Assembly (NCBI RefSeq): GCF_038019025.1
Contig: NZ_CP150496.1
Location: forward strand, 1,628,001-1,692,000
Direction: 5' to 3'
Length of the DNA stretch: 64,000 nt
Source: Polaribacter marinaquae
GTDB lineage: Bacteria; Bacteroidota; Bacteroidia; Flavobacteriales; Flavobacteriaceae
Numbering within the stretch: the first letter of the stretch is position 1; every line of letters starts with the position of its first letter. Made by a program: the position numbers and the translations under genes. A model generated the notes under the pieces. It saw only the letters and a list, made by a program, of their open reading frames with translations. It searched no databases and was not told the DNA's origin. Positions 1 through 64,000 of the stretch are shown one piece after another.

Positions 1-106
1 AAAACAATTTAATATTCAAAATTTAGATTTTTTTTCTATTTTTAAATCAATTAGTAATTTTAATATCTAAAAAAAATTTAATTCATTTAAAATTTTAGAA
101 AATTAT

Positions 107-562
107 ATGTTAGACACGATAGACAAAAAACTTATAAATTTATTACAAGTAGATAGTAAACAAACTACCAAACAATTATCTTTACAACTAAATCTATCTA
201 TTACAGCTATTTATGAAAGAATAAAAAAACTAGAAAATCAAAATGTAATAGAAAAGTATGTTGCAATTGTAAATAAAAATAAAATTGATAAATCTTTTTT
301 AGTGTTTTGCCATGTAAAATTAATTCAGCACTCTAAAGAATATGTACATACTTTTGAAAATGAAATTTTAAAATTAGAAGAAGTTTCCGAATGTTTTCAT
401 GTAAGTGGAGATTACGATTATATTTTAAAAATCTATGTTAAAGACATGGAAACTTATAGAAATTTTATGATAACAAAACTTACTGCTATCAAATACATTG
501 GCAGTACGCATAGTACTTTTGCAATCGAGCAAGTTAAAAATACAACAGCTATAAATTTATAA
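107..562 (+). CDS. Lrp/AsnC family transcriptional regulator
   Basis: A 151-residue DNA-binding regulator. Residues 4-55 form the AsnC-type winged helix-turn-helix (DKKLINLLQVDSKQT, then LNLSITAIYERIKKLE). Residues 63-145 form the RAM/AsnC ligand-binding domain with the SGDYDY motif at 100-105. Length and domain order are normal for Lrp/AsnC proteins, which assemble as dimers or octamers and sense amino acids. The ATG follows an AT-rich stretch without a Shine-Dalgarno site, as usual in this phylum. It lies two bases upstream of a membrane protein gene and is probably co-transcribed with it. The effector and targets cannot be read from the sequence. Confidence 0.93.
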   Translation: MLDTIDKKLINLLQVDSKQTTKQLSLQLNLSITAIYERIKKLENQNVIEKYVAIVNKNKIDKSFLVFCHVKLIQHSKEYVHTFENEILKLEEVSECFHVSGDYDYILKIYVKDMETYRNFMITKLTAIKYIGSTHSTFAIEQVKNTTAINL

Positions 563-564
563 AT

Positions 565-1191
565 ATGCAGACTAAAAACTACAAACTATTAGAGCTATTA
601 ATTTTATTTTTAATGATTCCTATTAGTTTTGTTTTTACTTATAATGCTATTATTAAACTTACAATTGGTCTGCTTGTTTTTTTTTACATTTTATACATTC
701 TACTTAAAGTTGAAAACGTAAAATTAAGAATTTCGAAAAATATTGATTGGAGATTTTTTTGGAAATCAACCATGATAAAGCTGTTCTTGATAGCAATCAT
801 CACCTCTTTTTATGTTTACTTTACAGCTCCTAAAAACCTCTTTATAGTTGTTTTGAACAAACCACTTTTATGGATTTTAATACTTCTTTTTTATTCGGTT
901 TTTTCTGTATACCCGCAAGAATTACTTTACCGAAATTTCTTTTTTAAACGCTATCTAGAATTGTTTAAAAATGAGAAATTATTTCTTTTTATAAATGCTT
1001 TTTTGTTTTCTCTTGCTCATTTACTATTTAAAAATACATTGGTTTTAATTTTAACTTTTATTGGAGGACTTCTATTTGCATACACCTACAATAAAACAAA
1101 ATCTACCTTTTTAGTTAGTGTAGAACATAGTATTTATGGCTGCTGGCTATTTACTGTTGGCATGGGAAACATGTTAGGGTTTCCTTCTTAA
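565..1191 (+). CDS. CPBP-like intramembrane protein with Gln replacing the first motif Glu
   Basis: A 208-residue polytopic membrane protein with about six hydrophobic segments. The second half resembles the CPBP/Abi intramembrane protease family (Rce1-like): PQELLYR at 117-123 stands where the family has EExxxR, AH at 151-152 supplies the second motif, and EH at 187-188 the third. The first glutamate of motif 1 is glutamine here (Q118), while E119, R123, H152 and H188 remain. It starts two bases after the Lrp/AsnC gene, so the two probably form an operon. Family membership is likely; protease activity is uncertain because of Q118, and the substrate is unknown. Confidence 0.75.
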   Translation: MQTKNYKLLELLILFLMIPISFVFTYNAIIKLTIGLLVFFYILYILLKVENVKLRISKNIDWRFFWKSTMIKLFLIAIITSFYVYFTAPKNLFIVVLNKPLLWILILLFYSVFSVYPQELLYRNFFFKRYLELFKNEKLFLFINAFLFSLAHLLFKNTLVLILTFIGGLLFAYTYNKTKSTFLVSVEHSIYGCWLFTVGMGNMLGFPS

Positions 1192-1204
1192 AAAAACCAT
1201 AAAA

Positions 1205-1237
1205 AAAGAAAACCCAAAACTTTCGTTTTGGGTTTAT
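1205..1237. terminator. Bidirectional hairpin terminator between convergent genes
   Basis: AACCCAAAAC and GTTTTGGGTT pair around a TTTC loop. The hairpin is flanked by A-rich sequence on the left (a T tract for the minus strand) and TTTATATAATT on the right. It lies between the stop of the plus-strand CPBP gene and that of the minus-strand DUF3857 gene, and can end both transcripts. A near-identical hairpin is at 5165-5195. Confidence 0.8.
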
Positions 1238-1254
1238 ATAATTAACTTTTTAGC

Positions 1255-3222
1255 TTAAATTTTTATCAAAACAATTTTTTCAGTTTGCTTTTTCACTAAA
1301 TCACCATAAAACTTTTTTAAACTTTCGTAATACTGCGGAGATACAATTGCTGTATTAAATTGCATACTACTAATCGTACTAATTTTACCTGCATTCTCTT
1401 GAATCTGATATTTAAAAACTCCTAAATTATCTGGTAAGCCAATCGCAAAACTTTCTGGTACAGCTTCAACCTTATAACCTTCGGGTATTTTAATTGAAAC
1501 TACATTTTTCACTTTCCATGGTGTTGTAAAATCAACCGGAAACTTTCTTTCTTCTAATTTAAAAGGATTTCTACGTTCTGTTAAAAATAATAATGGTTCT
1601 ATATATAATTTACCATTTATACTTTCTATCAATCCGTCGCTATTAAATTTTATAGTTCTTGTAGGTATCTTATAAATGTTTTTATCATTTAAAATTTTAA
1701 TATCTTCTATTTCTACATTTGTTTTTTGCTCTAAACCTGTTACAACAGCTTCTTCTGTTAAGTGATTGTGGTTTTTTCTATAAGTTAAAGCACTTAAATT
1801 ACTAAACTTTGTTCTGTAAAGACCGCTAATCATTAAATCATCAGAAATATTAACCATTATATTATTATCTTCTGTTGCGTGTTTTGTTGTAGCTAATTTT
1901 ACCCAAGATGAGTTACCATCTTTTGTGATTCTTCTACCATTCCAATTCAATGCTCTTCTAGGTAAAATATTTGGCGTACTATATGGCTCTGTAGCATCAA
2001 GTAAAACTATACCTCCAGAATTTAGTTCTACAGCAGAAATAACATAATTAAAACCGTCTATTGTTGGAAAAAAAGGCACTCCGTTTGCCCTTGTACTTAC
2101 TAAAACAGGGTCTGCATTTAAGCCAGAAGTACGCAACATAGATGTTAGCATTAAATTAATATCTGCAACATTACCTACTCTATCTTTAAAAGCTTTCCTT
2201 ACACCTTTATCAGAATAAATACCATAATATTCATTCCATTTAACTCTTTGTTTAACAAAATTGTAAATATTCAATAATTTATCTACCTCTGTTTTACTTT
2301 CTGCTAAAATCTTATTTAAATCGTCTTTATAATAACTCGATTTTGACAACTCTCCTCCGAAGCTAGAAGATTTATAAATTTGCTTTGCGACTTGTTCCCA
2401 AGAGCTTGAGTAAGATTTAAAATCTCCACCGATACTAATAAAGTTTGTTTGAGTTAATTCGAATTTTAAACCAGATCTATAGTTTTTTACACTACTAACA
2501 AATGGTTCATCATTTTTTAAAGCCGGTATGTTTTCTTCCACGAAACTTGTAACTTCAATCTTATAATTGGTATCTCCAATCTTGCCGTTTTTAGAAGTTT
2601 TAATTTGTTTTACAGGATAATAACCAATTGTATTTTTCTTAAAAATATAATATTCTGGGATTTCTACACTGTAATCTAGTTTTTTAACTGGTATATGATA
2701 CTGCAGTTTTAAATCTGATATTGATTGTACATAAGGCGAATAAACTTTATATCTTAACTCTATTATAGACCCCTCTTTAACTTTAGGCATGCTAATCTTT
2801 TTAACACTTCTAAATTTGCTAATATTTTCTGTAAAAATACTTTTGGTAGATAACTTTTCTTTTTCAATTTTATTACCATTTAAATTAAAAGTATATCCTT
2901 TAATAGAACTTACAGATTCACTTTCTCCAGATTCTGGTTTATAATAAACAACTTCTTTGGTTGCCATGTTAAAGCCTTCTTTATTATAAACCTTTATTCT
3001 TTCATGAAACTCTGTTACCAATTGAAAACCATTATTAGTTATATAATCATAATAAGTTCTTCTTTTTTTAAAGAGGTAAGCAGCATCTGCTGTAGAATCT
3101 AGAGGATAAAATTTTTCTTCTAGTTCTTCTTTACTCACTTTACCAAATTTATAATCTTGGGCAAGTATAGATAGTTGGGTTGTTAATAATAATAGTAGAG
3201 GTAATACTTTTTTCATTTTCAT
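1255..3222 (-). CDS. DUF3857 protein with inactive transglutaminase-like domain
   Basis: A 655-residue exported protein: signal peptide 1-21 ending SILAQ, a DUF3857 region about 60-230, a transglutaminase-like fold about 300-420, and a beta-rich C-terminal region. The segment matching the catalytic GDCKD loop of transglutaminase-like proteins reads GNVAD at 350-354, so Val352 occupies the cysteine position and the fold is probably non-catalytic. It is the second gene of a pair: its start codon shares one base with the stop codon of the upstream paralogue. Alternative start Met3 is possible. Function unknown; an envelope protein working with its active-looking neighbour is an inference. Confidence 0.85.
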   Translation of the reverse strand: MKMKKVLPLLLLLTTQLSILAQDYKFGKVSKEELEEKFYPLDSTADAAYLFKKRRTYYDYITNNGFQLVTEFHERIKVYNKEGFNMATKEVVYYKPESGESESVSSIKGYTFNLNGNKIEKEKLSTKSIFTENISKFRSVKKISMPKVKEGSIIELRYKVYSPYVQSISDLKLQYHIPVKKLDYSVEIPEYYIFKKNTIGYYPVKQIKTSKNGKIGDTNYKIEVTSFVEENIPALKNDEPFVSSVKNYRSGLKFELTQTNFISIGGDFKSYSSSWEQVAKQIYKSSSFGGELSKSSYYKDDLNKILAESKTEVDKLLNIYNFVKQRVKWNEYYGIYSDKGVRKAFKDRVGNVADINLMLTSMLRTSGLNADPVLVSTRANGVPFFPTIDGFNYVISAVELNSGGIVLLDATEPYSTPNILPRRALNWNGRRITKDGNSSWVKLATTKHATEDNNIMVNISDDLMISGLYRTKFSNLSALTYRKNHNHLTEEAVVTGLEQKTNVEIEDIKILNDKNIYKIPTRTIKFNSDGLIESINGKLYIEPLLFLTERRNPFKLEERKFPVDFTTPWKVKNVVSIKIPEGYKVEAVPESFAIGLPDNLGVFKYQIQENAGKISTISSMQFNTAIVSPQYYESLKKFYGDLVKKQTEKIVLIKI

Positions 3223-5132
3223 TAATTTTTATTTATTGCGATTCTTAAATTTTCATATTTGGCAATACTTCTTCTAAAAGTTCTGTAAGATTTATAATCT
3301 TCTTTAGAATAAGTACCTTCTTTTATAATTAGTGTTTTGTTATAGATAAAAGATTTTTCATTAATCTTTGTAAATGAAACTTTATACGTACCAAACTTTG
3401 AATTAATTATTTTTTCTGAAGGAAGCACGCTCAATACGTAATTTTCTGGCAAGGTTATTTTGTATGTGTCTTCGTCTTTATAGCCTCTATAAATTTTAAG
3501 TGGTAATTTTCTTTTTCGGTACCTTTTTGGCACATAATTATTTCTGTTGAATACATTTACTCTAAACAAATATTCAGATTGTGATGTAGATGCATAATTT
3601 TTTACATTTAAAATTATATCCTCTTCAAATATTATCTCTTTTTTATCATTCTTAAGCTTTACAGATTCTATATCAGTGTTATTATTATAAGACCAAATAT
3701 TAGATTTATAAATTTTAATTAACTCTTCGTTCGTGTAAGAATCAAAATTTTGTTTATCATCATATTGTAATCCTTTTGAAACAATATTTAATGTAGCTTT
3801 TAAAGATCCATCTTTATTTAACTGAATATCAGCAGAAGTTACTTGTAAATTTTTTTCATCCTTATAAGAAGCTGTTCTTTTAATAACACCACCTTCTGGT
3901 GTTACAACTAGCACGTTTCTATCATGTGTAAAATCGCCTAAAAAACCAAAAGGCATATCTTGACTTGTACATTCTAACCAAACATCTTTATTTTTGGTAG
4001 GAATATTTAAAATCACATGATTTCCTTGTATAGATGTAAAATCTTTATCAATGTCCCTTTTCTCATCAGCATAAACAACTGTATAGTAAGATGTAACGCC
4101 AGCAACATTTAACAAAGCCTTTGTGTAATTGGTTAAACCCTTACAATCTCCATAACCGACTCTGTCTACTTCTTTCGCTGCTATTGGTTCCCAACCACCA
4201 ATACCTACTTGTACACTTATGTATCTTGTTTTGTTTTGCATATATTGATACACTAGTTTTGCCTTTTCTATAGGATCTTCGATATCTTTTACTAAGTTTT
4301 TAATTATTGTAACTGTACTTTGGTCTAACGCATCTCTACCATTTAATAGTTTTGAATGCATCCATAACCCAAATTCTTGCCAATTCTTATAAGACCCTGG
4401 CACACCTTTTAAATAAAAATTATTTAATGCAATTAAAGCTTTTGGTAATATTTCTCTGTAATGAACTGCTGAATTTTCTTGTTTATAACCTGGTTGATTT
4501 TCTAGTGTAAAAAGTATTTCAGAATCATTTTCTAATTCTTTTACTGCAAAATCTTTAAAGTTTGTTTTTTTTGTTCTCCACGGAATTTTCTTTGGATTAT
4601 TAATTTTATACGAACTTTTTTCGACTGAAACATAATAACCATTTATAGGTTGCCACCAAGGTATAAAACCCGTTGTTGATGTTTTATATTCGGATTCGAA
4701 AACAATTGTATAAGGATAAGATATTGGTGTATAATCTATGTATTTTACTCTAGAGTCTGAGTATAATGTACCGCCATCAACAGCACTTACATCTGTAAAA
4801 TCTCTTTTTTTATACTTTTTGATTTCTGTACCATTAGCATCAAAAACTTTTACAGATAAATCTGTAATCTTTGTGTCTTCATCATAACCTTCTACTAATC
4901 TAGCATCTACATTACCTAATTTATTTAGAACAGTTACAACTTCTCTTATATGAACAGTCATTCTATCGAAATCTTCTATTGTAATTTCTATAGAATTATC
5001 TCTTACAACTGCATTTGCATTTTCTAATAAATTAACTGGTATAGATTGGTAAGAGTAATCAGTTTCTTGGGCCTTAATTATGTAAAAGGTAAAAAATAGG
5101 CAAATGAATGCCAGGTAAGAACTTTTTTTCAT
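3222..5132 (-). CDS. DUF3857 / transglutaminase-like exported protein
   Basis: A 636-residue exported protein: signal peptide 1-22 (ending KAQE), DUF3857 about 50-220, transglutaminase-like core about 280-395, and a beta-rich C-terminal region. Here the catalytic motif is intact: GYGDCKG with Cys330, followed by GNH with His372 and WLECTSQ near 386-391. It is the first gene of a two-gene operon with a paralogue that lacks the cysteine. DUF3857/transglutaminase pairs are common in Bacteroidota but have no assigned role; a periplasmic peptidase or crosslinking activity is possible. A YceI gene lies upstream on the same strand, separated by a terminator. Confidence 0.87.
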   Translation of the reverse strand: MKKSSYLAFICLFFTFYIIKAQETDYSYQSIPVNLLENANAVVRDNSIEITIEDFDRMTVHIREVVTVLNKLGNVDARLVEGYDEDTKITDLSVKVFDANGTEIKKYKKRDFTDVSAVDGGTLYSDSRVKYIDYTPISYPYTIVFESEYKTSTTGFIPWWQPINGYYVSVEKSSYKINNPKKIPWRTKKTNFKDFAVKELENDSEILFTLENQPGYKQENSAVHYREILPKALIALNNFYLKGVPGSYKNWQEFGLWMHSKLLNGRDALDQSTVTIIKNLVKDIEDPIEKAKLVYQYMQNKTRYISVQVGIGGWEPIAAKEVDRVGYGDCKGLTNYTKALLNVAGVTSYYTVVYADEKRDIDKDFTSIQGNHVILNIPTKNKDVWLECTSQDMPFGFLGDFTHDRNVLVVTPEGGVIKRTASYKDEKNLQVTSADIQLNKDGSLKATLNIVSKGLQYDDKQNFDSYTNEELIKIYKSNIWSYNNNTDIESVKLKNDKKEIIFEEDIILNVKNYASTSQSEYLFRVNVFNRNNYVPKRYRKRKLPLKIYRGYKDEDTYKITLPENYVLSVLPSEKIINSKFGTYKVSFTKINEKSFIYNKTLIIKEGTYSKEDYKSYRTFRRSIAKYENLRIAINKN

Positions 5133-5158
5133 GCAACATTTTTTTATAGCGATGCAAT

Positions 5159-5195
5159 ATAAAAAGAAAACCCAAAACTTACGTTTTGGGTTTAT
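5159..5195 (-). terminator. Terminator of the yceI transcript
   Basis: Read on the minus strand, AACCCAAAAC and GTTTTGGGTT pair around a GTAA-type loop, followed by TTTTCTTTTT. It lies directly after the yceI stop. Apart from one loop base the hairpin repeats the one at 1205-1237. Confidence 0.8.
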
Positions 5196-5224
5196 AATTT
5201 TTTCGATTTAAAGTTTAAATCAAA

Positions 5225-5857
5225 TTATGCTTTTGTGTTAACTGTAAAAGAAAACTCAATCATATCATCAATAAACTTATCTTTTAAGTTATCGAAGAAT
5301 TTTTTAGAACCGTATTTTACATTAAAATCTGCTCTATCTACATTAAATTTTTCACTTTTAAATGTTGTTACATTTCCTTCTGTAGTTAACGTAGCAGGTA
5401 TTGTTATACTTTTTGTAACATCTTTTACTGTTAAATTACCAGTTACAGCTAATTTACCTTCTGCTTCTTCTACATTAGTAATAACAAATTTAGACATTGG
5501 GTATGTTGCAACATCAAAAAAGTCTGGCGCAGATAAATGCCCAACTAATTTTGCACCACCTTCTGCATCTAAATCTTCGTTTTTCATAGAAGACATATCA
5601 ACAACAAAAGTACCACCAACTAACTTACCTTCTTCTACGTTTAAAGAGCCTTCTTTTAACATAATTGTACCGTTGTGTGCACCTGTTGGCTTTGTACCTT
5701 TCCAAGTAATTACAGAACTAGCAACATCTACATTATTTAAATCTTGCGTAGCTTCTACTTTTACTTCTTCTTTAGCTTCTACTTTTTCTTTCTTTTCACT
5801 TTTACATGCAGTTAAAACTGATGCTACTAATACTAATGATAAAACTACTTTTTTCAT
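5225..5857 (-). CDS. YceI family lipoprotein
   Basis: A 210-residue lipoprotein. The signal peptide ends in a lipobox LTAC with Cys18 as the lipidated residue, followed by a charged KSEKKEKVEAKEE linker. Residues about 40-207 form the YceI beta-barrel lipocalin-like domain, recognisable by VITWKGTKPTGAHNGT, the VVDMSSM strand and the end FSFTVN. YceI proteins bind isoprenoid-like lipids; the exact ligand here is unknown. The gene is monocistronic, bounded by a terminator, and its promoter region carries two matching palindromes (5884-5901, 5913-5930), which suggests dedicated repression or activation. The long plus-strand ORF opposite it is a shadow. Confidence 0.93.
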   Translation of the reverse strand: MKKVVLSLVLVASVLTACKSEKKEKVEAKEEVKVEATQDLNNVDVASSVITWKGTKPTGAHNGTIMLKEGSLNVEEGKLVGGTFVVDMSSMKNEDLDAEGGAKLVGHLSAPDFFDVATYPMSKFVITNVEEAEGKLAVTGNLTVKDVTKSITIPATLTTEGNVTTFKSEKFNVDRADFNVKYGSKKFFDNLKDKFIDDMIEFSFTVNTKA

Positions 5858-5883
5858 ATTACTTTAATTTAATTAGTTTAAAA

Positions 5884-5930
5884 TATTTTCCATGGCAAAT
5901 ATACAACGCTTTTATTTTCCTTGGAAAATA
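5884..5930. promoter_or_regulatory. Two palindromic operator candidates over the yceI promoter
   Basis: Site B (5913-5930) is the perfect palindrome TATTTTCCTTGGAAAATA. Site A (5884-5901) is the same with one changed base, TATTTTCCATGGCAAATA. Their centres are 29 bp apart, close to three helical turns. On the minus strand the only good -7 box for yceI, TATATTTG (5903-5896), overlaps site A, and site B covers the expected -33 region. The arrangement fits a dimeric regulator binding twice on one DNA face. The regulator is not identifiable from this window. Confidence 0.6.
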
Positions 5931-5934
5931 TTTT

Positions 5935-6648
5935 TTACTTTTTTATAATAAAATTAACAACATGTGCTGCTGCTTGCAAACCAAACGCTGCAGGCATAAA
6001 GCTTATTGTACCATAGTAAGATTTCTTAAAGTTGGTTCCGTCTGTAATTTTTACACTCTCCGGAATTTGAACTTCATCAGAAAAAACAGCTTTAACACCC
6101 TTATCTACCTTTCTTTCTTTTAGTCGTTTTCTTAAAACTCTTGCCATTGTACAATTTTTAGTTTTAGAAATATCTTTTACCTTAATTTTAGTTGCATCTA
6201 ATTTACCACCGGCGCCCATAGAAGAAATAATTTTAACTTTTTTTCTTCTAGCTGCTACAATTAAATTAACTTTTGGTGTAATACTATCTATACAATCTAA
6301 TACATAATCAAAATCTTTAGATACAATTTCATAAGCTCTTTCTGGAGATAAAAATTCTTGCAAAACTGTTAATTCTATAGTAGGATTGATATCTTTTAAT
6401 CTTTCTGCTAAAACCGTTACTTTTGGCTTACCAATTGTAGAGTTTAAAGCTGGTAATTGTCTGTTTTTATTTGTTTCATCAAAAACATCACCATCTACAA
6501 TTGTCATTTTATTTACACCTGCTCTAGCTATAAATTCTGCTGCATAAGAACCAACACCACCTAAACCAACTACTAAAATATTGGCATTTTTTAATTTTTC
6601 TAAACCTTCTTTTTGCACCAATAACTCCGTGCGCTCTAACCAACTCAT
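5935..6648 (-). CDS. tcdA: tRNA threonylcarbamoyladenosine dehydratase (TcdA/CsdL)
   Basis: A 237-residue E1-like ThiF/MoeB-fold enzyme. The nucleotide-binding glycine-rich loop VVGLGGVGSYAAEF is near residues 26-39, followed by VDGDVFDETNKNRQ, the conserved Asp/Asn/Arg ATP-binding segment. The C-terminal FMPAAFGLQAAAHVVN matches the membrane-facing end of this family. TcdA uses ATP to cyclise t6A37 to ct6A in tRNAs decoding ANN. It overlaps the TatD gene by one base and heads away from dtd and rsgA, so all four likely form a translation-quality operon. MoeB/ThiF is less likely: no Zn-cysteine pairs are seen. Confidence 0.88.
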   Translation of the reverse strand: MSWLERTELLVQKEGLEKLKNANILVVGLGGVGSYAAEFIARAGVNKMTIVDGDVFDETNKNRQLPALNSTIGKPKVTVLAERLKDINPTIELTVLQEFLSPERAYEIVSKDFDYVLDCIDSITPKVNLIVAARRKKVKIISSMGAGGKLDATKIKVKDISKTKNCTMARVLRKRLKERKVDKGVKAVFSDEVQIPESVKITDGTNFKKSYYGTISFMPAAFGLQAAAHVVNFIIKK

Positions 6649-7292
6649 TAAATAAATATATTTTTAAAATTTTGCTCTACTTGCTTTTGAAGTTCTGTTA
6701 CTTCAATATTTTTAATTTCTGATGCTTTTTTGTAAACATCAAAAATAGTTACATCATTATTATCTGTTTCTAAAAGAATAGCGTTTAATGGCAATTTTTT
6801 AAAAACCTCTGCTACTTTATTTCTATTGATAATTGCCTTTCCAAAAGACAATATAATTCCGTTTTTAAGACAACTTTCTGCAAGTTGCAAGCTTTTATTA
6901 AATCCGTGAAGCACCCAAACCTGTTTAGGTTTTAATGTTTTTTTAAACTCAATTATTTCTTGATATGCTTTAACACAATGAATTATTAAAGGCTTTTTAT
7001 ATTTTTCTGACAATTGAATTTGTGTAACAAATACTTCTTTCTGAGTTTGAAAATTGACCTCTGTTAATTTATCTAAACCGCACTCTCCTATAGCTAAACA
7101 ATTTTTATGCTGTATCTTTTCTTCTAAAACGGTAAATTCTGTATTAAGTGTTTTTACTTTAATAAACCAAGGATGAATACCAATTGAAAATGGATGCGAA
7201 AAATTTTCTGATACAGGAAATTTATTTACAACAGACAAAACATTTTCTTCTTTAGAAAAAGTATGCGTATGTGCATCGAAATAATTCATCAA
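6648..7292 (-). CDS. TatD family metal-dependent hydrolase
   Basis: A 214-residue protein of the TatD DNase/amidohydrolase family. Visible metal-ligand motifs are DAHTHTF at the N-terminus, AIGECGLDK in the middle, IIHCVKAYQE, and LLETDNND near the end. At 214 residues it is shorter than E. coli TatD (about 260), as are many Bacteroidota members. Members act as 3'-5' exonucleases or deacylases, and the substrate here is not known. It lies two bases from dtd and overlaps tcdA by one base. Confidence 0.88.
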   Translation of the reverse strand: MMNYFDAHTHTFSKEENVLSVVNKFPVSENFSHPFSIGIHPWFIKVKTLNTEFTVLEEKIQHKNCLAIGECGLDKLTEVNFQTQKEVFVTQIQLSEKYKKPLIIHCVKAYQEIIEFKKTLKPKQVWVLHGFNKSLQLAESCLKNGIILSFGKAIINRNKVAEVFKKLPLNAILLETDNNDVTIFDVYKKASEIKNIEVTELQKQVEQNFKNIFI

Positions 7293-7294
7293 AA

Positions 7295-7747
7295 CTATTC
7301 TTTGTTTTTAGAATCTATGATAATTGTAACTGGACCATCATTTAAAAGTGCTACTTTCATGTCTGCACCAAACTCACCTGTTTGCACTTGTTTATCGATA
7401 TTTTTTTGAAGAGTTTTTACAAAGTTTTCGTACAACGGAATTGCAACATCTGGTTTTGCAGCTTTAATATAACTTGGCCTATTTCCTTTTTTGGTCGAAG
7501 CATGTAAAGTAAACTGACTTACAACGATTACGTCGCCTTTAGCATCTAAAAGAGACTGATTCATTACACCGTTTTCATCATTAAAAATTCTAAGGTTTGT
7601 AACTTTACGCACTAACCAATTGATATCTTCTTGCGTGTCTTCGTTTACAATACCAACTAGAATTAAAAGTCCTTGGTTAATTGCTGCTACTTTAATTTTA
7701 TTTATGGTTACACTTGCTTCTGTAACTCTTTGTATAACAACTTTCAT
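7295..7747 (-). CDS. dtd: D-aminoacyl-tRNA deacylase
   Basis: A 150-residue protein of normal DTD length. The two family signatures are present: VSQFTLHAS near residues 84-92 and the Gly-cisPro motif NDGPVTI near 137-143. DTD removes D-amino acids (and glycine from mischarged tRNAs) in the cytoplasm. It is located two bases upstream of the TatD gene and just after rsgA, within a run of minus-strand housekeeping genes. Confidence 0.96.
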   Translation of the reverse strand: MKVVIQRVTEASVTINKIKVAAINQGLLILVGIVNEDTQEDINWLVRKVTNLRIFNDENGVMNQSLLDAKGDVIVVSQFTLHASTKKGNRPSYIKAAKPDVAIPLYENFVKTLQKNIDKQVQTGEFGADMKVALLNDGPVTIIIDSKNKE

Positions 7748-7771
7748 AAGAATTTAAATTTTACAAAACAG

Positions 7772-8737
7772 CTATTCGTTGTCTTCTTCATTCCAAACAT
7801 CTGTTCTAAAATGTTCTTTTTCTTCTTCTCCGTTTAATATTTGAAGGTAACTTTTATAGCGAGACCACGAAATTTCTTCATTTTCTAGAGCATCTTTTAC
7901 CGCACATTGCGGCTCTTTAGTATGTATACAATTGTTAAATTTACAATCTTGCTTTAATGCAAAAAATTCAGGAAAATAATCGCCAAGTTCGTATTTGTCT
8001 ATATCTACAACTCCAAAACCTTTAATTCCTGGTGTGTCTATAATTTTTGCATTGAAACTTAAATCGAACATTTCTGCAAATGTTGTAGTGTGTTTTCCTT
8101 GACTATGTTGATCGGAAATTTCTTTAGTTTTTAGGTCTAAAGTTGGTTCTACAGCATTTACTAATGTAGATTTACCAACACCAGAATGCCCAACAAACAT
8201 AGATGTTTTGCCTAGCATTAATTCTTTTACTTGATCTACATTTTTGTTTTCGGTTGCAGAAACCTCTATACAAGTATAACCAATTGCTTGGTAAATGTCT
8301 TTTAAGTATAAAATTTCTGCTCTTTCTTCTATTTCGTACGAATCTATTTTATTAAAAACTAAAACGGTATCTATTCTGTAGGCTCTTGTAGAAACCAAAA
8401 AACGATCTATAAAAGTTGTGAAAGTGGGCGGATTATTAATTGTAATTAACAAAAAAACCTGATCTACATTAGCGGCAATAATATGTGTTTGCTTAGAAAG
8501 ATTCACAGATTTTCTAACTATAAAGTTATCTCTGTCTAAAATCTTTTTAATAACACCTGTTTCTTCGTCTCCTTTTTTTTCGATATCGAATACAACATTG
8601 TCTCCTACGGCAATAGGATTGGTGCTTTTAATTCCTTTGATTCTAAACTTTCCTTTGATTCTACATTTATAAAAATCTCCTTCTGTAGATTTTACTTGAT
8701 ACCAACTTCCTGTAGATTTGTATACGATTCCTGTCAT
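7772..8737 (-). CDS. rsgA: Ribosome small-subunit maturation GTPase RsgA
   Basis: A 321-residue circularly permuted GTPase. An N-terminal OB fold is followed by G motifs in permuted order: FNKID (G4), GHSGVGKSTLVNA (G1) and DTPG (G3). The C-terminal zinc knuckle reads CKFNNCIHTKEPQC (Cys-Cys-His-Cys). RsgA checks late 30S assembly. A CATCTTTG box shortly before the ATG resembles the -7 element of this phylum, so rsgA may be the first gene of the rsgA-dtd-tatD-tcdA run. Confidence 0.97.
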   Translation of the reverse strand: MTGIVYKSTGSWYQVKSTEGDFYKCRIKGKFRIKGIKSTNPIAVGDNVVFDIEKKGDEETGVIKKILDRDNFIVRKSVNLSKQTHIIAANVDQVFLLITINNPPTFTTFIDRFLVSTRAYRIDTVLVFNKIDSYEIEERAEILYLKDIYQAIGYTCIEVSATENKNVDQVKELMLGKTSMFVGHSGVGKSTLVNAVEPTLDLKTKEISDQHSQGKHTTTFAEMFDLSFNAKIIDTPGIKGFGVVDIDKYELGDYFPEFFALKQDCKFNNCIHTKEPQCAVKDALENEEISWSRYKSYLQILNGEEEKEHFRTDVWNEEDNE

Positions 8738-8889
8738 TAATACAAAGATGCAGAATTTTAAATTAATTTAGTTATCAGTTCTTATGATTTTCGAATTTAT
8801 AAGATAATTGTATCGAGAACTTTAAGTTAAGTGTAAGTTTTTGATCTTTATTTTTAAATACTTAAGAATTTTAGATTGAATAAATCCAT

Positions 8890-8924
8890 AAAAAAATCCT
8901 TCAAGTTTTTATGCTTGAAGGATT
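8890..8924 (-). terminator. Terminator of the aromatic amino acid operon
   Basis: On the minus strand AATCCTTCAAG pairs with CTTGAAGGATT around an eight-base loop, followed by TTTTTTT. It lies downstream of the DAHP synthase gene and of repeat copy A, so the repeat should be in the 3' untranslated end of the operon transcript. Confidence 0.85.
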
Positions 8925-8950
8925 CTAATTTTTATGAACTTACTTTTATA

Positions 8951-9057
8951 GTTTGCGCTACGCGTTAAGGATTGAGTGGTTTGTTTGAGCTCTTTTTTGT
9001 TTTTTCTACAAAAAAAGCGAGCAACGAAAGCCTGACCCTTGTGGTAACGCCCAAAAA
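8951..9057 (+). repeat. Dispersed ~100 bp repeat, copy A
   Basis: This stretch matches the inverted copy at 63384-63483. Shared blocks in order are GCGTTA, GGATTG/CGATTG, TTTGTTTGAGCTCTTTT, AAAAAAGCGAG, CGAAA(A)GC and ACGCCCAAAAA. The sequence between blocks differs. GAGCTCTTTTTTGT and ACAAAAAAAGCGAGC can form a hairpin with a small bulge. It ends one base before the DAHP synthase stop codon and precedes a terminator. The gap between genes here (8738-9057) holds nothing else I recognise. Confidence 0.7.
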
Positions 9058-10140
9058 CTATCCTTTAATAATTTTTTCTTGATGATTGATAGATTCTTGA
9101 TGAATTGCTTTAAACATTTTTAAAACAAACTCTTCACTTAATCCTTTACTTTCACCTTCTAAAATCATGTTTCCTAAGATTTCGTTCCATCGTTTCGATT
9201 GTAAAACTGCAACGTTTTTATCTTTCTTTAAAGCACCAATTTGATCTGCAATTTTCATTCGTTTTCCTAAAGTTTCTACCAACTGGTTATCTACCACGTT
9301 AATTTGCGCTCTTAGGTTATCTAAACTGCTTTTGTATTCTGCTTCTGTGTTTGTTTCTTTTCTAATTTTTAGATCTTCCATGATTTGCTTTAACTTCGTT
9401 GGTGTAACTTGTTGTGCAGCATCTGACCATGCGTTATCTGGATCGAAATGTGTTTCTATCATTAAACCATCGAAGTTTAAATCTAAGGCAGTTTGAGAAA
9501 CATCAAAAATCATTTCTCTGTTACCTGTAATATGAGATGGGTCGCAAATTAATGGTAAATCTGGAAATTTATTTTGAAACTCGATAGCAATTTGCCATTC
9601 TGGAACATTTCTATATTTTGTTTTTTCGTATGTAGAAAAACCTCTATGAATTGCTCCTAAATTTTTAATATCTGCTGTATACAAACGCTCGATACCACCT
9701 AACCATAAAGCCAAATCTGGGTTTATTGGGTTTTTTACTAAAACAATTTTATCTGTACCGTGTAAGGCATCTGCAATTTCTTGCATAATAAATGGTGATA
9801 CAGCTGTTCTTGCACCAATCCAAAGTAAATCTACATCATGTTCTATGGCTAATTTACAGTGCGCTGCATTGGCAACTTCTGTACAGGTTTTCATGCCTGT
9901 TTGTTCTTTTACTTTTTTAAGCCAACCTAAACCTAATGCACCAACACCTTCAAAATTTCCTGGTCTTGTTCTAGGTTTCCAAATTCCTGCTCTATAATAG
10001 TTTACATCAGAATCTTTTAATTCGTGTGCGATTTTTAAAACCTGTTCTTCGGTTTCTGCACTACAAGGCCCTGCTATTACTAGTGGATGATCTAGTTTCA
10101 TATCATCCAACCATGTTCTTAATTCTTTTGTATTCTTCAT
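9058..10140 (-). CDS. Bifunctional DAHP synthase / chorismate mutase
   Basis: A 360-residue fusion. Residues 1 to about 265 are a type I-beta-like 3-deoxy-D-arabino-heptulosonate-7-phosphate synthase: AGPCSAETEEQ near 19-29, WKPRTRPGNFEG, GARTAVSPF and CDPSHITGN. Residues about 270-358 form an AroQ-class chorismate mutase (LRAQINVVDNQLVETLGKRM, then VLQSKRWNEI). It catalyses the first shikimate step and chorismate to prephenate. This fusion is known in Bacteroidota, where the mutase domain carries feedback control. It is the last gene of the attenuated pheA operon, 20 bases after tyrA, so both ends of the Phe/Tyr pathway are co-expressed. Confidence 0.94.
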   Translation of the reverse strand: MKNTKELRTWLDDMKLDHPLVIAGPCSAETEEQVLKIAHELKDSDVNYYRAGIWKPRTRPGNFEGVGALGLGWLKKVKEQTGMKTCTEVANAAHCKLAIEHDVDLLWIGARTAVSPFIMQEIADALHGTDKIVLVKNPINPDLALWLGGIERLYTADIKNLGAIHRGFSTYEKTKYRNVPEWQIAIEFQNKFPDLPLICDPSHITGNREMIFDVSQTALDLNFDGLMIETHFDPDNAWSDAAQQVTPTKLKQIMEDLKIRKETNTEAEYKSSLDNLRAQINVVDNQLVETLGKRMKIADQIGALKKDKNVAVLQSKRWNEILGNMILEGESKGLSEEFVLKMFKAIHQESINHQEKIIKG

Positions 10141-10160
10141 TGTTCTACTTGTTTTGGCTC

Positions 10161-11012
10161 TTATTTTATGCCGTTTAAAATTTGTTTTATATAATTTGTA
10201 TTCTCCATTTCGTTAAAAATTTCAGAGAAATTATCTTGTTGCATCAATTCTTTAAATTTTTGTAAATTATTGATGTATTCTTCTAACGTTTCTATTACGT
10301 TTTCTTTGTTTTGTTTAAAAATTGGTGTCCACATTGCTGGCGAACTTTTTGCCAAACGCACTGTTGATGCAAAACCAGAACCTGCCATATCAAAAATATC
10401 GCGCTCGTTTTTTTCTTTATTTATTACTGTTTTACCTAACATAAATGCGCTAATGTGAGATAAGTGCGAAACATACGCAATATGCTTGTCATGCGAAACA
10501 GGATCCATGTAACGAATACGCATTCCAATAGCTCTAAAAAGGTCTAATGCTTTTTCTTGCAATTTAAAAGTTGTTTTTTCTACCTCGCAAATAATGTTCG
10601 TTTTCCCTTTGTATAAGCCAGAAATTGCTGCTGATGGCCCTGAATTTTCTGTTCCTGCAATTGGGTGTGCTGCTAAAAAATTTCTTCTTTTTGGATGATG
10701 TTCAACCACTTTACAAATTGCTTCTTTTGTTGAGCCTGCATCTACAACCAACGTATTATCAGAAATTTTATCTAAAATTATTGGTAATAATTTTACAGTT
10801 GCATCTACCGGAATCGACACAATTACCAAATCGGCATTTTCTAAATTATCTAAAGTTGCTTTTTCTTCTATTACACCTAATTTTAGAGCTTCGTCTAAAT
10901 GGTTTTCATTGGCATCAATTCCGTAAATTTTAACTTCTGGATTGTTATTTTTTATATCGACAGCAAAACTACCGCCAATTAAACCAATACCAATCATGTA
11001 TATATTTTTCAT
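10161..11012 (-). CDS. tyrA: Prephenate dehydrogenase
   Basis: A 283-residue TyrA-type enzyme. The NAD(P)-binding Rossmann loop IGIGLIGGSFA is at 7-17, followed by VSIPVDAT, VDAGSTKEAI and the substrate-binding AAHPIAGTENSGPSAA. It oxidatively decarboxylates prephenate to 4-hydroxyphenylpyruvate for tyrosine. No ACT domain is present; the protein ends after the helical dimerisation domain, so control likely rests on attenuation and on the fused DAHP synthase. Spacing is three bases to the aminotransferase and 20 to the DAHP synthase gene. Confidence 0.95.
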   Translation of the reverse strand: MKNIYMIGIGLIGGSFAVDIKNNNPEVKIYGIDANENHLDEALKLGVIEEKATLDNLENADLVIVSIPVDATVKLLPIILDKISDNTLVVDAGSTKEAICKVVEHHPKRRNFLAAHPIAGTENSGPSAAISGLYKGKTNIICEVEKTTFKLQEKALDLFRAIGMRIRYMDPVSHDKHIAYVSHLSHISAFMLGKTVINKEKNERDIFDMAGSGFASTVRLAKSSPAMWTPIFKQNKENVIETLEEYINNLQKFKELMQQDNFSEIFNEMENTNYIKQILNGIK

Positions 11013-11015
11013 AAT

Positions 11016-12158
11016 CTATAATCTTGATATTGCTTCTTTAATTATATCTGTTGTTACACACAATGAAAAACGAATATATCCTTCTCCTTGCGAACCGAAA
11101 ATGGTTCCTGGTGTTATAAAAATATCTTTATCGTATAAAACTGCATCTGTAACTTCTTCAGATTTTTTTCCTTCGGGTATTTTTGCCCAAACAAATAAGC
11201 CTGTTGCATTTTTATTATAAGTAGCATCTAATTTATCTGCTAATTGCCAAATTAGATTTCTGCGTTCTTCATAAATTTTATTTTGATCAGAAAACCAACT
11301 ATCAGATAATTGTAAAGCTTCTATTGCTCCTTTTTGAATTCCGTAAAACATACCAGAATCCATGTTCGATTTTACTTTTAAAACTTCGTCGATATATGTT
11401 GCATTTCCTAACAACATTCCAACTCGCCAACCAGCCATATTAAAAGTTTTACTTAAAGAATTCAATTCTAAAGCAATTTCTTTTGCGCCATCAACTTGTA
11501 AAATACTAATAGGATTATCATTTAAAATAAAACTATACGGATTATCATTTACAATTAAAATATTATGCTTTTTACCAAATGCTACTAATTTTTGAAAAGT
11601 TATTAATGTTGCATCTGTACCTGTTGGCATATGCGGATAATTTACCCACATAATTTTTACATTAGATAAATCTAGATTTTCTAATGTTTCAAAATCTGGT
11701 TGCCAATTAGTTGCATCACTTAAATTGTAAAACAATGGTTCTGCACCCACCAATTTTGTTACAGATGTATACGTTGGATAACCAGGATTCGGAATTAAAA
11801 CTTTATCGCCTTCGTTTAAAAAAGCCATAGAAATATGCATAATCCCTTCTTTACTTCCCATTAAAGGCAAAATTTCATTTTCTGGATTTGCATCTACAGA
11901 AAACTTGCTTTTATAAAAACTTGAAATTGCATTTCTTAATTCTGGTAAACCTTGGTAAGATTGATATTTATGTGCACTCGAATCACCCAAACTATTAGAA
12001 ATTGCGTCTAATACTTTTGTTGGCGGTTGTAAATCCGGAGAACCAATTCCCATATTAATAATTGGTTTTCCTGCAGCAGCTAAACCTCTAACTTCTCTTA
12101 ATTTTTTAGAGAAATAATATTCTTGTACTGTATCTAATCTTTTGGCAGCTTTAATCAT
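11016..12158 (-). CDS. PLP-dependent aminotransferase, probably aromatic
   Basis: A 380-residue fold-type I aminotransferase. The PLP-binding lysine is K237 in SLSKTFNMAGWRVGM, with NDNPYSF at 204-210 and the carboxylate-binding NYPHMPTG at 173-180. It overlaps pheA by four bases (ATGA) and is three bases from tyrA. Being between the phenylpyruvate-forming and hydroxyphenylpyruvate-forming enzymes, it most likely transaminates those keto acids to Phe and Tyr. By sequence alone aspartate or LL-diaminopimelate-type aminotransferase activity cannot be excluded. Confidence 0.9.
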   Translation of the reverse strand: MIKAAKRLDTVQEYYFSKKLREVRGLAAAGKPIINMGIGSPDLQPPTKVLDAISNSLGDSSAHKYQSYQGLPELRNAISSFYKSKFSVDANPENEILPLMGSKEGIMHISMAFLNEGDKVLIPNPGYPTYTSVTKLVGAEPLFYNLSDATNWQPDFETLENLDLSNVKIMWVNYPHMPTGTDATLITFQKLVAFGKKHNILIVNDNPYSFILNDNPISILQVDGAKEIALELNSLSKTFNMAGWRVGMLLGNATYIDEVLKVKSNMDSGMFYGIQKGAIEALQLSDSWFSDQNKIYEERRNLIWQLADKLDATYNKNATGLFVWAKIPEGKKSEEVTDAVLYDKDIFITPGTIFGSQGEGYIRFSLCVTTDIIKEAISRL

Positions 12159-12979
12159 TTTCTCCCATTTTTATACGTTCCTAATATCTTAAATTCTTCT
12201 GCCATTATTTCTATAATAGCTTTTGCTTTTTCGTAATCTTTGTAAGCATCAAAAGTAACATCAACAAAAAATGAATATTTCCAAGGAGATTCTATAACCG
12301 GTAAAGATTGAATTTTAGTTAAATTCATTTTACAATCGCTTAACACATTTAATATTGCCGCTAAACTTCCTCTTTTATGATCTAATTGAAATTTTAAAGA
12401 TGCCTTATTAACTTTTTCGTTTATTTCTGGCGCTGTTGTTTGTACAATTACAAATCTTGTTGCATTATCTTTTATTGTTTGAATTTCATCTTCTATTACC
12501 TCTAAATTAAAAATTTCTGCAGCAATTTTTGGAGCAATAGCTGCAATACCCACTAAATTTTCTTTAGAAATTCTTTTTGCTACTTCTGCAGTATCTACAT
12601 CTTCTACTAATTTTATCTGCGGATATTTTTTAAAGAACTCCTTACATTGTAATAACGCCATCGGATGCGACCAAACCTCTTTGATGTCTTCTATTTTCTG
12701 ACCTTCTAAAGCCATTAAATGGTGGTGAATATTTAGATATTCTTCACCGGTAATATGTAAATTATTTTTATCAATTAATGCATAATTTGGTATAATAGAA
12801 CCTGCAATTGTATTTTCGATAGCCATAACACCAAGGCTTGCTGTTGCATCTAATAAGTTATCTACCAAAGTATCAAAAGACATGCATTCTATTAAATCTA
12901 TAGATGCACCATAAAAGTCTCTTGCAACTTTATGATGATTTGAACCTTCGGCTCCTTGTATGGCGATTACTTTTTTCAT
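12155..12979 (-). CDS. pheA: Prephenate dehydratase
   Basis: A 274-residue monofunctional PheA. The N-terminal two-lobed catalytic domain begins VIAIQGAEGSNHHKVA; the catalytic TRF motif lies in NATRFVIV. A C-terminal ACT domain (about 190-270) carries ESPWKYSFFVDV, the phenylalanine-sensing segment, so allosteric inhibition by Phe is expected. It converts prephenate to phenylpyruvate. It is the first structural gene behind the Phe/Tyr attenuator. Its ATG follows the attenuator T tract by only 12 bases. Confidence 0.96.
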   Translation of the reverse strand: MKKVIAIQGAEGSNHHKVARDFYGASIDLIECMSFDTLVDNLLDATASLGVMAIENTIAGSIIPNYALIDKNNLHITGEEYLNIHHHLMALEGQKIEDIKEVWSHPMALLQCKEFFKKYPQIKLVEDVDTAEVAKRISKENLVGIAAIAPKIAAEIFNLEVIEDEIQTIKDNATRFVIVQTTAPEINEKVNKASLKFQLDHKRGSLAAILNVLSDCKMNLTKIQSLPVIESPWKYSFFVDVTFDAYKDYEKAKAIIEIMAEEFKILGTYKNGRK

Positions 12980-12990
12980 GAATTGATATC

Positions 12991-13023
12991 AAAAAAAAAG
13001 TCTCGAATTAAATTCGAGACTTT
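12991..13023 (-). terminator. Attenuator terminator hairpin in the pheA leader
   Basis: On the minus strand AAAGTCTCGAAT pairs perfectly with ATTCGAGACTTT around a three-base loop (13023-12997), followed by nine T (to 12991). This strong intrinsic terminator lies between the leader peptide and pheA, where it would prevent expression of the operon unless disrupted. Its 5' arm AAAGTCTC can alternatively pair with GAGACTTT at 13064-13057 inside the leader coding region, forming the antiterminator. Confidence 0.88.
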
Positions 13024-13041
13024 ATATATTTTTTATTCTGT

Positions 13042-13122
13042 TTAATAACATGATACAAAGTCTCTCCTCTTACTAAAAAAGTAAAAGTAAAAATAGAAAC
13101 GTGCCCAAGTGTTATTTAACAT
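13042..13122 (-). CDS. Phe/Tyr-rich leader peptide of the aromatic attenuator
   Basis: A 26-codon ORF (ATG at 13122, TAA at 13044-13042). Codon 6 is Trp, and codons 9-16 are F Y F Y F Y F F without interruption (TTC TAT TTT TAC TTT TAC TTT TTT). It starts about 25 bases downstream of a good promoter and ends 19 bases before the terminator stem. Low charged tRNA-Phe or tRNA-Tyr should stall the ribosome in this run, leaving GAGACTTT (codons 20-22) free to pair with the terminator's 5' arm. CTTTTAC in codons 12-14 can also pair with GTAAGAG downstream, a possible hairpin that masks the antiterminator when no ribosome is present. Such leaders are known for amino acid operons; this one was found by reading the sequence. 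Confidence 0.87.
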   Translation of the reverse strand: MLNNTWARFYFYFYFFSKRRDFVSCY

Positions 13123-13145
13123 ATTGATTCTCTTTATTAATGTGA

Positions 13146-13175
13146 CAAATCTAAAGATTATATTGAGACAAACAA
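13146..13175 (-). promoter_or_regulatory. Promoter of the pheA leader operon
   Basis: On the minus strand TTG (13175-13173), 19 bases, then TAGATTTG (13153-13146), a full match to the Bacteroidota consensus TTG-N17/20-TAnnTTTG. Transcription would start a few bases further on, giving a short 5' end before the leader ATG at 13122. Confidence 0.65.
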
Positions 13176-13396
13176 ATTATATCGCATTTTTTATAAAAGA
13201 ATTGACAATTTGGTAAAATATACTTAATAAAAAGTACTGGTTTTATGAATTTCTTTAATAATTAATCAATGTATCGTAAAGTTAATATCTTAATATATTA
13301 TTATCCTATTAAGATATAGGATATCAAGCCATTAAAATGAGATTACTGTATTGCAATTTCTTTATACAAGATTTATTTTTATCAGAAAAATAATAG
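13176..13396. other. AT-rich spacer between divergent promoters
   Basis: Between the pheA promoter and the rpsO promoter I see no ORF, RNA or repeat. There is only an imperfect AT-rich inverted repeat around 13290-13322 (TATCTTAATA and TATTAAGATA). Confidence 0.4.
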
Positions 13397-13429
13397 TATA
13401 TTTGCACCTTCAATGAAAAAATTTCGTTG
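13397..13429 (+). promoter_or_regulatory. rpsO promoter -7 box and leader hairpin
   Basis: TATATTTG (13397-13404) fits TAnnTTTG; no clear TTG lies at the -33 distance. Just downstream CAATGAAA and TTTCGTTG (13411-13429) form an 8-bp stem with a three-base loop, including one G-U pair, at the start of the S15 leader. Ribosomal protein S15 binds its own leader in other bacteria with differing structures; whether this hairpin does so is conjecture. Confidence 0.45.
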
Positions 13430-13461
13430 ATATACATAATAATCATTTAAATAATATTGGC

Positions 13462-13731
13462 ATGTACTTAACTAAAGAAGTTAAAGAAAGCATTTTCGAA
13501 AAACACGGTAAAGGAAAAAACGATACTGGTTCTTCAGAAGGGCAAATCGCGTTATTTACGCACAGAATTAACCATTTAACAGAGCATTTAAAAAGAAATC
13601 GTAAAGATTTTAATACAGAGCGTTCATTAGTAATGATGGTAGGTAAACGTAGAAGTTTATTAGATTATCTAAAGAAAACTGAAATCAACAGATATCGTGC
13701 GATTATCAAAGAATTAGGAATTAGAAAATAA
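13462..13731 (+). CDS. rpsO: 30S ribosomal protein S15
   Basis: 89 residues, the standard length. Characteristic segments are GSSEGQIALFTHRINHLTEHLKRN and RRSLLDYLKK at the end. S15 binds the central domain of 16S rRNA early in assembly. As in many bacteria it is followed by pnp, but with a terminator and a structured leader between, so the two are probably only partly co-transcribed. Confidence 0.98.
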   Translation: MYLTKEVKESIFEKHGKGKNDTGSSEGQIALFTHRINHLTEHLKRNRKDFNTERSLVMMVGKRRSLLDYLKKTEINRYRAIIKELGIRK

Positions 13732-13737
13732 TTCTTA

Positions 13738-13771
13738 CAAAAAAGAGGCTCTATAAACGTGCCTCTTTTTT
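13738..13771 (+). terminator. rpsO terminator
   Basis: AAAAGAGGC and GCCTCTTTT pair around about ten loop bases and are followed by T residues, directly after the rpsO stop. Confidence 0.8.
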
Positions 13772-13790
13772 ATTACAATAAATTTAAAAA

Positions 13791-13890
13791 GTCTGATGCT
13801 AACTACATCAGCAACAATATAAAAAATCAAAAATAGTAACAGCATTTTTGAATTTCCATTGCAACAACAAACAACAACACAACAACACAA
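13791..13890 (+). promoter_or_regulatory. pnp leader: short hairpin then ACAACA-rich single-stranded run
   Basis: CTGATG and CATCAG (13793-13811) form a small hairpin. It is followed at 13862-13890 by an almost pure CAA/CAAA/CACA run with no G, which cannot fold. The run ends about 28 bases before the pnp ATG. With no Shine-Dalgarno site in this phylum, such unstructured A/C-rich leaders may aid ribosome loading, and pnp leaders are autoregulated in enterobacteria. Function here is inferred. Confidence 0.45.
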
Positions 13891-13918
13891 AGTATTAAAA
13901 AATTAGAATTAAAATTTT

Positions 13919-16147
13919 ATGATTCCAAAAGTATTTAAAGAGGTTATAGACCTTGGTGATGGAAGAACCATCTCATTAGAAACCGGTAAATTAGCAAAAC
14001 AAGCACACGGTTCTGTTGTTGTTCAAATGGGAAAAGCAATGTTATTATGTACAGTAGTATCTAATTACAAACAAGCAGATGTAGACTTTTTACCTCTTAC
14101 GGTAGATTATAGAGAAAAATTTGCAGCTGCAGGTCGTTATCCTGGTGGTTTCTTTAAAAGAGAAGCAAGACCAAGTGATGGTGAAGTATTAACAATGCGT
14201 TTAGTAGACAGAGTTTTACGTCCGTTGTTTCCAAAAGATTACCACGCAGAAACTCAAGTTATGATACAGTTAATGTCTCATGATGAAGATGTTATGCCAG
14301 ATGCATTAGCAGGTTTAGCTGCTTCTGCCGCTATACAATTAAGTGACTTTCCTTTCGAATGCCCAATTTCTGAAGCACGTGTTGCAAGAGTAAACGGAGA
14401 ATTCGTTATCAACCCAAGTAGAGCACAATTAGCAGAATCTGATATCGATATGATGATTGGTGCCTCTGCAGATTCTGTTATGATGGTAGAAGGTGAAATG
14501 GATGAAATTTCTGAAGAAGAAATGGCAGATGCAATTAAATTTGCACACGAATCTATTAAAGTTCAAATTAAAGCACAAGTTGCTTTAGCAGAAGCTTTTG
14601 GTAAAAAAGAAGTACGTGAGTACGCTACTGCAGAACAAAATGAAGAATTAGCAAAAAAAATACACGATTTAGCTTACGATAAATGTTATGCTATTGCAAA
14701 ACAAGGAACTTCTAAAGCAGAACGTGGTGCTGCATTTGCAGAAGTAAAAGAAGAAGTAATTGCTACTTTTACAGAAGAAGAATTAGAAGAGTTTGGTGGT
14801 TTAGTATCTAAATACTACAGCAAAGCAGAAAAAGAAGCAGTAAGAGAGTTAACTTTAAGTGAAGGAATTCGTTTAGACGGAAGAAAAACTGATGAAATTA
14901 GACCAATTTGGTGTGAAGTAGATTACTTACCATCTACTCACGGTTCTTCTATTTTTACTCGTGGTGAAACCCAAGCATTAGCAACAGTAACTTTAGGAAC
15001 TTCTAGAGAAGCTAACAAAATAGACATGCCATCTTATGAAGGTGAAGAATCTTTCTATTTACACTATAACTTCCCTCCTTTTTGTACAGGTGAAGCTAGA
15101 CCATTAAGAGGAACATCTCGAAGAGAAGTTGGTCATGGTAATTTAGCACAACGTGGTTTAAAAGGAATGATTCCTGATGATTGCCCATATACAGTAAGAG
15201 TTGTATCAGAAGTATTAGAATCTAACGGTTCTTCTTCTATGGCAACAGTTTGTGCAGGTACAATGGCTTTAATGGATGCTGGTGTAAAATTAACGAGACC
15301 AGTTTCTGGTATTGCTATGGGATTAATTTCTGATGGTGATCGTTATGCAGTTTTATCTGATATTTTAGGTGATGAAGATCATTTAGGTGATATGGATTTT
15401 AAAGTAACTGGTACTGCAGAAGGTATTACTGCTTGTCAAATGGATATTAAAATTAAAGGATTAAGTTACGAGATTTTAGTAAATGCTTTAAAACAAGCTC
15501 GTGATGGTCGTTTACATATTTTAGGTAAATTAACTGACACTATTGAGGCGCCAAGTGCAGAAGTAAAAGCTCATGCACCGAAAATGGTTAACAGAAGAAT
15601 TCCTAACGAATTAATTGGTGCATTTATTGGACCAGGTGGTAAACACATTCAAGAATTACAGAAAGAAACTGAAACTACAATTGTAATTACAGAAGACGCT
15701 GTAACAGAAGAAGGAATTATAGAGATTTTAGGAACAAAACCAGAAGGTATAGAGGCTGTTATTTCTAAAATAGAATCTATGATGTTTAAACCAGAAAAGG
15801 GTTCTGTTTACGAAGTAAAAGTAATTAAAATGTTAGATTTTGGTGCTGTTGTAGAATATACAGAAGCTCCAGGAAACGAAGTTTTATTACACGTAAGTGA
15901 ACTTGCTTGGGAACGCACAGACAATGTTTCTGATGTTGTAAAATTAGGAGACATTTTAGATGTTAAATATTTCGGAATCGACCCAAGAACTAGAAAAGAA
16001 AAAGTTTCTAGAAAAGCTTTATTAGAAAAGCCCGAAGGTTATGTTGCTAGACCACCAAGAGACGATAAGCGTTCTGGAGGTAGAGACAACCGCGGAAGAG
16101 ATAACAGACGTGATGACAGAAAACCTAGAGAAAATAAAAAAGATTAA
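13919..16147 (+). CDS. pnp: Polynucleotide phosphorylase (PNPase)
   Basis: A 742-residue enzyme with the full domain series: two RNase PH-like domains (1 to about 215 and about 315-540) flanking an alpha-helical linker, a KH domain near 560-620 ([18 protein letters not shown]), an S1 domain near 635-705 ([19 protein letters not shown]), and a basic Arg/Asp/Gly-rich tail. PNPase phosphorolytically degrades RNA from the 3' end as a trimer. The Arg-Gly-rich tail may extend RNA binding. It has its own leader after the rpsO terminator. Confidence 0.98.
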
Positions 16148-16173
16148 TTTTTAAACTTTTTTATCTAAATACT

Positions 16174-16209
16174 AAAAATCGCCAAAATTATTTTGGCGAT
16201 TTTTTTTTG
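16174..16209 (+). terminator. pnp terminator
   Basis: AAAATCGCCAAAA and TTTTGGCGATTTT pair around a TTA loop, followed by a long T run, shortly after the pnp stop. Confidence 0.88.
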
Positions 16210-16257
16210 TTTAAAACGTAATAATCTAAATGCTTTTATTTTCTTTGTACTCTCTAT

Positions 16258-17382
16258 ATGAAAATTCAACGTATTACATATTTATCTTTAGGCACAAACC
16301 AAGGAAATAAGCTAGAAAACCTCCAAAAAGCGATCAACTTAATTGGAGACAAAATTGGCGCAATTCAAAAAATATCATCAATTTATAAAACTGCTTCTTG
16401 GGGTTTTGAAGGTAACGACTTTTACAATGTATGTATTAAAGTCTCAACATATTTACCACCAGACACTTTACTTAAAGATGTTTTATCTATTGAACAAGAG
16501 CTAGGTAGAGAGAGAAAATCAACAGAAAATTACGAAAATCGAAATATCGATATTGATGTTTTATTATTTGAAGATGAAATTATATTTTCTAAAAATCTAA
16601 TTGTACCACACTATAAAATGTTACAAAGAAAATTTGTAATGGTTCCTTTGGAAGAAATAGCATCTAATGTAATTCATCCAATAGAAAAAAAACAAATCAA
16701 TGTATGCTTACAAGGTTGCACCGATCAATCTGAAATAGAAAAAATAAGCGAACAATTGGTAAGACCAATACCAATTACAGAGAAATACAATTACATTGCA
16801 ATAGAAGGTAATATTGGTGCTGGTAAAACTTCATTAGCTAAAATGATGTCTGATGAATTTAATGCAAAATTAGTATTAGAGAGATTTGCAGACAACCCGT
16901 TTTTACCTAAATTTTATGAAGATAAAGATAGATACGCTTTCCCTTTAGAAATGAGTTTTTTGGCCGACCGATATCAACAACTTAGCGATGATTTAGCACA
17001 ATTCGACTTATTTAAGAACTTCATTGTTTCAGATTATTATATTTTTAAATCTTTAATATTCGCGCAAGTTACTTTATCTAATGATGAGTACTTATTGTAT
17101 CGAAAAATGTTTAATCTAATATATAAAGAAATTACTAAACCAGATCTTTATGTGTACTTATATCAAAACACAGAGCGACTTTTAGAGAATATTAAAAAAA
17201 GGGGAAGAACATACGAGCAAAATATTGAATCTGAATATCTAAAAAAAATACACGACGGTTATAAAAGCTTTATATCAACGCAAGAAAACCTGAACTTATT
17301 AATTATAGATGTGTCTGAAATAGACTTTGTTAACAACAAAAAAGATTACAATTTTATCATAAATAAAATAAAGTATAATTAA
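16258..17382 (+). CDS. folK: FolK (HPPK) fused to a deoxynucleoside kinase
   Basis: A 374-residue two-domain protein. Residues 1-150 are 6-hydroxymethyl-7,8-dihydropterin pyrophosphokinase: YLSLGTNQGNK at 8-18, the Mg-binding NRNIDIDVL at 94-102 (Asp98, Asp100). After a linker, residues 178-374 are a deoxynucleoside kinase: P-loop EGNIGAGKTS at 183-192, ERF at 208-210, DRYQQ at 237-241, and a LID RGRTYEQ at 315-321. One chain thus covers a folate step and dNTP salvage, both serving thymidylate/DNA precursor supply. The reading frame is continuous across the junction. Nucleoside specificity cannot be read. Confidence 0.92.
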   Translation: MKIQRITYLSLGTNQGNKLENLQKAINLIGDKIGAIQKISSIYKTASWGFEGNDFYNVCIKVSTYLPPDTLLKDVLSIEQELGRERKSTENYENRNIDIDVLLFEDEIIFSKNLIVPHYKMLQRKFVMVPLEEIASNVIHPIEKKQINVCLQGCTDQSEIEKISEQLVRPIPITEKYNYIAIEGNIGAGKTSLAKMMSDEFNAKLVLERFADNPFLPKFYEDKDRYAFPLEMSFLADRYQQLSDDLAQFDLFKNFIVSDYYIFKSLIFAQVTLSNDEYLLYRKMFNLIYKEITKPDLYVYLYQNTERLLENIKKRGRTYEQNIESEYLKKIHDGYKSFISTQENLNLLIIDVSEIDFVNNKKDYNFIINKIKYN

Positions 17383-17393
17383 AAAAAATATTA

Positions 17394-17401
17394 TACTTTT
17401 G
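17394..17401 (+). promoter_or_regulatory. -7 box upstream of the OmpA-like gene
   Basis: TACTTTTG matches TAnnTTTG, but no TTG lies at the usual distance upstream. A run of six C follows at 17415-17420 in the presumed leader, 34 bases before the ATG. Confidence 0.45.
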
Positions 17402-17453
17402 CACCGATATTAATTCCCCCCAAATTTGTTAAATATTATATACTATACCCACA

Positions 17454-18938
17454 ATGAGGAGAATTTTTTTAATTGCAATTTTAACTTGTTTATCGAGCAC
17501 TGCAATATTTAGTCAATTTACTACAGACGAAATTACTTACGGAAATAGAATAGATTTAGAAAACTCTAACAGTTGGGCTGTTGGTGGTGGTTTCAGTAAC
17601 TTTATTATGCACGGAGATTTGCGTTCTATTGGTACAGGAGATGATACCAACTACTTTAACTTTGGTGGTTATGCTTATGTAAATAAAATGTTTAACCCAC
17701 TTTTAGGTTTAGAATTTAAAGTTTCTTACAATAAAATTTCTGGTGGAGCTCAATATTTTTCTAATGAATCTAACTACTTTGTACTTTATTCAGAAAACAA
17801 AGTAGTAAATCAAGATAACTTAAACTTTGAAGGTGCAGCTTATGGTGCAGAACTAAATTTAATTTTTAGTTTTACAAACTTATATCAAACAGCAGCTTCA
17901 AAATGGCACGCAGCAGGATACTTTGGTGTTGGTTATCATCAATACAACTCTACATTATATGAAAGATTTTCTGATGGTAGAAATGTAGAAATTGTAGATT
18001 TCGGATTTAATCCATCAAGAAATAGCCAAAATGCAGCTAGTTCTATTTATTTATCTGCACAATTTGGTCTTAAAAGAAGATTAAATAAAAAACTAGATTT
18101 AGAATTTAGAACAGGTATGTACTTTAACTACGAAGATCATTTAGATGCTGCAATATCTAATAAACAAGATTGGGAAACATTTTTTGTTTCTAGTATAGGT
18201 GTATCTTTTAAATTAGGAAAAAAGAAAGTATTTACCATTTGGGGTGACGAAAACGGAGACAATAGAGGTAAATTTCAAATTGTTGATACCGACAAAGATG
18301 GTGTAATGGATGAATTAGACATAGAACCAAATACGCCTGCAGGTGTAATGGTTTATGGTAATGGTAAAGCTGTAGATTCTGATAAAGATGGTTTACCAGA
18401 CCACAAAGACAAATGTCCTTTAGAATATGGTCCTGAATCTAACGAAGGTTGCCCATTAAATGTAGATTCTGATGGCGACGGTATTATGGATGGTAAAGAT
18501 CTTTGTCCTGCAACTCCAGGAACTGTAGAGAACAGAGGTTGTCCTAAACCAGAACCAAATACTAACAATGCGTCTAACATTAACAATCAAATTGCATTAT
18601 TAGCAACTAGTATATACTTTGATACTAACAGTGATAGAATTAAAACTATATCTTTTAGTACTATTGATAAGATTGTTAAATTAATGAAACAAGTGCCAAA
18701 TGTTAAGTTCCTTATTGAAGGACATACAGATGACAGAAACAGTGATAGATATAACTTGTACTTATCTCAAAGAAGAGCAAATGCAGTTAGAAAATACATG
18801 ATTAAAGAAGGTATTAGTAGTGATAACCTTAGCGCAAAAGGATTTGGAGAATCTAGACCTAAATTCTCTAACGAAAACGCTGGTGGTAGACAACTAAACA
18901 GAAGAGTAGAGATTAAACCTTCTGGTTCTTTAGAGTAA
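17454..18938 (+). CDS. OmpA family outer membrane protein with calcium-binding TSP3 repeats
   Basis: A 494-residue envelope protein: signal peptide 1-20, an eight-stranded barrel-like region about 25-265, thrombospondin type 3 Asp-rich repeats about 275-365 (DTDKDGVMDELD, DSDKDGLPDHKDKCP, DSDGDGIMDGKDLCP), and an OmpA C-terminal peptidoglycan-binding domain about 385-490 (IEGHTDDRNSDRYNLYLSQR). It likely anchors the outer membrane to peptidoglycan, with the Ca-binding repeats as a spacer. The gene is monocistronic with its own promoter and terminator. Confidence 0.93.
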   Translation: MRRIFLIAILTCLSSTAIFSQFTTDEITYGNRIDLENSNSWAVGGGFSNFIMHGDLRSIGTGDDTNYFNFGGYAYVNKMFNPLLGLEFKVSYNKISGGAQYFSNESNYFVLYSENKVVNQDNLNFEGAAYGAELNLIFSFTNLYQTAASKWHAAGYFGVGYHQYNSTLYERFSDGRNVEIVDFGFNPSRNSQNAASSIYLSAQFGLKRRLNKKLDLEFRTGMYFNYEDHLDAAISNKQDWETFFVSSIGVSFKLGKKKVFTIWGDENGDNRGKFQIVDTDKDGVMDELDIEPNTPAGVMVYGNGKAVDSDKDGLPDHKDKCPLEYGPESNEGCPLNVDSDGDGIMDGKDLCPATPGTVENRGCPKPEPNTNNASNINNQIALLATSIYFDTNSDRIKTISFSTIDKIVKLMKQVPNVKFLIEGHTDDRNSDRYNLYLSQRRANAVRKYMIKEGISSDNLSAKGFGESRPKFSNENAGGRQLNRRVEIKPSGSLE

Positions 18939-18960
18939 TCTAAAACCATAAAAATTATAA

Positions 18961-18999
18961 AGAGAGCATATATTTTAATATATGCTCTCTTTTTTTTTT
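18961..18999 (+). terminator. Terminator of the OmpA-like gene
   Basis: AGAGAGCATATATT pairs with AATATATGCTCTCT, followed by ten or more T. Confidence 0.9.
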
Positions 19000-19010
19000 G
19001 AAGAAACTCC

Positions 19011-19045
19011 AAAAAAAAAGGATGTAAATAAATACATCCTTTTTA
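19011..19045 (-). terminator. Terminator of gldB-gldC
   Basis: AAAAAGGATGTA and TACATCCTTTTT flank a short loop. On the minus strand a long T run follows the stem. It sits 25 bases after the gldC stop. Confidence 0.85.
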
Positions 19046-19069
19046 AATTAAAATACTTTTATAAAGTTA

Positions 19070-19405
19070 CTACTTTTTAAGCTCTAATTTTTCTGCAAAA
19101 TATTCACAAAAATCTCTCATTGTAGCACTCATTTTTTGATCATCTGTGGCACGTTCAAAAGTATCTGCCATTGATACCAAAGTTTGATGATAAAACTGTT
19201 TCATTTCATCTACAGGCATATCTTTTGTCCATAAATCCATACGTAATGTATCTTTCTTTTTATGATCCCAAACAGATATCATAATAGATTTAGAAGTTTC
19301 ATTTTCTATGCCACCATCTTTGGCTGTCCAAGAAATTTCTTCTGGCACTTTATTTTCGTCTAAACCAACGTTAAATTTAATTTCTGAGTTATGTTTTACT
19401 GACAT
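19070..19405 (-). CDS. gldC: Gliding motility protein GldC
   Basis: A 111-residue cytoplasmic protein without a signal peptide. The sequence from SEIKFNVGLDENKVPEEISW to MRDFCEYFAEKLE fits GldC, a small accessory protein of Bacteroidota gliding motility. Its position directly after gldB, with one shared base between stop and start, is the order seen in gliding flavobacteria. GldC improves gliding but is not essential in studied relatives; biochemical function unknown. Confidence 0.92.
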   Translation of the reverse strand: MSVKHNSEIKFNVGLDENKVPEEISWTAKDGGIENETSKSIMISVWDHKKKDTLRMDLWTKDMPVDEMKQFYHQTLVSMADTFERATDDQKMSATMRDFCEYFAEKLELKK

Positions 19406-20367
19406 TATTTTCTAGGCTTATATTTAGATTTTTTATATAAATCTAATTCGTTAATTTCTAAAAGTTCTTGCAAAGATACATCATTCTGTTGCATATAAGA
19501 ACGAACAATTTGCCAACCTAACCAAACACCAGCTCTACCAGGAGATAAATTATCTTGCCCCATATAAAACTTAGAAAAAGGTGCTACCTCTATAAAACGC
19601 TTATTCAATTTTGTATCGGTACTAAAAAGTAGTTTCTTTTCAATAAAATACGCCCAAATTTGCTCTTCATTTTCTTTAATCCACATAAATTTATCTTCTT
19701 GATATCCTATTTTTTCGATATCAGAAATATTTGGTAAATAAAAATCTAACAAGTACATTTTTTTTCCTTCATTAATCATTTTAGCAATAAAACTTCTTTC
19801 TCTAGAAGGTAGAACTTGCCTTTTGATTATCTCGTTAGCAACATCTACAATAATATGATTTTTAGTATTATTCGCTTTAATATAAGTTGGATAATCATTA
19901 TAGAACCTGTGATTTTTGCCTAGATAAACATCTAAAGAAATAATAAGTAAACTATCTGCATAAATTACTCGACTATCATAATCTATGTTGGTTAACATCG
20001 TAACTACATTTGGCGCTTCAAATTTTGGATTGTAGTATTTTACATGCTTAAACAAAGAGGTTAGTTGCCTTTTAAGTGGATTAATATCTTTATAAAAAAG
20101 TTGAGTTTCATTAAAAAGTTCTAACTCTTCTTTATTTTTCATTTTTGAAATTGAAAGACTATCTGAAATTTCTTCTGGAAAAAAATAAGGATATGTTTCT
20201 TTTAATTCTTTTAGGTTTTCCTTTTTTGATGTGTAAAAATCTACATCAAAACGCTTCACATCAAAATTAACAGTAGTGTTAGAAACATCTATTTTATTTA
20301 TACTATTACTAGTGTTACATGAATAAAAACTAAATAAAACCGCTAAAATCACTAGAAAAAATCTCAT
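19405..20367 (-). CDS. gldB: Gliding motility lipoprotein GldB
   Basis: A 320-residue lipoprotein: short signal peptide and lipobox FYSC with Cys17 lipidated. The body matches GldB (VKRFDVDFY, AYFIEKKLLFSTDT, then SPGRAGVWLGWQIVRSYM). GldB is required for gliding in Flavobacterium and is linked to T9SS function. It is transcribed with gldC and divergently from nadE; the 59 bases between gldB and nadE starts should hold both promoters. Confidence 0.93.
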   Translation of the reverse strand: MRFFLVILAVLFSFYSCNTSNSINKIDVSNTTVNFDVKRFDVDFYTSKKENLKELKETYPYFFPEEISDSLSISKMKNKEELELFNETQLFYKDINPLKRQLTSLFKHVKYYNPKFEAPNVVTMLTNIDYDSRVIYADSLLIISLDVYLGKNHRFYNDYPTYIKANNTKNHIIVDVANEIIKRQVLPSRERSFIAKMINEGKKMYLLDFYLPNISDIEKIGYQEDKFMWIKENEEQIWAYFIEKKLLFSTDTKLNKRFIEVAPFSKFYMGQDNLSPGRAGVWLGWQIVRSYMQQNDVSLQELLEINELDLYKKSKYKPRK

Positions 20368-20426
20368 AAACTTTGTATATTGCTAATAGAATTATAAACG
20401 TTAAAAATACTAAAATAGTTTATCTA

Positions 20427-21215
20427 ATGAATACAGAAAAAGTAGCAATTCATATTATTTCTTGGTTAAAAAGTTATGCTGAAAAAGCTGGTGTAAAAGG
20501 TTTTGTTGTTGGTGTTTCTGGCGGAATTGATTCTGCTTTAACATCTACACTTTGTGCCAAAACCGGCTTACCTACTTTATGCGTCGAAATGCCAATACAC
20601 CAAGCAGAAAGTCAGGTTTCTAGAGCCGAAGAACATATTAAACAATTAAAAGAAAAATTTTCTAATGTTTCTGAAGTTAGAGTGAATTTAACATCAACTT
20701 TTGAAGATTTTAAAAAAGTTGTACCAAACACAGAGAGTTCAGCTAAACTAGATTTAACTTTAGCAAATACCAGAGCAAGGTTGCGAATGACTACTTTATA
20801 TTATTTTGCAGGTTTACACAGTTATTTAGTTGCCGGAACAGGAAATAAAGTTGAAGATTTTGGTGTTGGTTTCTACACTAAATATGGTGATGGAGGCGTA
20901 GATTTAAGTCCTATTGCAGATTTAATGAAATCTGAAGTCTATGATTTAGCAGCTTATCTAAATGTACCAGAATCGATTCAAAAAGCGCAACCTACAGATG
21001 GCTTGTTTGGAGATAGCAGAACCGATGAAGATCAAATTGGGGCTTCTTATGATGAATTAGAATGGGCCATGAAAATGCAAGATCTACAAAAAAATGAAGA
21101 TGATTTTACAGGAAGACAAAAAGAGGTTTTTAAAATATATGAAAGGTTAAACAGAATTAATCAGCACAAAATGGTACCGATACCAGTATGTGAAATTCCA
21201 GAAAATTTAAAATAA
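20427..21215 (+). CDS. nadE: NAD(+) synthase, ammonia type
   Basis: A 262-residue enzyme of the adenine nucleotide alpha-hydrolase fold. The ATP PP-loop GVSGGIDSALTS is near residues 25-36; GTGNKVEDFGVGFYTKYGDGG follows the pattern of NH3-dependent NadE. It amidates deamido-NAD with ATP. No glutaminase domain is present, so ammonia is the donor. I chose ATG at 20427 (MNTEKVAIH), not the in-frame ATG at 20373, because the extra 18 residues are AT-rich, lack family similarity and would start six bases from the divergent gldB gene. Confidence 0.95.
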   Translation: MNTEKVAIHIISWLKSYAEKAGVKGFVVGVSGGIDSALTSTLCAKTGLPTLCVEMPIHQAESQVSRAEEHIKQLKEKFSNVSEVRVNLTSTFEDFKKVVPNTESSAKLDLTLANTRARLRMTTLYYFAGLHSYLVAGTGNKVEDFGVGFYTKYGDGGVDLSPIADLMKSEVYDLAAYLNVPESIQKAQPTDGLFGDSRTDEDQIGASYDELEWAMKMQDLQKNEDDFTGRQKEVFKIYERLNRINQHKMVPIPVCEIPENLK

Positions 21216-21251
21216 AAAAAATCCCGTAATTAAATTGCGGGATTTTTTTTT
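21216..21251 (+). terminator. nadE terminator
   Basis: AAATCCCG and CGGGATTT pair, with inner A/T pairs, followed by a run of T directly after the nadE stop. Confidence 0.88.
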
Positions 21252-21268
21252 GCATTTTAGGGTAAAAA

Positions 21269-21400
21269 TTACAGCAGATTTGCCGCAATCATCATTTTTT
21301 TAATTCTCATATACGCTCGTCTTTTAGAACCTTTAGAGATTTCGAATGGAAGAAGAATAAAAAGTTGAACAATTTTTAATAGTTGTAATACTCTTTTCAT
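21269..21400 (-). CDS. Putative 43-residue basic small protein
   Basis: An ATG-to-TAA ORF of 43 codons in the gap after dnaG. The N-terminal half is amphipathic/hydrophobic (LLKIVQLFILLPFEI) and the C-terminal half strongly basic (KGSKRRAYMRIKKMM). About one residue in four is Lys or Arg. A TATATTGC box (minus strand, about 21433-21426) resembles the -7 element, placed for a short leader. It may be a membrane-associated small protein. No family recognised; a chance ORF remains possible. Confidence 0.4.
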   Translation of the reverse strand: MKRVLQLLKIVQLFILLPFEISKGSKRRAYMRIKKMMIAANLL

Positions 21401-21500
21401 AATAAATTATTTTTCTTTAGCACGTGCAATATACAAAAATTCTATTCTGAAAAATGATACCTTAGTAGGGGAAAACACCCAATTTTACAATTTAATAACT

Positions 21501-23504
21501 TTAAACAACTCTATTTAACTTTTCGAACAACCTTATTTTTAGACCCGTATAGCTTTTTATTGTCTCTAAATCTATAGCGGCATCTTGACTTCCTTCTTTT
21601 ATTAAGTCTTCTATTTTCTTCCCAATTAAAACGCGTCTTAAATTAAAAACAGCATCACTTACTAATTTCGGTAAAATATCTAAAGCACCTTTAACCTCTA
21701 TATTTTGACCTTCCCAATCACTTAATTGGTGCTTTTCCTCATCCATAATAATAGAGGTAACAGTAGAAGAAATGTCTGAGTTTTTATGGTTCACCAAAGC
21801 ATCTATTTCTAGTTTTTCATACTGATTTAATTGATAAATAACTTCTGTATAAATTTCTTGAAAAATAACATTTGTAAACTCTGTTTCGTCTTCTTGTAGA
21901 TGCAAATATATTTCTGCAGAAACATTATTATTATATTTTCTTTGTGTTACAGTTATTCTACCCTCTTCATCCTCATTCTCAATTTCTTCTAAGAATTCAG
22001 CTTCTTCATTTCCAAATAAAAGTAAGATTCTAATAATTTCTTTTTCTAAAATAGAAAGTTGATCTATCTTTTCTGCAGCAGTTTTACCTTTAACCAAGCC
22101 CATAGGAGCCTTTTCTTTATTTGCAAAATATTCTGCTGGTGGTTCGTTGGGATCTTGCTGAGAATTGTTTTGTTTTCTATTTATCTTATTTCTGTCTTGA
22201 ATTCCTTTTTTTAATAATTGCGCTAATTCACTAAAAAGCACTCGTTCAGAAATATCCATAATTCGAGCACATTCCTGCACGTAAACTTCGCGTTGAATAC
22301 CATCTGGAATTTTAGAAATACTTGTTACAATATCTCTAATTACACCCGCCTTTTTTACAGGATCGTTATTAGATTCTTTTAACAGCAAAGAAACTTTAAA
22401 CTCTATAAAATCTTTAGACGATTCTTCTAAATAGGTTTTTAACTCTGTTGTTGAATGCGATTTTGCAAAACTATCTGGATCTTCTCCATCTGGAAACTGT
22501 ACAACTTTTACATTCATACCTTGTTCTAGAATTAAATCTATACCTCTTATAGAAGCTCTAATTCCTGCCGCATCACCATCAAAAAGAACGGTAATATTTT
22601 TTGTAAGTCTATTTACAAGTCTTATTTGATCTGGTGTTAACGCTGTACCAGAAGACGCAACTACATTTTCGACACCAGATTGATGAAATGATATTACATC
22701 TGTATAACCTTCTACCAAGTAACAATTATCTTGCTTTGCAATTTCTTTTTTTGCTTGATAAAGGCCATATAAAATTTTACTCTTGTGATAAATATCGCTT
22801 TCTGGTGAATTTAAATATTTAGCCGCTTTTTTATCCGCAGTTAAAATTCTACCACCAAAACCTAAAATTCTACCAGACATAGAGTGTATAGGAAACATAA
22901 CACGACCTTTAAATCTATCGAATTGTTTTGTTTCTTTAACAATAGTTAAACCTGTAGAAGCTAAATATTTAAGATCATATCCTTTTTTTAAAGCTGCTTT
23001 TGTAAAACCATCCCACTCGTCTAAACAGTAACCAAGTTCAAAAGTTTTTATAGTATCATCTCTAAAACCTCTTTCTTTAAAATAAGAAAGCCCAATAGCT
23101 TTCCCTTTATTAGTGTTTAACATGATGTCATGAAAGTAATCTTTGGCATAATTAGATACCATAAACATACTTTCTCTTTCGTTCATCTGAGCTTTTTCTT
23201 CTGATGTTTGCTCAGTTTCTTCAATTTCTATATTGTATTTTTTTGCGAGCCATTTAATAGCTTCTGGATACGAGTAATGCTCATGTTCCATTAAAAATGA
23301 TATAGCATTTCCTCCTTTTCCGGTAGAAAAATCTTTCCAGATTTGCTTTACAGGAGAAACCATAAAAGATGGTGATTTTTCATCTACAAACGGACTTAAT
23401 CCTTTAAAATTACTTCCTGATTTTTTTAGCTGAACAAACTCACCAATAACCTCTTCTACTCTTGCAGATTCAAAAACGCGGTCTATGGTACTTCTAGAAA
23501 TCAT
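21501..23504 (-). CDS. dnaG: DNA primase with a zinc-finger domain lacking its zinc ligands
   Basis: A 667-residue DnaG. The N-terminal domain keeps the fold signature (FKGLSPFVDEKSPSF, then FSTGKGGNAISFL), but the four zinc ligands of CHC2 primases are replaced at exactly their usual spacing: Ser37, Val40, Asp58, Thr61 for Cys, His, Cys, Cys. The TOPRIM catalytic core is intact: LVEGYTDVISFHQSG near 265 and LFDGDAAGIRA near 310. A long C-terminal region with acidic low-complexity segments should bind DnaB helicase. It makes primers for replication. The rest is conserved, so the zinc-free finger looks like a lineage feature, not decay. Confidence 0.96.
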   Translation of the reverse strand: MISRSTIDRVFESARVEEVIGEFVQLKKSGSNFKGLSPFVDEKSPSFMVSPVKQIWKDFSTGKGGNAISFLMEHEHYSYPEAIKWLAKKYNIEIEETEQTSEEKAQMNERESMFMVSNYAKDYFHDIMLNTNKGKAIGLSYFKERGFRDDTIKTFELGYCLDEWDGFTKAALKKGYDLKYLASTGLTIVKETKQFDRFKGRVMFPIHSMSGRILGFGGRILTADKKAAKYLNSPESDIYHKSKILYGLYQAKKEIAKQDNCYLVEGYTDVISFHQSGVENVVASSGTALTPDQIRLVNRLTKNITVLFDGDAAGIRASIRGIDLILEQGMNVKVVQFPDGEDPDSFAKSHSTTELKTYLEESSKDFIEFKVSLLLKESNNDPVKKAGVIRDIVTSISKIPDGIQREVYVQECARIMDISERVLFSELAQLLKKGIQDRNKINRKQNNSQQDPNEPPAEYFANKEKAPMGLVKGKTAAEKIDQLSILEKEIIRILLLFGNEEAEFLEEIENEDEEGRITVTQRKYNNNVSAEIYLHLQEDETEFTNVIFQEIYTEVIYQLNQYEKLEIDALVNHKNSDISSTVTSIIMDEEKHQLSDWEGQNIEVKGALDILPKLVSDAVFNLRRVLIGKKIEDLIKEGSQDAAIDLETIKSYTGLKIRLFEKLNRVV

Positions 23505-23551
23505 TTCTTTTAATTAATTAGTGTAACAAATATAATAAGAAGTTATTCTTA

Positions 23552-23594
23552 TAAAAAAAGAGATCTCACAAGTTTAAAATAACTTGTGAGATCT
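23552..23594 (-). terminator. clpX terminator
   Basis: On the minus strand AGATCTCACAAGTT pairs with AACTTGTGAGATCT and is followed by CTTTTTTT, 21 bases after the clpX stop. Confidence 0.9.
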
Positions 23595-23614
23595 TAAGTA
23601 TAAAACAATATTTT

Positions 23615-24853
23615 TTAAGAAGCTGCTCTTAACTTTTTTAATGTTGTATTTGTCAATTTTGCTTCTGCGTACTCTTTTGTAACATTAAATTCTTTATCGT
23701 CGGAACTTGGTAACTCAAACATTGCATCTGTAAAGATAGCTTCACATAAAGAACGTAATCCTCTAGCTCCTAATTTATACTCTACAGCCTTTTCTACAAT
23801 GTAATTTAAAGCATCTTCTTCTATTGTAAAAGATACATCATCCATCGTAAAAAGCTTAGAATATTGCTTAATGATAGAGTTTTTTGGCTCAGTTAAAATT
23901 GCTCTTAACGTTTTTGCATCTAAAGGATTCATATAACTTAATACCGGTAAACGACCAATAATTTCTGGTATTAAACCAAAAGATTTTAAATCTGAAGGAA
24001 TAATGTATTGTAATAAGTTTTCTTCATCTACCTTGTCTTCATCTAAAGAAGCTCCAAAACCAACAGCTTGCATATTTAAACGCTTGCTAATTATTCTTTC
24101 TATTCCAGAAAAAGCTCCACCAGCAATAAATAAAATTTCTTTAGTATTTACTTCTATAAATTTTTGTTCTGGATGTTTTCTACCTCCTTTTGGCGCTACA
24201 TTTACAACTGTACCTTCTAATAATTTAAGTAATGCTTGTTGTACTCCTTCCCCAGAAACATCTCTTGTAATTGATGGATTATCACCTTTTCTGGCAATTT
24301 TATCTATTTCATCAATAAAAACGATACCTCTTTGGGCTTTATCTACATCGTAATCTGCTGCTTGCAATAGTCTACTTAAAATACTTTCTACATCTTCACC
24401 AACATAACCCGCTTGCGTTAAAACTGTTGCATCTACTATAGAAAACGGAACATTTAACATTTTGGCAATTGTTTTTGCAACCAATGTTTTACCTGTACCG
24501 GTTTCTCCTACTAAAACAATATTAGATTTTTCTATTTCTACCTCATCTTCATCATCTTTGGTTTGTAATAATCTTTTGTAGTGATTATAAACCGCAACAG
24601 ACATAGAACGTTTAGTTTCATCTTGACCAATTATATATTGATCTAAAAACTGTTTAATTTCTAAAGGTTTTTTTAATGTTAAATCTTTAGAAAGTCCGCT
24701 AGATTTTGCTTCAGTAATTTCTTCTTCTACAATACCATGAGCTTGTTCTATACATTTATCACAAATGTGCGCATCCATACCTGCAATTAACAAGTCTGTT
24801 TCTGCTTTTTTTCGTCCGCAAAACGAACACTCTAAGTTTTCTTCTTTCGACAT
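23615..24853 (-). CDS. clpX: ClpX, ATP-dependent unfoldase of ClpXP
   Basis: 412 residues. The N-terminal zinc-binding domain has [10 protein letters not shown] and CDKC at 9-35. The AAA+ module has Walker [13 protein letters not shown] near 115-126, Walker [12 protein letters not shown] near 180-190, and the sensor 2 region GARGLRSL near 370. Walker A reads GETGTGKT where E. coli has GPTGSGKT. ClpX unfolds tagged substrates for ClpP. It lies 42 bases after clpP, in the usual tig-clpP-clpX order. Confidence 0.98.
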
Positions 24854-24895
24854 TATATCAGCTTTTGATTCAGCTTAAAAATAAGCTGAAATTCT

Positions 24896-25558
24896 TTATA
24901 CTTTTCTTGCTAAAACTTCATCAATCATTCCGTAAGCTTTCGCTTCATCCGCTTTCATCCAATAATCTCTATCAGAATCGTTGTGAACTTTTTCTATTGT
25001 TTGTCCAGAATGGTTTGCAATAATTGCATACAATTCGTCTTTTAATTTTAAGATTTCTCTTGCAGTAATCTCAATATCAGATGCTTGCCCTTGAGCACCA
25101 CCTAAAGGTTGGTGAATCATAATTCTAGAATGAGGTAACGCAGAACGTTTACCTTCTTGACCTGCACACATTAAAACGGCTCCCATAGAAGCTGCCATAC
25201 CTGTACAAATTGTAGCAACATCTGGTTTTATAAACTGCATTGTATCATAAATACCTAAACCTGCATAAACACCTCCACCTGGTGAGTTTATATAAATTGA
25301 AATATCTTTATTAGCGTCTACGCTTTCTAAAAATAATAATTGTGCTTGTATAATATTTGCAACTTGATCATTAATACCAGTTCCTAAAAAGATAATTCTA
25401 TCCATCATTAAACGAGAAAAAACATCCATTTGAGTAATATTCATTTGGCGTTCTTCCATGATATATGGAGTTAAACTACTTGTAATTTTTGTATAATTTG
25501 TACTGCTTATTCCGTGGTGTTTTGTTGCGTATTTTTCGAACTCTTTTCCGTAATCCAT
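24896..25558 (-). CDS. clpP: ClpP, ATP-dependent serine protease subunit
   Basis: 220 residues, with a short N-terminal propeptide-like extension. The Ser of the catalytic triad lies in [11 protein letters not shown], the His in [10 protein letters not shown], and the Asp in the following DSDRDYW region. ClpP forms the tetradecameric proteolytic barrel working with the adjacent clpX product. A terminator separates it from tig, and a TATATTTA box about 40 bases upstream may be its promoter. Confidence 0.98.
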
Positions 25559-25633
25559 TTTCGTGATTTTGTTTTAAGTTTAATACTGTAAATATAAGAA
25601 CTATTTCTTACTCTTTTGCTTTGCGTTAGTTGC

Positions 25634-25668
25634 TAAAAAAACCTGAATAAAATAATTCAGGTTTTTTG
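25634..25668 (-). terminator. tig terminator
   Basis: AAAAACCTGAAT and ATTCAGGTTTTT form a stem with T runs on both strands. It lies between the tig stop and clpP start, so clpPX expression must rely on read-through or its own promoter. Confidence 0.85.
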
Positions 25669-25725
25669 TATATAATTATGCTATAATTTAAATCTTATAG
25701 TAAGATTCAAATGCGTTATAAACTA

Positions 25726-27048
25726 TTATTTGTATGCTTCTTTTACAAACTCTTCGTAAGAAAGTTCTTTTGTCTTAAAAGTCATGTTTTCTTTATAAAA
25801 AGCTAACAATTTCTGACTAATTAATTGTGTTTGTAATTTTTGTGCTTCTTCTTGGTTTTGTAAAATTCTACCAGCAATTTCATCCAATTCTTTTTCTTCT
25901 GGATTCATGTTACCAAATTGAGCCATTTGCGTACGGATAAATCCTTTTGCATAGTCTACCAATTCTGCATAGTCTAATTTTATATCGTTATCTTTCATAA
26001 TCTTACCTTCGATTAATTGATAACGTAAACCTTTTTCTGATTTTTCGTATTCTGCTGCAGCTTCTTCTTCTGTTAAAGGTTTTTCACCTGCAGTTGCTAA
26101 CCATTTCTTTAAGAAATCTGCTGGTAAATCGAATTTAGTATTTTCGATTAAGTGCTCTATTACAGAATTTAATAAATGTTGATCTGATTGTTGTAAGAAT
26201 TGCTTTTCTGCGTCTTCTTTAATTTTTTCTCTTAATTCTGTTACAGAAGAAACACTACCGTCTGCAAACAATTTATCAAACAATTCTTTGTCTAAATCTG
26301 CTGGTTCTGTTTTAGTAATTTCTTCTACAGTTAAAGTTACTTTAATATCTAAATCTTTAATTTCATCTGCAGAAACACCTAAAATATGTTGCAACTTGTT
26401 ATTGTCTTCGAATAATTTTTTAGTTTCTAATTCGATTACATCACCAACTTTAGCACCTATAATTTTCTTTTCGTTTTTCTTTCCTTTAAGATCGTTTACT
26501 AAGAAAGTACTCTTTTTTTCGATTCCTTTTTCTTCGTTTACAAAAGTACCAGTTACATTAGAGTGCTCTGTTGCTTCTTCTAACGTAGACATTTTACCGT
26601 ATCTAGTCTGAATGTTTTTTACCTCTTCATCTAACAAATCTTCTGTTGCAACAATGTTGTATTGATTAATCTTTTTCTTAGATTTTAAATCAACATCAAA
26701 TTCTGGTGCTAAACCTAATTCGAATTCAAAAGAAAAAGTTTCTGCATCCCAGTTGAAATCGTCTTGTACTCTTGGTAAAGGATTACCTAAAATATCTAAC
26801 TTTTCTTCTGTTAAGAATTTATTTAAAGATTCTTGTAAAAGCTTGTTAACCTCATCTACCATAATAGATTGACCATATTGCTTTTTTATCATACCCATTG
26901 GCACGTGTCCTTTTCTAAAACCAGGAACATCTGCTTTTTTACGGTAATCTGATAAGATATTATCTACTTTTGCTTGATAATCTTCTGCAACAATATCAAC
27001 TTTTACAACTGCGTTTAACGCATCTATGTTTTCTTTTGTAATATTCAT
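25726..27048 (-). CDS. tig: Trigger factor chaperone
   Basis: 440 residues. The ribosome-binding N-terminal domain has the signature VPGFRKGHVPMGMIKKQYG near 42-60. The middle segment (about 150-245), where the FKBP-type prolyl isomerase domain lies in E. coli, is poorly conserved to the eye. The C-terminal helical chaperone arms extend to the end. Trigger factor binds nascent chains at the ribosome exit. A full-consensus promoter lies upstream at 27082-27111. Confidence 0.95.
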   Translation of the reverse strand: MNITKENIDALNAVVKVDIVAEDYQAKVDNILSDYRKKADVPGFRKGHVPMGMIKKQYGQSIMVDEVNKLLQESLNKFLTEEKLDILGNPLPRVQDDFNWDAETFSFEFELGLAPEFDVDLKSKKKINQYNIVATEDLLDEEVKNIQTRYGKMSTLEEATEHSNVTGTFVNEEKGIEKKSTFLVNDLKGKKNEKKIIGAKVGDVIELETKKLFEDNNKLQHILGVSADEIKDLDIKVTLTVEEITKTEPADLDKELFDKLFADGSVSSVTELREKIKEDAEKQFLQQSDQHLLNSVIEHLIENTKFDLPADFLKKWLATAGEKPLTEEEAAAEYEKSEKGLRYQLIEGKIMKDNDIKLDYAELVDYAKGFIRTQMAQFGNMNPEEKELDEIAGRILQNQEEAQKLQTQLISQKLLAFYKENMTFKTKELSYEEFVKEAYK

Positions 27049-27081
27049 TTATTTGTTCTTTTATCTTGAAAAAATCGAGTG

Positions 27082-27111
27082 CAAAATTAATTATTTTTTT
27101 TTACTTAACAA
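27082..27111 (-). promoter_or_regulatory. tig promoter
   Basis: On the minus strand TTG (27111-27109), 19 bases, then TAATTTTG (27089-27082): a full match to the Bacteroidota consensus, about 35 bases before the tig ATG. Confidence 0.7.
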
Positions 27112-27173
27112 GTATTTAAGTACTTCTATTTCAGTAGAAAAAAATTAAAATTACCTCTATAACTTATTATGTA

Positions 27174-27524
27174 TTAATTTTTATTGTTGTCTTTTAATAA
27201 AGAAAATAATGCCGATCTAAAAATGGATAGTAAAATACTGAATAACAAGGCCGAAAAGAACCCAGAAACAGCAAAACCAGACACTAACTTATCTGCAAGT
27301 AAAATTATTATGGCGTTAATTACAAAAATAAACAAGCCAAAAGTTACAAGTGTGGCCGGTAAAGTAAAGAAAATTAACAATGGTCTAACCACCATATTTA
27401 ACAACGCAATAACTGCGGCTACTATTATTGCAGACACGTAACCAGAAACCTCTACTCCTGGTAAAATATTTGCTAGCACTATTACAGCTAAAGCGGTTAG
27501 TAAAATTTTTAAAAATGTTTTCAT
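27174..27524 (-). CDS. Phage holin family-like four-helix membrane protein
   Basis: 116 residues with four hydrophobic segments and short loops. The pattern VVRPLLIFFTLPATLVTFGLF matches the widespread 'phage holin family 4' membrane proteins, which in Bacteroidota are chromosomal and not phage-borne. No phage gene is nearby, so lysis is unlikely. Role unknown. The gene stands alone between tig and olsF. Confidence 0.8.
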   Translation of the reverse strand: MKTFLKILLTALAVIVLANILPGVEVSGYVSAIIVAAVIALLNMVVRPLLIFFTLPATLVTFGLFIFVINAIIILLADKLVSGFAVSGFFSALLFSILLSIFRSALFSLLKDNNKN

Positions 27525-27609
27525 CTAATGATTTTATATTATCAAAATAGCGAAAACTATACCAAATGTAAAAGACTGCTTTTTTGTCAGTAAAAAGTAA
27601 AATTTATAC

Positions 27610-29418
27610 TTATTTACTTTTTTGCAACTCTGTAGCTTTTCTTTCTAATTCTGCCTGAAACTCTTCCATTACAGGCTTTACAGTACTTTCTGGAATATCA
27701 GAAACCTTAATATACATTAAACCATCTACAGCATTATTAAACTTAGGATCTACATTAAAAGCAACCAAACGTGCATTTTGCTTAACATACTTTTTAATTA
27801 AAACAGGTATTCTTAAAGCACCTGGCTCTATCTCGTCTATAATTTTATCAAATTTTTGCATATCAGATTTTGTTGCATCAAAAACAAAATCTTTATCACC
27901 ATCTTTTAATTTAACCTTGTATTCTTTCTTCGGATAAATGTATTGTGCAATGTAAGGATCGTAATAATGAGATTTCATAAACTCTATCATTAACGATTTT
28001 GAAAAATCTGAAAACTGATTGCTAATAGAAACTCCGCCCATTAAATATTTATACTCTGGATGACGCAAGGTAACATGTACAATTCCTTTCCATAATAAAA
28101 ATAACGGCATTGGTTTTTGCTGATATTCGCCAATAATAAAAGCTCTACCCATTTCGATGGTATTTTCCATCATTTGATGCAGTTCTGGCTCTACTCTAAA
28201 TAAGGTCTGAACGTAAAAACCGTTAATTCCGTACTTTTTATAAATTTCTTTACCAAGACCCATTCTATATGCTCCAACCAAAACATTCGCTTCTCTGTCC
28301 CATAAAATTAAGTGATGATAATACCTGTCATATTTATCTAAGTCGATAGATTTATTTGTTCCTTCACCAACAGCTCTAAAAGTTATTTCGCGTAATCTAC
28401 CAATTTCATGTAATAAATTAGGTACTTCTTTTGCACTTGCAAAAAACACTTCGTAGTTTTTACTTTCTAATAATCTACCGCCATTATCTCTAATAGCATT
28501 TACTTCTTTTACAAAAAGATCTGTGCTTCTTTGTGCTGTTATTTTTTTTGCTGGCTTTTTAATTTTGATATTCTGTGCAGAAATTAACTTGTGCGCTTTT
28601 TCAAAAGGATTCGCCAACATGTAGGTTTTCTTCCTTATAAATTCATAAAACGCAGGTATTTCTTTAAACTCGTTTTGATCTTTTACAGAAATTGGTTTTC
28701 CTATTCTAACTTTTACAACTCTACCACCTTGATTCATTACTTCCGAAGGTAATTTTGCTGTTCTTAGCGTATCAGATATTTTAGAAAGAAAGTAAAATAA
28801 TCTACTATTTTTTGCATGAAAATAAATCGGAATAACTGGTACGTTTGCTTTTTTAATCAATCTAACAGCACCTTCTTCCCATGGTTTATCTACATTTAAC
28901 TTACCGTCTTTGTATGTAGAAACTTCTCCTGCAGGAAAAATCCCCAATGGCTTTCCTTCTTTTAAATGTAATAAAGCACTTTTAATTCCGGCAACGCTAG
29001 ATTTTGCATCCTTTCTAGTTTCAAAAGGATTAACAGGCATTACGTAAGGCTTTAATGGCTCTACTCGGTGCAATAAAAAATTAGCGATAATTTTGTAATC
29101 TGCTCTTTTTTCGATTAATAGTTTTAATAGTAAAACACCATCAATACCACCTAAAGGATGATTTGAAACAGTTATAAACGGCCCATCTTTAGGTATACGT
29201 TTTAAATCCTCTTCCGGAATTTCGAATTTTATATTACAATCATCTAAAATTCCGTTTAAAAAATCTAAATCAGATTTATTTTTGTTGTTATCGTAGATTT
29301 TATTGATAGCAGAAATGCGAAGAATTCTTAACAGAATCCAACCAATAAAAGTCCCTAAAAATCCAAACTTTTGTAAACCAATTACTTGCGCAATTTCTTT
29401 AGATGTTACTAATGCCAT
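27610..29418 (-). CDS. olsF: OlsF-type bifunctional ornithine lipid synthase
   Basis: A 602-residue two-domain acyltransferase. Residues about 60-280 are a PlsC/hemolysin-type O-acyltransferase: NHPLGGIDG at 86-94 (His87 and Asp93) and FPAGEVSTYKDG for the second motif. Residues about 305-540 are a GNAT-like N-acyltransferase of the OlsB type (EIGRLREITFRAVGEGTNKS, GRAFIIGEYQQKPMPLFLLWKG). This domain order is that of OlsF described in Flavobacterium and Serratia, which makes ornithine lipids by N-acylating ornithine and then O-acylating the hydroxy fatty acid. Glycine-lipid or other aminolipid synthesis is an alternative. Separate from aspartate kinase by 53 bases. Confidence 0.85.
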   Translation of the reverse strand: MALVTSKEIAQVIGLQKFGFLGTFIGWILLRILRISAINKIYDNNKNKSDLDFLNGILDDCNIKFEIPEEDLKRIPKDGPFITVSNHPLGGIDGVLLLKLLIEKRADYKIIANFLLHRVEPLKPYVMPVNPFETRKDAKSSVAGIKSALLHLKEGKPLGIFPAGEVSTYKDGKLNVDKPWEEGAVRLIKKANVPVIPIYFHAKNSRLFYFLSKISDTLRTAKLPSEVMNQGGRVVKVRIGKPISVKDQNEFKEIPAFYEFIRKKTYMLANPFEKAHKLISAQNIKIKKPAKKITAQRSTDLFVKEVNAIRDNGGRLLESKNYEVFFASAKEVPNLLHEIGRLREITFRAVGEGTNKSIDLDKYDRYYHHLILWDREANVLVGAYRMGLGKEIYKKYGINGFYVQTLFRVEPELHQMMENTIEMGRAFIIGEYQQKPMPLFLLWKGIVHVTLRHPEYKYLMGGVSISNQFSDFSKSLMIEFMKSHYYDPYIAQYIYPKKEYKVKLKDGDKDFVFDATKSDMQKFDKIIDEIEPGALRIPVLIKKYVKQNARLVAFNVDPKFNNAVDGLMYIKVSDIPESTVKPVMEEFQAELERKATELQKSK

Positions 29419-29471
29419 AAATTATAATTAAAGCGAACTGCAAACATACTAAAAAAACAGATATTGTCTTA

Positions 29472-30725
29472 TTAATTTGTTGCCAAAACAATCTGTATAG
29501 TCTCTTTGTTTACCTGTGTTAATAAAGACGATCCTTTTTCTTCTATACTTGCAACGGCTTTATCATCAAAATGACGCACAGTAAATAAATCTACGCCTTT
29601 TTGAACATCAATTTTAAACTCGTTTTTAAGTTCATTGTAAAACGCCTCGAAGCCATTAAATTTATTATCAATACAAACAGAAAAACTAATTGCAGAGTTT
29701 TGTATTAAATTAACTTTTAATTGATAATCGTGTAATTTCTTAAATATATAACTAATGTTATTTTCTACCATAAAAGAAAAATCTAATGCTGAAATAGAAA
29801 CTAAAATCTGATCTTTCTTAACAATAAAACATGGTATTAATGGTTCTAAATTAGATCCTTTAGAAATTCTGGTTCCAGCTTCTTTAGGGTTCACAAAAGA
29901 ACGTACCAATAACGGAATTTCTTTTCTTTCTAATGGCTGTAATGTTTTTGGATGAATTACAGATGCACCATAAAATGCCATTTCTATAGCTTCTTCATAA
30001 GAAATTTGTTTTAACAAAGTTGTTTCTTCAAAAACTCTTGGGTCTGCATTTAAAACTCCTGGTACATCTTTCCAGATAGTTACATTTTCTGCATTTAAAC
30101 AATAAGCAAAAATTCCTGCAGTATAATCAGAACCTTCTCTACCTAAAGTTGTAGTATTTTCTGTATCGTTTGCCGCTATAAAACCTTGTGTTATATTTAA
30201 TTTGGTAGCATCAACTTTTTCTGTAATAATTTGTTGCGTTAAAGTCCAATCTACTTTAGCATCTCTATAATTACTGTCCGTTTTAATATAATTTCTAACG
30301 TCAAACCAATTATTTTGAATACCCACTTTTGTTAGATAAGCACTTACAATTTTTGTTGATAAAAGCTCTCCGAAACAAATAATTTGATCGTACACATAAT
30401 TATACCTTTGTGATGTATTTCTGGCTAAAAACCAACTTAACTCACCTAATAAAATATCTATTTCTTTAAAAATAGCATCATCTTTATCAAACAAATCAGA
30501 CATTAGATTTTTATGAAAATCTTCTATAACCCCTAAGTTTTCAGATAATTTATCTGTTTTATTATAGTAAGCTTCTATAACCTCTTCAAAAGCATTTGTA
30601 ATCTTACCCATTGCAGAAATTACCACTAATGTATTTTCTGTTCCTTCGTTTTGTAAAATACTTGTTATATTTTTTACACTTGCGGCATCTTTTACAGAAG
30701 CTCCTCCAAATTTAAAAATCTTCAT
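29472..30725 (-). CDS. Aspartate kinase, monofunctional
   Basis: 417 residues. The N-terminal MKIFKFGGASVKDA is the kinase substrate-binding motif, with REGSDYTAG near 203-211. The C-terminal part (about 300-417) has ACT-like strands (LVSISALDFSFMVENNISYIF, VNLIQNSAISFSVCID). It phosphorylates aspartate, the first step to Lys, Thr, Met and diaminopimelate. It follows the GNAT gene by two bases in a two-gene operon. The name lysC fits the reaction, but isozyme assignment is not possible here. Confidence 0.93.
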   Translation of the reverse strand: MKIFKFGGASVKDAASVKNITSILQNEGTENTLVVISAMGKITNAFEEVIEAYYNKTDKLSENLGVIEDFHKNLMSDLFDKDDAIFKEIDILLGELSWFLARNTSQRYNYVYDQIICFGELLSTKIVSAYLTKVGIQNNWFDVRNYIKTDSNYRDAKVDWTLTQQIITEKVDATKLNITQGFIAANDTENTTTLGREGSDYTAGIFAYCLNAENVTIWKDVPGVLNADPRVFEETTLLKQISYEEAIEMAFYGASVIHPKTLQPLERKEIPLLVRSFVNPKEAGTRISKGSNLEPLIPCFIVKKDQILVSISALDFSFMVENNISYIFKKLHDYQLKVNLIQNSAISFSVCIDNKFNGFEAFYNELKNEFKIDVQKGVDLFTVRHFDDKAVASIEEKGSSLLTQVNKETIQIVLATN

Positions 30726-30727
30726 TT

Positions 30728-31207
30728 CTAATTATTTTGAATAAATTTTGCTAAATTTTCTTTGTTCATTTGTACTACAGACCAATCATTTAAATAAGTA
30801 GCACCTGTGCTTTTGTAGAAATCGATGGCATTTTTGTTCCAATCAATTACTTCCCAAGCAACTCTATTAAAATTATTATCAAACGCATATTTTAAAACTG
30901 CTTTATAAAGTGCTTTACCTGCGCCTATTTTTTGCTTGCTTTTAGTTACAATCAAATCTTCTAAATGTATTGTTCTTCCTTTCCAAGTAGAATATCGTTC
31001 GTAAAACAACGCAATACCGATAATAGTATTTTCTTGTTCTGCCACATAAATCTTAAATTTAGGATCTTTAGAAAAACCATCATTTATTAAATCTTCTACA
31101 GTTATCTCTACAGCATCTGGTTCTTTTTCAAAAACAGCCAATTCTGTAATTAAATCTAATACAGCTTGCATGTCTTCTTCTTGCCCTAATCTTATTTTAA
31201 AGTCCAT
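30728..31207 (-). CDS. GNAT family N-acetyltransferase
   Basis: 159 residues with the GNAT fold: acetyl-CoA-binding SKQKIGAGKALYKAVLKYA near 107-125 and a late WNKNAIDFYKSTGA motif. The pattern, including HLEDLIVTK, is close to diamine (spermidine/spermine-like) N-acetyltransferases, so a polyamine or other amine may be the substrate. It lies immediately upstream of aspartate kinase. TATCTTTG upstream fits a -7 box. Confidence 0.88.
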   Translation of the reverse strand: MDFKIRLGQEEDMQAVLDLITELAVFEKEPDAVEITVEDLINDGFSKDPKFKIYVAEQENTIIGIALFYERYSTWKGRTIHLEDLIVTKSKQKIGAGKALYKAVLKYAFDNNFNRVAWEVIDWNKNAIDFYKSTGATYLNDWSVVQMNKENLAKFIQNN

Positions 31208-31223
31208 GTTTCTAATTTTTTGT

Positions 31224-31231
31224 CAAAGATA
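31224..31231 (-). promoter_or_regulatory. -7 box of the GNAT-aspartate kinase operon
   Basis: TATCTTTG on the minus strand fits TAnnTTTG and lies 17 bases before the GNAT ATG. TTT, not TTG, stands 19 bases further upstream. Confidence 0.4.
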
Positions 31232-31418
31232 GTCCTTTCGTTTTCGCTTAAAAATAATTAAATATTTTGCACAGTTATTTTTGATTTGTTTAAATTTTAA
31301 AATAATAAATAGTTAATATGCAAAAAACAAGTAAGATTTTTACCAAAAAAAAGCTGTACGAAAACGGTGTAGTTGTCTAAATTTTAGCATCTTTGTAACA
31401 TTAACTATACACAACAAC

Positions 31419-32429
31419 ATGTTACCAAAAAAACAGACTTTAGGAGAATTTATTATTGAAAATCAGCACGCTTTTAAATACAGTTCTGGCGAACTATCTA
31501 GTTTATTAAACTCAATTAGATTAGCTGCAAAAGTTGTAAATCACGAAGTAAATAAAGCTGGTTTGGTAGATATTATTGGTGCTCATGGAGACACAAACAT
31601 TCAAGGTGAAGACCAACAAAAATTAGATGTTTATGCAAATGATAAATTTATACAAACACTAACTAGAAGAAATATTGTTTGTGGTATTGCCAGTGAAGAA
31701 GAAGACAGTTTTATCTCTATAAATAGTATCGACGAGAACAATCAAAATAAATATGTTGTATTAATAGACCCTTTAGATGGCTCTTCTAATATTGATGTAA
31801 ACGTTTCTGTAGGAACAATTTTTTCTATTTACAGAAGAGTTACACCAACAGGAAGCCCAGTACAACTAGAAGATTTTTTACAAAAAGGTATTGAGCAAGT
31901 TGCAGCTGGTTACGTGGTTTATGGTACATCTACAATGCTAGTTTATACTACCGGAGATGGTGTAAATGGTTTTACCTTGAACCCAGCAATTGGTACATTT
32001 TATTTATCGCACCCAAATATGACGTTTCCAGAAGATGGAAATATCTATTCTGTTAACGAAGGAAATTATTTCGATTTTCCAGAAGGTGTAAAAAAATATA
32101 TAAAATACTGTCAAGAAGAAGAAGGAGAAAGACCTTACACAAGTAGATATATCGGTTCTTTGGTTTCAGATTTTCATAGAAATATGATAAAAGGAGGTAT
32201 TTACATGTACCCAAAAGGTTCTAGAAATCCGAACGGAAAACTACGCTTACTTTACGAATGTAATCCTATGGCTTTTTTAGCGGAACAAGCAAATGGCTAT
32301 GCTTCTGACGGTTACACTAGAACCATGGAAGTAGAACCAACAGAATTACACCAAAGAGTACCTTTTGTTTGCGGAAGTAAAAATATGGTAAACAAATTAG
32401 AGGAATTTATGCAGAAATACGGCGAATAA
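31419..32429 (+). CDS. fbp: Class 1 fructose-1,6-bisphosphatase
   Basis: 336 residues, normal for the class. Metal and substrate motifs include [30 protein letters not shown] split over 110-135, and [20 protein letters not shown] near 272-291. It removes the 1-phosphate of fructose-1,6-bisphosphate in gluconeogenesis. An ACAACAAC run lies directly before the ATG, with CATCTTTG some 25 bases upstream as a possible -7 box. Confidence 0.97.
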
Positions 32430-32470
32430 ATCTTATTTATACTATTATAAGTTAACAAAAGGCTAATATT

Positions 32471-32501
32471 TTGTTCAACTGCATCATATTGAGTAAATTT
32501 A
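32471..32501 (+). promoter_or_regulatory. Probable sod promoter
   Basis: TTG (32471-32473), 20 bases, TAAATTTA (32494-32501), one base off the TAnnTTTG consensus, 37 bases before the sod ATG. Confidence 0.45.
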
Positions 32502-32538
32502 CAGTATTAAAATAATACGAACTTTAAAACTTAAAAAA

Positions 32539-33147
32539 ATGGCTTTTCAATTACCAGAATTAGGATATGCATACGATGCTTTAGAACCTAATATAGATGC
32601 TAGAACTATGGAAATTCACCATACAAAACATCACAACGGATATACAACAAAATTAAACGGAGCAATAGAAGGAACTGATTTAGAAGGAAAATCTATCGAA
32701 GATATTCTTGCTAATTTAGATATGAGTAACGGCGCTGTAAGAAATAACGGTGGTGGATTTTACAATCACTCTTTATTTTGGACAGTAATGAACCCAAACG
32801 ATAGAGGTTATTTATCTGGAGATTTAAAAGACGCTATTGAAAGCGCTTTCGGATCTAAAGAAGCATTTATCGACGCTTTTTCTAAAGCAGCAGCTACTCA
32901 GTTTGGTTCTGGTTGGGCATGGTTATGTGTTTTACCAGGTGGTAAAGTAGAAGTTTGTTCTACACCTAACCAAGACAACCCATTAATGCCAGGTGTAAAC
33001 TGCGAAGGAACTCCTATTTTAGGATTGGATGTTTGGGAACATGCATATTACTTAAACTACCAAAACAGAAGACCAGATTATATTAATGCATTTTTTAATG
33101 TAATTAACTGGAATGAAGTTGAGCGTAGATATGCTGCAGCAAAATAA
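32539..33147 (+). CDS. Superoxide dismutase, Fe/Mn family
   Basis: 202 residues. All four metal ligands are visible: His27 in IHHTKHH, His77 in [11 protein letters not shown], Asp164 and His168 in [15 protein letters not shown]. It dismutates superoxide in the cytoplasm. The sequence does not settle iron versus manganese, so I leave sodA/sodB open. Monocistronic with its own promoter and terminator. Confidence 0.96.
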
Positions 33148-33169
33148 ATAGAAATCTTACTAATTAAGA

Positions 33170-33204
33170 TAAAAAAAGCATCCTTTTTAAGGATGCTTTT
33201 TTAG
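33170..33204. terminator. Bidirectional terminator between sod and the T9SS cargo gene
   Basis: AAAAAAGCATCC and GGATGCTTTTTT pair around TTTTTAA; A and T runs serve both strands between convergent genes. Confidence 0.88.
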
Positions 33205-33220
33205 TCTATATAATAAGGAT

Positions 33221-36200
33221 TTAATCAATAATAATCTTTTTATTGAACAATCCCTTTTCTGTCTTAATAACTAAAATATATACCGCTTTAGACAGTTTGT
33301 TTAATTTAAAGTTTAACTCACTTTTATTACTATTTATATCCTGATTAAAAACTTCAGCTCCCAAAATATTAAACAACTTTACAGTTTCTATCTGATAATT
33401 AGATGTATTTTTAATTAAAAACTCGCCATTATCACCTCCTTGAATACTTAATAAAAATTCATCCTCTTTAAAATCTTCATTAGTTAATGTTTTATCTGTA
33501 AAAGTGATAAAAAACCTATCATCATAAGTACCCGATGCTAAATTTAGAGATTTTGGAGCTTCATCTAAATTATAGAATTTATTTAAAACTCTATCATTTA
33601 AATACACAGGTGTGTTAATTTTTATCTTTTCGCTTATAGAAAAAGTAACTTCTCGATCTTGATCTAACTGAACTACCATCGGTATTTCTAAAGATTCATC
33701 AAAATTAAACGTACCAGTAATAATATAAGGACTAGTAGAACCCTTAACTTTTAAATACAAATCTGTTGGTTGCAAGCCCCACATAACTGCATCGAAACCA
33801 ATATCATACTCATCTGTTAAACCTCTAAACACTGTTGCTACTGTTCGGGTTCTAACTTCACTTTCAGATAAATTAAATTTAAAATCAATCTTTATGGTTG
33901 AAAAATCTCTAGTACTTTTTTGTTTTGATGATGTTTTAGCAACTATTACACCAGTATCAGATAAATCATTTAAGGTTCTTTGTGAATTTTTAAAAACTAA
34001 AGTACCAGAACCTGGTGTTTCTTTTGTCACAAAAAATCCCTGCCCAATCGGTAAATATCTTCCTCCACCGACTGTTACCCCACTAACAATAGTATTATAA
34101 GTTCCAGAATAATCTCCTCTAACATGAGTATTATCAGAAGAACCGTTATAAATATAAATTACACCATTAAATTCTGATGAATTATCATTTATAAATGCTT
34201 CTGCATCTAGTGCAGAAGGATACGGGTTACCTATTAAATTAAATTTATTTTGATCTAATGTAAAAGAATAATCTCCATCGTTTGGTATACCAGAAAAAGT
34301 AAATGTAGCACCAACACTTTTCATATTCCATCCTTCTCCTGGAAGAAAAATAGGATCTGTTGGATCTACAAATCTTGTCCAATCACTAGCATTTACAAAC
34401 TTAGCCAACCACCTAGAACTAATACTTATAGGCTCTGATGACGAATCTCCATCAAAATTAGGAGTAAAATTAATGTCAGCAGCTTCACCAACAGTTGAAG
34501 TTGGAGATGTAGCTACATTTGTTCCGTCTTTTAAAACATCGTTTATTGAAAAAGGAGTGCCTGGTGTTGTACCAGAATTTCTTACTGGCGAAGACCAATA
34601 ACCAGATTGATATACAGATGAGCTAGTTGCAGTTTGATCTACGAAAAGTTTACCTGTCCCTGAGTTTAAATTATTACCAGTTGTATGAGTTTGTACTAAT
34701 TGAGAATTACCAACTAATCTTAGTTCACCGTTATTTAAAATACCATTTTTAACTTTTAGTAACACGCCAGAATTAACAGATAAAATTCCTCCGTTTTCAA
34801 TCTCAATCTCTCTAACAACAGCATCCTCGGTTAACGTTAGCGAACCATTAGAAGTACTTTTTACCAACAATTTAAAACAGCCATCTGTTAAATCTGGCAC
34901 ATTTGTAATGGCAGAACCATTATAGTATTGCGTATCATCAACAACTATTAAATCTTGGTATTCTACAGCAAAATAATCATTATTAGAAAAAACCACATTA
35001 TTAGCTTGATATAAACCACCACCAATATCTGCTAAATCATAAGTAGATGTAGGCGATAATAAATCACTGTCATTATCTATAACTAATTTAAGTACAGCAC
35101 AATCTTCTTTACTAGAAATATCTACGGATGATAAATCTAATATAAAACTAACGTCACCAACATCATTTCTTTTACTAACTCGCCATTTAGTAGAAGTTCT
35201 TTGTTGATAATTATCTTCATTTGTTTCAAAAACGATATCCTCTTTATTATCTCTACCCCAAAATAAAAATTCATCATTTGCAAGACTACTTGGGTTATAA
35301 ATTCTAACAATTCCTGTTCCTTGAGAATCTACATGATTAGAACCATCTGTTGCTTGACCAATACCCGCAACATCATAATCAAAATTACCAGCAGCTGAAT
35401 CATCTTCATCGTAAAAATTATTTGAATTTAAGGTAATATTATATTTTGCAGATAAATAATTACTAACAATAATTCTCTCTGCTTCATTAATATATTTATT
35501 ATACATAATTACCTCTGCAAAGTCTCCTTGATGCGCTTGTGAAGCTACATAATCACCATCATTTCCTCCTGCTCCATCATCTTCACTATCTTGTTCACCA
35601 GCCAAAGCTAAAGAACCGCCAGGAGTTATAATTCTACCACCAGGAAAATTAATATTTCTATCAGTTCCGTTAAGAGATGTATTTGCCGTTCCAGATGTAT
35701 GCCATCTATAACCAATAACATTCCAGTTTGCAGTGCTTACATTTAAGCCAGAACCCCTTGCCTGATTAGTAACATACATAGACAAATTATTGCTATTAAA
35801 TAATAGAAAATCGTTATTAAGAGCAGATGATGACGCATAAGATAACACTCCGTCACCTCCTTCATTTGCATTTTCAGTTTTATTCACATAGAAGCCAGAA
35901 ATTGCTGTTGTTGGAAAGTTTGTGAAGTTAGTTTTTCTCAAACGTCTATTAGATTCTTCGAACCTAACCGCATCATAGCCGTTAACAATATTTTTCTTAA
36001 TTATAGGCTGAAAAGTAACATCTTCTTGAGTTAAAGTTGAATTATAACCCGATAAATCTGACCAAGAAGCAAAAGGAGCATTGTCATTTTCAGAAATATC
36101 ATCTGGGTTTGTCCATAGCACAAGACTCGAAGTACCATCAATACTACCTACACCGCCGGGACCTAAATATCCTTCTGCTACAGGAGGCGGAGCAGTATAA

Positions 36201-36682
36201 TTCACAGTAATTATCCAACTATTATTATCAACCTTATTTTCATTAACACTACAGCCAGCTCCTGTACCTTCCCAAATTACTCTTAAAACATCCATTTGAA
36301 AAGTCAAAACCCCTGAAACACTTACGCCATTTGCGATTGTTAAACCCGATCGAGCGTAAGATAATGTTCCTGGACTATCTCCTATACCTGCAGTATAATT
36401 GTTCTCACTTACAGCACCTTCAACATAAATTAATCTAGATCTTTGGTCTGACATCCAACCTTGAACACGTGCCGTCATTTGATAAACAACATCTACACTC
36501 GTAACAATAGATCCTGGCGGTACAATAACTTGCAACTCTGACAACGGAGCACATTGACTAGAATTCTCAAAACCTGTTGGAATATCTCCTGAACTGTACG
36601 TTGCAGTTGAAGTTTGGGCACTTAAAATAGCACCATAAAAAAGATAAAAAATAAAAATTATTCTTTTTGCTTGTTTTAACAT
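33221..36682 (-). CDS. Large secreted protein with LamG-like region and T9SS type A sorting domain
   Basis: 1153 residues. Signal peptide 1-22 (ending LSAQ). Residues about 170-420 form a concanavalin/LamG-like domain (LVLWTNPDDISE, FAEVIMYNKYINEAERIIVSNYLS). Then come beta-rich regions with 'NLIGNPYPS' and related segments seen in large flavobacterial surface proteins. The C-terminal about 80 residues are a type A T9SS sorting signal (VKLFNILGAEVF, then KAVYILVIKTEKG and KKIIID). It is therefore exported across the outer membrane by T9SS and anchored or released. Adhesin or polysaccharide binding is likely; ligand unknown. The gene is single, with a C5-containing leader. Confidence 0.88.
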   Translation of the reverse strand: MLKQAKRIIFIFYLFYGAILSAQTSTATYSSGDIPTGFENSSQCAPLSELQVIVPPGSIVTSVDVVYQMTARVQGWMSDQRSRLIYVEGAVSENNYTAGIGDSPGTLSYARSGLTIANGVSVSGVLTFQMDVLRVIWEGTGAGCSVNENKVDNNSWIITVNYTAPPPVAEGYLGPGGVGSIDGTSSLVLWTNPDDISENDNAPFASWSDLSGYNSTLTQEDVTFQPIIKKNIVNGYDAVRFEESNRRLRKTNFTNFPTTAISGFYVNKTENANEGGDGVLSYASSSALNNDFLLFNSNNLSMYVTNQARGSGLNVSTANWNVIGYRWHTSGTANTSLNGTDRNINFPGGRIITPGGSLALAGEQDSEDDGAGGNDGDYVASQAHQGDFAEVIMYNKYINEAERIIVSNYLSAKYNITLNSNNFYDEDDSAAGNFDYDVAGIGQATDGSNHVDSQGTGIVRIYNPSSLANDEFLFWGRDNKEDIVFETNEDNYQQRTSTKWRVSKRNDVGDVSFILDLSSVDISSKEDCAVLKLVIDNDSDLLSPTSTYDLADIGGGLYQANNVVFSNNDYFAVEYQDLIVVDDTQYYNGSAITNVPDLTDGCFKLLVKSTSNGSLTLTEDAVVREIEIENGGILSVNSGVLLKVKNGILNNGELRLVGNSQLVQTHTTGNNLNSGTGKLFVDQTATSSSVYQSGYWSSPVRNSGTTPGTPFSINDVLKDGTNVATSPTSTVGEAADINFTPNFDGDSSSEPISISSRWLAKFVNASDWTRFVDPTDPIFLPGEGWNMKSVGATFTFSGIPNDGDYSFTLDQNKFNLIGNPYPSALDAEAFINDNSSEFNGVIYIYNGSSDNTHVRGDYSGTYNTIVSGVTVGGGRYLPIGQGFFVTKETPGSGTLVFKNSQRTLNDLSDTGVIVAKTSSKQKSTRDFSTIKIDFKFNLSESEVRTRTVATVFRGLTDEYDIGFDAVMWGLQPTDLYLKVKGSTSPYIITGTFNFDESLEIPMVVQLDQDREVTFSISEKIKINTPVYLNDRVLNKFYNLDEAPKSLNLASGTYDDRFFITFTDKTLTNEDFKEDEFLLSIQGGDNGEFLIKNTSNYQIETVKLFNILGAEVFNQDINSNKSELNFKLNKLSKAVYILVIKTEKGLFNKKIIID

Positions 36683-36808
36683 CTTTAAAATTTTTTAAAC
36701 TTGTTAACACATTACATAAGGTAATTCTTGGGGGAATTTTTCTTACATCAATTTTAATATTGATAATGTTTATCTCACTAAAATAAGGATTTTATTTTGA
36801 TTTTACAA

Positions 36809-38707
36809 TTAATAAGCTCTTTTATCGTTTCCTTCATAGTAATTAATAAAAGCCTCATTTACAACTCTATGACCACCAGGTGTGGGATAATCTCCGGTAA
36901 AATACCAATCTCCTAAGTTATTAGGGCAAGCCTTATGCAAGTTCTCTACAGTTTGATAAATTACCTCTACATCTGCCTTAACATCTTTTGTTTTTAGCAT
37001 TTGAGCAATTTTTGCTGATATTTCTTCTGTTGTAAATGGTGCGTAAATTTCTTTTACATAATTTACAATTTCTTCATCTGCCTTAGATTGTTGCTCTTTA
37101 GATTTTTTATAAACTTCACCTATAATACCTTCTTGATTTGTATCTTTTAATAATTCTATCGCAGCTTTAAACGCAATAAAAGCATCAATTCTGGCCATAT
37201 CTATACCATAACAATCTGGGTAGCGTATTTGAGGCGCAGATGAAACAACTACTATCTTCTTAGGGCTAAGTCTATCTAATATTTTAATAATACTTTTCTT
37301 TAAAGTTGTTCCTCTTACAATACTATCGTCTATAATTACAAGATTGTCTGTAGGTTTTACAACACCATAAGTAATATCATAAACATGTTCTACAAGGTCA
37401 TCTCTAGAACTATCATCAGCAATAAATGTTCTTAACTTTGCATCTTTAATAGCTATTTTTTCAAAACGAGCTCTTTCAGATAAAATCTCTGTTACTTTTT
37501 GAGCAGATAACTTAGTACCACCTGCTAAGATTTTTTGTGTTTTTTGCTGATTAAGTAAATCTTCTGCAGCTTCCGTCATTCCGTAGAAAGAAGTTTCTGC
37601 CGTATTTGGTATGTAAGAAAAAACAGTGTTAGAAATATCGCTATCTATCGATTTTAATATTTTAGGAAACACTAATTTACCTAAGTTTTTTCTTTCTTCA
37701 TAGATTGATGCATCACTTCCTCTAGAAAAATAAATACGCTCGAAAGAACAAGCTTTGTTTTCTCTTGGTTCTAAAACTTGTTTAATAGCTGTTTTACCAT
37801 TTTTCTTAATAATTAAAGCATGCCCTCTTTCTAATTCTTGTACTTTATCAATTTCGATATTAAATACTGTCTGAATTACGGGTCTTTCTGATGCTACAAC
37901 TACAACCTCTTCATCTTCGAAGAAATATGTAGGTCTTATTCCGTTTGGATCTCTTAAAACAAAAGCATCTCCGTGACCAACTAATCCTGCCATTGCATAA
38001 CCACCATCCCAGTTTTTAGAAGATCTTTTTAAAACTTTTTTTATGCTTAAATTTTCTTCGATATAAGGCGAAGCATTCTTTTTATTAAAACCTTTCTTTT
38101 TTGCTTTCTGATATAATTTAGCCACTTCATCTTCTAAGAAATGACCAATTTTCTCCATGACAGTTACTGTATCTGTAAATTCTTTTGGATGTTGCCCCAA
38201 CTCTATTAACTCTTCTAATAAATGTTTAGAATTAGTCATGTTAAAGTTACCTGCAACAATTAAGTTTTGATGTTTCCAATTACTTTGACGTAAAAACGGA
38301 TGCACACTTTCGATACTGTTTTTACCAAATGTACCATAACGAACATGACCTAAAAATAAGTTACCAATGTAAGGCATGTTTTCTTCTTGCCATGCTACAT
38401 CATCTTTCTTATCTGGGTTTTGTTCTAAAACACCATTTAAGCGATCGTTAATTTGCCCAAAAACATCTTGTATTGGTTGCGATTTGTTAGAACGAACTCT
38501 GCTAATATATCTAGTACCAGGTTCTACATTAAATTTTACACTTGCAAAACCTGCACCATCTTGACCACGATTATGCTGCTTTTCCATTAATAAATACATT
38601 TTATTAATTCCGTAAAAAGCAGTACCGTATTTATCTTTGTAAAACTGTAATGGTTTTTTTAATCTAACAAGTGCAATTCCACATTCATGTTTAATAGCAT
38701 CACTCAT
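36809..38707 (-). CDS. Amidophosphoribosyltransferase-like protein, long form
   Basis: 632 residues: class II glutamine amidotransferase domain about 9-300 and phosphoribosyltransferase domain about 330-490 with PRPP motif VIIDDSIVRGTT at 457-468. The nucleophile is Cys9 in HECGIAL, so eight residues must be cleaved to expose it, like the B. subtilis PurF propeptide. About 130 residues beyond the PRTase domain and an internal Lys-rich insert (200-230) make it longer than typical PurF (about 470-505). It should make phosphoribosylamine for purines; a specialised paralogue is possible. Its leader holds an ACAACA-rich run like pnp. Confidence 0.82.
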   Translation of the reverse strand: MSDAIKHECGIALVRLKKPLQFYKDKYGTAFYGINKMYLLMEKQHNRGQDGAGFASVKFNVEPGTRYISRVRSNKSQPIQDVFGQINDRLNGVLEQNPDKKDDVAWQEENMPYIGNLFLGHVRYGTFGKNSIESVHPFLRQSNWKHQNLIVAGNFNMTNSKHLLEELIELGQHPKEFTDTVTVMEKIGHFLEDEVAKLYQKAKKKGFNKKNASPYIEENLSIKKVLKRSSKNWDGGYAMAGLVGHGDAFVLRDPNGIRPTYFFEDEEVVVVASERPVIQTVFNIEIDKVQELERGHALIIKKNGKTAIKQVLEPRENKACSFERIYFSRGSDASIYEERKNLGKLVFPKILKSIDSDISNTVFSYIPNTAETSFYGMTEAAEDLLNQQKTQKILAGGTKLSAQKVTEILSERARFEKIAIKDAKLRTFIADDSSRDDLVEHVYDITYGVVKPTDNLVIIDDSIVRGTTLKKSIIKILDRLSPKKIVVVSSAPQIRYPDCYGIDMARIDAFIAFKAAIELLKDTNQEGIIGEVYKKSKEQQSKADEEIVNYVKEIYAPFTTEEISAKIAQMLKTKDVKADVEVIYQTVENLHKACPNNLGDWYFTGDYPTPGGHRVVNEAFINYYEGNDKRAY

Positions 38708-38756
38708 TTTTATAATATTTTTAGTTGTATTGTGTTGTTATTGTTGCAATTATATC

Positions 38757-38790
38757 AAAAAAAAATCCGCAGTTTAAACCGCGGATTTAC
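38757..38790 (-). terminator. Terminator of the PfkB kinase gene
   Basis: On the minus strand AAATCCGCGGTTT pairs with AAACTGCGGATTT (one mismatch), followed by nine T, right after the kinase stop and before the PurF-like gene. Confidence 0.85.
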
Positions 38791-38791
38791 A

Positions 38792-39718
38792 TTAAGATAA
38801 TTTTATATCAAATTGTGTTAAGTCTTTAAAAGCTTGTAAGCGCGTTTTAACTTCATCTGTTGTTAGCTCTTGCATGCGCTCTGTACCAAATTTCTCTACA
38901 CAGAAAGAAGCTAAGTTAGAACCGTAAATTATCGCGTTCTTCATGTTTTCAAAAGATATATCTTCTGTTTTTGCTAGATATCCGCAGAAACCTCCTGCAA
39001 ATGTATCTCCGGCACCAGTAGGGTCAAAAACTTCTGCTAATGGTAATGCAGGTGCAAAAAACATTTTTCCTTCATTAAATAATAAAGCTCCGTGTTCTCC
39101 TTTTTTAATTACTACATATTTAGGTCCCATTGCGTGGATTTTCTTAGCAGCATTTACCAAAGAATATTCACCAGATAATTGGCGGGCTTCTTCATCATTA
39201 ATTGTAATTACATCTACTCTTTTTAAAACAGTATGTAAATCATCTAAAGCAATATCCATCCAAAAATTCATAGTATCTAAAACTATTAGTTTTGGTTTTT
39301 CTGTCATTTGATCTAAAACAGAAGCTTGCGTTAACGGGTGTAAATTACCCAACATTACAATACCTGCATCTTTAAAAGAATCTGGTACAACTGGTGTAAA
39401 CGTTTCTAATACATTTAATTCTGTTACTAAAGTATCTCTAGAATTCATATCGTTGTGATATTTACCACTCCAGAAAAAAGTTTTACCTTCTTTATCTACT
39501 TCAATACCATCTGTATTAATTCCTTTAGAATTCATCATTTCTAAATAAGAATCAGGAAAATCTCCACCAACAACAGATACAACACCTGTTTCTACTCCAA
39601 ATTGAGATGCTGCTAAACCTACAAAAGTTCCAGAGCCTCCTAAAATCTTATCTGTTTTACCAAAAGGTGTCTCAATAGCATCAAAAGCTACTGTACCAAC
39701 TGCTAATAATTTACTCAT
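38792..39718 (-). CDS. PfkB family sugar/nucleoside kinase
   Basis: 308 residues of the ribokinase fold. N-terminal glycine motif ILGGSGTFVGLAAS and C-terminal anion-hole/catalytic motif DPTGAGDTFAGGF near 228-240 (catalytic Asp in GAGD). Substrate not certain: adenosine- or ribokinase-like members exist, and its position upstream of a PurF-like gene makes a nucleoside or ribose substrate attractive, but that is inference. Separated from the PurF-like gene by a terminator. Confidence 0.88.
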   Translation of the reverse strand: MSKLLAVGTVAFDAIETPFGKTDKILGGSGTFVGLAASQFGVETGVVSVVGGDFPDSYLEMMNSKGINTDGIEVDKEGKTFFWSGKYHNDMNSRDTLVTELNVLETFTPVVPDSFKDAGIVMLGNLHPLTQASVLDQMTEKPKLIVLDTMNFWMDIALDDLHTVLKRVDVITINDEEARQLSGEYSLVNAAKKIHAMGPKYVVIKKGEHGALLFNEGKMFFAPALPLAEVFDPTGAGDTFAGGFCGYLAKTEDISFENMKNAIIYGSNLASFCVEKFGTERMQELTTDEVKTRLQAFKDLTQFDIKLS

Positions 39719-39735
39719 TTCTTATAATTTATGCG

Positions 39736-39743
39736 TAATTTTG
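39736..39743 (+). promoter_or_regulatory. -7 box upstream of sufE
   Basis: TAATTTTG fits TAnnTTTG, 48 bases before the sufE ATG. A small hairpin CGCTTTTTGAAAGCG lies between box and gene. Confidence 0.4.
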
Positions 39744-39791
39744 CTTTTTACAATAAAACGCTTTTTGAAAGCGCAAAAATAAGTTTTAAAA

Positions 39792-40217
39792 ATGACTATC
39801 AAAGAAATACAAGAAGAAATTATTGATGAGTTTTCTATGTTTGATGATTGGATGGATCGTTACGAATACATAATAGAGCTTGGTAAATCTTTGCCTATAA
39901 TTGAAGATACACATAAATTAGACGAAAATTTAATTAAAGGATGCCAATCTAAAGTTTGGTTATATTCTGAATTAGATGCAGATAAAATTAAGTTTACTGC
40001 AGATAGTGATGCTATTTTAACTAAAGGAATTGTGGCATTATTATTGAGGGTATTCTCGGAACAAAAACCGGCAGATATTTTAACTGCAGAAACCACTTTT
40101 ATAGATCAAATAGGTTTAAAAGAACATTTAAGCCCTACGCGAGCAAACGGTTTGGTGTCTATGGTCAAACAAATAAAATTGTACGCAATTGCGCAACAAA
40201 CTAAATTACAGAATTAA
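39792..40217 (+). CDS. sufE: SufE sulfur acceptor protein
   Basis: 141 residues. The acceptor cysteine is Cys51 in IKGCQSKVW. SufE takes persulfide sulfur from SufS and passes it on for Fe-S cluster assembly. It begins a plus-strand run with a MIP18-type protein and a DUF2480 protein, all likely tied to Fe-S assembly; sufBCDS are not in the window. Confidence 0.95.
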   Translation: MTIKEIQEEIIDEFSMFDDWMDRYEYIIELGKSLPIIEDTHKLDENLIKGCQSKVWLYSELDADKIKFTADSDAILTKGIVALLLRVFSEQKPADILTAETTFIDQIGLKEHLSPTRANGLVSMVKQIKLYAIAQQTKLQN

Positions 40218-40228
40218 GAAATTATATA

Positions 40229-40549
40229 ATGACAGATAAAGAATTAGAAGAAATTGGAGATAAAATTGTAGGTGTTTTAAAAACAATTTACGATCCAGAA
40301 ATACCTGTAGACATTTATGAGCTTGGTTTAATTTATGATGTTTTTGTTTCTGATGAAAATAATGCAAAAATTTTAATGACTTTAACGTCTCCGAATTGCC
40401 CAGTTGCAGAGAGTTTACCAGTAGAAATTGAAGATAAAGTTAAGTCTTTAAAAGAATTAAATAACTGCGAAGTAGAAATTACGTTCGACCCAACTTGGAC
40501 ACAAGAAATGATGAGCGAAGAAGCAAAACTAGAGTTAGGAATGCTTTAA
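40229..40549 (+). CDS. MIP18/DUF59 (SufT-like) iron-sulfur assembly protein
   Basis: 106 residues of the MIP18/DUF59 family: DPEIPVDIYELGLIYDV near 22-38 and the cysteine motif LTSPNCPVAESLP (Cys57). Members help mature Fe-S proteins. It lies 11 bases after sufE, which supports that role. Confidence 0.92.
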   Translation: MTDKELEEIGDKIVGVLKTIYDPEIPVDIYELGLIYDVFVSDENNAKILMTLTSPNCPVAESLPVEIEDKVKSLKELNNCEVEITFDPTWTQEMMSEEAKLELGML

Positions 40550-40563
40550 ATACATATAAATTT

Positions 40564-40602
40564 AACAGAAAAAGCAATTATTAATAATTGCTTTTTCTGT
40601 TA
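40564..40602 (+). terminator. Terminator after the sufE-MIP18 pair
   Basis: AACAGAAAAAGCAATTATT and its complement form a long stem around a short loop; TTTTT lies within the 3' arm. Confidence 0.7.
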
Positions 40603-40650
40603 ATACAACTTAAGTTTTTATTTATTTTAAACAATAAAGTAAAATTATAA

Positions 40651-41160
40651 ATGGCTGAAGAAATTATAAATAGAGTAGCAAATAGCAAGTTAAAAACCTT
40701 TGACCTAGAAGAGATTTATCCTGAAGGAAAAAGAGTCTCATTTGATATTAAAGATTGGCTATTTGAAGAAATAATTTTGAAAGAAAAAGATTTTAGAAAT
40801 GCAGTAAAAAATCATGATTGGTCTCAATACAAAAACTGTTTTGTAGCTGTTAATTGCTCTGTAGATGCAATTATACCTTCTTGGGCTTTTATGCTAATTG
40901 CTGCAGAAGCTACACCATATGCCAACAAAGTTGTTATTGGTAATTTAGAATTATTAGAAACTGTTTTATACCAAGAACTTTTAAATTTTGTCGATCTTAG
41001 AGATTATACAGATTGCCCTGTAATAGTTAAAGGTTGTGCAGAAAAACCAATACCAGATTCTGCATTTGCTTTTTTAATTGCAAAACTACAACCTATAGCC
41101 AAATCTATTATGTTTGGCGAAGCTTGTTCTACAGTACCTTTATATAAATCGAAAAAATAA
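40651..41160 (+). CDS. DUF2480 family protein
   Basis: 169 residues, no signal peptide or membrane segment. The sequence, with DIKDWLFEEIILKEKDFR and IIPSWAFMLIAAEATPYA, fits the Bacteroidota-specific DUF2480 family, often encoded near SUF genes as here. Four cysteines (NCFVAVNC, DCPVIVKGC) could bind a metal or cluster. Function unknown. Confidence 0.82.
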   Translation: MAEEIINRVANSKLKTFDLEEIYPEGKRVSFDIKDWLFEEIILKEKDFRNAVKNHDWSQYKNCFVAVNCSVDAIIPSWAFMLIAAEATPYANKVVIGNLELLETVLYQELLNFVDLRDYTDCPVIVKGCAEKPIPDSAFAFLIAKLQPIAKSIMFGEACSTVPLYKSKK

Positions 41161-41208
41161 ATTTACACATTTATAAATCAAAAAAAATTAACATTAAAAA
41201 CACTTATA

Positions 41209-42084
41209 ATGAGAAGACTAGCAACCCTTCTTTTATTTATTTTTATAGCAAGTAATTCTTATTCTCAAAAGAAGAAACTAGACACTTTACCAAAGCCAAA
41301 ATGGAAAGTAAACGGTAGACTTGCCTTTGTTTTTAATCAATCTTCTTTTTCTAATTGGGCTTCTGGTGGTCAAAACACGGTTGCAGGAAATATCAATATA
41401 AATTACGATTTTAATTATAAGAAAAATAATGTAAACTGGGATACTCGATTATTATCTGGTTACGGTTTAAGTCATATCAGCGAAAAAGGCTACAGAAAAA
41501 CAAACGATCGATTTGAACTAAATTCTTTATTAGGTATAAAAACAACAACTTATTGGTTTCTTTCTTTTATTGCCAATTTTAAAACACAATATACCAAAGG
41601 GTTCGATTATTCAAAAGAGCCTAAATTACTAGTGTCAGAGTTTTTATCTCCTGCTTATTTAACTTTTGGACCAGGAATGTTATGGAAAAAATCTGATGAT
41701 TTAAATTTAAACATTGCACCAGCTACAGCCAGATATACATTTGTAAACGAGTTTTTCACAAAAGATTCTGGTAAATTTGGTGTAGACGAAGGTAAAACTC
41801 TTGCTTTTGGACTAGGTTTTAACCTTTCTGGTTACTATAAATTTGCCTTGATGAAAAACATTGAAATGGAAAACATCTTAACAATGTATACAGATTATCT
41901 TGCAAATGTTGGTAATGTCGATTTAGATTATCAAACAAATTTGCGTTTTACTGTAAACAAACATATTAAAATGCACATGACTTTTCATACAATTATTGAT
42001 GATAACTCATCAAGTAAAATTCAATTTAGACAGCTTTTTGGTTTAGGCATGAATTATAGCTTCCACGAAAAAGTGACTTATTAA
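41209..42084 (+). CDS. DUF3078 outer membrane beta-barrel-like protein (first copy)
   Basis: 291 residues with signal peptide 1-19. The mature protein is rich in alternating aromatic strands (FNQSSFSNWASGGQNTVAGNI, DTRLLSGYGLSH), the DUF3078 pattern. A porin-like small barrel is likely. It starts 48 bases after the DUF2480 gene and is followed by a second DUF3078 gene with its own promoter. Confidence 0.82.
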   Translation: MRRLATLLLFIFIASNSYSQKKKLDTLPKPKWKVNGRLAFVFNQSSFSNWASGGQNTVAGNININYDFNYKKNNVNWDTRLLSGYGLSHISEKGYRKTNDRFELNSLLGIKTTTYWFLSFIANFKTQYTKGFDYSKEPKLLVSEFLSPAYLTFGPGMLWKKSDDLNLNIAPATARYTFVNEFFTKDSGKFGVDEGKTLAFGLGFNLSGYYKFALMKNIEMENILTMYTDYLANVGNVDLDYQTNLRFTVNKHIKMHMTFHTIIDDNSSSKIQFRQLFGLGMNYSFHEKVTY

Positions 42085-42092
42085 TATTTTTA

Positions 42093-42121
42093 TTGTCTAA
42101 AAGAATAAAAGTGTACTTTTG
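42093..42121 (+). promoter_or_regulatory. Promoter of the second DUF3078 gene
   Basis: TTG (42093-42095), 18 bases, TACTTTTG (42114-42121): full consensus match, 26 bases before the ATG. The gene can thus be expressed independently of the upstream copy. Confidence 0.7.
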
Positions 42122-42147
42122 CACGCTTAAATTTAAAAATAGTCAAC

Positions 42148-43065
42148 ATGAAAAAATTATCAATCTTAATTTTATTGGTATTTATTAGCTTTTCTGCAAG
42201 CGCACAAACAGCAGAAGAATTAAAGAAAGAACAAGCTCCTAAAAAAGCTCAAATTGCTAAATTACAAGGAGAAGTTAATGCGATACAAGCAAAAATTGAT
42301 GCTTTACCTGGTTGGAGAAAAGGTGCTTTTGGTACTATAGGTGCAAGTTTATCTGGTTTTAACAACTGGTACGCTAGAACAGCTCCTACTGCATCTGCAG
42401 GTAATATTGGTGTAACTGTAAATGGTTTTGCTAATTTAATTGAAGAAGACTTTTTCTGGAGAAACTCTGCTGCAATTAACTTAGGTTGGGTTAAGTTAGA
42501 TGAAAAAGGTGTTGCCGGAGACGAAGGTTTTGATACTGCTACAGATGTATTTACAATCTCTTCTTTATACGGTAAAAGATTAAATAAAAAATGGGCTTTA
42601 TCTGCACTTGCAGAATACAGAACTACAATTATAGATAATTTTAACGATCCTGGTTATTTAGATTTTGGTGCTGGTCTTACTTGGACGCCAACAAGTAACT
42701 TGGTAGTTGTTATGCACCCAGGAAACTACAACTTTGTATTTAGTAGTGGTGAAACAGTTTTCGAATCTTCTTTAGGTGCTAAAATTGTTGCAGATTACTC
42801 TAAAAAATATGGTAAATTAAGTGTAAAGTCTAATTTATCTGTTTTTCAAAGCTATAAAACTTCAGACTTATCTAACTGGACATGGACAAACTCTTTTGGT
42901 TACACTGTTTGGAAAGGAATTGGAGTTGGTTTAGAATTAGGTTTACGTAAAAACAAACAAGAAGCATTAAACAATGCATTAATTGACAATCCTGCAGAAA
43001 CTTTTTCTACTGTAGACAACAAATTACAATCTTATTATTTAGTTGGTATGAGCTATGCTTTCTAA
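42148..43065 (+). CDS. DUF3078 outer membrane beta-barrel-like protein (second copy)
   Basis: 305 residues: signal peptide 1-19 (SASA-QT), a charged helical segment 20-50 (coiled-coil-like, LKKEQAPKKAQIAKLQGEV), then beta strands including GASLSGFNNWYARTA and LNLGW-type repeats. It shares the FxNW motif with its neighbour but adds the helical N-terminal part, which may interact with the cell wall or form trimers. Ends in SYAF, a C-terminal aromatic typical for barrel insertion. Confidence 0.8.
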   Translation: MKKLSILILLVFISFSASAQTAEELKKEQAPKKAQIAKLQGEVNAIQAKIDALPGWRKGAFGTIGASLSGFNNWYARTAPTASAGNIGVTVNGFANLIEEDFFWRNSAAINLGWVKLDEKGVAGDEGFDTATDVFTISSLYGKRLNKKWALSALAEYRTTIIDNFNDPGYLDFGAGLTWTPTSNLVVVMHPGNYNFVFSSGETVFESSLGAKIVADYSKKYGKLSVKSNLSVFQSYKTSDLSNWTWTNSFGYTVWKGIGVGLELGLRKNKQEALNNALIDNPAETFSTVDNKLQSYYLVGMSYAF

Positions 43066-43082
43066 ATAGAAAACAATATTTT

Positions 43083-43121
43083 AAAAGAAACCTCAAGAAG
43101 AAATTCTTGAGGTTTTTTTAT
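43083..43121 (+). terminator. Terminator of the second DUF3078 gene
   Basis: AAACCTCAAGAA and TTCTTGAGGTTT pair around GAAA, followed by T residues. Confidence 0.88.
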
Positions 43122-43154
43122 TTTGTGTAAATTAGCATCTCAAATAAATAATAC

Positions 43155-44273
43155 ATGACTTTATTAATAATTTTTGCAACAATTTCTATTTTCTTTTCTT
43201 TTTTATGCTCTATTTTAGAAGCTGTATTGTTAAGTATTACACCGACTTTTATCAATCTTAAAAAAAGTGAAGGTGAACAATATGCTACACAATTAGAAAC
43301 TTTTAAAAAGGATGTTGATAAACCTTTAATTGCTATTTTAACTATTAACACCATTGCACATACGGTTGGTGCAATTTTAGTAGGTGTGCAAGCAAAAGTT
43401 GCTTACGCAGAAATGTATGGTACAGATGTAAAAACAGTATTTGGCATTAAAATTACAGAAGATGTAATGGTTGGTTTAGTTTCTACTATAATGACAATTT
43501 TAATTCTAGTCGCATCAGAAATTATACCTAAAACCATTGGAGCTACTTACTGGAAACAACTTGCTAATTTTACAGCTAAAGCTTTAAACATAATGATTTT
43601 TCCGTTGAAATGGACAGGAATATTATGGATTTTACAATTAACAACAAAGTTAATTGGTGGCAAAGGTCATGGAAGTATTTTAAGTAGAGAAAGCTTTTTA
43701 GTAATGGCAGACATGGCAGAAAAAGAAGGTGTTTTTCAGAAAAATGAAAGTAAAGTTATTAGAAACTTACTTGGTTTTAAAGAAATTAAAGTAAACGATG
43801 TAATGACACCGAGATCTGTAATAGAAACCGCAGACGAAACTCAAACAATAAGTTCTTTTTATAACGATCATAAAAAATTAAGATTTTCTAGAATTCCTGT
43901 ATTTTCTGAAAACCCAGATGCAATAACAGGTTACTTTTTAAAAGATAATTTATTGGAAGCAATTATTAATGGTAAAGGTGAAGAAACTTTAGCTACCATT
44001 AAAAGAGATATTGTTGTTACAGAAAGAGAATTATCTATACCAGATTTGTTTGACAAACTAATCAAAGAGAAAGAACACATTGCACTTGTGGTAGATGAAT
44101 ATGGTTCTGTTAGCGGTCTTGTTTCTCAAGAAGATGTGATAGAAACTTTACTTGGTTTAGAAATTATGGACGAAAGTGATTCTGTTGCAGATTTACAAGC
44201 TTTAGCAAGAAAATCTTGGGAAAACAGAGCAAAAAGAATGGGTATTATAAAAGAAGATGATTCAAAAGAATAA
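43155..44273 (+). CDS. CNNM/CBS domain protein (CorC/HlyC-like)
   Basis: 372 residues: N-terminal CNNM (DUF21) transmembrane domain with about four helices (1-170), then a CBS pair (about 205-340; VNDVMTPRSVIETADE, VDEYGSVSGLVSQEDVIETLLG). It lacks the CorC_HlyC C-terminal domain found in longer members. CNNM proteins move Mg2+ or respond to it. Convergent with hflX; the terminator between serves both. Confidence 0.9.
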   Translation: MTLLIIFATISIFFSFLCSILEAVLLSITPTFINLKKSEGEQYATQLETFKKDVDKPLIAILTINTIAHTVGAILVGVQAKVAYAEMYGTDVKTVFGIKITEDVMVGLVSTIMTILILVASEIIPKTIGATYWKQLANFTAKALNIMIFPLKWTGILWILQLTTKLIGGKGHGSILSRESFLVMADMAEKEGVFQKNESKVIRNLLGFKEIKVNDVMTPRSVIETADETQTISSFYNDHKKLRFSRIPVFSENPDAITGYFLKDNLLEAIINGKGEETLATIKRDIVVTERELSIPDLFDKLIKEKEHIALVVDEYGSVSGLVSQEDVIETLLGLEIMDESDSVADLQALARKSWENRAKRMGIIKEDDSKE

Positions 44274-44291
44274 TCTTTAAAATGAAAACAT

Positions 44292-44333
44292 AAAAAAAAT
44301 CCTACTGCAATACTTCGCAGTAGGATTTTTTTT
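44292..44333. terminator. Bidirectional terminator between the CNNM gene and hflX
   Basis: AAAAATCCTACTGC and GCAGTAGGATTTTT form a strong stem with A and T runs on both sides. Confidence 0.9.
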
Positions 44334-45543
44334 ATTCTTCCTCTTTATATTCGTAATATAAAAAGTCGTTATAAGGAAAACGCTGAATATGTATTTTCTT
44401 TACTTCTTCGTACGTTTTGTCTTTAAAATCATCTAAATTTTCTTTATTTAGAGCAGAAATAAATATTGATTCTACTTCTTTATCGTTCATCCAAGTTTTT
44501 TTCCAGTCTTGTAAAGTATAATGCTCTTTGCCTTTTTCTGTTTCTAAATCATCTGCATCAATTGTTTCATGCTCGTAAGCATCAATCTTATTAAACACCA
44601 TTAAGGTAGGTTTATCTGCACATTTAATATCATCTAAAATTGTATTAACAGATGCAATATGATCTTCAAAATTAGGATGCGAAATATCTACAACATGCAA
44701 TAGCAAGTCTGCTTCTCTAACCTCATCTAAAGTAGATTTAAAAGATTCTACCAATTGTGTTGGCAATTTTCTAATAAACCCAACAGTATCTGTCATTAAA
44801 AAAGGAATGTTTTTTATAACCACTTTTCGAACTGTTGTATCTAAAGTTGCAAATAATTTATTTTCTGCAAAAACATCACTTTTACTAATCACGTTCATAA
44901 GTGTAGATTTACCAACATTGGTATAACCTACTAAAGCAACTCTTACCATCTTACCACGATTCTTTCTTTGAATCGCCATTTGCTTGTCTATTGTTTTTAG
45001 ACGTTTTTTTAATACGGATATTTTATCACGAATTATACGTCTATCTGTTTCAATTTCTGTTTCACCAGGTCCACGCATTCCAATACCACCTTTTTGTTTA
45101 TCAAGGTGTGTCCAAAGTCTTGTTAAACGAGGTAACAAATATTCGCTTTGGGCAAGTTCTACTTGTGTTTTTGCAGAACTAGTTTGTGCTCTTTGCGCAA
45201 AAATATCTAATATTAAATTGGTTCTATCTAAAATTTTACAATCAAGAATTTTTTCGATATTTCTTAATTGTGCAGGCGATAATTCATCATCAAAAATAGC
45301 TGTACCAATTGCATTGGCATGTATAAAATCTTTAACATCTTCTAGCTTACCAGCTCCTAAAAAAGTTTTCGGATTTGGTCTTTCCATTTTCTGTACAAAG
45401 CGTTTAACAACAACACCGCCGGCAGTTTGTGTTAAAAACTCTAGTTCATCTAAATATTCATCAGATTGTGTTTCGTTTTGTTGCTGCGTAATTACACCAA
45501 TTAAAACTGCTTTTTCTGAAATTGCTTCTTTTGCGTCTATCAT
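44332..45543 (-). CDS. hflX: GTPase HflX
   Basis: 403 residues from the chosen start. HflX N-terminal domain (about 1-190, with GGIGMRGPGETEIETDRR) and G domain: VALVGYTNVGKSTLMN, DTVGFIRKLP, VFNKID. It splits stalled ribosomes during stress. I start at ATG 45543 (MIDAKEAISEK); an in-frame ATG seven codons upstream adds residues unlike the family. A 203-codon ORF on the opposite strand is a shadow. Confidence 0.95.
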   Translation of the reverse strand: MIDAKEAISEKAVLIGVITQQQNETQSDEYLDELEFLTQTAGGVVVKRFVQKMERPNPKTFLGAGKLEDVKDFIHANAIGTAIFDDELSPAQLRNIEKILDCKILDRTNLILDIFAQRAQTSSAKTQVELAQSEYLLPRLTRLWTHLDKQKGGIGMRGPGETEIETDRRIIRDKISVLKKRLKTIDKQMAIQRKNRGKMVRVALVGYTNVGKSTLMNVISKSDVFAENKLFATLDTTVRKVVIKNIPFLMTDTVGFIRKLPTQLVESFKSTLDEVREADLLLHVVDISHPNFEDHIASVNTILDDIKCADKPTLMVFNKIDAYEHETIDADDLETEKGKEHYTLQDWKKTWMNDKEVESIFISALNKENLDDFKDKTYEEVKKIHIQRFPYNDFLYYEYKEEE

Positions 45544-45584
45544 AGAATGCAAAAATACAAACAATTCTTGTCTTTTAGGCCAAA

Positions 45585-45612
45585 AAAAACCTTAGCAAAA
45601 GCTAAGGTTTAT
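45585..45612 (-). terminator. Terminator downstream of the 112-residue protein gene
   Basis: On the minus strand AACCTTAGC pairs with GCTAAGGTT around TTTT, followed by TTTTTT. It most likely ends the transcript of the gene at 45730-46068; it lies 42 bases upstream of the hflX start. Confidence 0.7.
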
Positions 45613-45729
45613 ATTACTAATTCAAATTCAAAACAGAAAGTTTACAACGTTTTCTGCGCAACAAAAGTAGCTTAATAATAAAAGAACTATGTATTCTTTA
45701 CATTAAGAAACCCTTTAATTTTTGTTAAT

Positions 45730-46068
45730 TTAGTTTTGTTTTAAAAATTTTACAGGCACTCTATATGTTTTTAAAATTTCTAATTTTTCTATAGATGCTA
45801 TTTGGTAGTTTAATCTATTTTTTATGAAAGAAGCTACATTCGGTTTTTTAGAATCTACAGATACAACAATTATCTCTCCTTTTTTGTTTATGATAAAGTC
45901 TACAGTAGTTTTTATGTTTGAGTCTAGATTTCCTTTATAGTTTCCTAATAATTCGATAATTTTTTTTCTTAATTTTAAATCGATTTCTTTCACGTCGTCA
46001 TTGTTGTTAGAAAACGTAGATACACTTGCCAATACTGCTACTAAAAATACAATTGCTAATTTTTTCAT
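45730..46068 (-). CDS. Small exported protein of unknown function
   Basis: 112 residues from ATG 46068: a signal peptide (KKLAIVFLVAVLASVSTFS), a charged region DDVKEIDLKLRKKIIELLG, and an alpha/beta stretch (TTVDFIINKKGEIIVVSVDS). The last part looks like the TonB C-terminal fold or related small exported domains (INKKGEIIVVSV). An ATG 15 codons upstream would put basic residues before the signal peptide, so I take the internal one. No family assigned. Confidence 0.65.
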   Translation of the reverse strand: MKKLAIVFLVAVLASVSTFSNNNDDVKEIDLKLRKKIIELLGNYKGNLDSNIKTTVDFIINKKGEIIVVSVDSKKPNVASFIKNRLNYQIASIEKLEILKTYRVPVKFLKQN

Positions 46069-46396
46069 GATTAATTTTTTAAAATTTCTTTTTTTTGTGT
46101 TGCTAACTTGCACTGTAAAATTAGTTTAAGAGTTCGAAAAAAATCAAAATAAAATGTTATAAAAACAACTTTTTTAAGTTAGTAATCAGTTAATTACACC
46201 TGTTTTAACACTTAAGAAATATTGCTTATATTTTATTAAAAAAATTAAAATTTAAAGTGAGTTATCACTAAAAACCACAGTTTGATATCAATACTACAAT
46301 ACAAATAGCTTTTAGATTTTAATTCGATAAAATCACTAGTTAATTTAATGTAAAGTCTGTAGATTATTTTGTTACTTTTACCATTAAAATATTTAT
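46069..46396. other. AT-rich gap without recognised gene
   Basis: This 328-base gap between divergent genes holds no ORF of note, RNA or repeat that I recognise. A TACTTTTA box (46372-46379) lies shortly before the EEP gene and TAATTTTA (minus strand, about 46126-46119) before the small exported protein; both are one base off the -7 consensus. Confidence 0.4.
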
Positions 46397-47374
46397 ATGT
46401 TTCCTTCGATTAAGTCTTCTAAACAAAGTAAAAAAATTACAACAATTGGTTTTTACAATGTAGAAAATCTGTTTGATACAGAAGACAATCCTAAAACTTT
46501 TGATGATGATTACACAAGTGATGGAAAAAGAAAATGGACATACAAAAGATATAAAATAAAAATTAAAAAATTAGGCTCTGTAATATCTCAACTAGGCTTA
46601 AACAAATCTAAATATCCGCCTGCAATTGTTGGTTTGGTAGAAGTAGAAAACGCTAAGGTGGTTAGAGATTTAATAAATTCTTCTAACTTAAAAAAGCATC
46701 ATTATGGTTTTGCACATTATGATTCTCCTGACGAAAGGGGTATTGATGTTGCCTTGTTATACAATAAAAGAGTTTTTGAATTTTTAAAATCAGAAACATT
46801 CCCAGTTTTTCTAGAAGATGACGAAGGCGAAAGAGATTATACAAGAGATATTTTAAAAGTTAGCGGTAATTTACATGGCGAACTTGTACATATAATTGTA
46901 AACCATTGGTCTTCTAGAAGAGAAGGTGCAACAGAAACAGAACACAAAAGAGTTACCGCAGCAATTACTGCTAGAAATATTATAAAAGACATTAAAGACA
47001 AACATTACGATGCAAAAATAATTGTAATGGGAGATTTTAATGACGACCCAACAAGTAAAAGTGTAAAAACCTTGGTTTCTGATGATTTTATAAATCCGAT
47101 GGAAACTATTTTAGACAGAGAAAAGCTGGGTTCTTTAACCTATGATGGTAAGTGGAATTTATTCGATCAGATTATATTTTCTAAAAATTTTACAGAAAAG
47201 AAAGAAGGAAAACTTTACTTTAAACACGCAGAAGTATTTAATAAAGAATGGTTAAAGATTTTTAAAGGAAAATTAAAAGGTAGCCCGTTTAGAACTTATA
47301 TTGGTCCTTGGTATCAAGGCGGATTTTCAGATCATTTTCCGGTATATGCTTTTCTTAAGAAAAAAGACGACTAA
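46397..47374 (+). CDS. Endonuclease/exonuclease/phosphatase family protein
   Basis: 325 residues of the EEP fold: FYNVENLFDT near 19-28, VGLVEVEN with the metal-binding Glu, IIVNHWSSRR, MGDFNDDP with Asp and Asn of the active site, and SDHFPVYAF at the end. No signal peptide is visible, so a cytoplasmic nuclease or phosphodiesterase is likely. Substrate unknown. The stop is directly adjacent to the convergent 79-residue gene. Confidence 0.9.
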   Translation: MFPSIKSSKQSKKITTIGFYNVENLFDTEDNPKTFDDDYTSDGKRKWTYKRYKIKIKKLGSVISQLGLNKSKYPPAIVGLVEVENAKVVRDLINSSNLKKHHYGFAHYDSPDERGIDVALLYNKRVFEFLKSETFPVFLEDDEGERDYTRDILKVSGNLHGELVHIIVNHWSSRREGATETEHKRVTAAITARNIIKDIKDKHYDAKIIVMGDFNDDPTSKSVKTLVSDDFINPMETILDREKLGSLTYDGKWNLFDQIIFSKNFTEKKEGKLYFKHAEVFNKEWLKIFKGKLKGSPFRTYIGPWYQGGFSDHFPVYAFLKKKDD

Positions 47375-47614
47375 CTACTCTTTACCTACATTTTTAAAGG
47401 CACTTCTTAGTTTTTCATCATTAATAATATACTTTTTGTATTTTCCATCTTTATATCTAAAATAAATAAATATTGGCATAAATATAAAAGACAAGTACAA
47501 AACGCCTAACCCCATTACAACTTGGGCTTTTTCGTGTTCTGTATTAATTAAATATGCTCCTAATGCCATCCAAACTAAAAAGATAACAAACATTATTTTT
47601 AACGCTAATTTCAT
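47375..47614 (-). CDS. Small two-helix membrane protein
   Basis: 79 residues with two hydrophobic segments (about 5-24 and 32-52) and a charged C-terminal tail (YKDGKYKKYIINDEKLRSAF). It abuts the EEP gene on the opposite strand with no gap. Its own start lies 48 bases from the divergent phosphodiesterase gene. No function assigned. Confidence 0.7.
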   Translation of the reverse strand: MKLALKIMFVIFLVWMALGAYLINTEHEKAQVVMGLGVLYLSFIFMPIFIYFRYKDGKYKKYIINDEKLRSAFKNVGKE

Positions 47615-47662
47615 GTTGCAAAATTACAAAAGTTCTATCTTTAATTTCTAATTTTATTAAAA

Positions 47663-48643
47663 ATGAAATCGATTTTAGTATTTTTACTTGGTTTATTACT
47701 TATTTCTTGCACTTCAAACAAAAATAAATTTAAAATGAATAACAAAATTGTGATTGCTCACAGAGGCGCTTCTGGTTATTTGCCAGAACATACGCTAGAG
47801 TCTAAAGCCATGGCTTACGCAATGAAACCAAATTTTATAGAGCAAGATTTAGTACTTAGTAAAGACGATGTTCCTGTTGTTATTCATGATATTTATTTGG
47901 ATGATGTTACAGATGTTGCAATAAAGTTTCCTCATAGAAAAAGACAAGATAATAGGTTTTATGTAATAGATTTTACTTTTGATGAATTGCAAACTCTTAA
48001 TGTTTACGAGCGTTTTAACCCAAAAACTGGTAAGCAAGTTTATAAAGACAGATTTCCTACCAAAACAGGTAACTTTAAATTACATTCTTTGCAACAAGAA
48101 ATAGAATTGATACAAGGTTTAAATGCTTCTACTGGCAGTAATATCGGAATTTATCCAGAAATTAAAGCTCCTGAATTTCATAAAAATGAAGGCAAAAAAC
48201 TAACAGAAATTGTTTTAAAAGTTCTTACTGATTATGGCTACACAACAAAAAAAGACAATTGTATTTTACAATGTTTTGACGCCAAAGAATTAGAACGAAT
48301 TAGAAAAGATTTAAAGTCTGAATTGTTTTTGGTGCAATTGATAGAGTTTACCGAAGAAACTAAGCAGTTAAATCATTTTGCAAGTTATGCCGACGGAATT
48401 GGGCCTTGGTACAAACAAATTTTAGATAAAAAAGTTAATGGTAAATGGCTGTTTACTTCTTTAGTTTCTGATGCACATAAATTAGATTTAAAAGTGCATC
48501 CTTATACATTTAGAGCAGATGCTTTAGATGAATTTTCTACATTCGAAGAAATGATGCAAACCTTAATTTATGAAGCAAATATAGACGGCGCTTTCACCGA
48601 TTTTCCTGATAAAATGGTAAACTTTATAAACTCTAATAATTAA
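47663..48643 (+). CDS. glpQ: Glycerophosphodiester phosphodiesterase lipoprotein
   Basis: 326 residues. Lipobox LISC with Cys16, then the GDPD TIM barrel: IAHRGASGYLPEHT near 31-44, EQDLVLSKDDVPVVIHD with catalytic His, and YPEIKAP. It cleaves glycerophosphodiesters to glycerol-3-phosphate and an alcohol in the periplasm or at the outer membrane. The length and KGGxL-like insert fit periplasmic GlpQ. It precedes a 176-residue protein by one base. Confidence 0.92.
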   Translation: MKSILVFLLGLLLISCTSNKNKFKMNNKIVIAHRGASGYLPEHTLESKAMAYAMKPNFIEQDLVLSKDDVPVVIHDIYLDDVTDVAIKFPHRKRQDNRFYVIDFTFDELQTLNVYERFNPKTGKQVYKDRFPTKTGNFKLHSLQQEIELIQGLNASTGSNIGIYPEIKAPEFHKNEGKKLTEIVLKVLTDYGYTTKKDNCILQCFDAKELERIRKDLKSELFLVQLIEFTEETKQLNHFASYADGIGPWYKQILDKKVNGKWLFTSLVSDAHKLDLKVHPYTFRADALDEFSTFEEMMQTLIYEANIDGAFTDFPDKMVNFINSNN

Positions 48644-48644
48644 T

Positions 48645-49175
48645 ATGGATAAACTTGTTTATAAAATTAGTCATGCCACAAATAATTTACAGATTTATAA
48701 TACTGAAGATGAGTTTGCATTTTTTTCTAGTTGGTTTTTAGAATTTGGTAAAACAACCGCAGAAATTTACAATACAGAAGAAGAAATTATTTATAAAATT
48801 ACCAAGAAATTTAAATTCTGGAAATGGCGAATTTCTTATGAAATTGAAACTAAAAAAGGGAAAAAACTAGTTTTGATTTCTGGTAATAAGCAAAATTCAA
48901 TTTTTAAACTTCAATTAAACGACTCTAATTTTGAGGTTAAAATTCACTATTTTGACAAAAAATCTATTTTTAAAAACGGAGTTAAAATTGCAGAAATAGA
49001 CGAATCTTTTTTCTCCTCAAAAGAAAAAAACATTAGTAGTGTATTGCTTTCAAATAAAGAAGACTTAGAATTAATCTTTCTTATATTTTCTTGCTTAAAA
49101 ACAGGCGAAACACATCAAAAGCCGATAATGAAATCTCAAAAAGAATGGATTTCTATAAAAGAGGAATGGTCTTAA
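48645..49175 (+). CDS. Protein of unknown function, beta-rich
   Basis: 176 residues, no signal peptide or membrane helix. Repeated beta strand pattern (YKISHATNNLQIYNTEDEF, KIHYFDKKSIFKNGVKIAEI) suggests a tubby/LURP1-like twelve-stranded fold, as seen in some phospholipid-binding proteins; this is a weak resemblance. It is co-transcribed with glpQ (one-base gap) and overlaps the convergent glycerate kinase gene by four bases. Confidence 0.65.
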   Translation: MDKLVYKISHATNNLQIYNTEDEFAFFSSWFLEFGKTTAEIYNTEEEIIYKITKKFKFWKWRISYEIETKKGKKLVLISGNKQNSIFKLQLNDSNFEVKIHYFDKKSIFKNGVKIAEIDESFFSSKEKNISSVLLSNKEDLELIFLIFSCLKTGETHQKPIMKSQKEWISIKEEWS

Positions 49176-50296
49176 TCTAGAAGTTTTACAAAATTTTTAG
49201 CTAAAATTTTTAAATATGTTGAACTATTATTCATAGCGTCATCTAAATTTTTAGAATTGCTAATTATGTCTTTTCCGTAAACAATTCCAATTTCTTTTAA
49301 TTCGTTTTTTGAAAGTTCAATTTTCCCACAAAAGGAAGCAACTTTTATATTTTGAATTTTAGCAGATTCTAAGACTCCTTGTATAGTTTTACCAGACAAA
49401 GTTTGGTTATCTAATTTACCTTCACCAGTAATAATCCAATCTGCATTTTTAATTTTCTCATCAAAATTAGCAAGATTTTTTATCAACTGAATCCCAGGCT
49501 CTAAAGATCCGTTTAAAAATAATTTAGAAGCAATTCCCATTCCACCAGCTGCTCCAGCACCTTTTACAGACTGAACATCGATTATAAAAACATCCTTTAA
49601 AATTTCAGCAAAATCTTCTAACCCTTTATTTAGTAAAATAATATCATTTTCTGATGCTCCTTTTTGAGCTCCATACACATAAGCAGCTCCGTTTTTTCCA
49701 TGTAAAGGATTGGTTACATCGCAAGCAATTTTAAAGTTTACATTGCTTATTTCTTTATGAATTGCTGAAGCATTTATCGATTTAATTTTAGATAAATTGG
49801 CTCCAATTGGCTTTACTACATTATTATTTTCATCTAAAAATTTATACCCTAAAGCAGCAGCCATTCCTATTCCACAATCGTTAGTTGCACTACCTCCAAT
49901 GCCTAAAATAATTGTTTTTGCTCCTTTATTTATGGCATCAGCAATCATTTCTCCAGTACCAAAAGTGGTGGCATTTAAACAATCGAATTCAGTTTTATCT
50001 AATAATTTAACGCCAGAAGCTTCTGCCATTTCTATAAATGCAGTTTTAGAATTTTCTGAATATAAATACGAAGCTTTAACCGGTTTAAAAAAAGGATTGT
50101 TTACCGTAACCTCAACTACTTTTCCTTGTAAATAGAAATTAACAACCTCGATTGTGCCATCACCACCATCTGCAAGCGGAAGTTTTACAACCTCTATGTT
50201 AGAATTTTTTGTTAGAATTTCTTTTTCTACAATTTCGCAAAATTCTAAACCTGTAAGCGAGTTTTTAAATTTATCTGGTGCTATAACAATTTTCAA
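49172..50296 (-). CDS. Glycerate kinase, TTG start
   Basis: A 374-residue glycerate kinase (GlxK family, forming 2-phosphoglycerate): KIVIAPDKFKNSLTGLEF at the N-terminus, ADGGDGTIEV, GIGGSATNDCGIGMAAALG and TGEGKLDNQTLSGKT. I place the start at TTG 50296, which yields the family N-terminus MKIVIAPDKF. The in-frame ATG at 50365 would overlap the symporter gene by 58 bases and add 23 non-family residues. It is the last gene of the receptor-hydrolase-symporter-kinase run and should phosphorylate the glycerate released by the hydrolase. Confidence 0.92.
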   Translation of the reverse strand: MKIVIAPDKFKNSLTGLEFCEIVEKEILTKNSNIEVVKLPLADGGDGTIEVVNFYLQGKVVEVTVNNPFFKPVKASYLYSENSKTAFIEMAEASGVKLLDKTEFDCLNATTFGTGEMIADAINKGAKTIILGIGGSATNDCGIGMAAALGYKFLDENNNVVKPIGANLSKIKSINASAIHKEISNVNFKIACDVTNPLHGKNGAAYVYGAQKGASENDIILLNKGLEDFAEILKDVFIIDVQSVKGAGAAGGMGIASKLFLNGSLEPGIQLIKNLANFDEKIKNADWIITGEGKLDNQTLSGKTIQGVLESAKIQNIKVASFCGKIELSKNELKEIGIVYGKDIISNSKNLDDAMNNSSTYLKILAKNFVKLLD

Positions 50297-50307
50297 AACA
50301 GAATGTT

Positions 50308-51915
50308 TTAACTTAAAATTTTTACTAAAGACATTGCTAAAATTGCAATAACTATAAAATAACACAATAAAAGCGCTACTTCTTTTTTACCTCCTTTATA
50401 AAAAACAACTTCTAAACCTTCTCTAGCTTCTCTTTTTATGATCAAACTCACCGTATAAGCTACAAACATAGTTACAAAACAGCCAATTGCATTCCACCAA
50501 AACCAAAATACATTTGGTACATATAACCATAAATACATGTTAAATGCAACACCTGCAATTATACCAATGTTGGCACCTAAAGCGTGAGTTCTTTTGGTTA
50601 AAATTGCCAAGATAAAAGCAGCTAAAATTGGCCCATAAAAAATAGAACTTATTTTATTAATCACCTCTATAACTGTACCTTCTATACTTCCTGCAAAAAA
50701 GGCAAAAAACAAACAAACTAGTCCCCAAAAAACGGATAACAACCTTGAATATGACACGTATTGTTTATCTGACATATTAGGTTTAAATCTTTTGATAAAA
50801 TCTTCTAAAGAAACTGCAGATAAAGAATTTACTGTAGAACTTAATGATGACATTGCTGCAGACATTATAGCCACAATTAAAATTCCAATAATTCCATTTG
50901 GCAAATATTTAATGATAAAAACAGGCACCATTAAATCTGCCTTTTTACCTTCTAAACTTCCAATATTTGTTTGATAAACACTATCCATTAAAGATTGAAA
51001 ACTTGCATCTTGCAATAATAAAGTTCCTAAAACCAAACCCATAATACAATAAGTTAGTGTTATTGGAAAACGCAATAAACCATTGGCTAATAACAATTTT
51101 TTAATGGTTGGCATTCCTTTAGCAGATAATAGTCTTTGCGATTGTGTTTGGTCTGTACCATAATAAGAAGCGTATAAAAAGAAACCTCCAATTACCATTG
51201 GCCAAAAACCAAACTCATCATTTTTATCAGCATTATTAAAACCCCATTTAGAAAAATCTACAGCTGTTAATCTTTCTTGATCTACATTAGTTAAAAAGTT
51301 TTCGAAACCGCCAAGTTCGCTAATACCATAAATTAAACATACAACAATACCAAAAAAGAGAATACACATTTGTATTACATCTCCCCAAATAACAGCTTTC
51401 ATACCACCTTGAAAAGAATAAATCATTGTAATAATTCCGATGATTAATACTGAAATCCAAAAGTCGATACCCACAGTTGCTTGTAAAATTAAAGCCATTG
51501 TGTACACCATTACTCCTGTTGCAACAGATCTACTAATTTGAAAAACAAAACTGATTAACAATCGAGATGAAGCGTCAAAACGCTTTTCTAAATACTCGTA
51601 AACACTTACAATACCAGAATTATATAACGTAGGAATTATTGCAATTAACAAAAAAGCCATTGCTAAAGGCACACCAAATTCGTAGGTTAACCATTGTAAA
51701 CCACCACCTTCTTTTAAACCCACAAAAGCAGGTGCAGAAATAAAACTAATCGCAGAAAGTTGAGTTGCCATGGTTGATAAACTCAATGGAAACCAACCCA
51801 TAGATTGCCCGCCTAAAAAGTAATCTTTAGAGTTTTTGTTTTCTTTAAAAAAGTAACCTATTCCTAAAAACCCTAAGAGGTAAACTACAATAATTATGTA
51901 ATCTATATAATTCAT
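50308..51915 (-). CDS. Sodium:solute symporter (SSS family)
   Basis: 535 residues with about 13-14 transmembrane helices in the SSS/SGLT pattern (KDYFLGGQSMGWFPLSLS near 31-48, YGTDQTQSQRLLSAKG near 253-268, IMSAAMSSLSSTVNSLS near 352-368, the last being the Na+-site helix). It uses the Na+ gradient to import a small solute. Between the hydrolase and glycerate kinase genes it most likely brings in the glycosylglycerate or its hexose. Ends 11 bases before the kinase TTG. Confidence 0.92.
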   Translation of the reverse strand: MNYIDYIIIVVYLLGFLGIGYFFKENKNSKDYFLGGQSMGWFPLSLSTMATQLSAISFISAPAFVGLKEGGGLQWLTYEFGVPLAMAFLLIAIIPTLYNSGIVSVYEYLEKRFDASSRLLISFVFQISRSVATGVMVYTMALILQATVGIDFWISVLIIGIITMIYSFQGGMKAVIWGDVIQMCILFFGIVVCLIYGISELGGFENFLTNVDQERLTAVDFSKWGFNNADKNDEFGFWPMVIGGFFLYASYYGTDQTQSQRLLSAKGMPTIKKLLLANGLLRFPITLTYCIMGLVLGTLLLQDASFQSLMDSVYQTNIGSLEGKKADLMVPVFIIKYLPNGIIGILIVAIMSAAMSSLSSTVNSLSAVSLEDFIKRFKPNMSDKQYVSYSRLLSVFWGLVCLFFAFFAGSIEGTVIEVINKISSIFYGPILAAFILAILTKRTHALGANIGIIAGVAFNMYLWLYVPNVFWFWWNAIGCFVTMFVAYTVSLIIKREAREGLEVVFYKGGKKEVALLLCYFIVIAILAMSLVKILS

Positions 51916-51949
51916 AATTCTAATTTTTGTGCTTGGTTAAAAGTATTGT

Positions 51950-53254
51950 TTAATTATTTAACATATCTAATAATAAAGCTGCACTCCACGAAAAATCTCC
52001 ACCACCATAACCAGCTTTACCGTCAATATGCATTTCTTTTCTAGAATCAAAATACTCATAAAAACCATTTTTTTCTACAATACTAATGGTATCTTGTTTT
52101 ACTCGTTCTGAAATATCATTGTAACCATAATTTTTTAATCCGTAGAAAAGCATCCAATTTAAATTTACCCAAACTGGTCCTCTCCAATATTTTTTAGGAT
52201 TAAAACGATCGCTATCTGGATCGAAAGAAGCACATAAATATTGATGTTCTCCTCCAAATTTTTCTAACATCACTTTTACCATTTTGTCTGCTCTTTCTTG
52301 CGATGGAATATTTGCAAATAATGGTGCAAAAGAAGATGATGTTAAATACCTTAATGGTTTTTCATTTCTTAAATCGTAATGAATGTAAGCTCCTAATTCG
52401 TCATCATATAATTTTTCGTTAAATGATTTTATACTTTGTGCTTGCCATTTTTTAAGTTGATCAATTTTATCTGCATTACCACCAATTTCTTGATATAATT
52501 TAATTAAACTTTCGTTCGATTTTATAAGCATTGCGTTAAACAAAGGATCTTGTACTAAAAAAGGCGATAATTCTGCTATTTTTTCATCACTATAATTATT
52601 AGCTTTTGCAATTTCTATAATATGCAAATAATGATCATATTCTCTTTTTGATGGTCTTTCTGAAGCATCTACGTGTGTTGTATCTCTTCTTTCAAAAGTA
52701 TATTCTGGCGGATTCATAGTTGCCCAAATATCATCCCAAATAGGAGAATTATCTGTACCAGATTCCCAATTATGATAAATATAAACTAAACCTTCATTTT
52801 TAGGATCTCTGTTGTTGTAAAAATACTCGTGATTAAAATATACTTTATCAATTACAGTTTCTAAATATTGTAAAGTTTGTGATTTATCCTTGCTGATTTT
52901 ATACATATCTTCTAACACAAAACCTGTTACCGGTGGCTGTGTCATTCCTGTTGATTTGTATTTTTTTGATGCCAAAGGATGTAAATCTGACCTATGAAAA
53001 CTAGCTCCAGGGAAATAACTATCATTCTCTGTATGAAAAACAATATGTGGAATAAATCCGTTTTCCCACTGAGCATCTAACAATGTTTCTATTTCTTTTT
53101 CTGCATTTTGCATATTAAAATGCGCCAAACCAATGGCTATAAAGCCAGAATCCCATTTCCATTGAAAAGGGTATAAATTGGCACAAGGAATACTAAATTC
53201 TCCTTTCCAGTTATTGTTTAAAATTTCTTTTGCTTTTTCTTGTAAGTTATTCAT
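51950..53254 (-). CDS. GH63-type hydrolase, probable mannosyl-/glucosylglycerate hydrolase
   Basis: 434 residues of the (alpha/alpha)6 barrel MGH1-like/GH63 group. Motifs: FQWKWDSGF at 30-38, ESGTDNSPIWDD at 164-175 with Asp168 as likely general acid, YWRGPVWVNLNW at 356-367, and FYEYFD at 398-403 with Glu400 as likely general base. The length (about 430) matches bacterial mannosylglycerate/glucosylglycerate hydrolases and not the longer processing glucosidases or trehalases. No signal peptide, so it acts in the cytoplasm on imported substrate. A glycerate kinase in the same operon supports glycerate as product. Another alpha-glycoside substrate cannot be excluded. Confidence 0.8.
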   Translation of the reverse strand: MNNLQEKAKEILNNNWKGEFSIPCANLYPFQWKWDSGFIAIGLAHFNMQNAEKEIETLLDAQWENGFIPHIVFHTENDSYFPGASFHRSDLHPLASKKYKSTGMTQPPVTGFVLEDMYKISKDKSQTLQYLETVIDKVYFNHEYFYNNRDPKNEGLVYIYHNWESGTDNSPIWDDIWATMNPPEYTFERRDTTHVDASERPSKREYDHYLHIIEIAKANNYSDEKIAELSPFLVQDPLFNAMLIKSNESLIKLYQEIGGNADKIDQLKKWQAQSIKSFNEKLYDDELGAYIHYDLRNEKPLRYLTSSSFAPLFANIPSQERADKMVKVMLEKFGGEHQYLCASFDPDSDRFNPKKYWRGPVWVNLNWMLFYGLKNYGYNDISERVKQDTISIVEKNGFYEYFDSRKEMHIDGKAGYGGGDFSWSAALLLDMLNN

Positions 53255-53286
53255 TTTTAAACTGTATTGAATTGTTTTTTCTAATT

Positions 53287-53323
53287 AAAACTCACTGCTT
53301 AACTACTTTATTAAGCAGTGAGA
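53287..53323 (-). promoter_or_regulatory. Intercistronic hairpin between receptor and hydrolase genes
   Basis: CTCACTGCTTAA and TTAAGCAGTGAG form a perfect 12-bp stem with an eight-base loop. On the minus strand only TTTTAATTAG follows, a weak terminator tail. It may lower downstream expression or protect the receptor mRNA 3' end. Confidence 0.55.
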
Positions 53324-53342
53324 AATCTAATTAATAACTAAT

Positions 53343-53369
53343 GGGTTAAAAGTTAAAAGTTAAAAGTTG
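53343..53369 (-). repeat. Three tandem AACTTTT units at the receptor stop
   Basis: Read on the minus strand, AACTTTT is repeated three times across the final codons and stop of the TonB receptor. It encodes the last FNF-stop, the C-terminal aromatic needed for barrel insertion. Slippage here would alter the stop context. Confidence 0.6.
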
Positions 53370-56025
53370 CTGTTAAAAACATTCTTCTAGGTAAAATTGG
53401 TCTACCAAAGAAAAATTCTGCATCACCTGCTTGGTTTATATTTCTTGGATCTCCTTCTGTTACACCAGAATCATCGAATAAATTAAATACAGAAAAACCT
53501 ATTCTTAAATCTTCATTTCTATCTTTATCATTATTTAAACTAAAAGTATAACCAGCTCCTATTCTAAATATGTTTATGGCGTCTAACTCTACATTATTGT
53601 TGTCTGCTGTAAACTTACTTCCTGTATGATTTAAAGTAAACTGACCATCAAAACTACTATTGTCAAAATGCAATCCCATACTCGTTAAAAAATTTGGTTG
53701 TCTTGCCAGTTCGTTACCCACGTTTACTTCTGTAGAACCACCAGCAACTAAATCTTCGTCTGTATTTTTAGTAATTTCATGGTTTTGATATGTTGCAGAA
53801 CCTCTAAAATCGAAATTTTCAGTTAATTTATAAGACCAATTTGCCTCTAAACCTAAAGTAGATGTACTTTGTTCTGACCTTGTTAAATCTACTAAAGAGC
53901 CATTTACAAAACCTTGTGTAATTTTAATTCTATCTTTTAAACTTACATAATAAGTTGCTAAAGATCCAGATAACTTTTCTGTACCTAATTTTGCTCCAAC
54001 TTCAAATTGAGTAATTTTTTCTGAATCATAATTTGTATTTGGTATGCCTGCTACTGGTGCAAAACCTCTAATTTGCGGAAAGAAAAATCCTCTAGAAAAG
54101 TTTGCATATAAATTTACATTATCGGTTAAATTATGCAATGCTGCTAATGATAATGCCCAATCTGTAGCTTCTACATCTGCTCTTAAAAAACTACCATCTG
54201 CATATTGTACGTTTGCCAAATCAGAAGTTAAAGTAGCATCATCATAAACAGTGGTGCTTACAATATTACCTTTACTAAAAGTACCTTTTGTACTCTCGAT
54301 TCTTATACCAGCATCAAAACGCCATTTATCAAAAACCATTTCGTCTGTTATATAAAATGCGGTTTTAGATTGTGATAAAAAGTTGTTAGAAGTCATCCCT
54401 ATTCTGTTGTATAAACCTCCTTCTGAATATGTTACATTATTACCACCTGCATCTACATAACTTAAATTTACCAAACGAGGATTATTATTAAATTCTGATA
54501 AAACTCTATATTGATAATTTACATCTTCTGCTTCTGTTCTTGCCAAGTAAACACCCGCAGTAATGTTATGACTACCTGCATCTGAGTCTATTATTTTTGT
54601 TAAAGATGCTTCACCAGAATAGTCTGTCATTGGTCTTAAACGATCTACGTGTAAATTTTCTACTACTAAATCATTTGCATTAACAGCTCCAATTCCTCCT
54701 TGATATTGCGCTGTATAACTTAAATTTCCTGGAGCAACGTTTTCGATGTAATTCCCTAAAGTTAACGGATTATTGTACGTTCCGTTTCCACCTACATACA
54801 AAGCAAAATTATGTTTATAGCTTGCATATTTTACTTTAGATTTAAACTTTAAATCATCAGCAAAATTATAGTCAAAATCTGCCATTACATATCCACCTTG
54901 TGTAGAAACACCATCTTCAATTGGACTTTCATAAGCACCACCAGCAGTTAAAAAAGAAGTATTTGCTAACTGACCTGATAATAGCTGAGAAACAGCTGCA
55001 CCATCATTACCAGCAATTCTATTTCTGTTACCGTCTAAAGGTAAAGGCATAAAGAATTGTGCGTTATCATTAATCATTTGTCCGTGAACTGTAAAAGAAC
55101 CATTTTCTAACTTCTTTTTAATATTCGCTCTAAATTGTACACCTTTAGTTGGCATTCCTGTTTCAATTGGCCCGTCATCTTTTCTTACGAAACCTGTAAA
55201 AGCATAGTATGTATTAGAATCTTCGCCACCTAATTTACCACCTGTATAAAAATCAGTTTTTAACCTTCCTTTATCTGCCCATTCTACATTTATTAGATTT
55301 TCTGCATTAGAATCACCTGTTTTACTTGTATAATTAATAATACCCGCAACAGAGCCCGCACCATATAGAACAGCTGCACCACCTCTTACAAATTCAACAC
55401 CTTTAAAACCAACATCTGGTCTAGCATATACATCATGTGCAGAAGAGTTTAATCCGAAAGTACTCATTAATGGCATGCCATCATATTGTAAAGGATTAAA
55501 CACATATTGACCACCAGAAGGCAAACCTCTTACAAAAACATTTGTAGCTGTTTCTCCACCACCACCTTCTGCAGTAATACCAGGAATACTTCTAATAATA
55601 TCTGCCTGACTATTTGCCGAAAGTTTAGTAATTTCTTTCTGTTTAATAGAACTGATAGACATTGGCGTTTCTTTTTGAGATCTAAAAGTAGAAGATGCTG
55701 TTAGAACAATTTCATCTAATTGCGCTCCTCCTTCTTCTAAAACAACAGATACAGTTAAAGTTGTCCCATCTAAGTTTATTAATTTTTCAAAAGTCTTATA
55801 TCCAATATAAGAAACTTGTATGGTTTGTTTACCTGTACTTTTTGTTGTAAAATTAAAGTTCCCATCAAAATCAGAAGATCCTCCAGAAGTAGTTCCTTTA
55901 ATTATTACACTGGCATTAGGTATTATATTACCCAAGTTGTCTTTTACAGACCCTTTTACAACCGTCTGAGCAAACATTGCAGAAATGCTAATAATGCAAG
56001 TTAATGTTAATAATATTTTTTTCAT
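53353..56025 (-). CDS. TonB-dependent outer membrane receptor
   Basis: 890 residues: signal peptide 1-19, a carboxypeptidase-like regulatory beta-sandwich domain about 20-105 (VVKGSVKDNLGNIIPNASV), plug about 115-230 (ADIIRSIPGITAEGG), then a 22-strand barrel ending FNF. It imports a large or scarce substrate using TonB energy. No SusD partner lies next to it, so small soluble ligands rather than polysaccharides are likely. It is first in the minus-strand run with hydrolase, symporter and glycerate kinase and is divergent from a LacI regulator. Confidence 0.93.
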   Translation of the reverse strand: MKKILLTLTCIISISAMFAQTVVKGSVKDNLGNIIPNASVIIKGTTSGGSSDFDGNFNFTTKSTGKQTIQVSYIGYKTFEKLINLDGTTLTVSVVLEEGGAQLDEIVLTASSTFRSQKETPMSISSIKQKEITKLSANSQADIIRSIPGITAEGGGGETATNVFVRGLPSGGQYVFNPLQYDGMPLMSTFGLNSSAHDVYARPDVGFKGVEFVRGGAAVLYGAGSVAGIINYTSKTGDSNAENLINVEWADKGRLKTDFYTGGKLGGEDSNTYYAFTGFVRKDDGPIETGMPTKGVQFRANIKKKLENGSFTVHGQMINDNAQFFMPLPLDGNRNRIAGNDGAAVSQLLSGQLANTSFLTAGGAYESPIEDGVSTQGGYVMADFDYNFADDLKFKSKVKYASYKHNFALYVGGNGTYNNPLTLGNYIENVAPGNLSYTAQYQGGIGAVNANDLVVENLHVDRLRPMTDYSGEASLTKIIDSDAGSHNITAGVYLARTEAEDVNYQYRVLSEFNNNPRLVNLSYVDAGGNNVTYSEGGLYNRIGMTSNNFLSQSKTAFYITDEMVFDKWRFDAGIRIESTKGTFSKGNIVSTTVYDDATLTSDLANVQYADGSFLRADVEATDWALSLAALHNLTDNVNLYANFSRGFFFPQIRGFAPVAGIPNTNYDSEKITQFEVGAKLGTEKLSGSLATYYVSLKDRIKITQGFVNGSLVDLTRSEQSTSTLGLEANWSYKLTENFDFRGSATYQNHEITKNTDEDLVAGGSTEVNVGNELARQPNFLTSMGLHFDNSSFDGQFTLNHTGSKFTADNNNVELDAINIFRIGAGYTFSLNNDKDRNEDLRIGFSVFNLFDDSGVTEGDPRNINQAGDAEFFFGRPILPRRMFLTATFNF

Positions 56026-56104
56026 ATTTTAAGAATTAGTTAATTATGAAGTAAATTTATTGACAAATACATTATTTTTTTACGATTTAATTACGAAAAA
56101 ATAA

Positions 56105-56128
56105 CGCAAACGATTGCGGGAACGTTTG
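56105..56128. promoter_or_regulatory. LacI-type operator between receptor and regulator genes
   Basis: CGCAAACGATTGCG (56105-56118) is a palindrome with the CG-centred form of LacI/PurR operators. It overlaps a second inverted pair, CAAACG and CGTTTG (56107-56112, 56123-56128). It is 37 bases upstream of the lacI-type ATG and 80 from the receptor ATG, placed to control both. Confidence 0.68.
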
Positions 56129-56164
56129 TTTTATTTATTTTTATAAAATAATTTATCAATTAGC

Positions 56165-57190
56165 ATGAAAAAAGAAGTTACTACATTAAAAAAAATAGCT
56201 CAATTACTTGATATTTCTACATCTACAGTTTCTAGAGCATTAAATAATCATCCAGATATTAGTGAAGAAACGACTAACAAAGTAAAAAAAATTGCAAAAA
56301 AATTAAATTACATGCCTAACATTTTTGCAAAAGGATTTAGGCTACATAGAACTAATATAATAGGCGTTATTGTACCAAATGTTCTCTCATATTTTACATC
56401 ATCTATTCTTAAAGAAATTTTATTACAAGCAGAAATTAAAGGTTATAGAGTTATTATTTCTGAATCTAACAATGATATAGACAAAGAAAAAGAAATGCTA
56501 AACACTATGCTACAATTTGGTGTAGACGGTATTTTAATGTCTTTAACAAAACACACTATTGATGTAGAGCCAATTTTATATGCTTTAAATCAAAAACCAT
56601 TAATTTTATTTGATAAAGTTTCTAATAAAGTACCCTGCTCTCAAGTTATTATTGATGGAGAAGCTGCTGCGTTTAATGCTGTAGAACATTTAATTAATAT
56701 TGGTAAAAAAAGAATTGCAATTCTTAAAGAATTTGAACAATCTTATAATTCTGAGAAACGTTTTCAAGGATATTTAAGAGCTTTAAAAACGTATAAAATT
56801 CCTGTTGACGAGAAGCTTATTTTAAGTACCGATGATATTTCACTGAAAAAAGGGAGAAGATTAACAAGTCAATTAATAACATTAAAAGAAAAACCAGACG
56901 CTATCTTTTCTATTACAGATGCAGCTGCAATTGGTGCTATACAGACATTAAAAAAGTTTAATTTTAAAATTCCAGAAGAAATTGCTGTAATTGGTTTTAG
57001 CAACTCATTAAGTTCAACAATTGTAGAACCTCAATTAACTACAATAGATCAACCTGGTAAAAGAATAGGAAAAATTGCTGTAGATTGTCTTATTGAAGAA
57101 ATTGAAAAACCAAAAGAGCACTTAACAAGCAAAACAATTGAAATTAAAACTAATTTAATTATTAGAAACTCTACTTTGGTATCTCTTTAA
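56165..57190 (+). CDS. LacI family transcriptional regulator
   Basis: 341 residues. N-terminal helix-turn-helix and hinge 5-60 (TLKKIAQLLDISTSTVSRALNNH, with the LNYMPN hinge region), then a periplasmic-binding-like sensor domain (IIGVIVPNV, GVDGILMSL, IFSITDAAAIGAIQTL, VIGFSN). It should bind the operator at 56105-56128 and sense a sugar-like effector, probably the substrate of the divergent operon or a breakdown product. Confidence 0.94.
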   Translation: MKKEVTTLKKIAQLLDISTSTVSRALNNHPDISEETTNKVKKIAKKLNYMPNIFAKGFRLHRTNIIGVIVPNVLSYFTSSILKEILLQAEIKGYRVIISESNNDIDKEKEMLNTMLQFGVDGILMSLTKHTIDVEPILYALNQKPLILFDKVSNKVPCSQVIIDGEAAAFNAVEHLINIGKKRIAILKEFEQSYNSEKRFQGYLRALKTYKIPVDEKLILSTDDISLKKGRRLTSQLITLKEKPDAIFSITDAAAIGAIQTLKKFNFKIPEEIAVIGFSNSLSSTIVEPQLTTIDQPGKRIGKIAVDCLIEEIEKPKEHLTSKTIEIKTNLIIRNSTLVSL

Positions 57191-58966
57191 CTAATTAGTA
57201 ACTTCTATTAATTTATTTCTATACGCGGTTAATAATTTCGATTTCGAGATAAAACCAACATATTTTTCGTTTTTTACAACGGGTAAATTCCATGCGTTGC
57301 TTTCTTTAAATTTTTGCATCACTTTTTCTACCGAGTCATTATGAAAAATTATTGCTGGTGCAGATTTCATAAAATCTGAAACAAAAGTTGTTTCGTATTG
57401 TGATTGATCGAACATCATTGGTCTAACGTCATCAAGTAATACAATTCCTAAAAAGCGTTTTTCGTTATCCAAAACCGGAAAAATATTACGTTTCGATTTT
57501 GCCACTGCATTTTTTAGCATTGCGCCAAATGTAGTTTCTGGTGTAATTGGTATAAAGTTTTTTTCTATTAATGTATCTATTCGCATCATCATTAAAACAT
57601 TTTTGTCTTTGTTATGCGTAATTAATTCTCCTCGTTTTGCCAACTCTACCGTGTAAATAGAGTTAGAAATAAAGTATTTTGTAAAAGCAAAACTAATAGC
57701 AGCAACCAACATTAATGGTACAAATAAATCGTAACCACCGGTAATTTCTGCAATTAAGAAAATTGCGGTTAAAGGAGCGTGTAAAACTCCGGCCATCAAA
57801 CCTGTAATACCAATTAATGTAAAATTAGATTCTGATACAGAAAAACCTAATTGATTGATAATTTTAGCTATTGCATTACCCAACACAGAACCCATAAATA
57901 TTGTTGGTATAAAGATGCCTCCAACTCCGCCAGCAGCAAATGTGGTTGTCATTGCAATTGCTTTAAAAATGGCAATTATCAACAACATAAAACCTACCAT
58001 ATAAGCGTTATTTAAATCTACATTATAAGGTATATCTTTTAAAGCATTTGCTGTATTGCCATTTAACAAACTATTTATTAAACCGTAACCTTCACCATAT
58101 AAAGGCGGAATTAAATACAACATAATTCCGATAGCAATACCGCCAATAATCAATTTTTTAAACGGACTTGAAAATCGCTCGAAAAAACGTGTTATTGCAA
58201 AATACATTTTAGAAAAATATACAGATGCTATTCCTGTAAAGAAAGCCAAAACAATATAAAAAGGAATATCTTTTACTTGAAAGACATCTACCAACTTAAA
58301 CCCGAACAAAACATCTGTTCCTGCAAAAAAATAAGAGGTAATTATTGCCGAAACTGACGCTAACAATAACGGAACCAAAGATGCAAATGCTAAATCTAAA
58401 CTAAAAATTTCGACTGCAAAAATGATAGCAGCTACAGGCGCTTTAAACATAGAAGACATTGCACCAGCAGTTGCACAACCAATTAACAACAATCTGGTTT
58501 TTGCATTCATATGAAACAATCTAGCAACATTAGACCCCAAAGCCGCACCAGTACTTACCGCAGGCCCTTGTAAACCTGCAGAACCACCAAAACCAACTGT
58601 TAAAGGTGCTGTTATTAAAGAAGCAAACATTTTGTAACGCTCTATAATTCCGTTTTTCTTAGAAATAGAATGCAATGTTGTAGATATACCGTGCCCAATT
58701 TCTTTTTTAATAATAAACTTTTTAATAGAGTACACTAAAAACAAGCCAATTATAGGAAAGATAAAGTACAACGAATAATGGTAGTCTTTTATTAAATTCC
58801 CTTCTAATAAATCTTCTATTACAAAGGTTAAATACTTTAATATGAAGGTTCCAATACCTGCTAAAAAACCCACAAAAACACTTAAAACATAAATAAACTG
58901 TCTTTCAGAAATATATTTATATCTCCAAATTAAAACCTTTTTAAGTATTTTATATTTGTTCGGCAT
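57191..58966 (-). CDS. CLC chloride channel protein without the gating glutamates
   Basis: 591 residues: CLC membrane domain (about 20-430) and a C-terminal CBS pair (about 455-585). Family motifs are GHGIS at 91-95, GSAGLQGPA near 128-136 and GGIFIPTIFMG. At the external gating position Gln133 replaces Glu (E. coli CLC Glu148), and Ile187 after Glu186 replaces the internal proton glutamate (Glu203). Loss of both suggests passive anion channel behaviour rather than Cl-/H+ exchange. It is last in the minus-strand run from the GTP cyclohydrolase through three exported proteins, one base after the previous gene's stop. Confidence 0.92.
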   Translation of the reverse strand: MPNKYKILKKVLIWRYKYISERQFIYVLSVFVGFLAGIGTFILKYLTFVIEDLLEGNLIKDYHYSLYFIFPIIGLFLVYSIKKFIIKKEIGHGISTTLHSISKKNGIIERYKMFASLITAPLTVGFGGSAGLQGPAVSTGAALGSNVARLFHMNAKTRLLLIGCATAGAMSSMFKAPVAAIIFAVEIFSLDLAFASLVPLLLASVSAIITSYFFAGTDVLFGFKLVDVFQVKDIPFYIVLAFFTGIASVYFSKMYFAITRFFERFSSPFKKLIIGGIAIGIMLYLIPPLYGEGYGLINSLLNGNTANALKDIPYNVDLNNAYMVGFMLLIIAIFKAIAMTTTFAAGGVGGIFIPTIFMGSVLGNAIAKIINQLGFSVSESNFTLIGITGLMAGVLHAPLTAIFLIAEITGGYDLFVPLMLVAAISFAFTKYFISNSIYTVELAKRGELITHNKDKNVLMMMRIDTLIEKNFIPITPETTFGAMLKNAVAKSKRNIFPVLDNEKRFLGIVLLDDVRPMMFDQSQYETTFVSDFMKSAPAIIFHNDSVEKVMQKFKESNAWNLPVVKNEKYVGFISKSKLLTAYRNKLIEVTN

Positions 58967-59677
58967 TTAGTTTTTAGTAGATAGAAAATCTGTACCTAAA
59001 TAAGTATTGTCTTTATTAAAATACCAAGCTCTTGCTTTTGGCATTTTAATATTATTTACGGTTTCTAAATCAGAAAGTATAATGTATTCACCATCATTTT
59101 TGGTCTCATCTTTAAAAAATTGATACACTTGCATTGCATACGTTTCAGGGTCAAAATAAAAGTACCAAGTATCTTTACCTACTTCTTTACTGTAAGTTGC
59201 TTTTAACACCAAATAGTCTTTTCCTTTAAAAGTTTTCTTTGCAACTTTTTGATCGATAATTGTACCATTATCTTTTAACTTCATTGGCAAACCGTACAAA
59301 TAAGTGTAATAGTTTTTCATGAATTTTGCACGTTCGCAATTTAAACTGTATTTCTTTTTTTGTGCTTCGGATGGATTTGTGTTACCATTAATAGCAAAAC
59401 TGCAATCTGTTTTATGCACTGCATATTCTGTAATAATTGTATCTTTTGCTGCTTTTAAAAAAAAGTATTGTTCTGGCAAATTAATTCTGATTCTACTTTT
59501 TCTAGGACTTCGTTTTGGGGTTTCCATCGTTACAAAAAATTCTCCAGAAAAGGTAGACCAATTACCATTTGGATCGTGAAAATTAATTGCTTTCTCCAAA
59601 AGTTCATCCCCAGTAATTTCTTGAGAAAATAGTGTTATAGAAGTAAAAAAAAATGTGATTATGAGTAAATTTTTCAT
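58967..59677 (-). CDS. DUF6503-like exported protein
   Basis: 236 residues with signal peptide 1-19. The mature part has the incomplete beta-barrel pattern of LolA/LolB-like lipid carriers (FSGEFFVTMETPKRS, YFYFDPETYAMQVYQFF), and matches the Bacteroidota DUF6503 group. A single Cys pair (Cys72 and Cys93 region) may form a disulfide. Lies one base from the CLC gene and the TPR lipoprotein gene. Ligand unknown. Confidence 0.72.
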   Translation of the reverse strand: MKNLLIITFFFTSITLFSQEITGDELLEKAINFHDPNGNWSTFSGEFFVTMETPKRSPRKSRIRINLPEQYFFLKAAKDTIITEYAVHKTDCSFAINGNTNPSEAQKKKYSLNCERAKFMKNYYTYLYGLPMKLKDNGTIIDQKVAKKTFKGKDYLVLKATYSKEVGKDTWYFYFDPETYAMQVYQFFKDETKNDGEYIILSDLETVNNIKMPKARAWYFNKDNTYLGTDFLSTKN

Positions 59678-60508
59678 TTATAAGGCTTTTTTTAATTGAT
59701 TATAATCTTCTAAATACAATTGTCTTAAAGACTCTACATAAGGTCTTTTATTTATGTAACCATTTTCAAAATCAGCAATTGCATCAATAATTAAGTTTTG
59801 GGCATTTAAAACCTCGCCTTTTTCTTTTAAGATTAACGCTTTGTAATATTTTGCATCTGCATAATTTCCGTTGTTGTAGTGCAAAACTTTATCAAAATAA
59901 AATATTGCTTTTTCTGTATTACCAGATTCATAATAGGCAATACCAGTATATAAAAAAGCTTTTAATTCAATCCAATCTTCACCAGAATCTTTTATTTTTT
60001 TATTCATATGTTTTTGAAAATAAGAAATGGAATTTTCATAATCTTTCAATCCTAAATAGGCAATTCCTCTCCAATAATCAACACTATGACCTTGCGGAAA
60101 ATCTATAAAATTTGGCGTTAAAGTGTCTGTTGTATCAAAATCTGCAATTGCTTTTTTATAATCTCTATAAAACCATAAATAATTATAACCTCTATAACCA
60201 ATCCATTCTTCAGGATTAATCGCAACAGCTTTATCTAATTGATCTTTCCATTTAAAAGGAATTCCTCTTTTGAGATATGCTACAGAAAGCTCTCTTACAC
60301 CTTTATCAAAAGTTGGATCTATTGCTACTGATTTCTCAATACCAAGCATAGAACTGACACTGCCTTGCTTAAAATTGCTAGCCTCTTTATAAATTTTTTC
60401 GGCTTTTACCCTTCTCTTTTCTATTGACAGACCTTCTTCTTTACAAGAAATCCCAACTAATAGAATATAAAAACTAAGGTAATATTTCAATAATTTTTCC
60501 ATTTTCAA
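59678..60508 (-). CDS. TPR repeat lipoprotein
   Basis: 276 residues. Lipobox GISC with Cys22, then several tetratricopeptide repeats (about 30-250; AYLGLKDYENSISYFQKHM and GIAYYESGNTEKAIFYFDKVL are clear units). TPR lipoproteins act as assembly scaffolds. Its start overlaps the upstream lipoprotein gene by 35 bases, indicating translational coupling. Confidence 0.82.
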   Translation of the reverse strand: MKMEKLLKYYLSFYILLVGISCKEEGLSIEKRRVKAEKIYKEASNFKQGSVSSMLGIEKSVAIDPTFDKGVRELSVAYLKRGIPFKWKDQLDKAVAINPEEWIGYRGYNYLWFYRDYKKAIADFDTTDTLTPNFIDFPQGHSVDYWRGIAYLGLKDYENSISYFQKHMNKKIKDSGEDWIELKAFLYTGIAYYESGNTEKAIFYFDKVLHYNNGNYADAKYYKALILKEKGEVLNAQNLIIDAIADFENGYINKRPYVESLRQLYLEDYNQLKKAL

Positions 60509-60992
60509 TTCTATATAAAATGTACATATAATAGTCTATAAAACCTTCCTCGTAACCTAATTGATTCCAATTTTCTTTTTTAGAGGTTAATTCTAGTAGC
60601 TCATTTATCATTTTATCATCTAAATCTATTTCTTCTAAATCTAAATTCATTTCAATAATTTCGAACCAACCAGCTTCACCTTTACAGTTTACTAAAAACC
60701 GAAAACTTACATAACCAGAATCTTTATAAAGTTTTTCATTGTAGTTAGATAAAATAAAATCTCTAAATACTTTTTTACTTCCTTTAAAACCATAAGGTGC
60801 TGCTCCGCTATATGTGGTTTTAATATCATTTATATTACATAACGTTTTCCCCTCTTTTAAAAGTGCTTTTTCTGGATTGATATATCCTATATATTTTTCA
60901 TACTTATTTTCAACTGTTTTTGACGTATCAGTACAACCACAAAAAAATAAAGTAAAAATAAATAGCGATAAAAAAAATTGCTTAAAATTCAT
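60474..60992 (-). CDS. Lipoprotein of unknown function
   Basis: 172 residues. Signal peptide with a Cys-Gly-Cys lipobox end, Cys20 the probable lipid site. The mature part (VSFRFLVNCKGEAGWFEIIEMN, then ELLELTSKKENWNQLGYEE) resembles small TonB-C-like exported domains, weakly. It overlaps the TPR lipoprotein gene and starts 22 bases after the GTP cyclohydrolase stop. Confidence 0.72.
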   Translation of the reverse strand: MNFKQFFLSLFIFTLFFCGCTDTSKTVENKYEKYIGYINPEKALLKEGKTLCNINDIKTTYSGAAPYGFKGSKKVFRDFILSNYNEKLYKDSGYVSFRFLVNCKGEAGWFEIIEMNLDLEEIDLDDKMINELLELTSKKENWNQLGYEEGFIDYYMYILYRIENGKIIEILP

Positions 60993-61013
60993 AATTTAAA
61001 AATAGTGAAATTT

Positions 61014-61526
61014 CTATAACTCTGTTTTTTGAGTTCCAGAAACTACAACTCCATGTTGCGTTAGTGTAGCTACTTTTTTTGGATTATTAGTTAACATTTT
61101 TACAGACTTAACTTTTAAAAATTCTAAAATTTCTGCTGCAACTGTAAAATCTCTTGCGTCTTTTTTAAAGCCAACTTTTTCGTAAGCTTCCGCTTGCGGA
61201 ATCCCATTTTTCTTATGCTCCATACTTTTAATCAATGCATAATGTCCATTTCCTTTTCCTTCTTGCTCTAACCAAATAACAATTCCTTTTCCCACTTTTT
61301 GAATTAGTTGTTGTGAAATTTCCATTTGTTCTCTGCAATCACATTCTATACTATTAAATTGATGTGCAAAAATACAAGAAGAGTGCACTCTACATAAAAT
61401 ATCTTCTTCTCCCTCTATGTCACCCATAACCAAAGAATGAGATTCTCTTTGCCCGTTGTAAAACAAGGTTTCCTTAAAATCACCAAACTTTGTTTTAATG
61501 TTTGTTTCTGCTAATTTTACAATCAT
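61014..61526 (-). CDS. GTP cyclohydrolase II homologue, divergent
   Basis: 170 residues from ATG 61526. Zinc ligands Cys51, Cys62 and Cys64 keep the spacing of E. coli RibA (54, 65, 67), in HSSC and ECDCREQM. The catalytic segment KDARDF (Asp123, Arg125) and LTNNPKKVATL are present. QEGKGNGHYALI replaces the usual QEGRGIGL, and the protein is shorter than RibA (196). It may serve riboflavin synthesis or a side pathway; flavobacteria normally also have a RibBA fusion, not seen here. Nine residues upstream of this ATG in the longer ORF look non-native. Confidence 0.85.
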   Translation of the reverse strand: MIVKLAETNIKTKFGDFKETLFYNGQRESHSLVMGDIEGEEDILCRVHSSCIFAHQFNSIECDCREQMEISQQLIQKVGKGIVIWLEQEGKGNGHYALIKSMEHKKNGIPQAEAYEKVGFKKDARDFTVAAEILEFLKVKSVKMLTNNPKKVATLTQHGVVVSGTQKTEL

Positions 61527-61537
61527 ACTTAAAAGTA

Positions 61538-61566
61538 ATAAAAAATCCCGCAAAAGCGGGATTTCT
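61538..61566 (-). terminator. aspS terminator
   Basis: On the minus strand AAATCCCGC and GCGGGATTT pair around TTTT, followed by TTTTT. It lies between the aspS stop and the GTP cyclohydrolase gene. Confidence 0.88.
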
Positions 61567-61570
61567 AATT

Positions 61571-63331
61571 TTATTCTTTATCTTGAATATTTAATTTCAA
61601 ACTTAATTCTGTTAGTTGCTCATCGTCTATAAAAGCCGGTGCATCTATCATTACATCTCGACCAGAATTATTTTTTGGAAACGCAATAAAATCTCTAATT
61701 GTTTCTTGTCCGCCTAAAATAGCAACCAATCTATCCAAACCAAAAGCCAAACCTCCGTGAGGTGGCGCTCCGTATTCAAAAGCATCCATTAAGAAACCAA
61801 ACTGTGCTTTCGCTTCTTCCTCAGAAAAACCTAAATGCTTCAACATAGTCGCTTGAATTTGCTTGTCGTGAATTCTAATAGAACCTCCACCAATTTCGTT
61901 TCCGTTTAAAACTAAATCATACGCATTTGCTTTTACTTCTCCCGGTTTAGAATCTAACAATTCTAATTGCCCTGGTTTTGGCGAAGTAAATGGATGGTGC
62001 ATTGCGTGGTAATGCCCAGTTTCTTCATCTAATTCTAATAATGGAAAATCGATTACCCAAAGTGGCGCAAATACTTTAGGATCTCTTAGGCCTAAACGTT
62101 CCGCTAACTCCATTCTTAAAGCAGACATTTGTGCTCTTACTTTGTTTGTTTCTCCAGACAATACACATACTAAATCACCTGATTTTGCACCTGTAATTTC
62201 TGCCCATTTTGCTAAATCTTCTTGATCATAAAATTTATCTACAGAAGATTTAAATGTTCCGTCTTCGTTTACACGTGCGTAAATCATACCTAAAGCACCA
62301 ACTTGCGGACGCTTTACCCACTTTATAATATTATCTATTTCTTTTCTTGTATATGCGTTTCCGCCAGGAACTGCAATACCAATTACCAATTCTGCAGAAT
62401 TAAAAACACCAAAATCTTTGTGTTGTGTAACAGCATTTAACTCGCCAAACTCCATACCAAAACGAATATCTGGTTTGTCGTTTCCATACAAACGCATTGC
62501 ATCATCATACAACATTCTTGGAAATTTATCTACCTCTACATTATTTACTTCTTTTAGTAAATGACGTGTTAATCCTTCAAAAATATTTAAAATATCTTCT
62601 TGTTCTACAAACGCCATTTCACAGTCAATTTGTGTAAATTCTGGTTGTCTGTCTGCACGTAAATCTTCGTCTCTAAAACATTTTACAATCTGAAAATATT
62701 TATCCATTCCACCAACCATCAACAATTGTTTAAATGTCTGCGGAGATTGAGGTAATGCATAAAATTGTCCTTGATTCATTCTAGAAGGTACAACAAAATC
62801 TCTTGCGCCTTCTGGCGTAGACTTTATTAAATATGGCGTTTCGACTTCTATAAATTCTTGATCAGACAAGTATTTACGAACTTCCATTGCTACTTTATGA
62901 CGAAAAATTAAACTGTCTTTAACAGGGTTTCTTCGAATATCTAAGTATCTATATTTCATTCGGATGTCTTCTCCTCCATCCGTTTTATCTTCAATTGTAA
63001 ATGGTGGTAATTTTGCTTCGTTTAAAATTTCTAATTTAGAAACTAAAACTTCTACCTCACCAGTTGGTATGTTTATATTTTTAGATTCACGTTCTATTAC
63101 CGTTCCTGTAACTTGTATTACAAATTCTCTACCTAAAGATTTTGCCTTATCCATCATTTCTTTTGGCGTACGCTCTTCATCAAAAATAAGCTGAGTAATT
63201 CCGTATCTATCACGTAAATCTACCCAAACCATAAAACCTTTATCACGTGATTTTTGAACCCAACCCGCTAAGGTTACCTCTGTATTTATATGCGATGCTC
63301 TTAACTCGCCACAAGAATTACTTCTATACAT
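61571..63331 (-). CDS. aspS: Aspartate-tRNA ligase
   Basis: 586 residues from ATG 63331 ([14 protein letters not shown]), the family start; an ATG eight codons upstream is not needed. Domains: OB-fold anticodon domain 1 to about 110, class II core with motif 2 ([18 protein letters not shown]), the bacterial GAD insert about 290-420, and motif 3 [13 protein letters not shown] near the end. It charges tRNA-Asp. The bacterial AspRS-type insert is present; whether it also charges tRNA-Asn cannot be told. Confidence 0.97.
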
Positions 63332-63383
63332 TATTTCTAAAAATTTAAGATGCAAAATTAAACAATTTCCTATTAATATTAGT

Positions 63384-63483
63384 TTTTTGGGCGTTCATTT
63401 CTTATCAGAAATGGCCCGCTTTTCGCACTCGCTTTTTTCGCACCTCAAAAGAGCTCAAACAAATGCTACAATCGGTAACGCAA
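63384..63483 (-). repeat. Dispersed ~100 bp repeat, copy B
   Basis: On the minus strand this copy runs in the same sense as copy A at 8951-9057, with the same ordered blocks ending in ACGCCCAAAAA. It carries an extra hairpin, CATTTC-TGATAA-GAAATG, inside a GGGC...GCCC pair. It sits in the gap between aspS and the divergent cupin gene, unlike copy A, which is at a 3' end. Confidence 0.7.
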
Positions 63484-63513
63484 AATCCGTCTTATTCTTT
63501 GTAAATTTGCTTT

Positions 63514-63873
63514 ATGAGCGTAATAAATATTCAAGAAAAATTTAACTTGTTTCAAGACTTATGGTCTCCAAAAAAAGTTGGTCAATTAAACGGACAACAA
63601 GTATTATTGGCAAAATTAAAAGGCGAATTTGTTTTTCATAAACACGACAATGAAGACGAACTTTTTCTAGTTATAAAAGGAACTCTAGACATCGAATTAC
63701 GTGATAAAACAGTAACTTTAAACCAAGGAGAATTTTATATTGTACCTAAAGGTGTAGAACACAAACCTATTGCAAAAGAAGAAGTACATGTTGTTTTATT
63801 TGAACCTTTAAATATAAAACACACCGGAGATGTTATTGCAGATATTACTGTAGAAACGTATGAGTCTATTTAA
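63514..63873 (+). CDS. Cupin domain protein
   Basis: 119 residues. One small cupin barrel: FVFHKHDNEDELFLVIKGTLDIEL carries the first metal-binding motif (His, His, Glu) and EFYIVPKGVEHKPIAKEE the second (His). Isomerase, dioxygenase or regulatory functions are possible for such cupins. It is divergent from aspS and 60 bases upstream of rsmI. Confidence 0.88.
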   Translation: MSVINIQEKFNLFQDLWSPKKVGQLNGQQVLLAKLKGEFVFHKHDNEDELFLVIKGTLDIELRDKTVTLNQGEFYIVPKGVEHKPIAKEEVHVVLFEPLNIKHTGDVIADITVETYESI

Positions 63874-63933
63874 CAATAAACTGTTATTAGTTTTTCTTTT
63901 TGATTACTGATAATTAAGAACCGATTAAAAACA

Positions 63934-64000
63934 ATGAGTAAATTATATTTAGTACCAACACCAATTGGTAATTTAGAAGACATGACTTTTAGAGCTATAA
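63934..64000 (+). CDS. rsmI: 16S rRNA (cytidine-1402-2'-O) methyltransferase, 5' fragment
   Basis: The gene runs off the window; 22 codons are visible. SKLYLVPTPIGNLEDMTFRA is the near-invariant N-terminus of RsmI, an S-adenosylmethionine methyltransferase acting at C1402 in the ribosomal decoding site. The start follows the cupin gene closely. Confidence 0.9.
   Translation, partial: MSKLYLVPTPIGNLEDMTFRAI

Follow-up and report, generated by a model that had tools for sequence, protein, structure and literature searches.

How does Polaribacter marinaquae control an operon that serves the biosynthesis of both phenylalanine and tyrosine, and what part is played by the short aromatic-rich open reading frame that precedes it? 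We examined these questions in a window of 64,000 nucleotides (the whole stretch of DNA analyzed, positions 1,628,001 to 1,692,000 of contig NZ_CP150496.1) from a genome of one contig of 3.17 Mb; the closest named relative by PheA, among the matches listed, is Polaribacter sp. BM10, with 99% identity. A preliminary description of the sequence had proposed ribosome-mediated attenuation upstream of a pheA-aminotransferase-tyrA-DAHPS/CM operon. The operon was confirmed by matches to Pfam and NCBIfam domains (Table 1), and comparative evidence supports the proposed mechanism, which is the classical one: the sequences compared make it very probable that the leader controls the synthesis of Phe and Tyr as a ribosome-mediated transcription attenuator of the trp/phe/his type.

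The anatomy of the leader was largely as first described. Read on the minus strand, it encodes the peptide MLNNTWARFYFYFYFFSKRRDFVSCY, and the 26-codon frame in which codons 9 to 16 are all Phe or Tyr was borne out; the two residues were said to alternate strictly, but the alternation breaks at the last residue of the run. The promoter placed upstream of the leader is present and is of the Bacteroidota type, its TAGATTTG element beginning 31 nt upstream of the leader ATG. Also located on the minus strand as claimed were the antiterminator arm GAGACTTT and a 12-bp terminator with nine T residues; the terminator reads AAAGTCTCGAAT-TTA-ATTCGAGACTTT (13023-12997), and the nine T residues lie at 12999-12991, three of them within the stem. 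By sequence, an intrinsic terminator stands between the leader and the first gene, and the short leader ORF carries a run of codons for the product of the operon. An Rfam identity for the leader was considered and rejected, the only match in the window at gathering level being an S15 leader. That element is the S15-Flavobacteria ribosomal protein leader (RF03161, 76.4 bits), a known family, which lies at 13397-13464 on the plus strand and is divergent from the pheA leader.

Table 1. Features of the pheA leader and the operon downstream, in window coordinates
Feature	Coordinates	Strand	Evidence or remark
Promoter, Bacteroidota sigma-A type	13146..13176	-	TTTG at 13176-13173 and TAGATTTG at 13153-13146
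Leader ORF, 26 codons plus TAA	13042..13122	-	ATG at 13122, stop ends at 13042; conserved in relatives
Control codons 9-16, F Y F Y F Y F F	13075..13098	-	198/199 leaders combine Phe and Tyr in their best 8-codon window
Region 1, protector hairpin 5' arm, over codons 8-13	13086..13100	-	RNA fold; synonymous-codon permutation test
Protector (1:2) hairpin 3' arm, overlapping the antiterminator arm	13060..13074	-	RNA fold
Region 2, antiterminator arm GAGACTTT (13064-13057), extended to GAGACTTTGTAT	13053..13064	-	Sequence; compensated changes between genera
Region 3, terminator 5' arm AAAGTCTCGAAT; with the preceding ATAT also pairs with region 2	13012..13027	-	
Region 4, ATTCGAGACTTT with the T-tract; completes the terminator	12991..13008	-	
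pheA, prephenate dehydratase	12155..12979	-	Pfam PF00800, 1.5e-53
Class I/II aminotransferase	11016..12158	-	Pfam PF00155, 3.1e-60
tyrA, prephenate dehydrogenase	10161..11012	-	NCBIfam NF006307, 394.4 bits (cut-off 295); PF02153, PF20463
DAHP synthase/chorismate mutase fusion	9058..10140	-	PF00793 and PF01817

Conservation, the check to which the leader ORF had been held from the outset, was found in all 81 of the closest sequences, more widely in the family and in many further families of its class. The near set comprised the window and the best 80 loci from a scan of named genomes, most of them named Polaribacter or Tenacibaculum, and the assignment of these 80 closest named loci to the family of the window is our own; every one of the 81 sequences, the window included, has at least six aromatic residues in eight leader codons and a terminator before pheA. 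Five more sequences from the genus of the window were added and 4 of the resulting 86 were identical to others, giving 82 distinct leaders. A wider sample of 152 further pheA upstream regions was drawn from the order, phylum and class (92, 40 and 20 fetched from 203, 258 and 72 genomes with a PheA match, respectively); these loci were picked from the listed places for family spread, so that the counts are not rates for the phylum, and two rows appear to be repeated (L083 is apparently L019, and L260 is apparently L059). A script that accepted leaders with at least five aromatic residues in eight codons, followed by a terminator, recognized a Phe/Tyr-rich leader and terminator in 199 of the 233 sampled upstream regions; when only the last 330 nt were considered, the combination was present in 197 of 233, compared to none of 699 dinucleotide shuffles. 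A leader and hairpin below the threshold of the script are visible by eye at L186, L187, L196, L204 and L250, so that the 34 upstream regions negative by script become 29 after reading by eye, and L157, with a hairpin 114 nt away, fails the final leader-plus-terminator test. Positive loci include the 81 nearest sequences, all 67 sampled members of family f1 (labels are those of the search tool) and members of f2, f3, f9, f13, f15, f17 to f19, f22 (3 of 7), f23, f25 and others. The script found no leader with a terminator in any of the seven sampled members of f5, four of which have a PheA match of only about 1e-26, in any of the four of f16 (three genomes of 0.6 Mb and one of 1.3 Mb) or in either of the two of f75; further negatives are single members of families. 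Of 190 upstream regions, 117 carry the element TANNTTTG within the 110 nt before the leader ATG, compared to 9.8% of shuffles, and 73 lack it; in 91 of the 117 the nearest copy starts 21 to 40 nt before the ATG.

A covariance model built from the 82 near leaders, with L059 in the training alignment, was run on 100 genomes of the family, each from a different genus, and matched 76 of them at an E value of 0.001, a count that may include a few false matches because the weaker ones are partly noise. Fifteen of the 18 strongest matches outside the genome of the window were fetched; all 15 have a Phe/Tyr leader and an adjoining pheA, and the aminotransferase gene comes next in 14. One of them, L260, appears to be the training sequence L059, so that 14 are new. 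Of the five weaker matches fetched, L275 is a genuine pheA leader; the other four are ordinary terminators that lack both a Phe/Tyr leader and pheA, and they were rejected as noise. The codon run by itself was rejected as evidence, since such runs are not rare in the genome: a seven-codon Phe/Tyr pattern gave 38 overlapping matches in the genome of the window, compared to 26 for the reversed pattern. By script, no terminator was found at any of the 16 other sites of this pattern that were fetched, from 20 places.

The segment that follows the Phe/Tyr codons changes together with the terminator arm between genera, the arm reading AAAGTCTC, AAGTCCCG, AATCCT, AATCCCG, AAATCCCGCT, GACCGCT and others. 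In 72 representatives, one per genus and three of them taken from the close set, the mean duplex energy of region 2 with the terminator arm was -12.8 kcal/mol for a leader's own arm and -8.3 kcal/mol for swapped arms, and none of 10000 permutations gave an energy as low as that of the own pairing. The own region 2 ranked first of 72 for its arm in 10 leaders and among the best 5% in 22, with a worst rank of 42; top ranks are rare because many genera share similar arms. Watson-Crick helices of at least 6 bp with the arm were formed by region 2 in 43 of the 72 leaders, by the Phe/Tyr codon run in 9 of 72 and by windows preceding the leader in 5 of 286, and region 2 made only 3 to 4 bp with its arm in 15 of the 72. 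Helices of at least 5 bp comprised 43 distinct sequences, and in the 57 leaders that have one, the helix starts at a median of 10 nt past the last Phe/Tyr codon, which in a model with an assumed 12-nt 3' edge is just beyond a ribosome stalled on the last control codon. In these tests region 2 behaves as an antiterminator arm: its pairing with the terminator 5' arm and the terminator itself would exclude each other, and it would lie outside a ribosome stalled on the control codons. The stop codon is found 6 to 45 nt past the last Phe/Tyr codon, so that regions 2 and 3 retain their pairing whether or not it falls within the reading frame; even behind the stop codon the arm is preserved, as with GAGACTTT in L008.

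The compensatory changes anticipated in the preliminary description were thus encountered between genera, where the arms change together, but there is little covariation among the 82 closest leaders, whose arms are nearly invariant. Paired cells in these leaders amount to 97% for the terminator, 91% for the antiterminator and 86% for the protector hairpin. Double changes affected 0 of 12 pairs between regions 3 and 4, 2 of 12 between regions 2 and 3 and 1 of 17 between regions 1 and 2, none exceeding the shuffled means, and such counts are of little use in near relatives because the arms hardly vary. One pair among near relatives does covary, in L085 and L086, where A-U became G-C (GAGGCTTT with AAAGCCTC); in L035 and L054 the arm changed and its partner did not.

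A 7-bp hairpin that had been proposed to sequester GAGACTTT did not survive inspection, as its arm GTAAGAG (13073-13067) has no overlap with GAGACTTT. Part of GAGACTTT is hidden by another fold, in which TTTTTACT pairs with AGTAAGAG and GTTTCT with AGAGAC; here codons 8 to 13 (13100-13086) pair with 13074-13060 and cover GAGAC. This protector hairpin is seen in the RNA fold and in a permutation test of synonymous Phe/Tyr codons, and in the 82 close leaders it displays no covariation above that of shuffles. The native local fold was more stable than the permuted ones (z < 0) in 53 of 69 usable leaders (Wilcoxon p 7e-7), with 32 z scores below -1 and 4 above 1 among leaders that are related and not fully independent. 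Since native codons give the more stable fold, the Phe/Tyr codons appear to be under selection for structure as well as for the amino acids that they specify.

The attenuator of E. coli pheA has mutually exclusive antiterminator and terminator structures. For the leader in the window, we suggest that RNA polymerase would start at the TTTG/TAGATTTG promoter and that a ribosome would translate the leader behind it. With ample Phe and Tyr, the ribosome would reach the stop codon and cover region 2, and once it had gone, the protector hairpin would hide this region; with region 2 covered or hidden, regions 3 and 4 would form the terminator and the operon would be off. A shortage of charged tRNA-Phe (or tRNA-Tyr) would stall the ribosome on one of codons 9 to 16, where it would block region 1. 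Region 2 would then pair with region 3 while region 4 is still to be transcribed, forming an antiterminator that would allow the polymerase to continue into pheA. The comparisons establish conservation, co-varying arms, spacing and codon choice; that transcripts terminate and ribosomes stall in vivo, and how the leader reacts to Phe and to Tyr, we infer.

By rule of thumb, the 3' edge of a ribosome lies 12 nt from the A-site codon. When this distance was assumed in fold models, a stall at codon 9, 12 or 16 allowed regions 2 and 3 to pair ahead of the synthesis of region 4, and a ribosome at codon 20, at codon 24 or at the stop codon prevented that pairing. At equilibrium, a ribosome at codon 9 or 16 did not keep the full RNA from folding into the terminator; of the stalls modelled, only that at codon 12 gave the antiterminator, and ribosome-free RNA extending to region 3 formed the antiterminator beside a smaller hairpin. 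From these equilibrium folds we infer that the on and off states would both rely on the order of folding during transcription.

Which amino acid is sensed is the point at which the attenuator reading faces its strongest rival. The leader probably senses Phe, and, judging by its codons, we lean towards a response to Tyr as well. It is possible, if in our view the lesser prospect, that the attenuator senses Phe only, the Tyr codons being tolerated or kept for the hairpin, as in aroR of Corynebacterium glutamicum, whose Phe-Tyr-Phe leader peptide reportedly answers to Phe and not to Tyr (PMC11802643). The excess of Phe over Tyr codons (1065 versus 679 in 199 leaders) is in keeping with such an arrangement; against it, 198 of these 199 leaders, related and so not independent, have at least two Tyr and at least two Phe codons, the operon includes tyrA, and in the window Tyr codons 10, 12 and 14 lie inside the run.

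Two other explanations would dispense with stalling altogether, and we regard both as improbable. A constitutive terminator might be followed by a second promoter, with the leader ORF incidental. Sigma-70-like matches are abundant in this AT-rich DNA (8 kb contain 32, a number that shuffles also reach), and at L094 the terminator is far from pheA; in the window, however, the pheA start lies only 17 nt beyond the terminator stem, and an ORF that arose by chance would not preserve its Phe/Tyr codons, their spacing, the pairing of the antiterminator and a bias among synonymous codons, which makes this account very unlikely. Still harder to credit is a leader that binds a metabolite or protein (a riboswitch, a T-box or a protein-bound terminator) and involves no stalling of ribosomes: alternative hairpins would be expected there too, but what is conserved is coding sequence, a run of Phe/Tyr codons, and no Rfam family reaches its gathering score at the leader, the best being Phe_leader with 24.5 bits compared to a cut-off of 55 (20.5 bits on the other strand).

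Ribosome-mediated attenuation, the reading that we prefer, has well-studied counterparts elsewhere. In E. coli, pheA is likewise preceded by a leader peptide (pheL, RF01859) and subject to control by charged tRNA-Phe, as outlined in the accessible text of PMC11802643; the leader in the window is, by its score, not a member of the same RNA family, its Phe and Tyr codons alternate, and its operon adds genes for the aminotransferase, TyrA and DAHPS/chorismate mutase. C. glutamicum aroR, upstream of aroF, also combines a Phe-Tyr-Phe leader peptide with ribosome stalling, according to the same text, but belongs to an actinobacterium and a DAHP synthase operon and reportedly responds to Phe only, whereas here there are eight consecutive control codons. 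Naville and Gautheret, in the portion of their 2010 paper available, stated that leader-peptide systems had, to their knowledge, not been shown beyond the Proteobacteria and Actinobacteria, and added the Firmicutes. ORFs reminiscent of leader peptides were subsequently mentioned for Bacteroides thetaiotaomicron (PMC7366714, 2020). Guérin and coworkers (2021; PMC9723704) described structured 5' elements before pheA and hisG in Flavobacterium psychrophilum that are conserved in other Flavobacteriaceae and have no Rfam hits, and they reported strong clues to leader-peptide attenuation before amino-acid operons; their pheA element is probably the same as the leader in the window, and the accessible description gives neither the sequence nor the codons or pairing of that element, nor how far it extends outside the family. 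The earlier assessment that such leaders are little described in Flavobacteriia is therefore fair, except that this pheA element had already been flagged. Our literature search, conducted mostly without subscription journals, turned up no account of a dual Phe/Tyr leader from the Bacteroidota. New here are the dual Phe/Tyr anatomy, its spread over the class Bacteroidia, the comparative tests and the tandem copies.

Tandem aromatic leaders, each with its own terminator, occupy the last 420 nt before pheA in L199 and L200 (f23), L192 (f19) and L172 (f13), those of L172 having Phe without Tyr. The Salmonella mgtCBR operon also has two leader ORFs, as set out in the accessible text of PMC3641672, but the genes are different and in the four loci described here each leader ORF has a terminator of its own. 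Elsewhere in the genome of the window, hisG is preceded by a leader-like ORF that contains four His codons, MNFIQSHHHHFYNCNQAI, and by a terminator (L234, minus strand, 2212-2092), and ilvD by an Ile/Val-rich ORF, MMKSFLNIISITSVIVIIAV, with a terminator (L235, 1156 to about 1281); both were identified by eye and are probable His and branched-chain attenuators, respectively. A search of this genome for a pattern of five His codons yielded four sites, none of them a leader with a terminator; the hisG leader came to light on inspection of the region upstream of that gene. Phe/Tyr leaders also precede pheA in three genomes of other classes (L205, L206 and L207), in which PheA is 42 to 44% identical to that of the window, compared to 31 to 36% for other listed members of those families; either the operon was transferred with its leader or the assemblies are contaminated.

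The principle of attenuation is textbook knowledge, but its distribution is much wider than we found described. We are evenly divided on whether an early ancestor of the Bacteroidia already had a dual Phe/Tyr-sensing attenuator that remains the main control of the pheA operon, having been rewritten base by base with its logic kept, multiplied into tandem copies by some lineages and passed on together with the operon to other classes. If this were true, it would constitute an unlisted RNA family and would point to tight coupling of transcription and translation in a phylum where initiation mostly does without Shine-Dalgarno sequences. F. psychrophilum is reported to be without such sequences, and the leader implies that ribosome and polymerase are coupled in cells of this kind. 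An attenuator that is conserved and yet rewritten over much of the Bacteroidia suggests that the mechanism is probably central there too, and the pheA leader offers a natural reporter for such coupling and for the capacity of one leader to report two amino acids.
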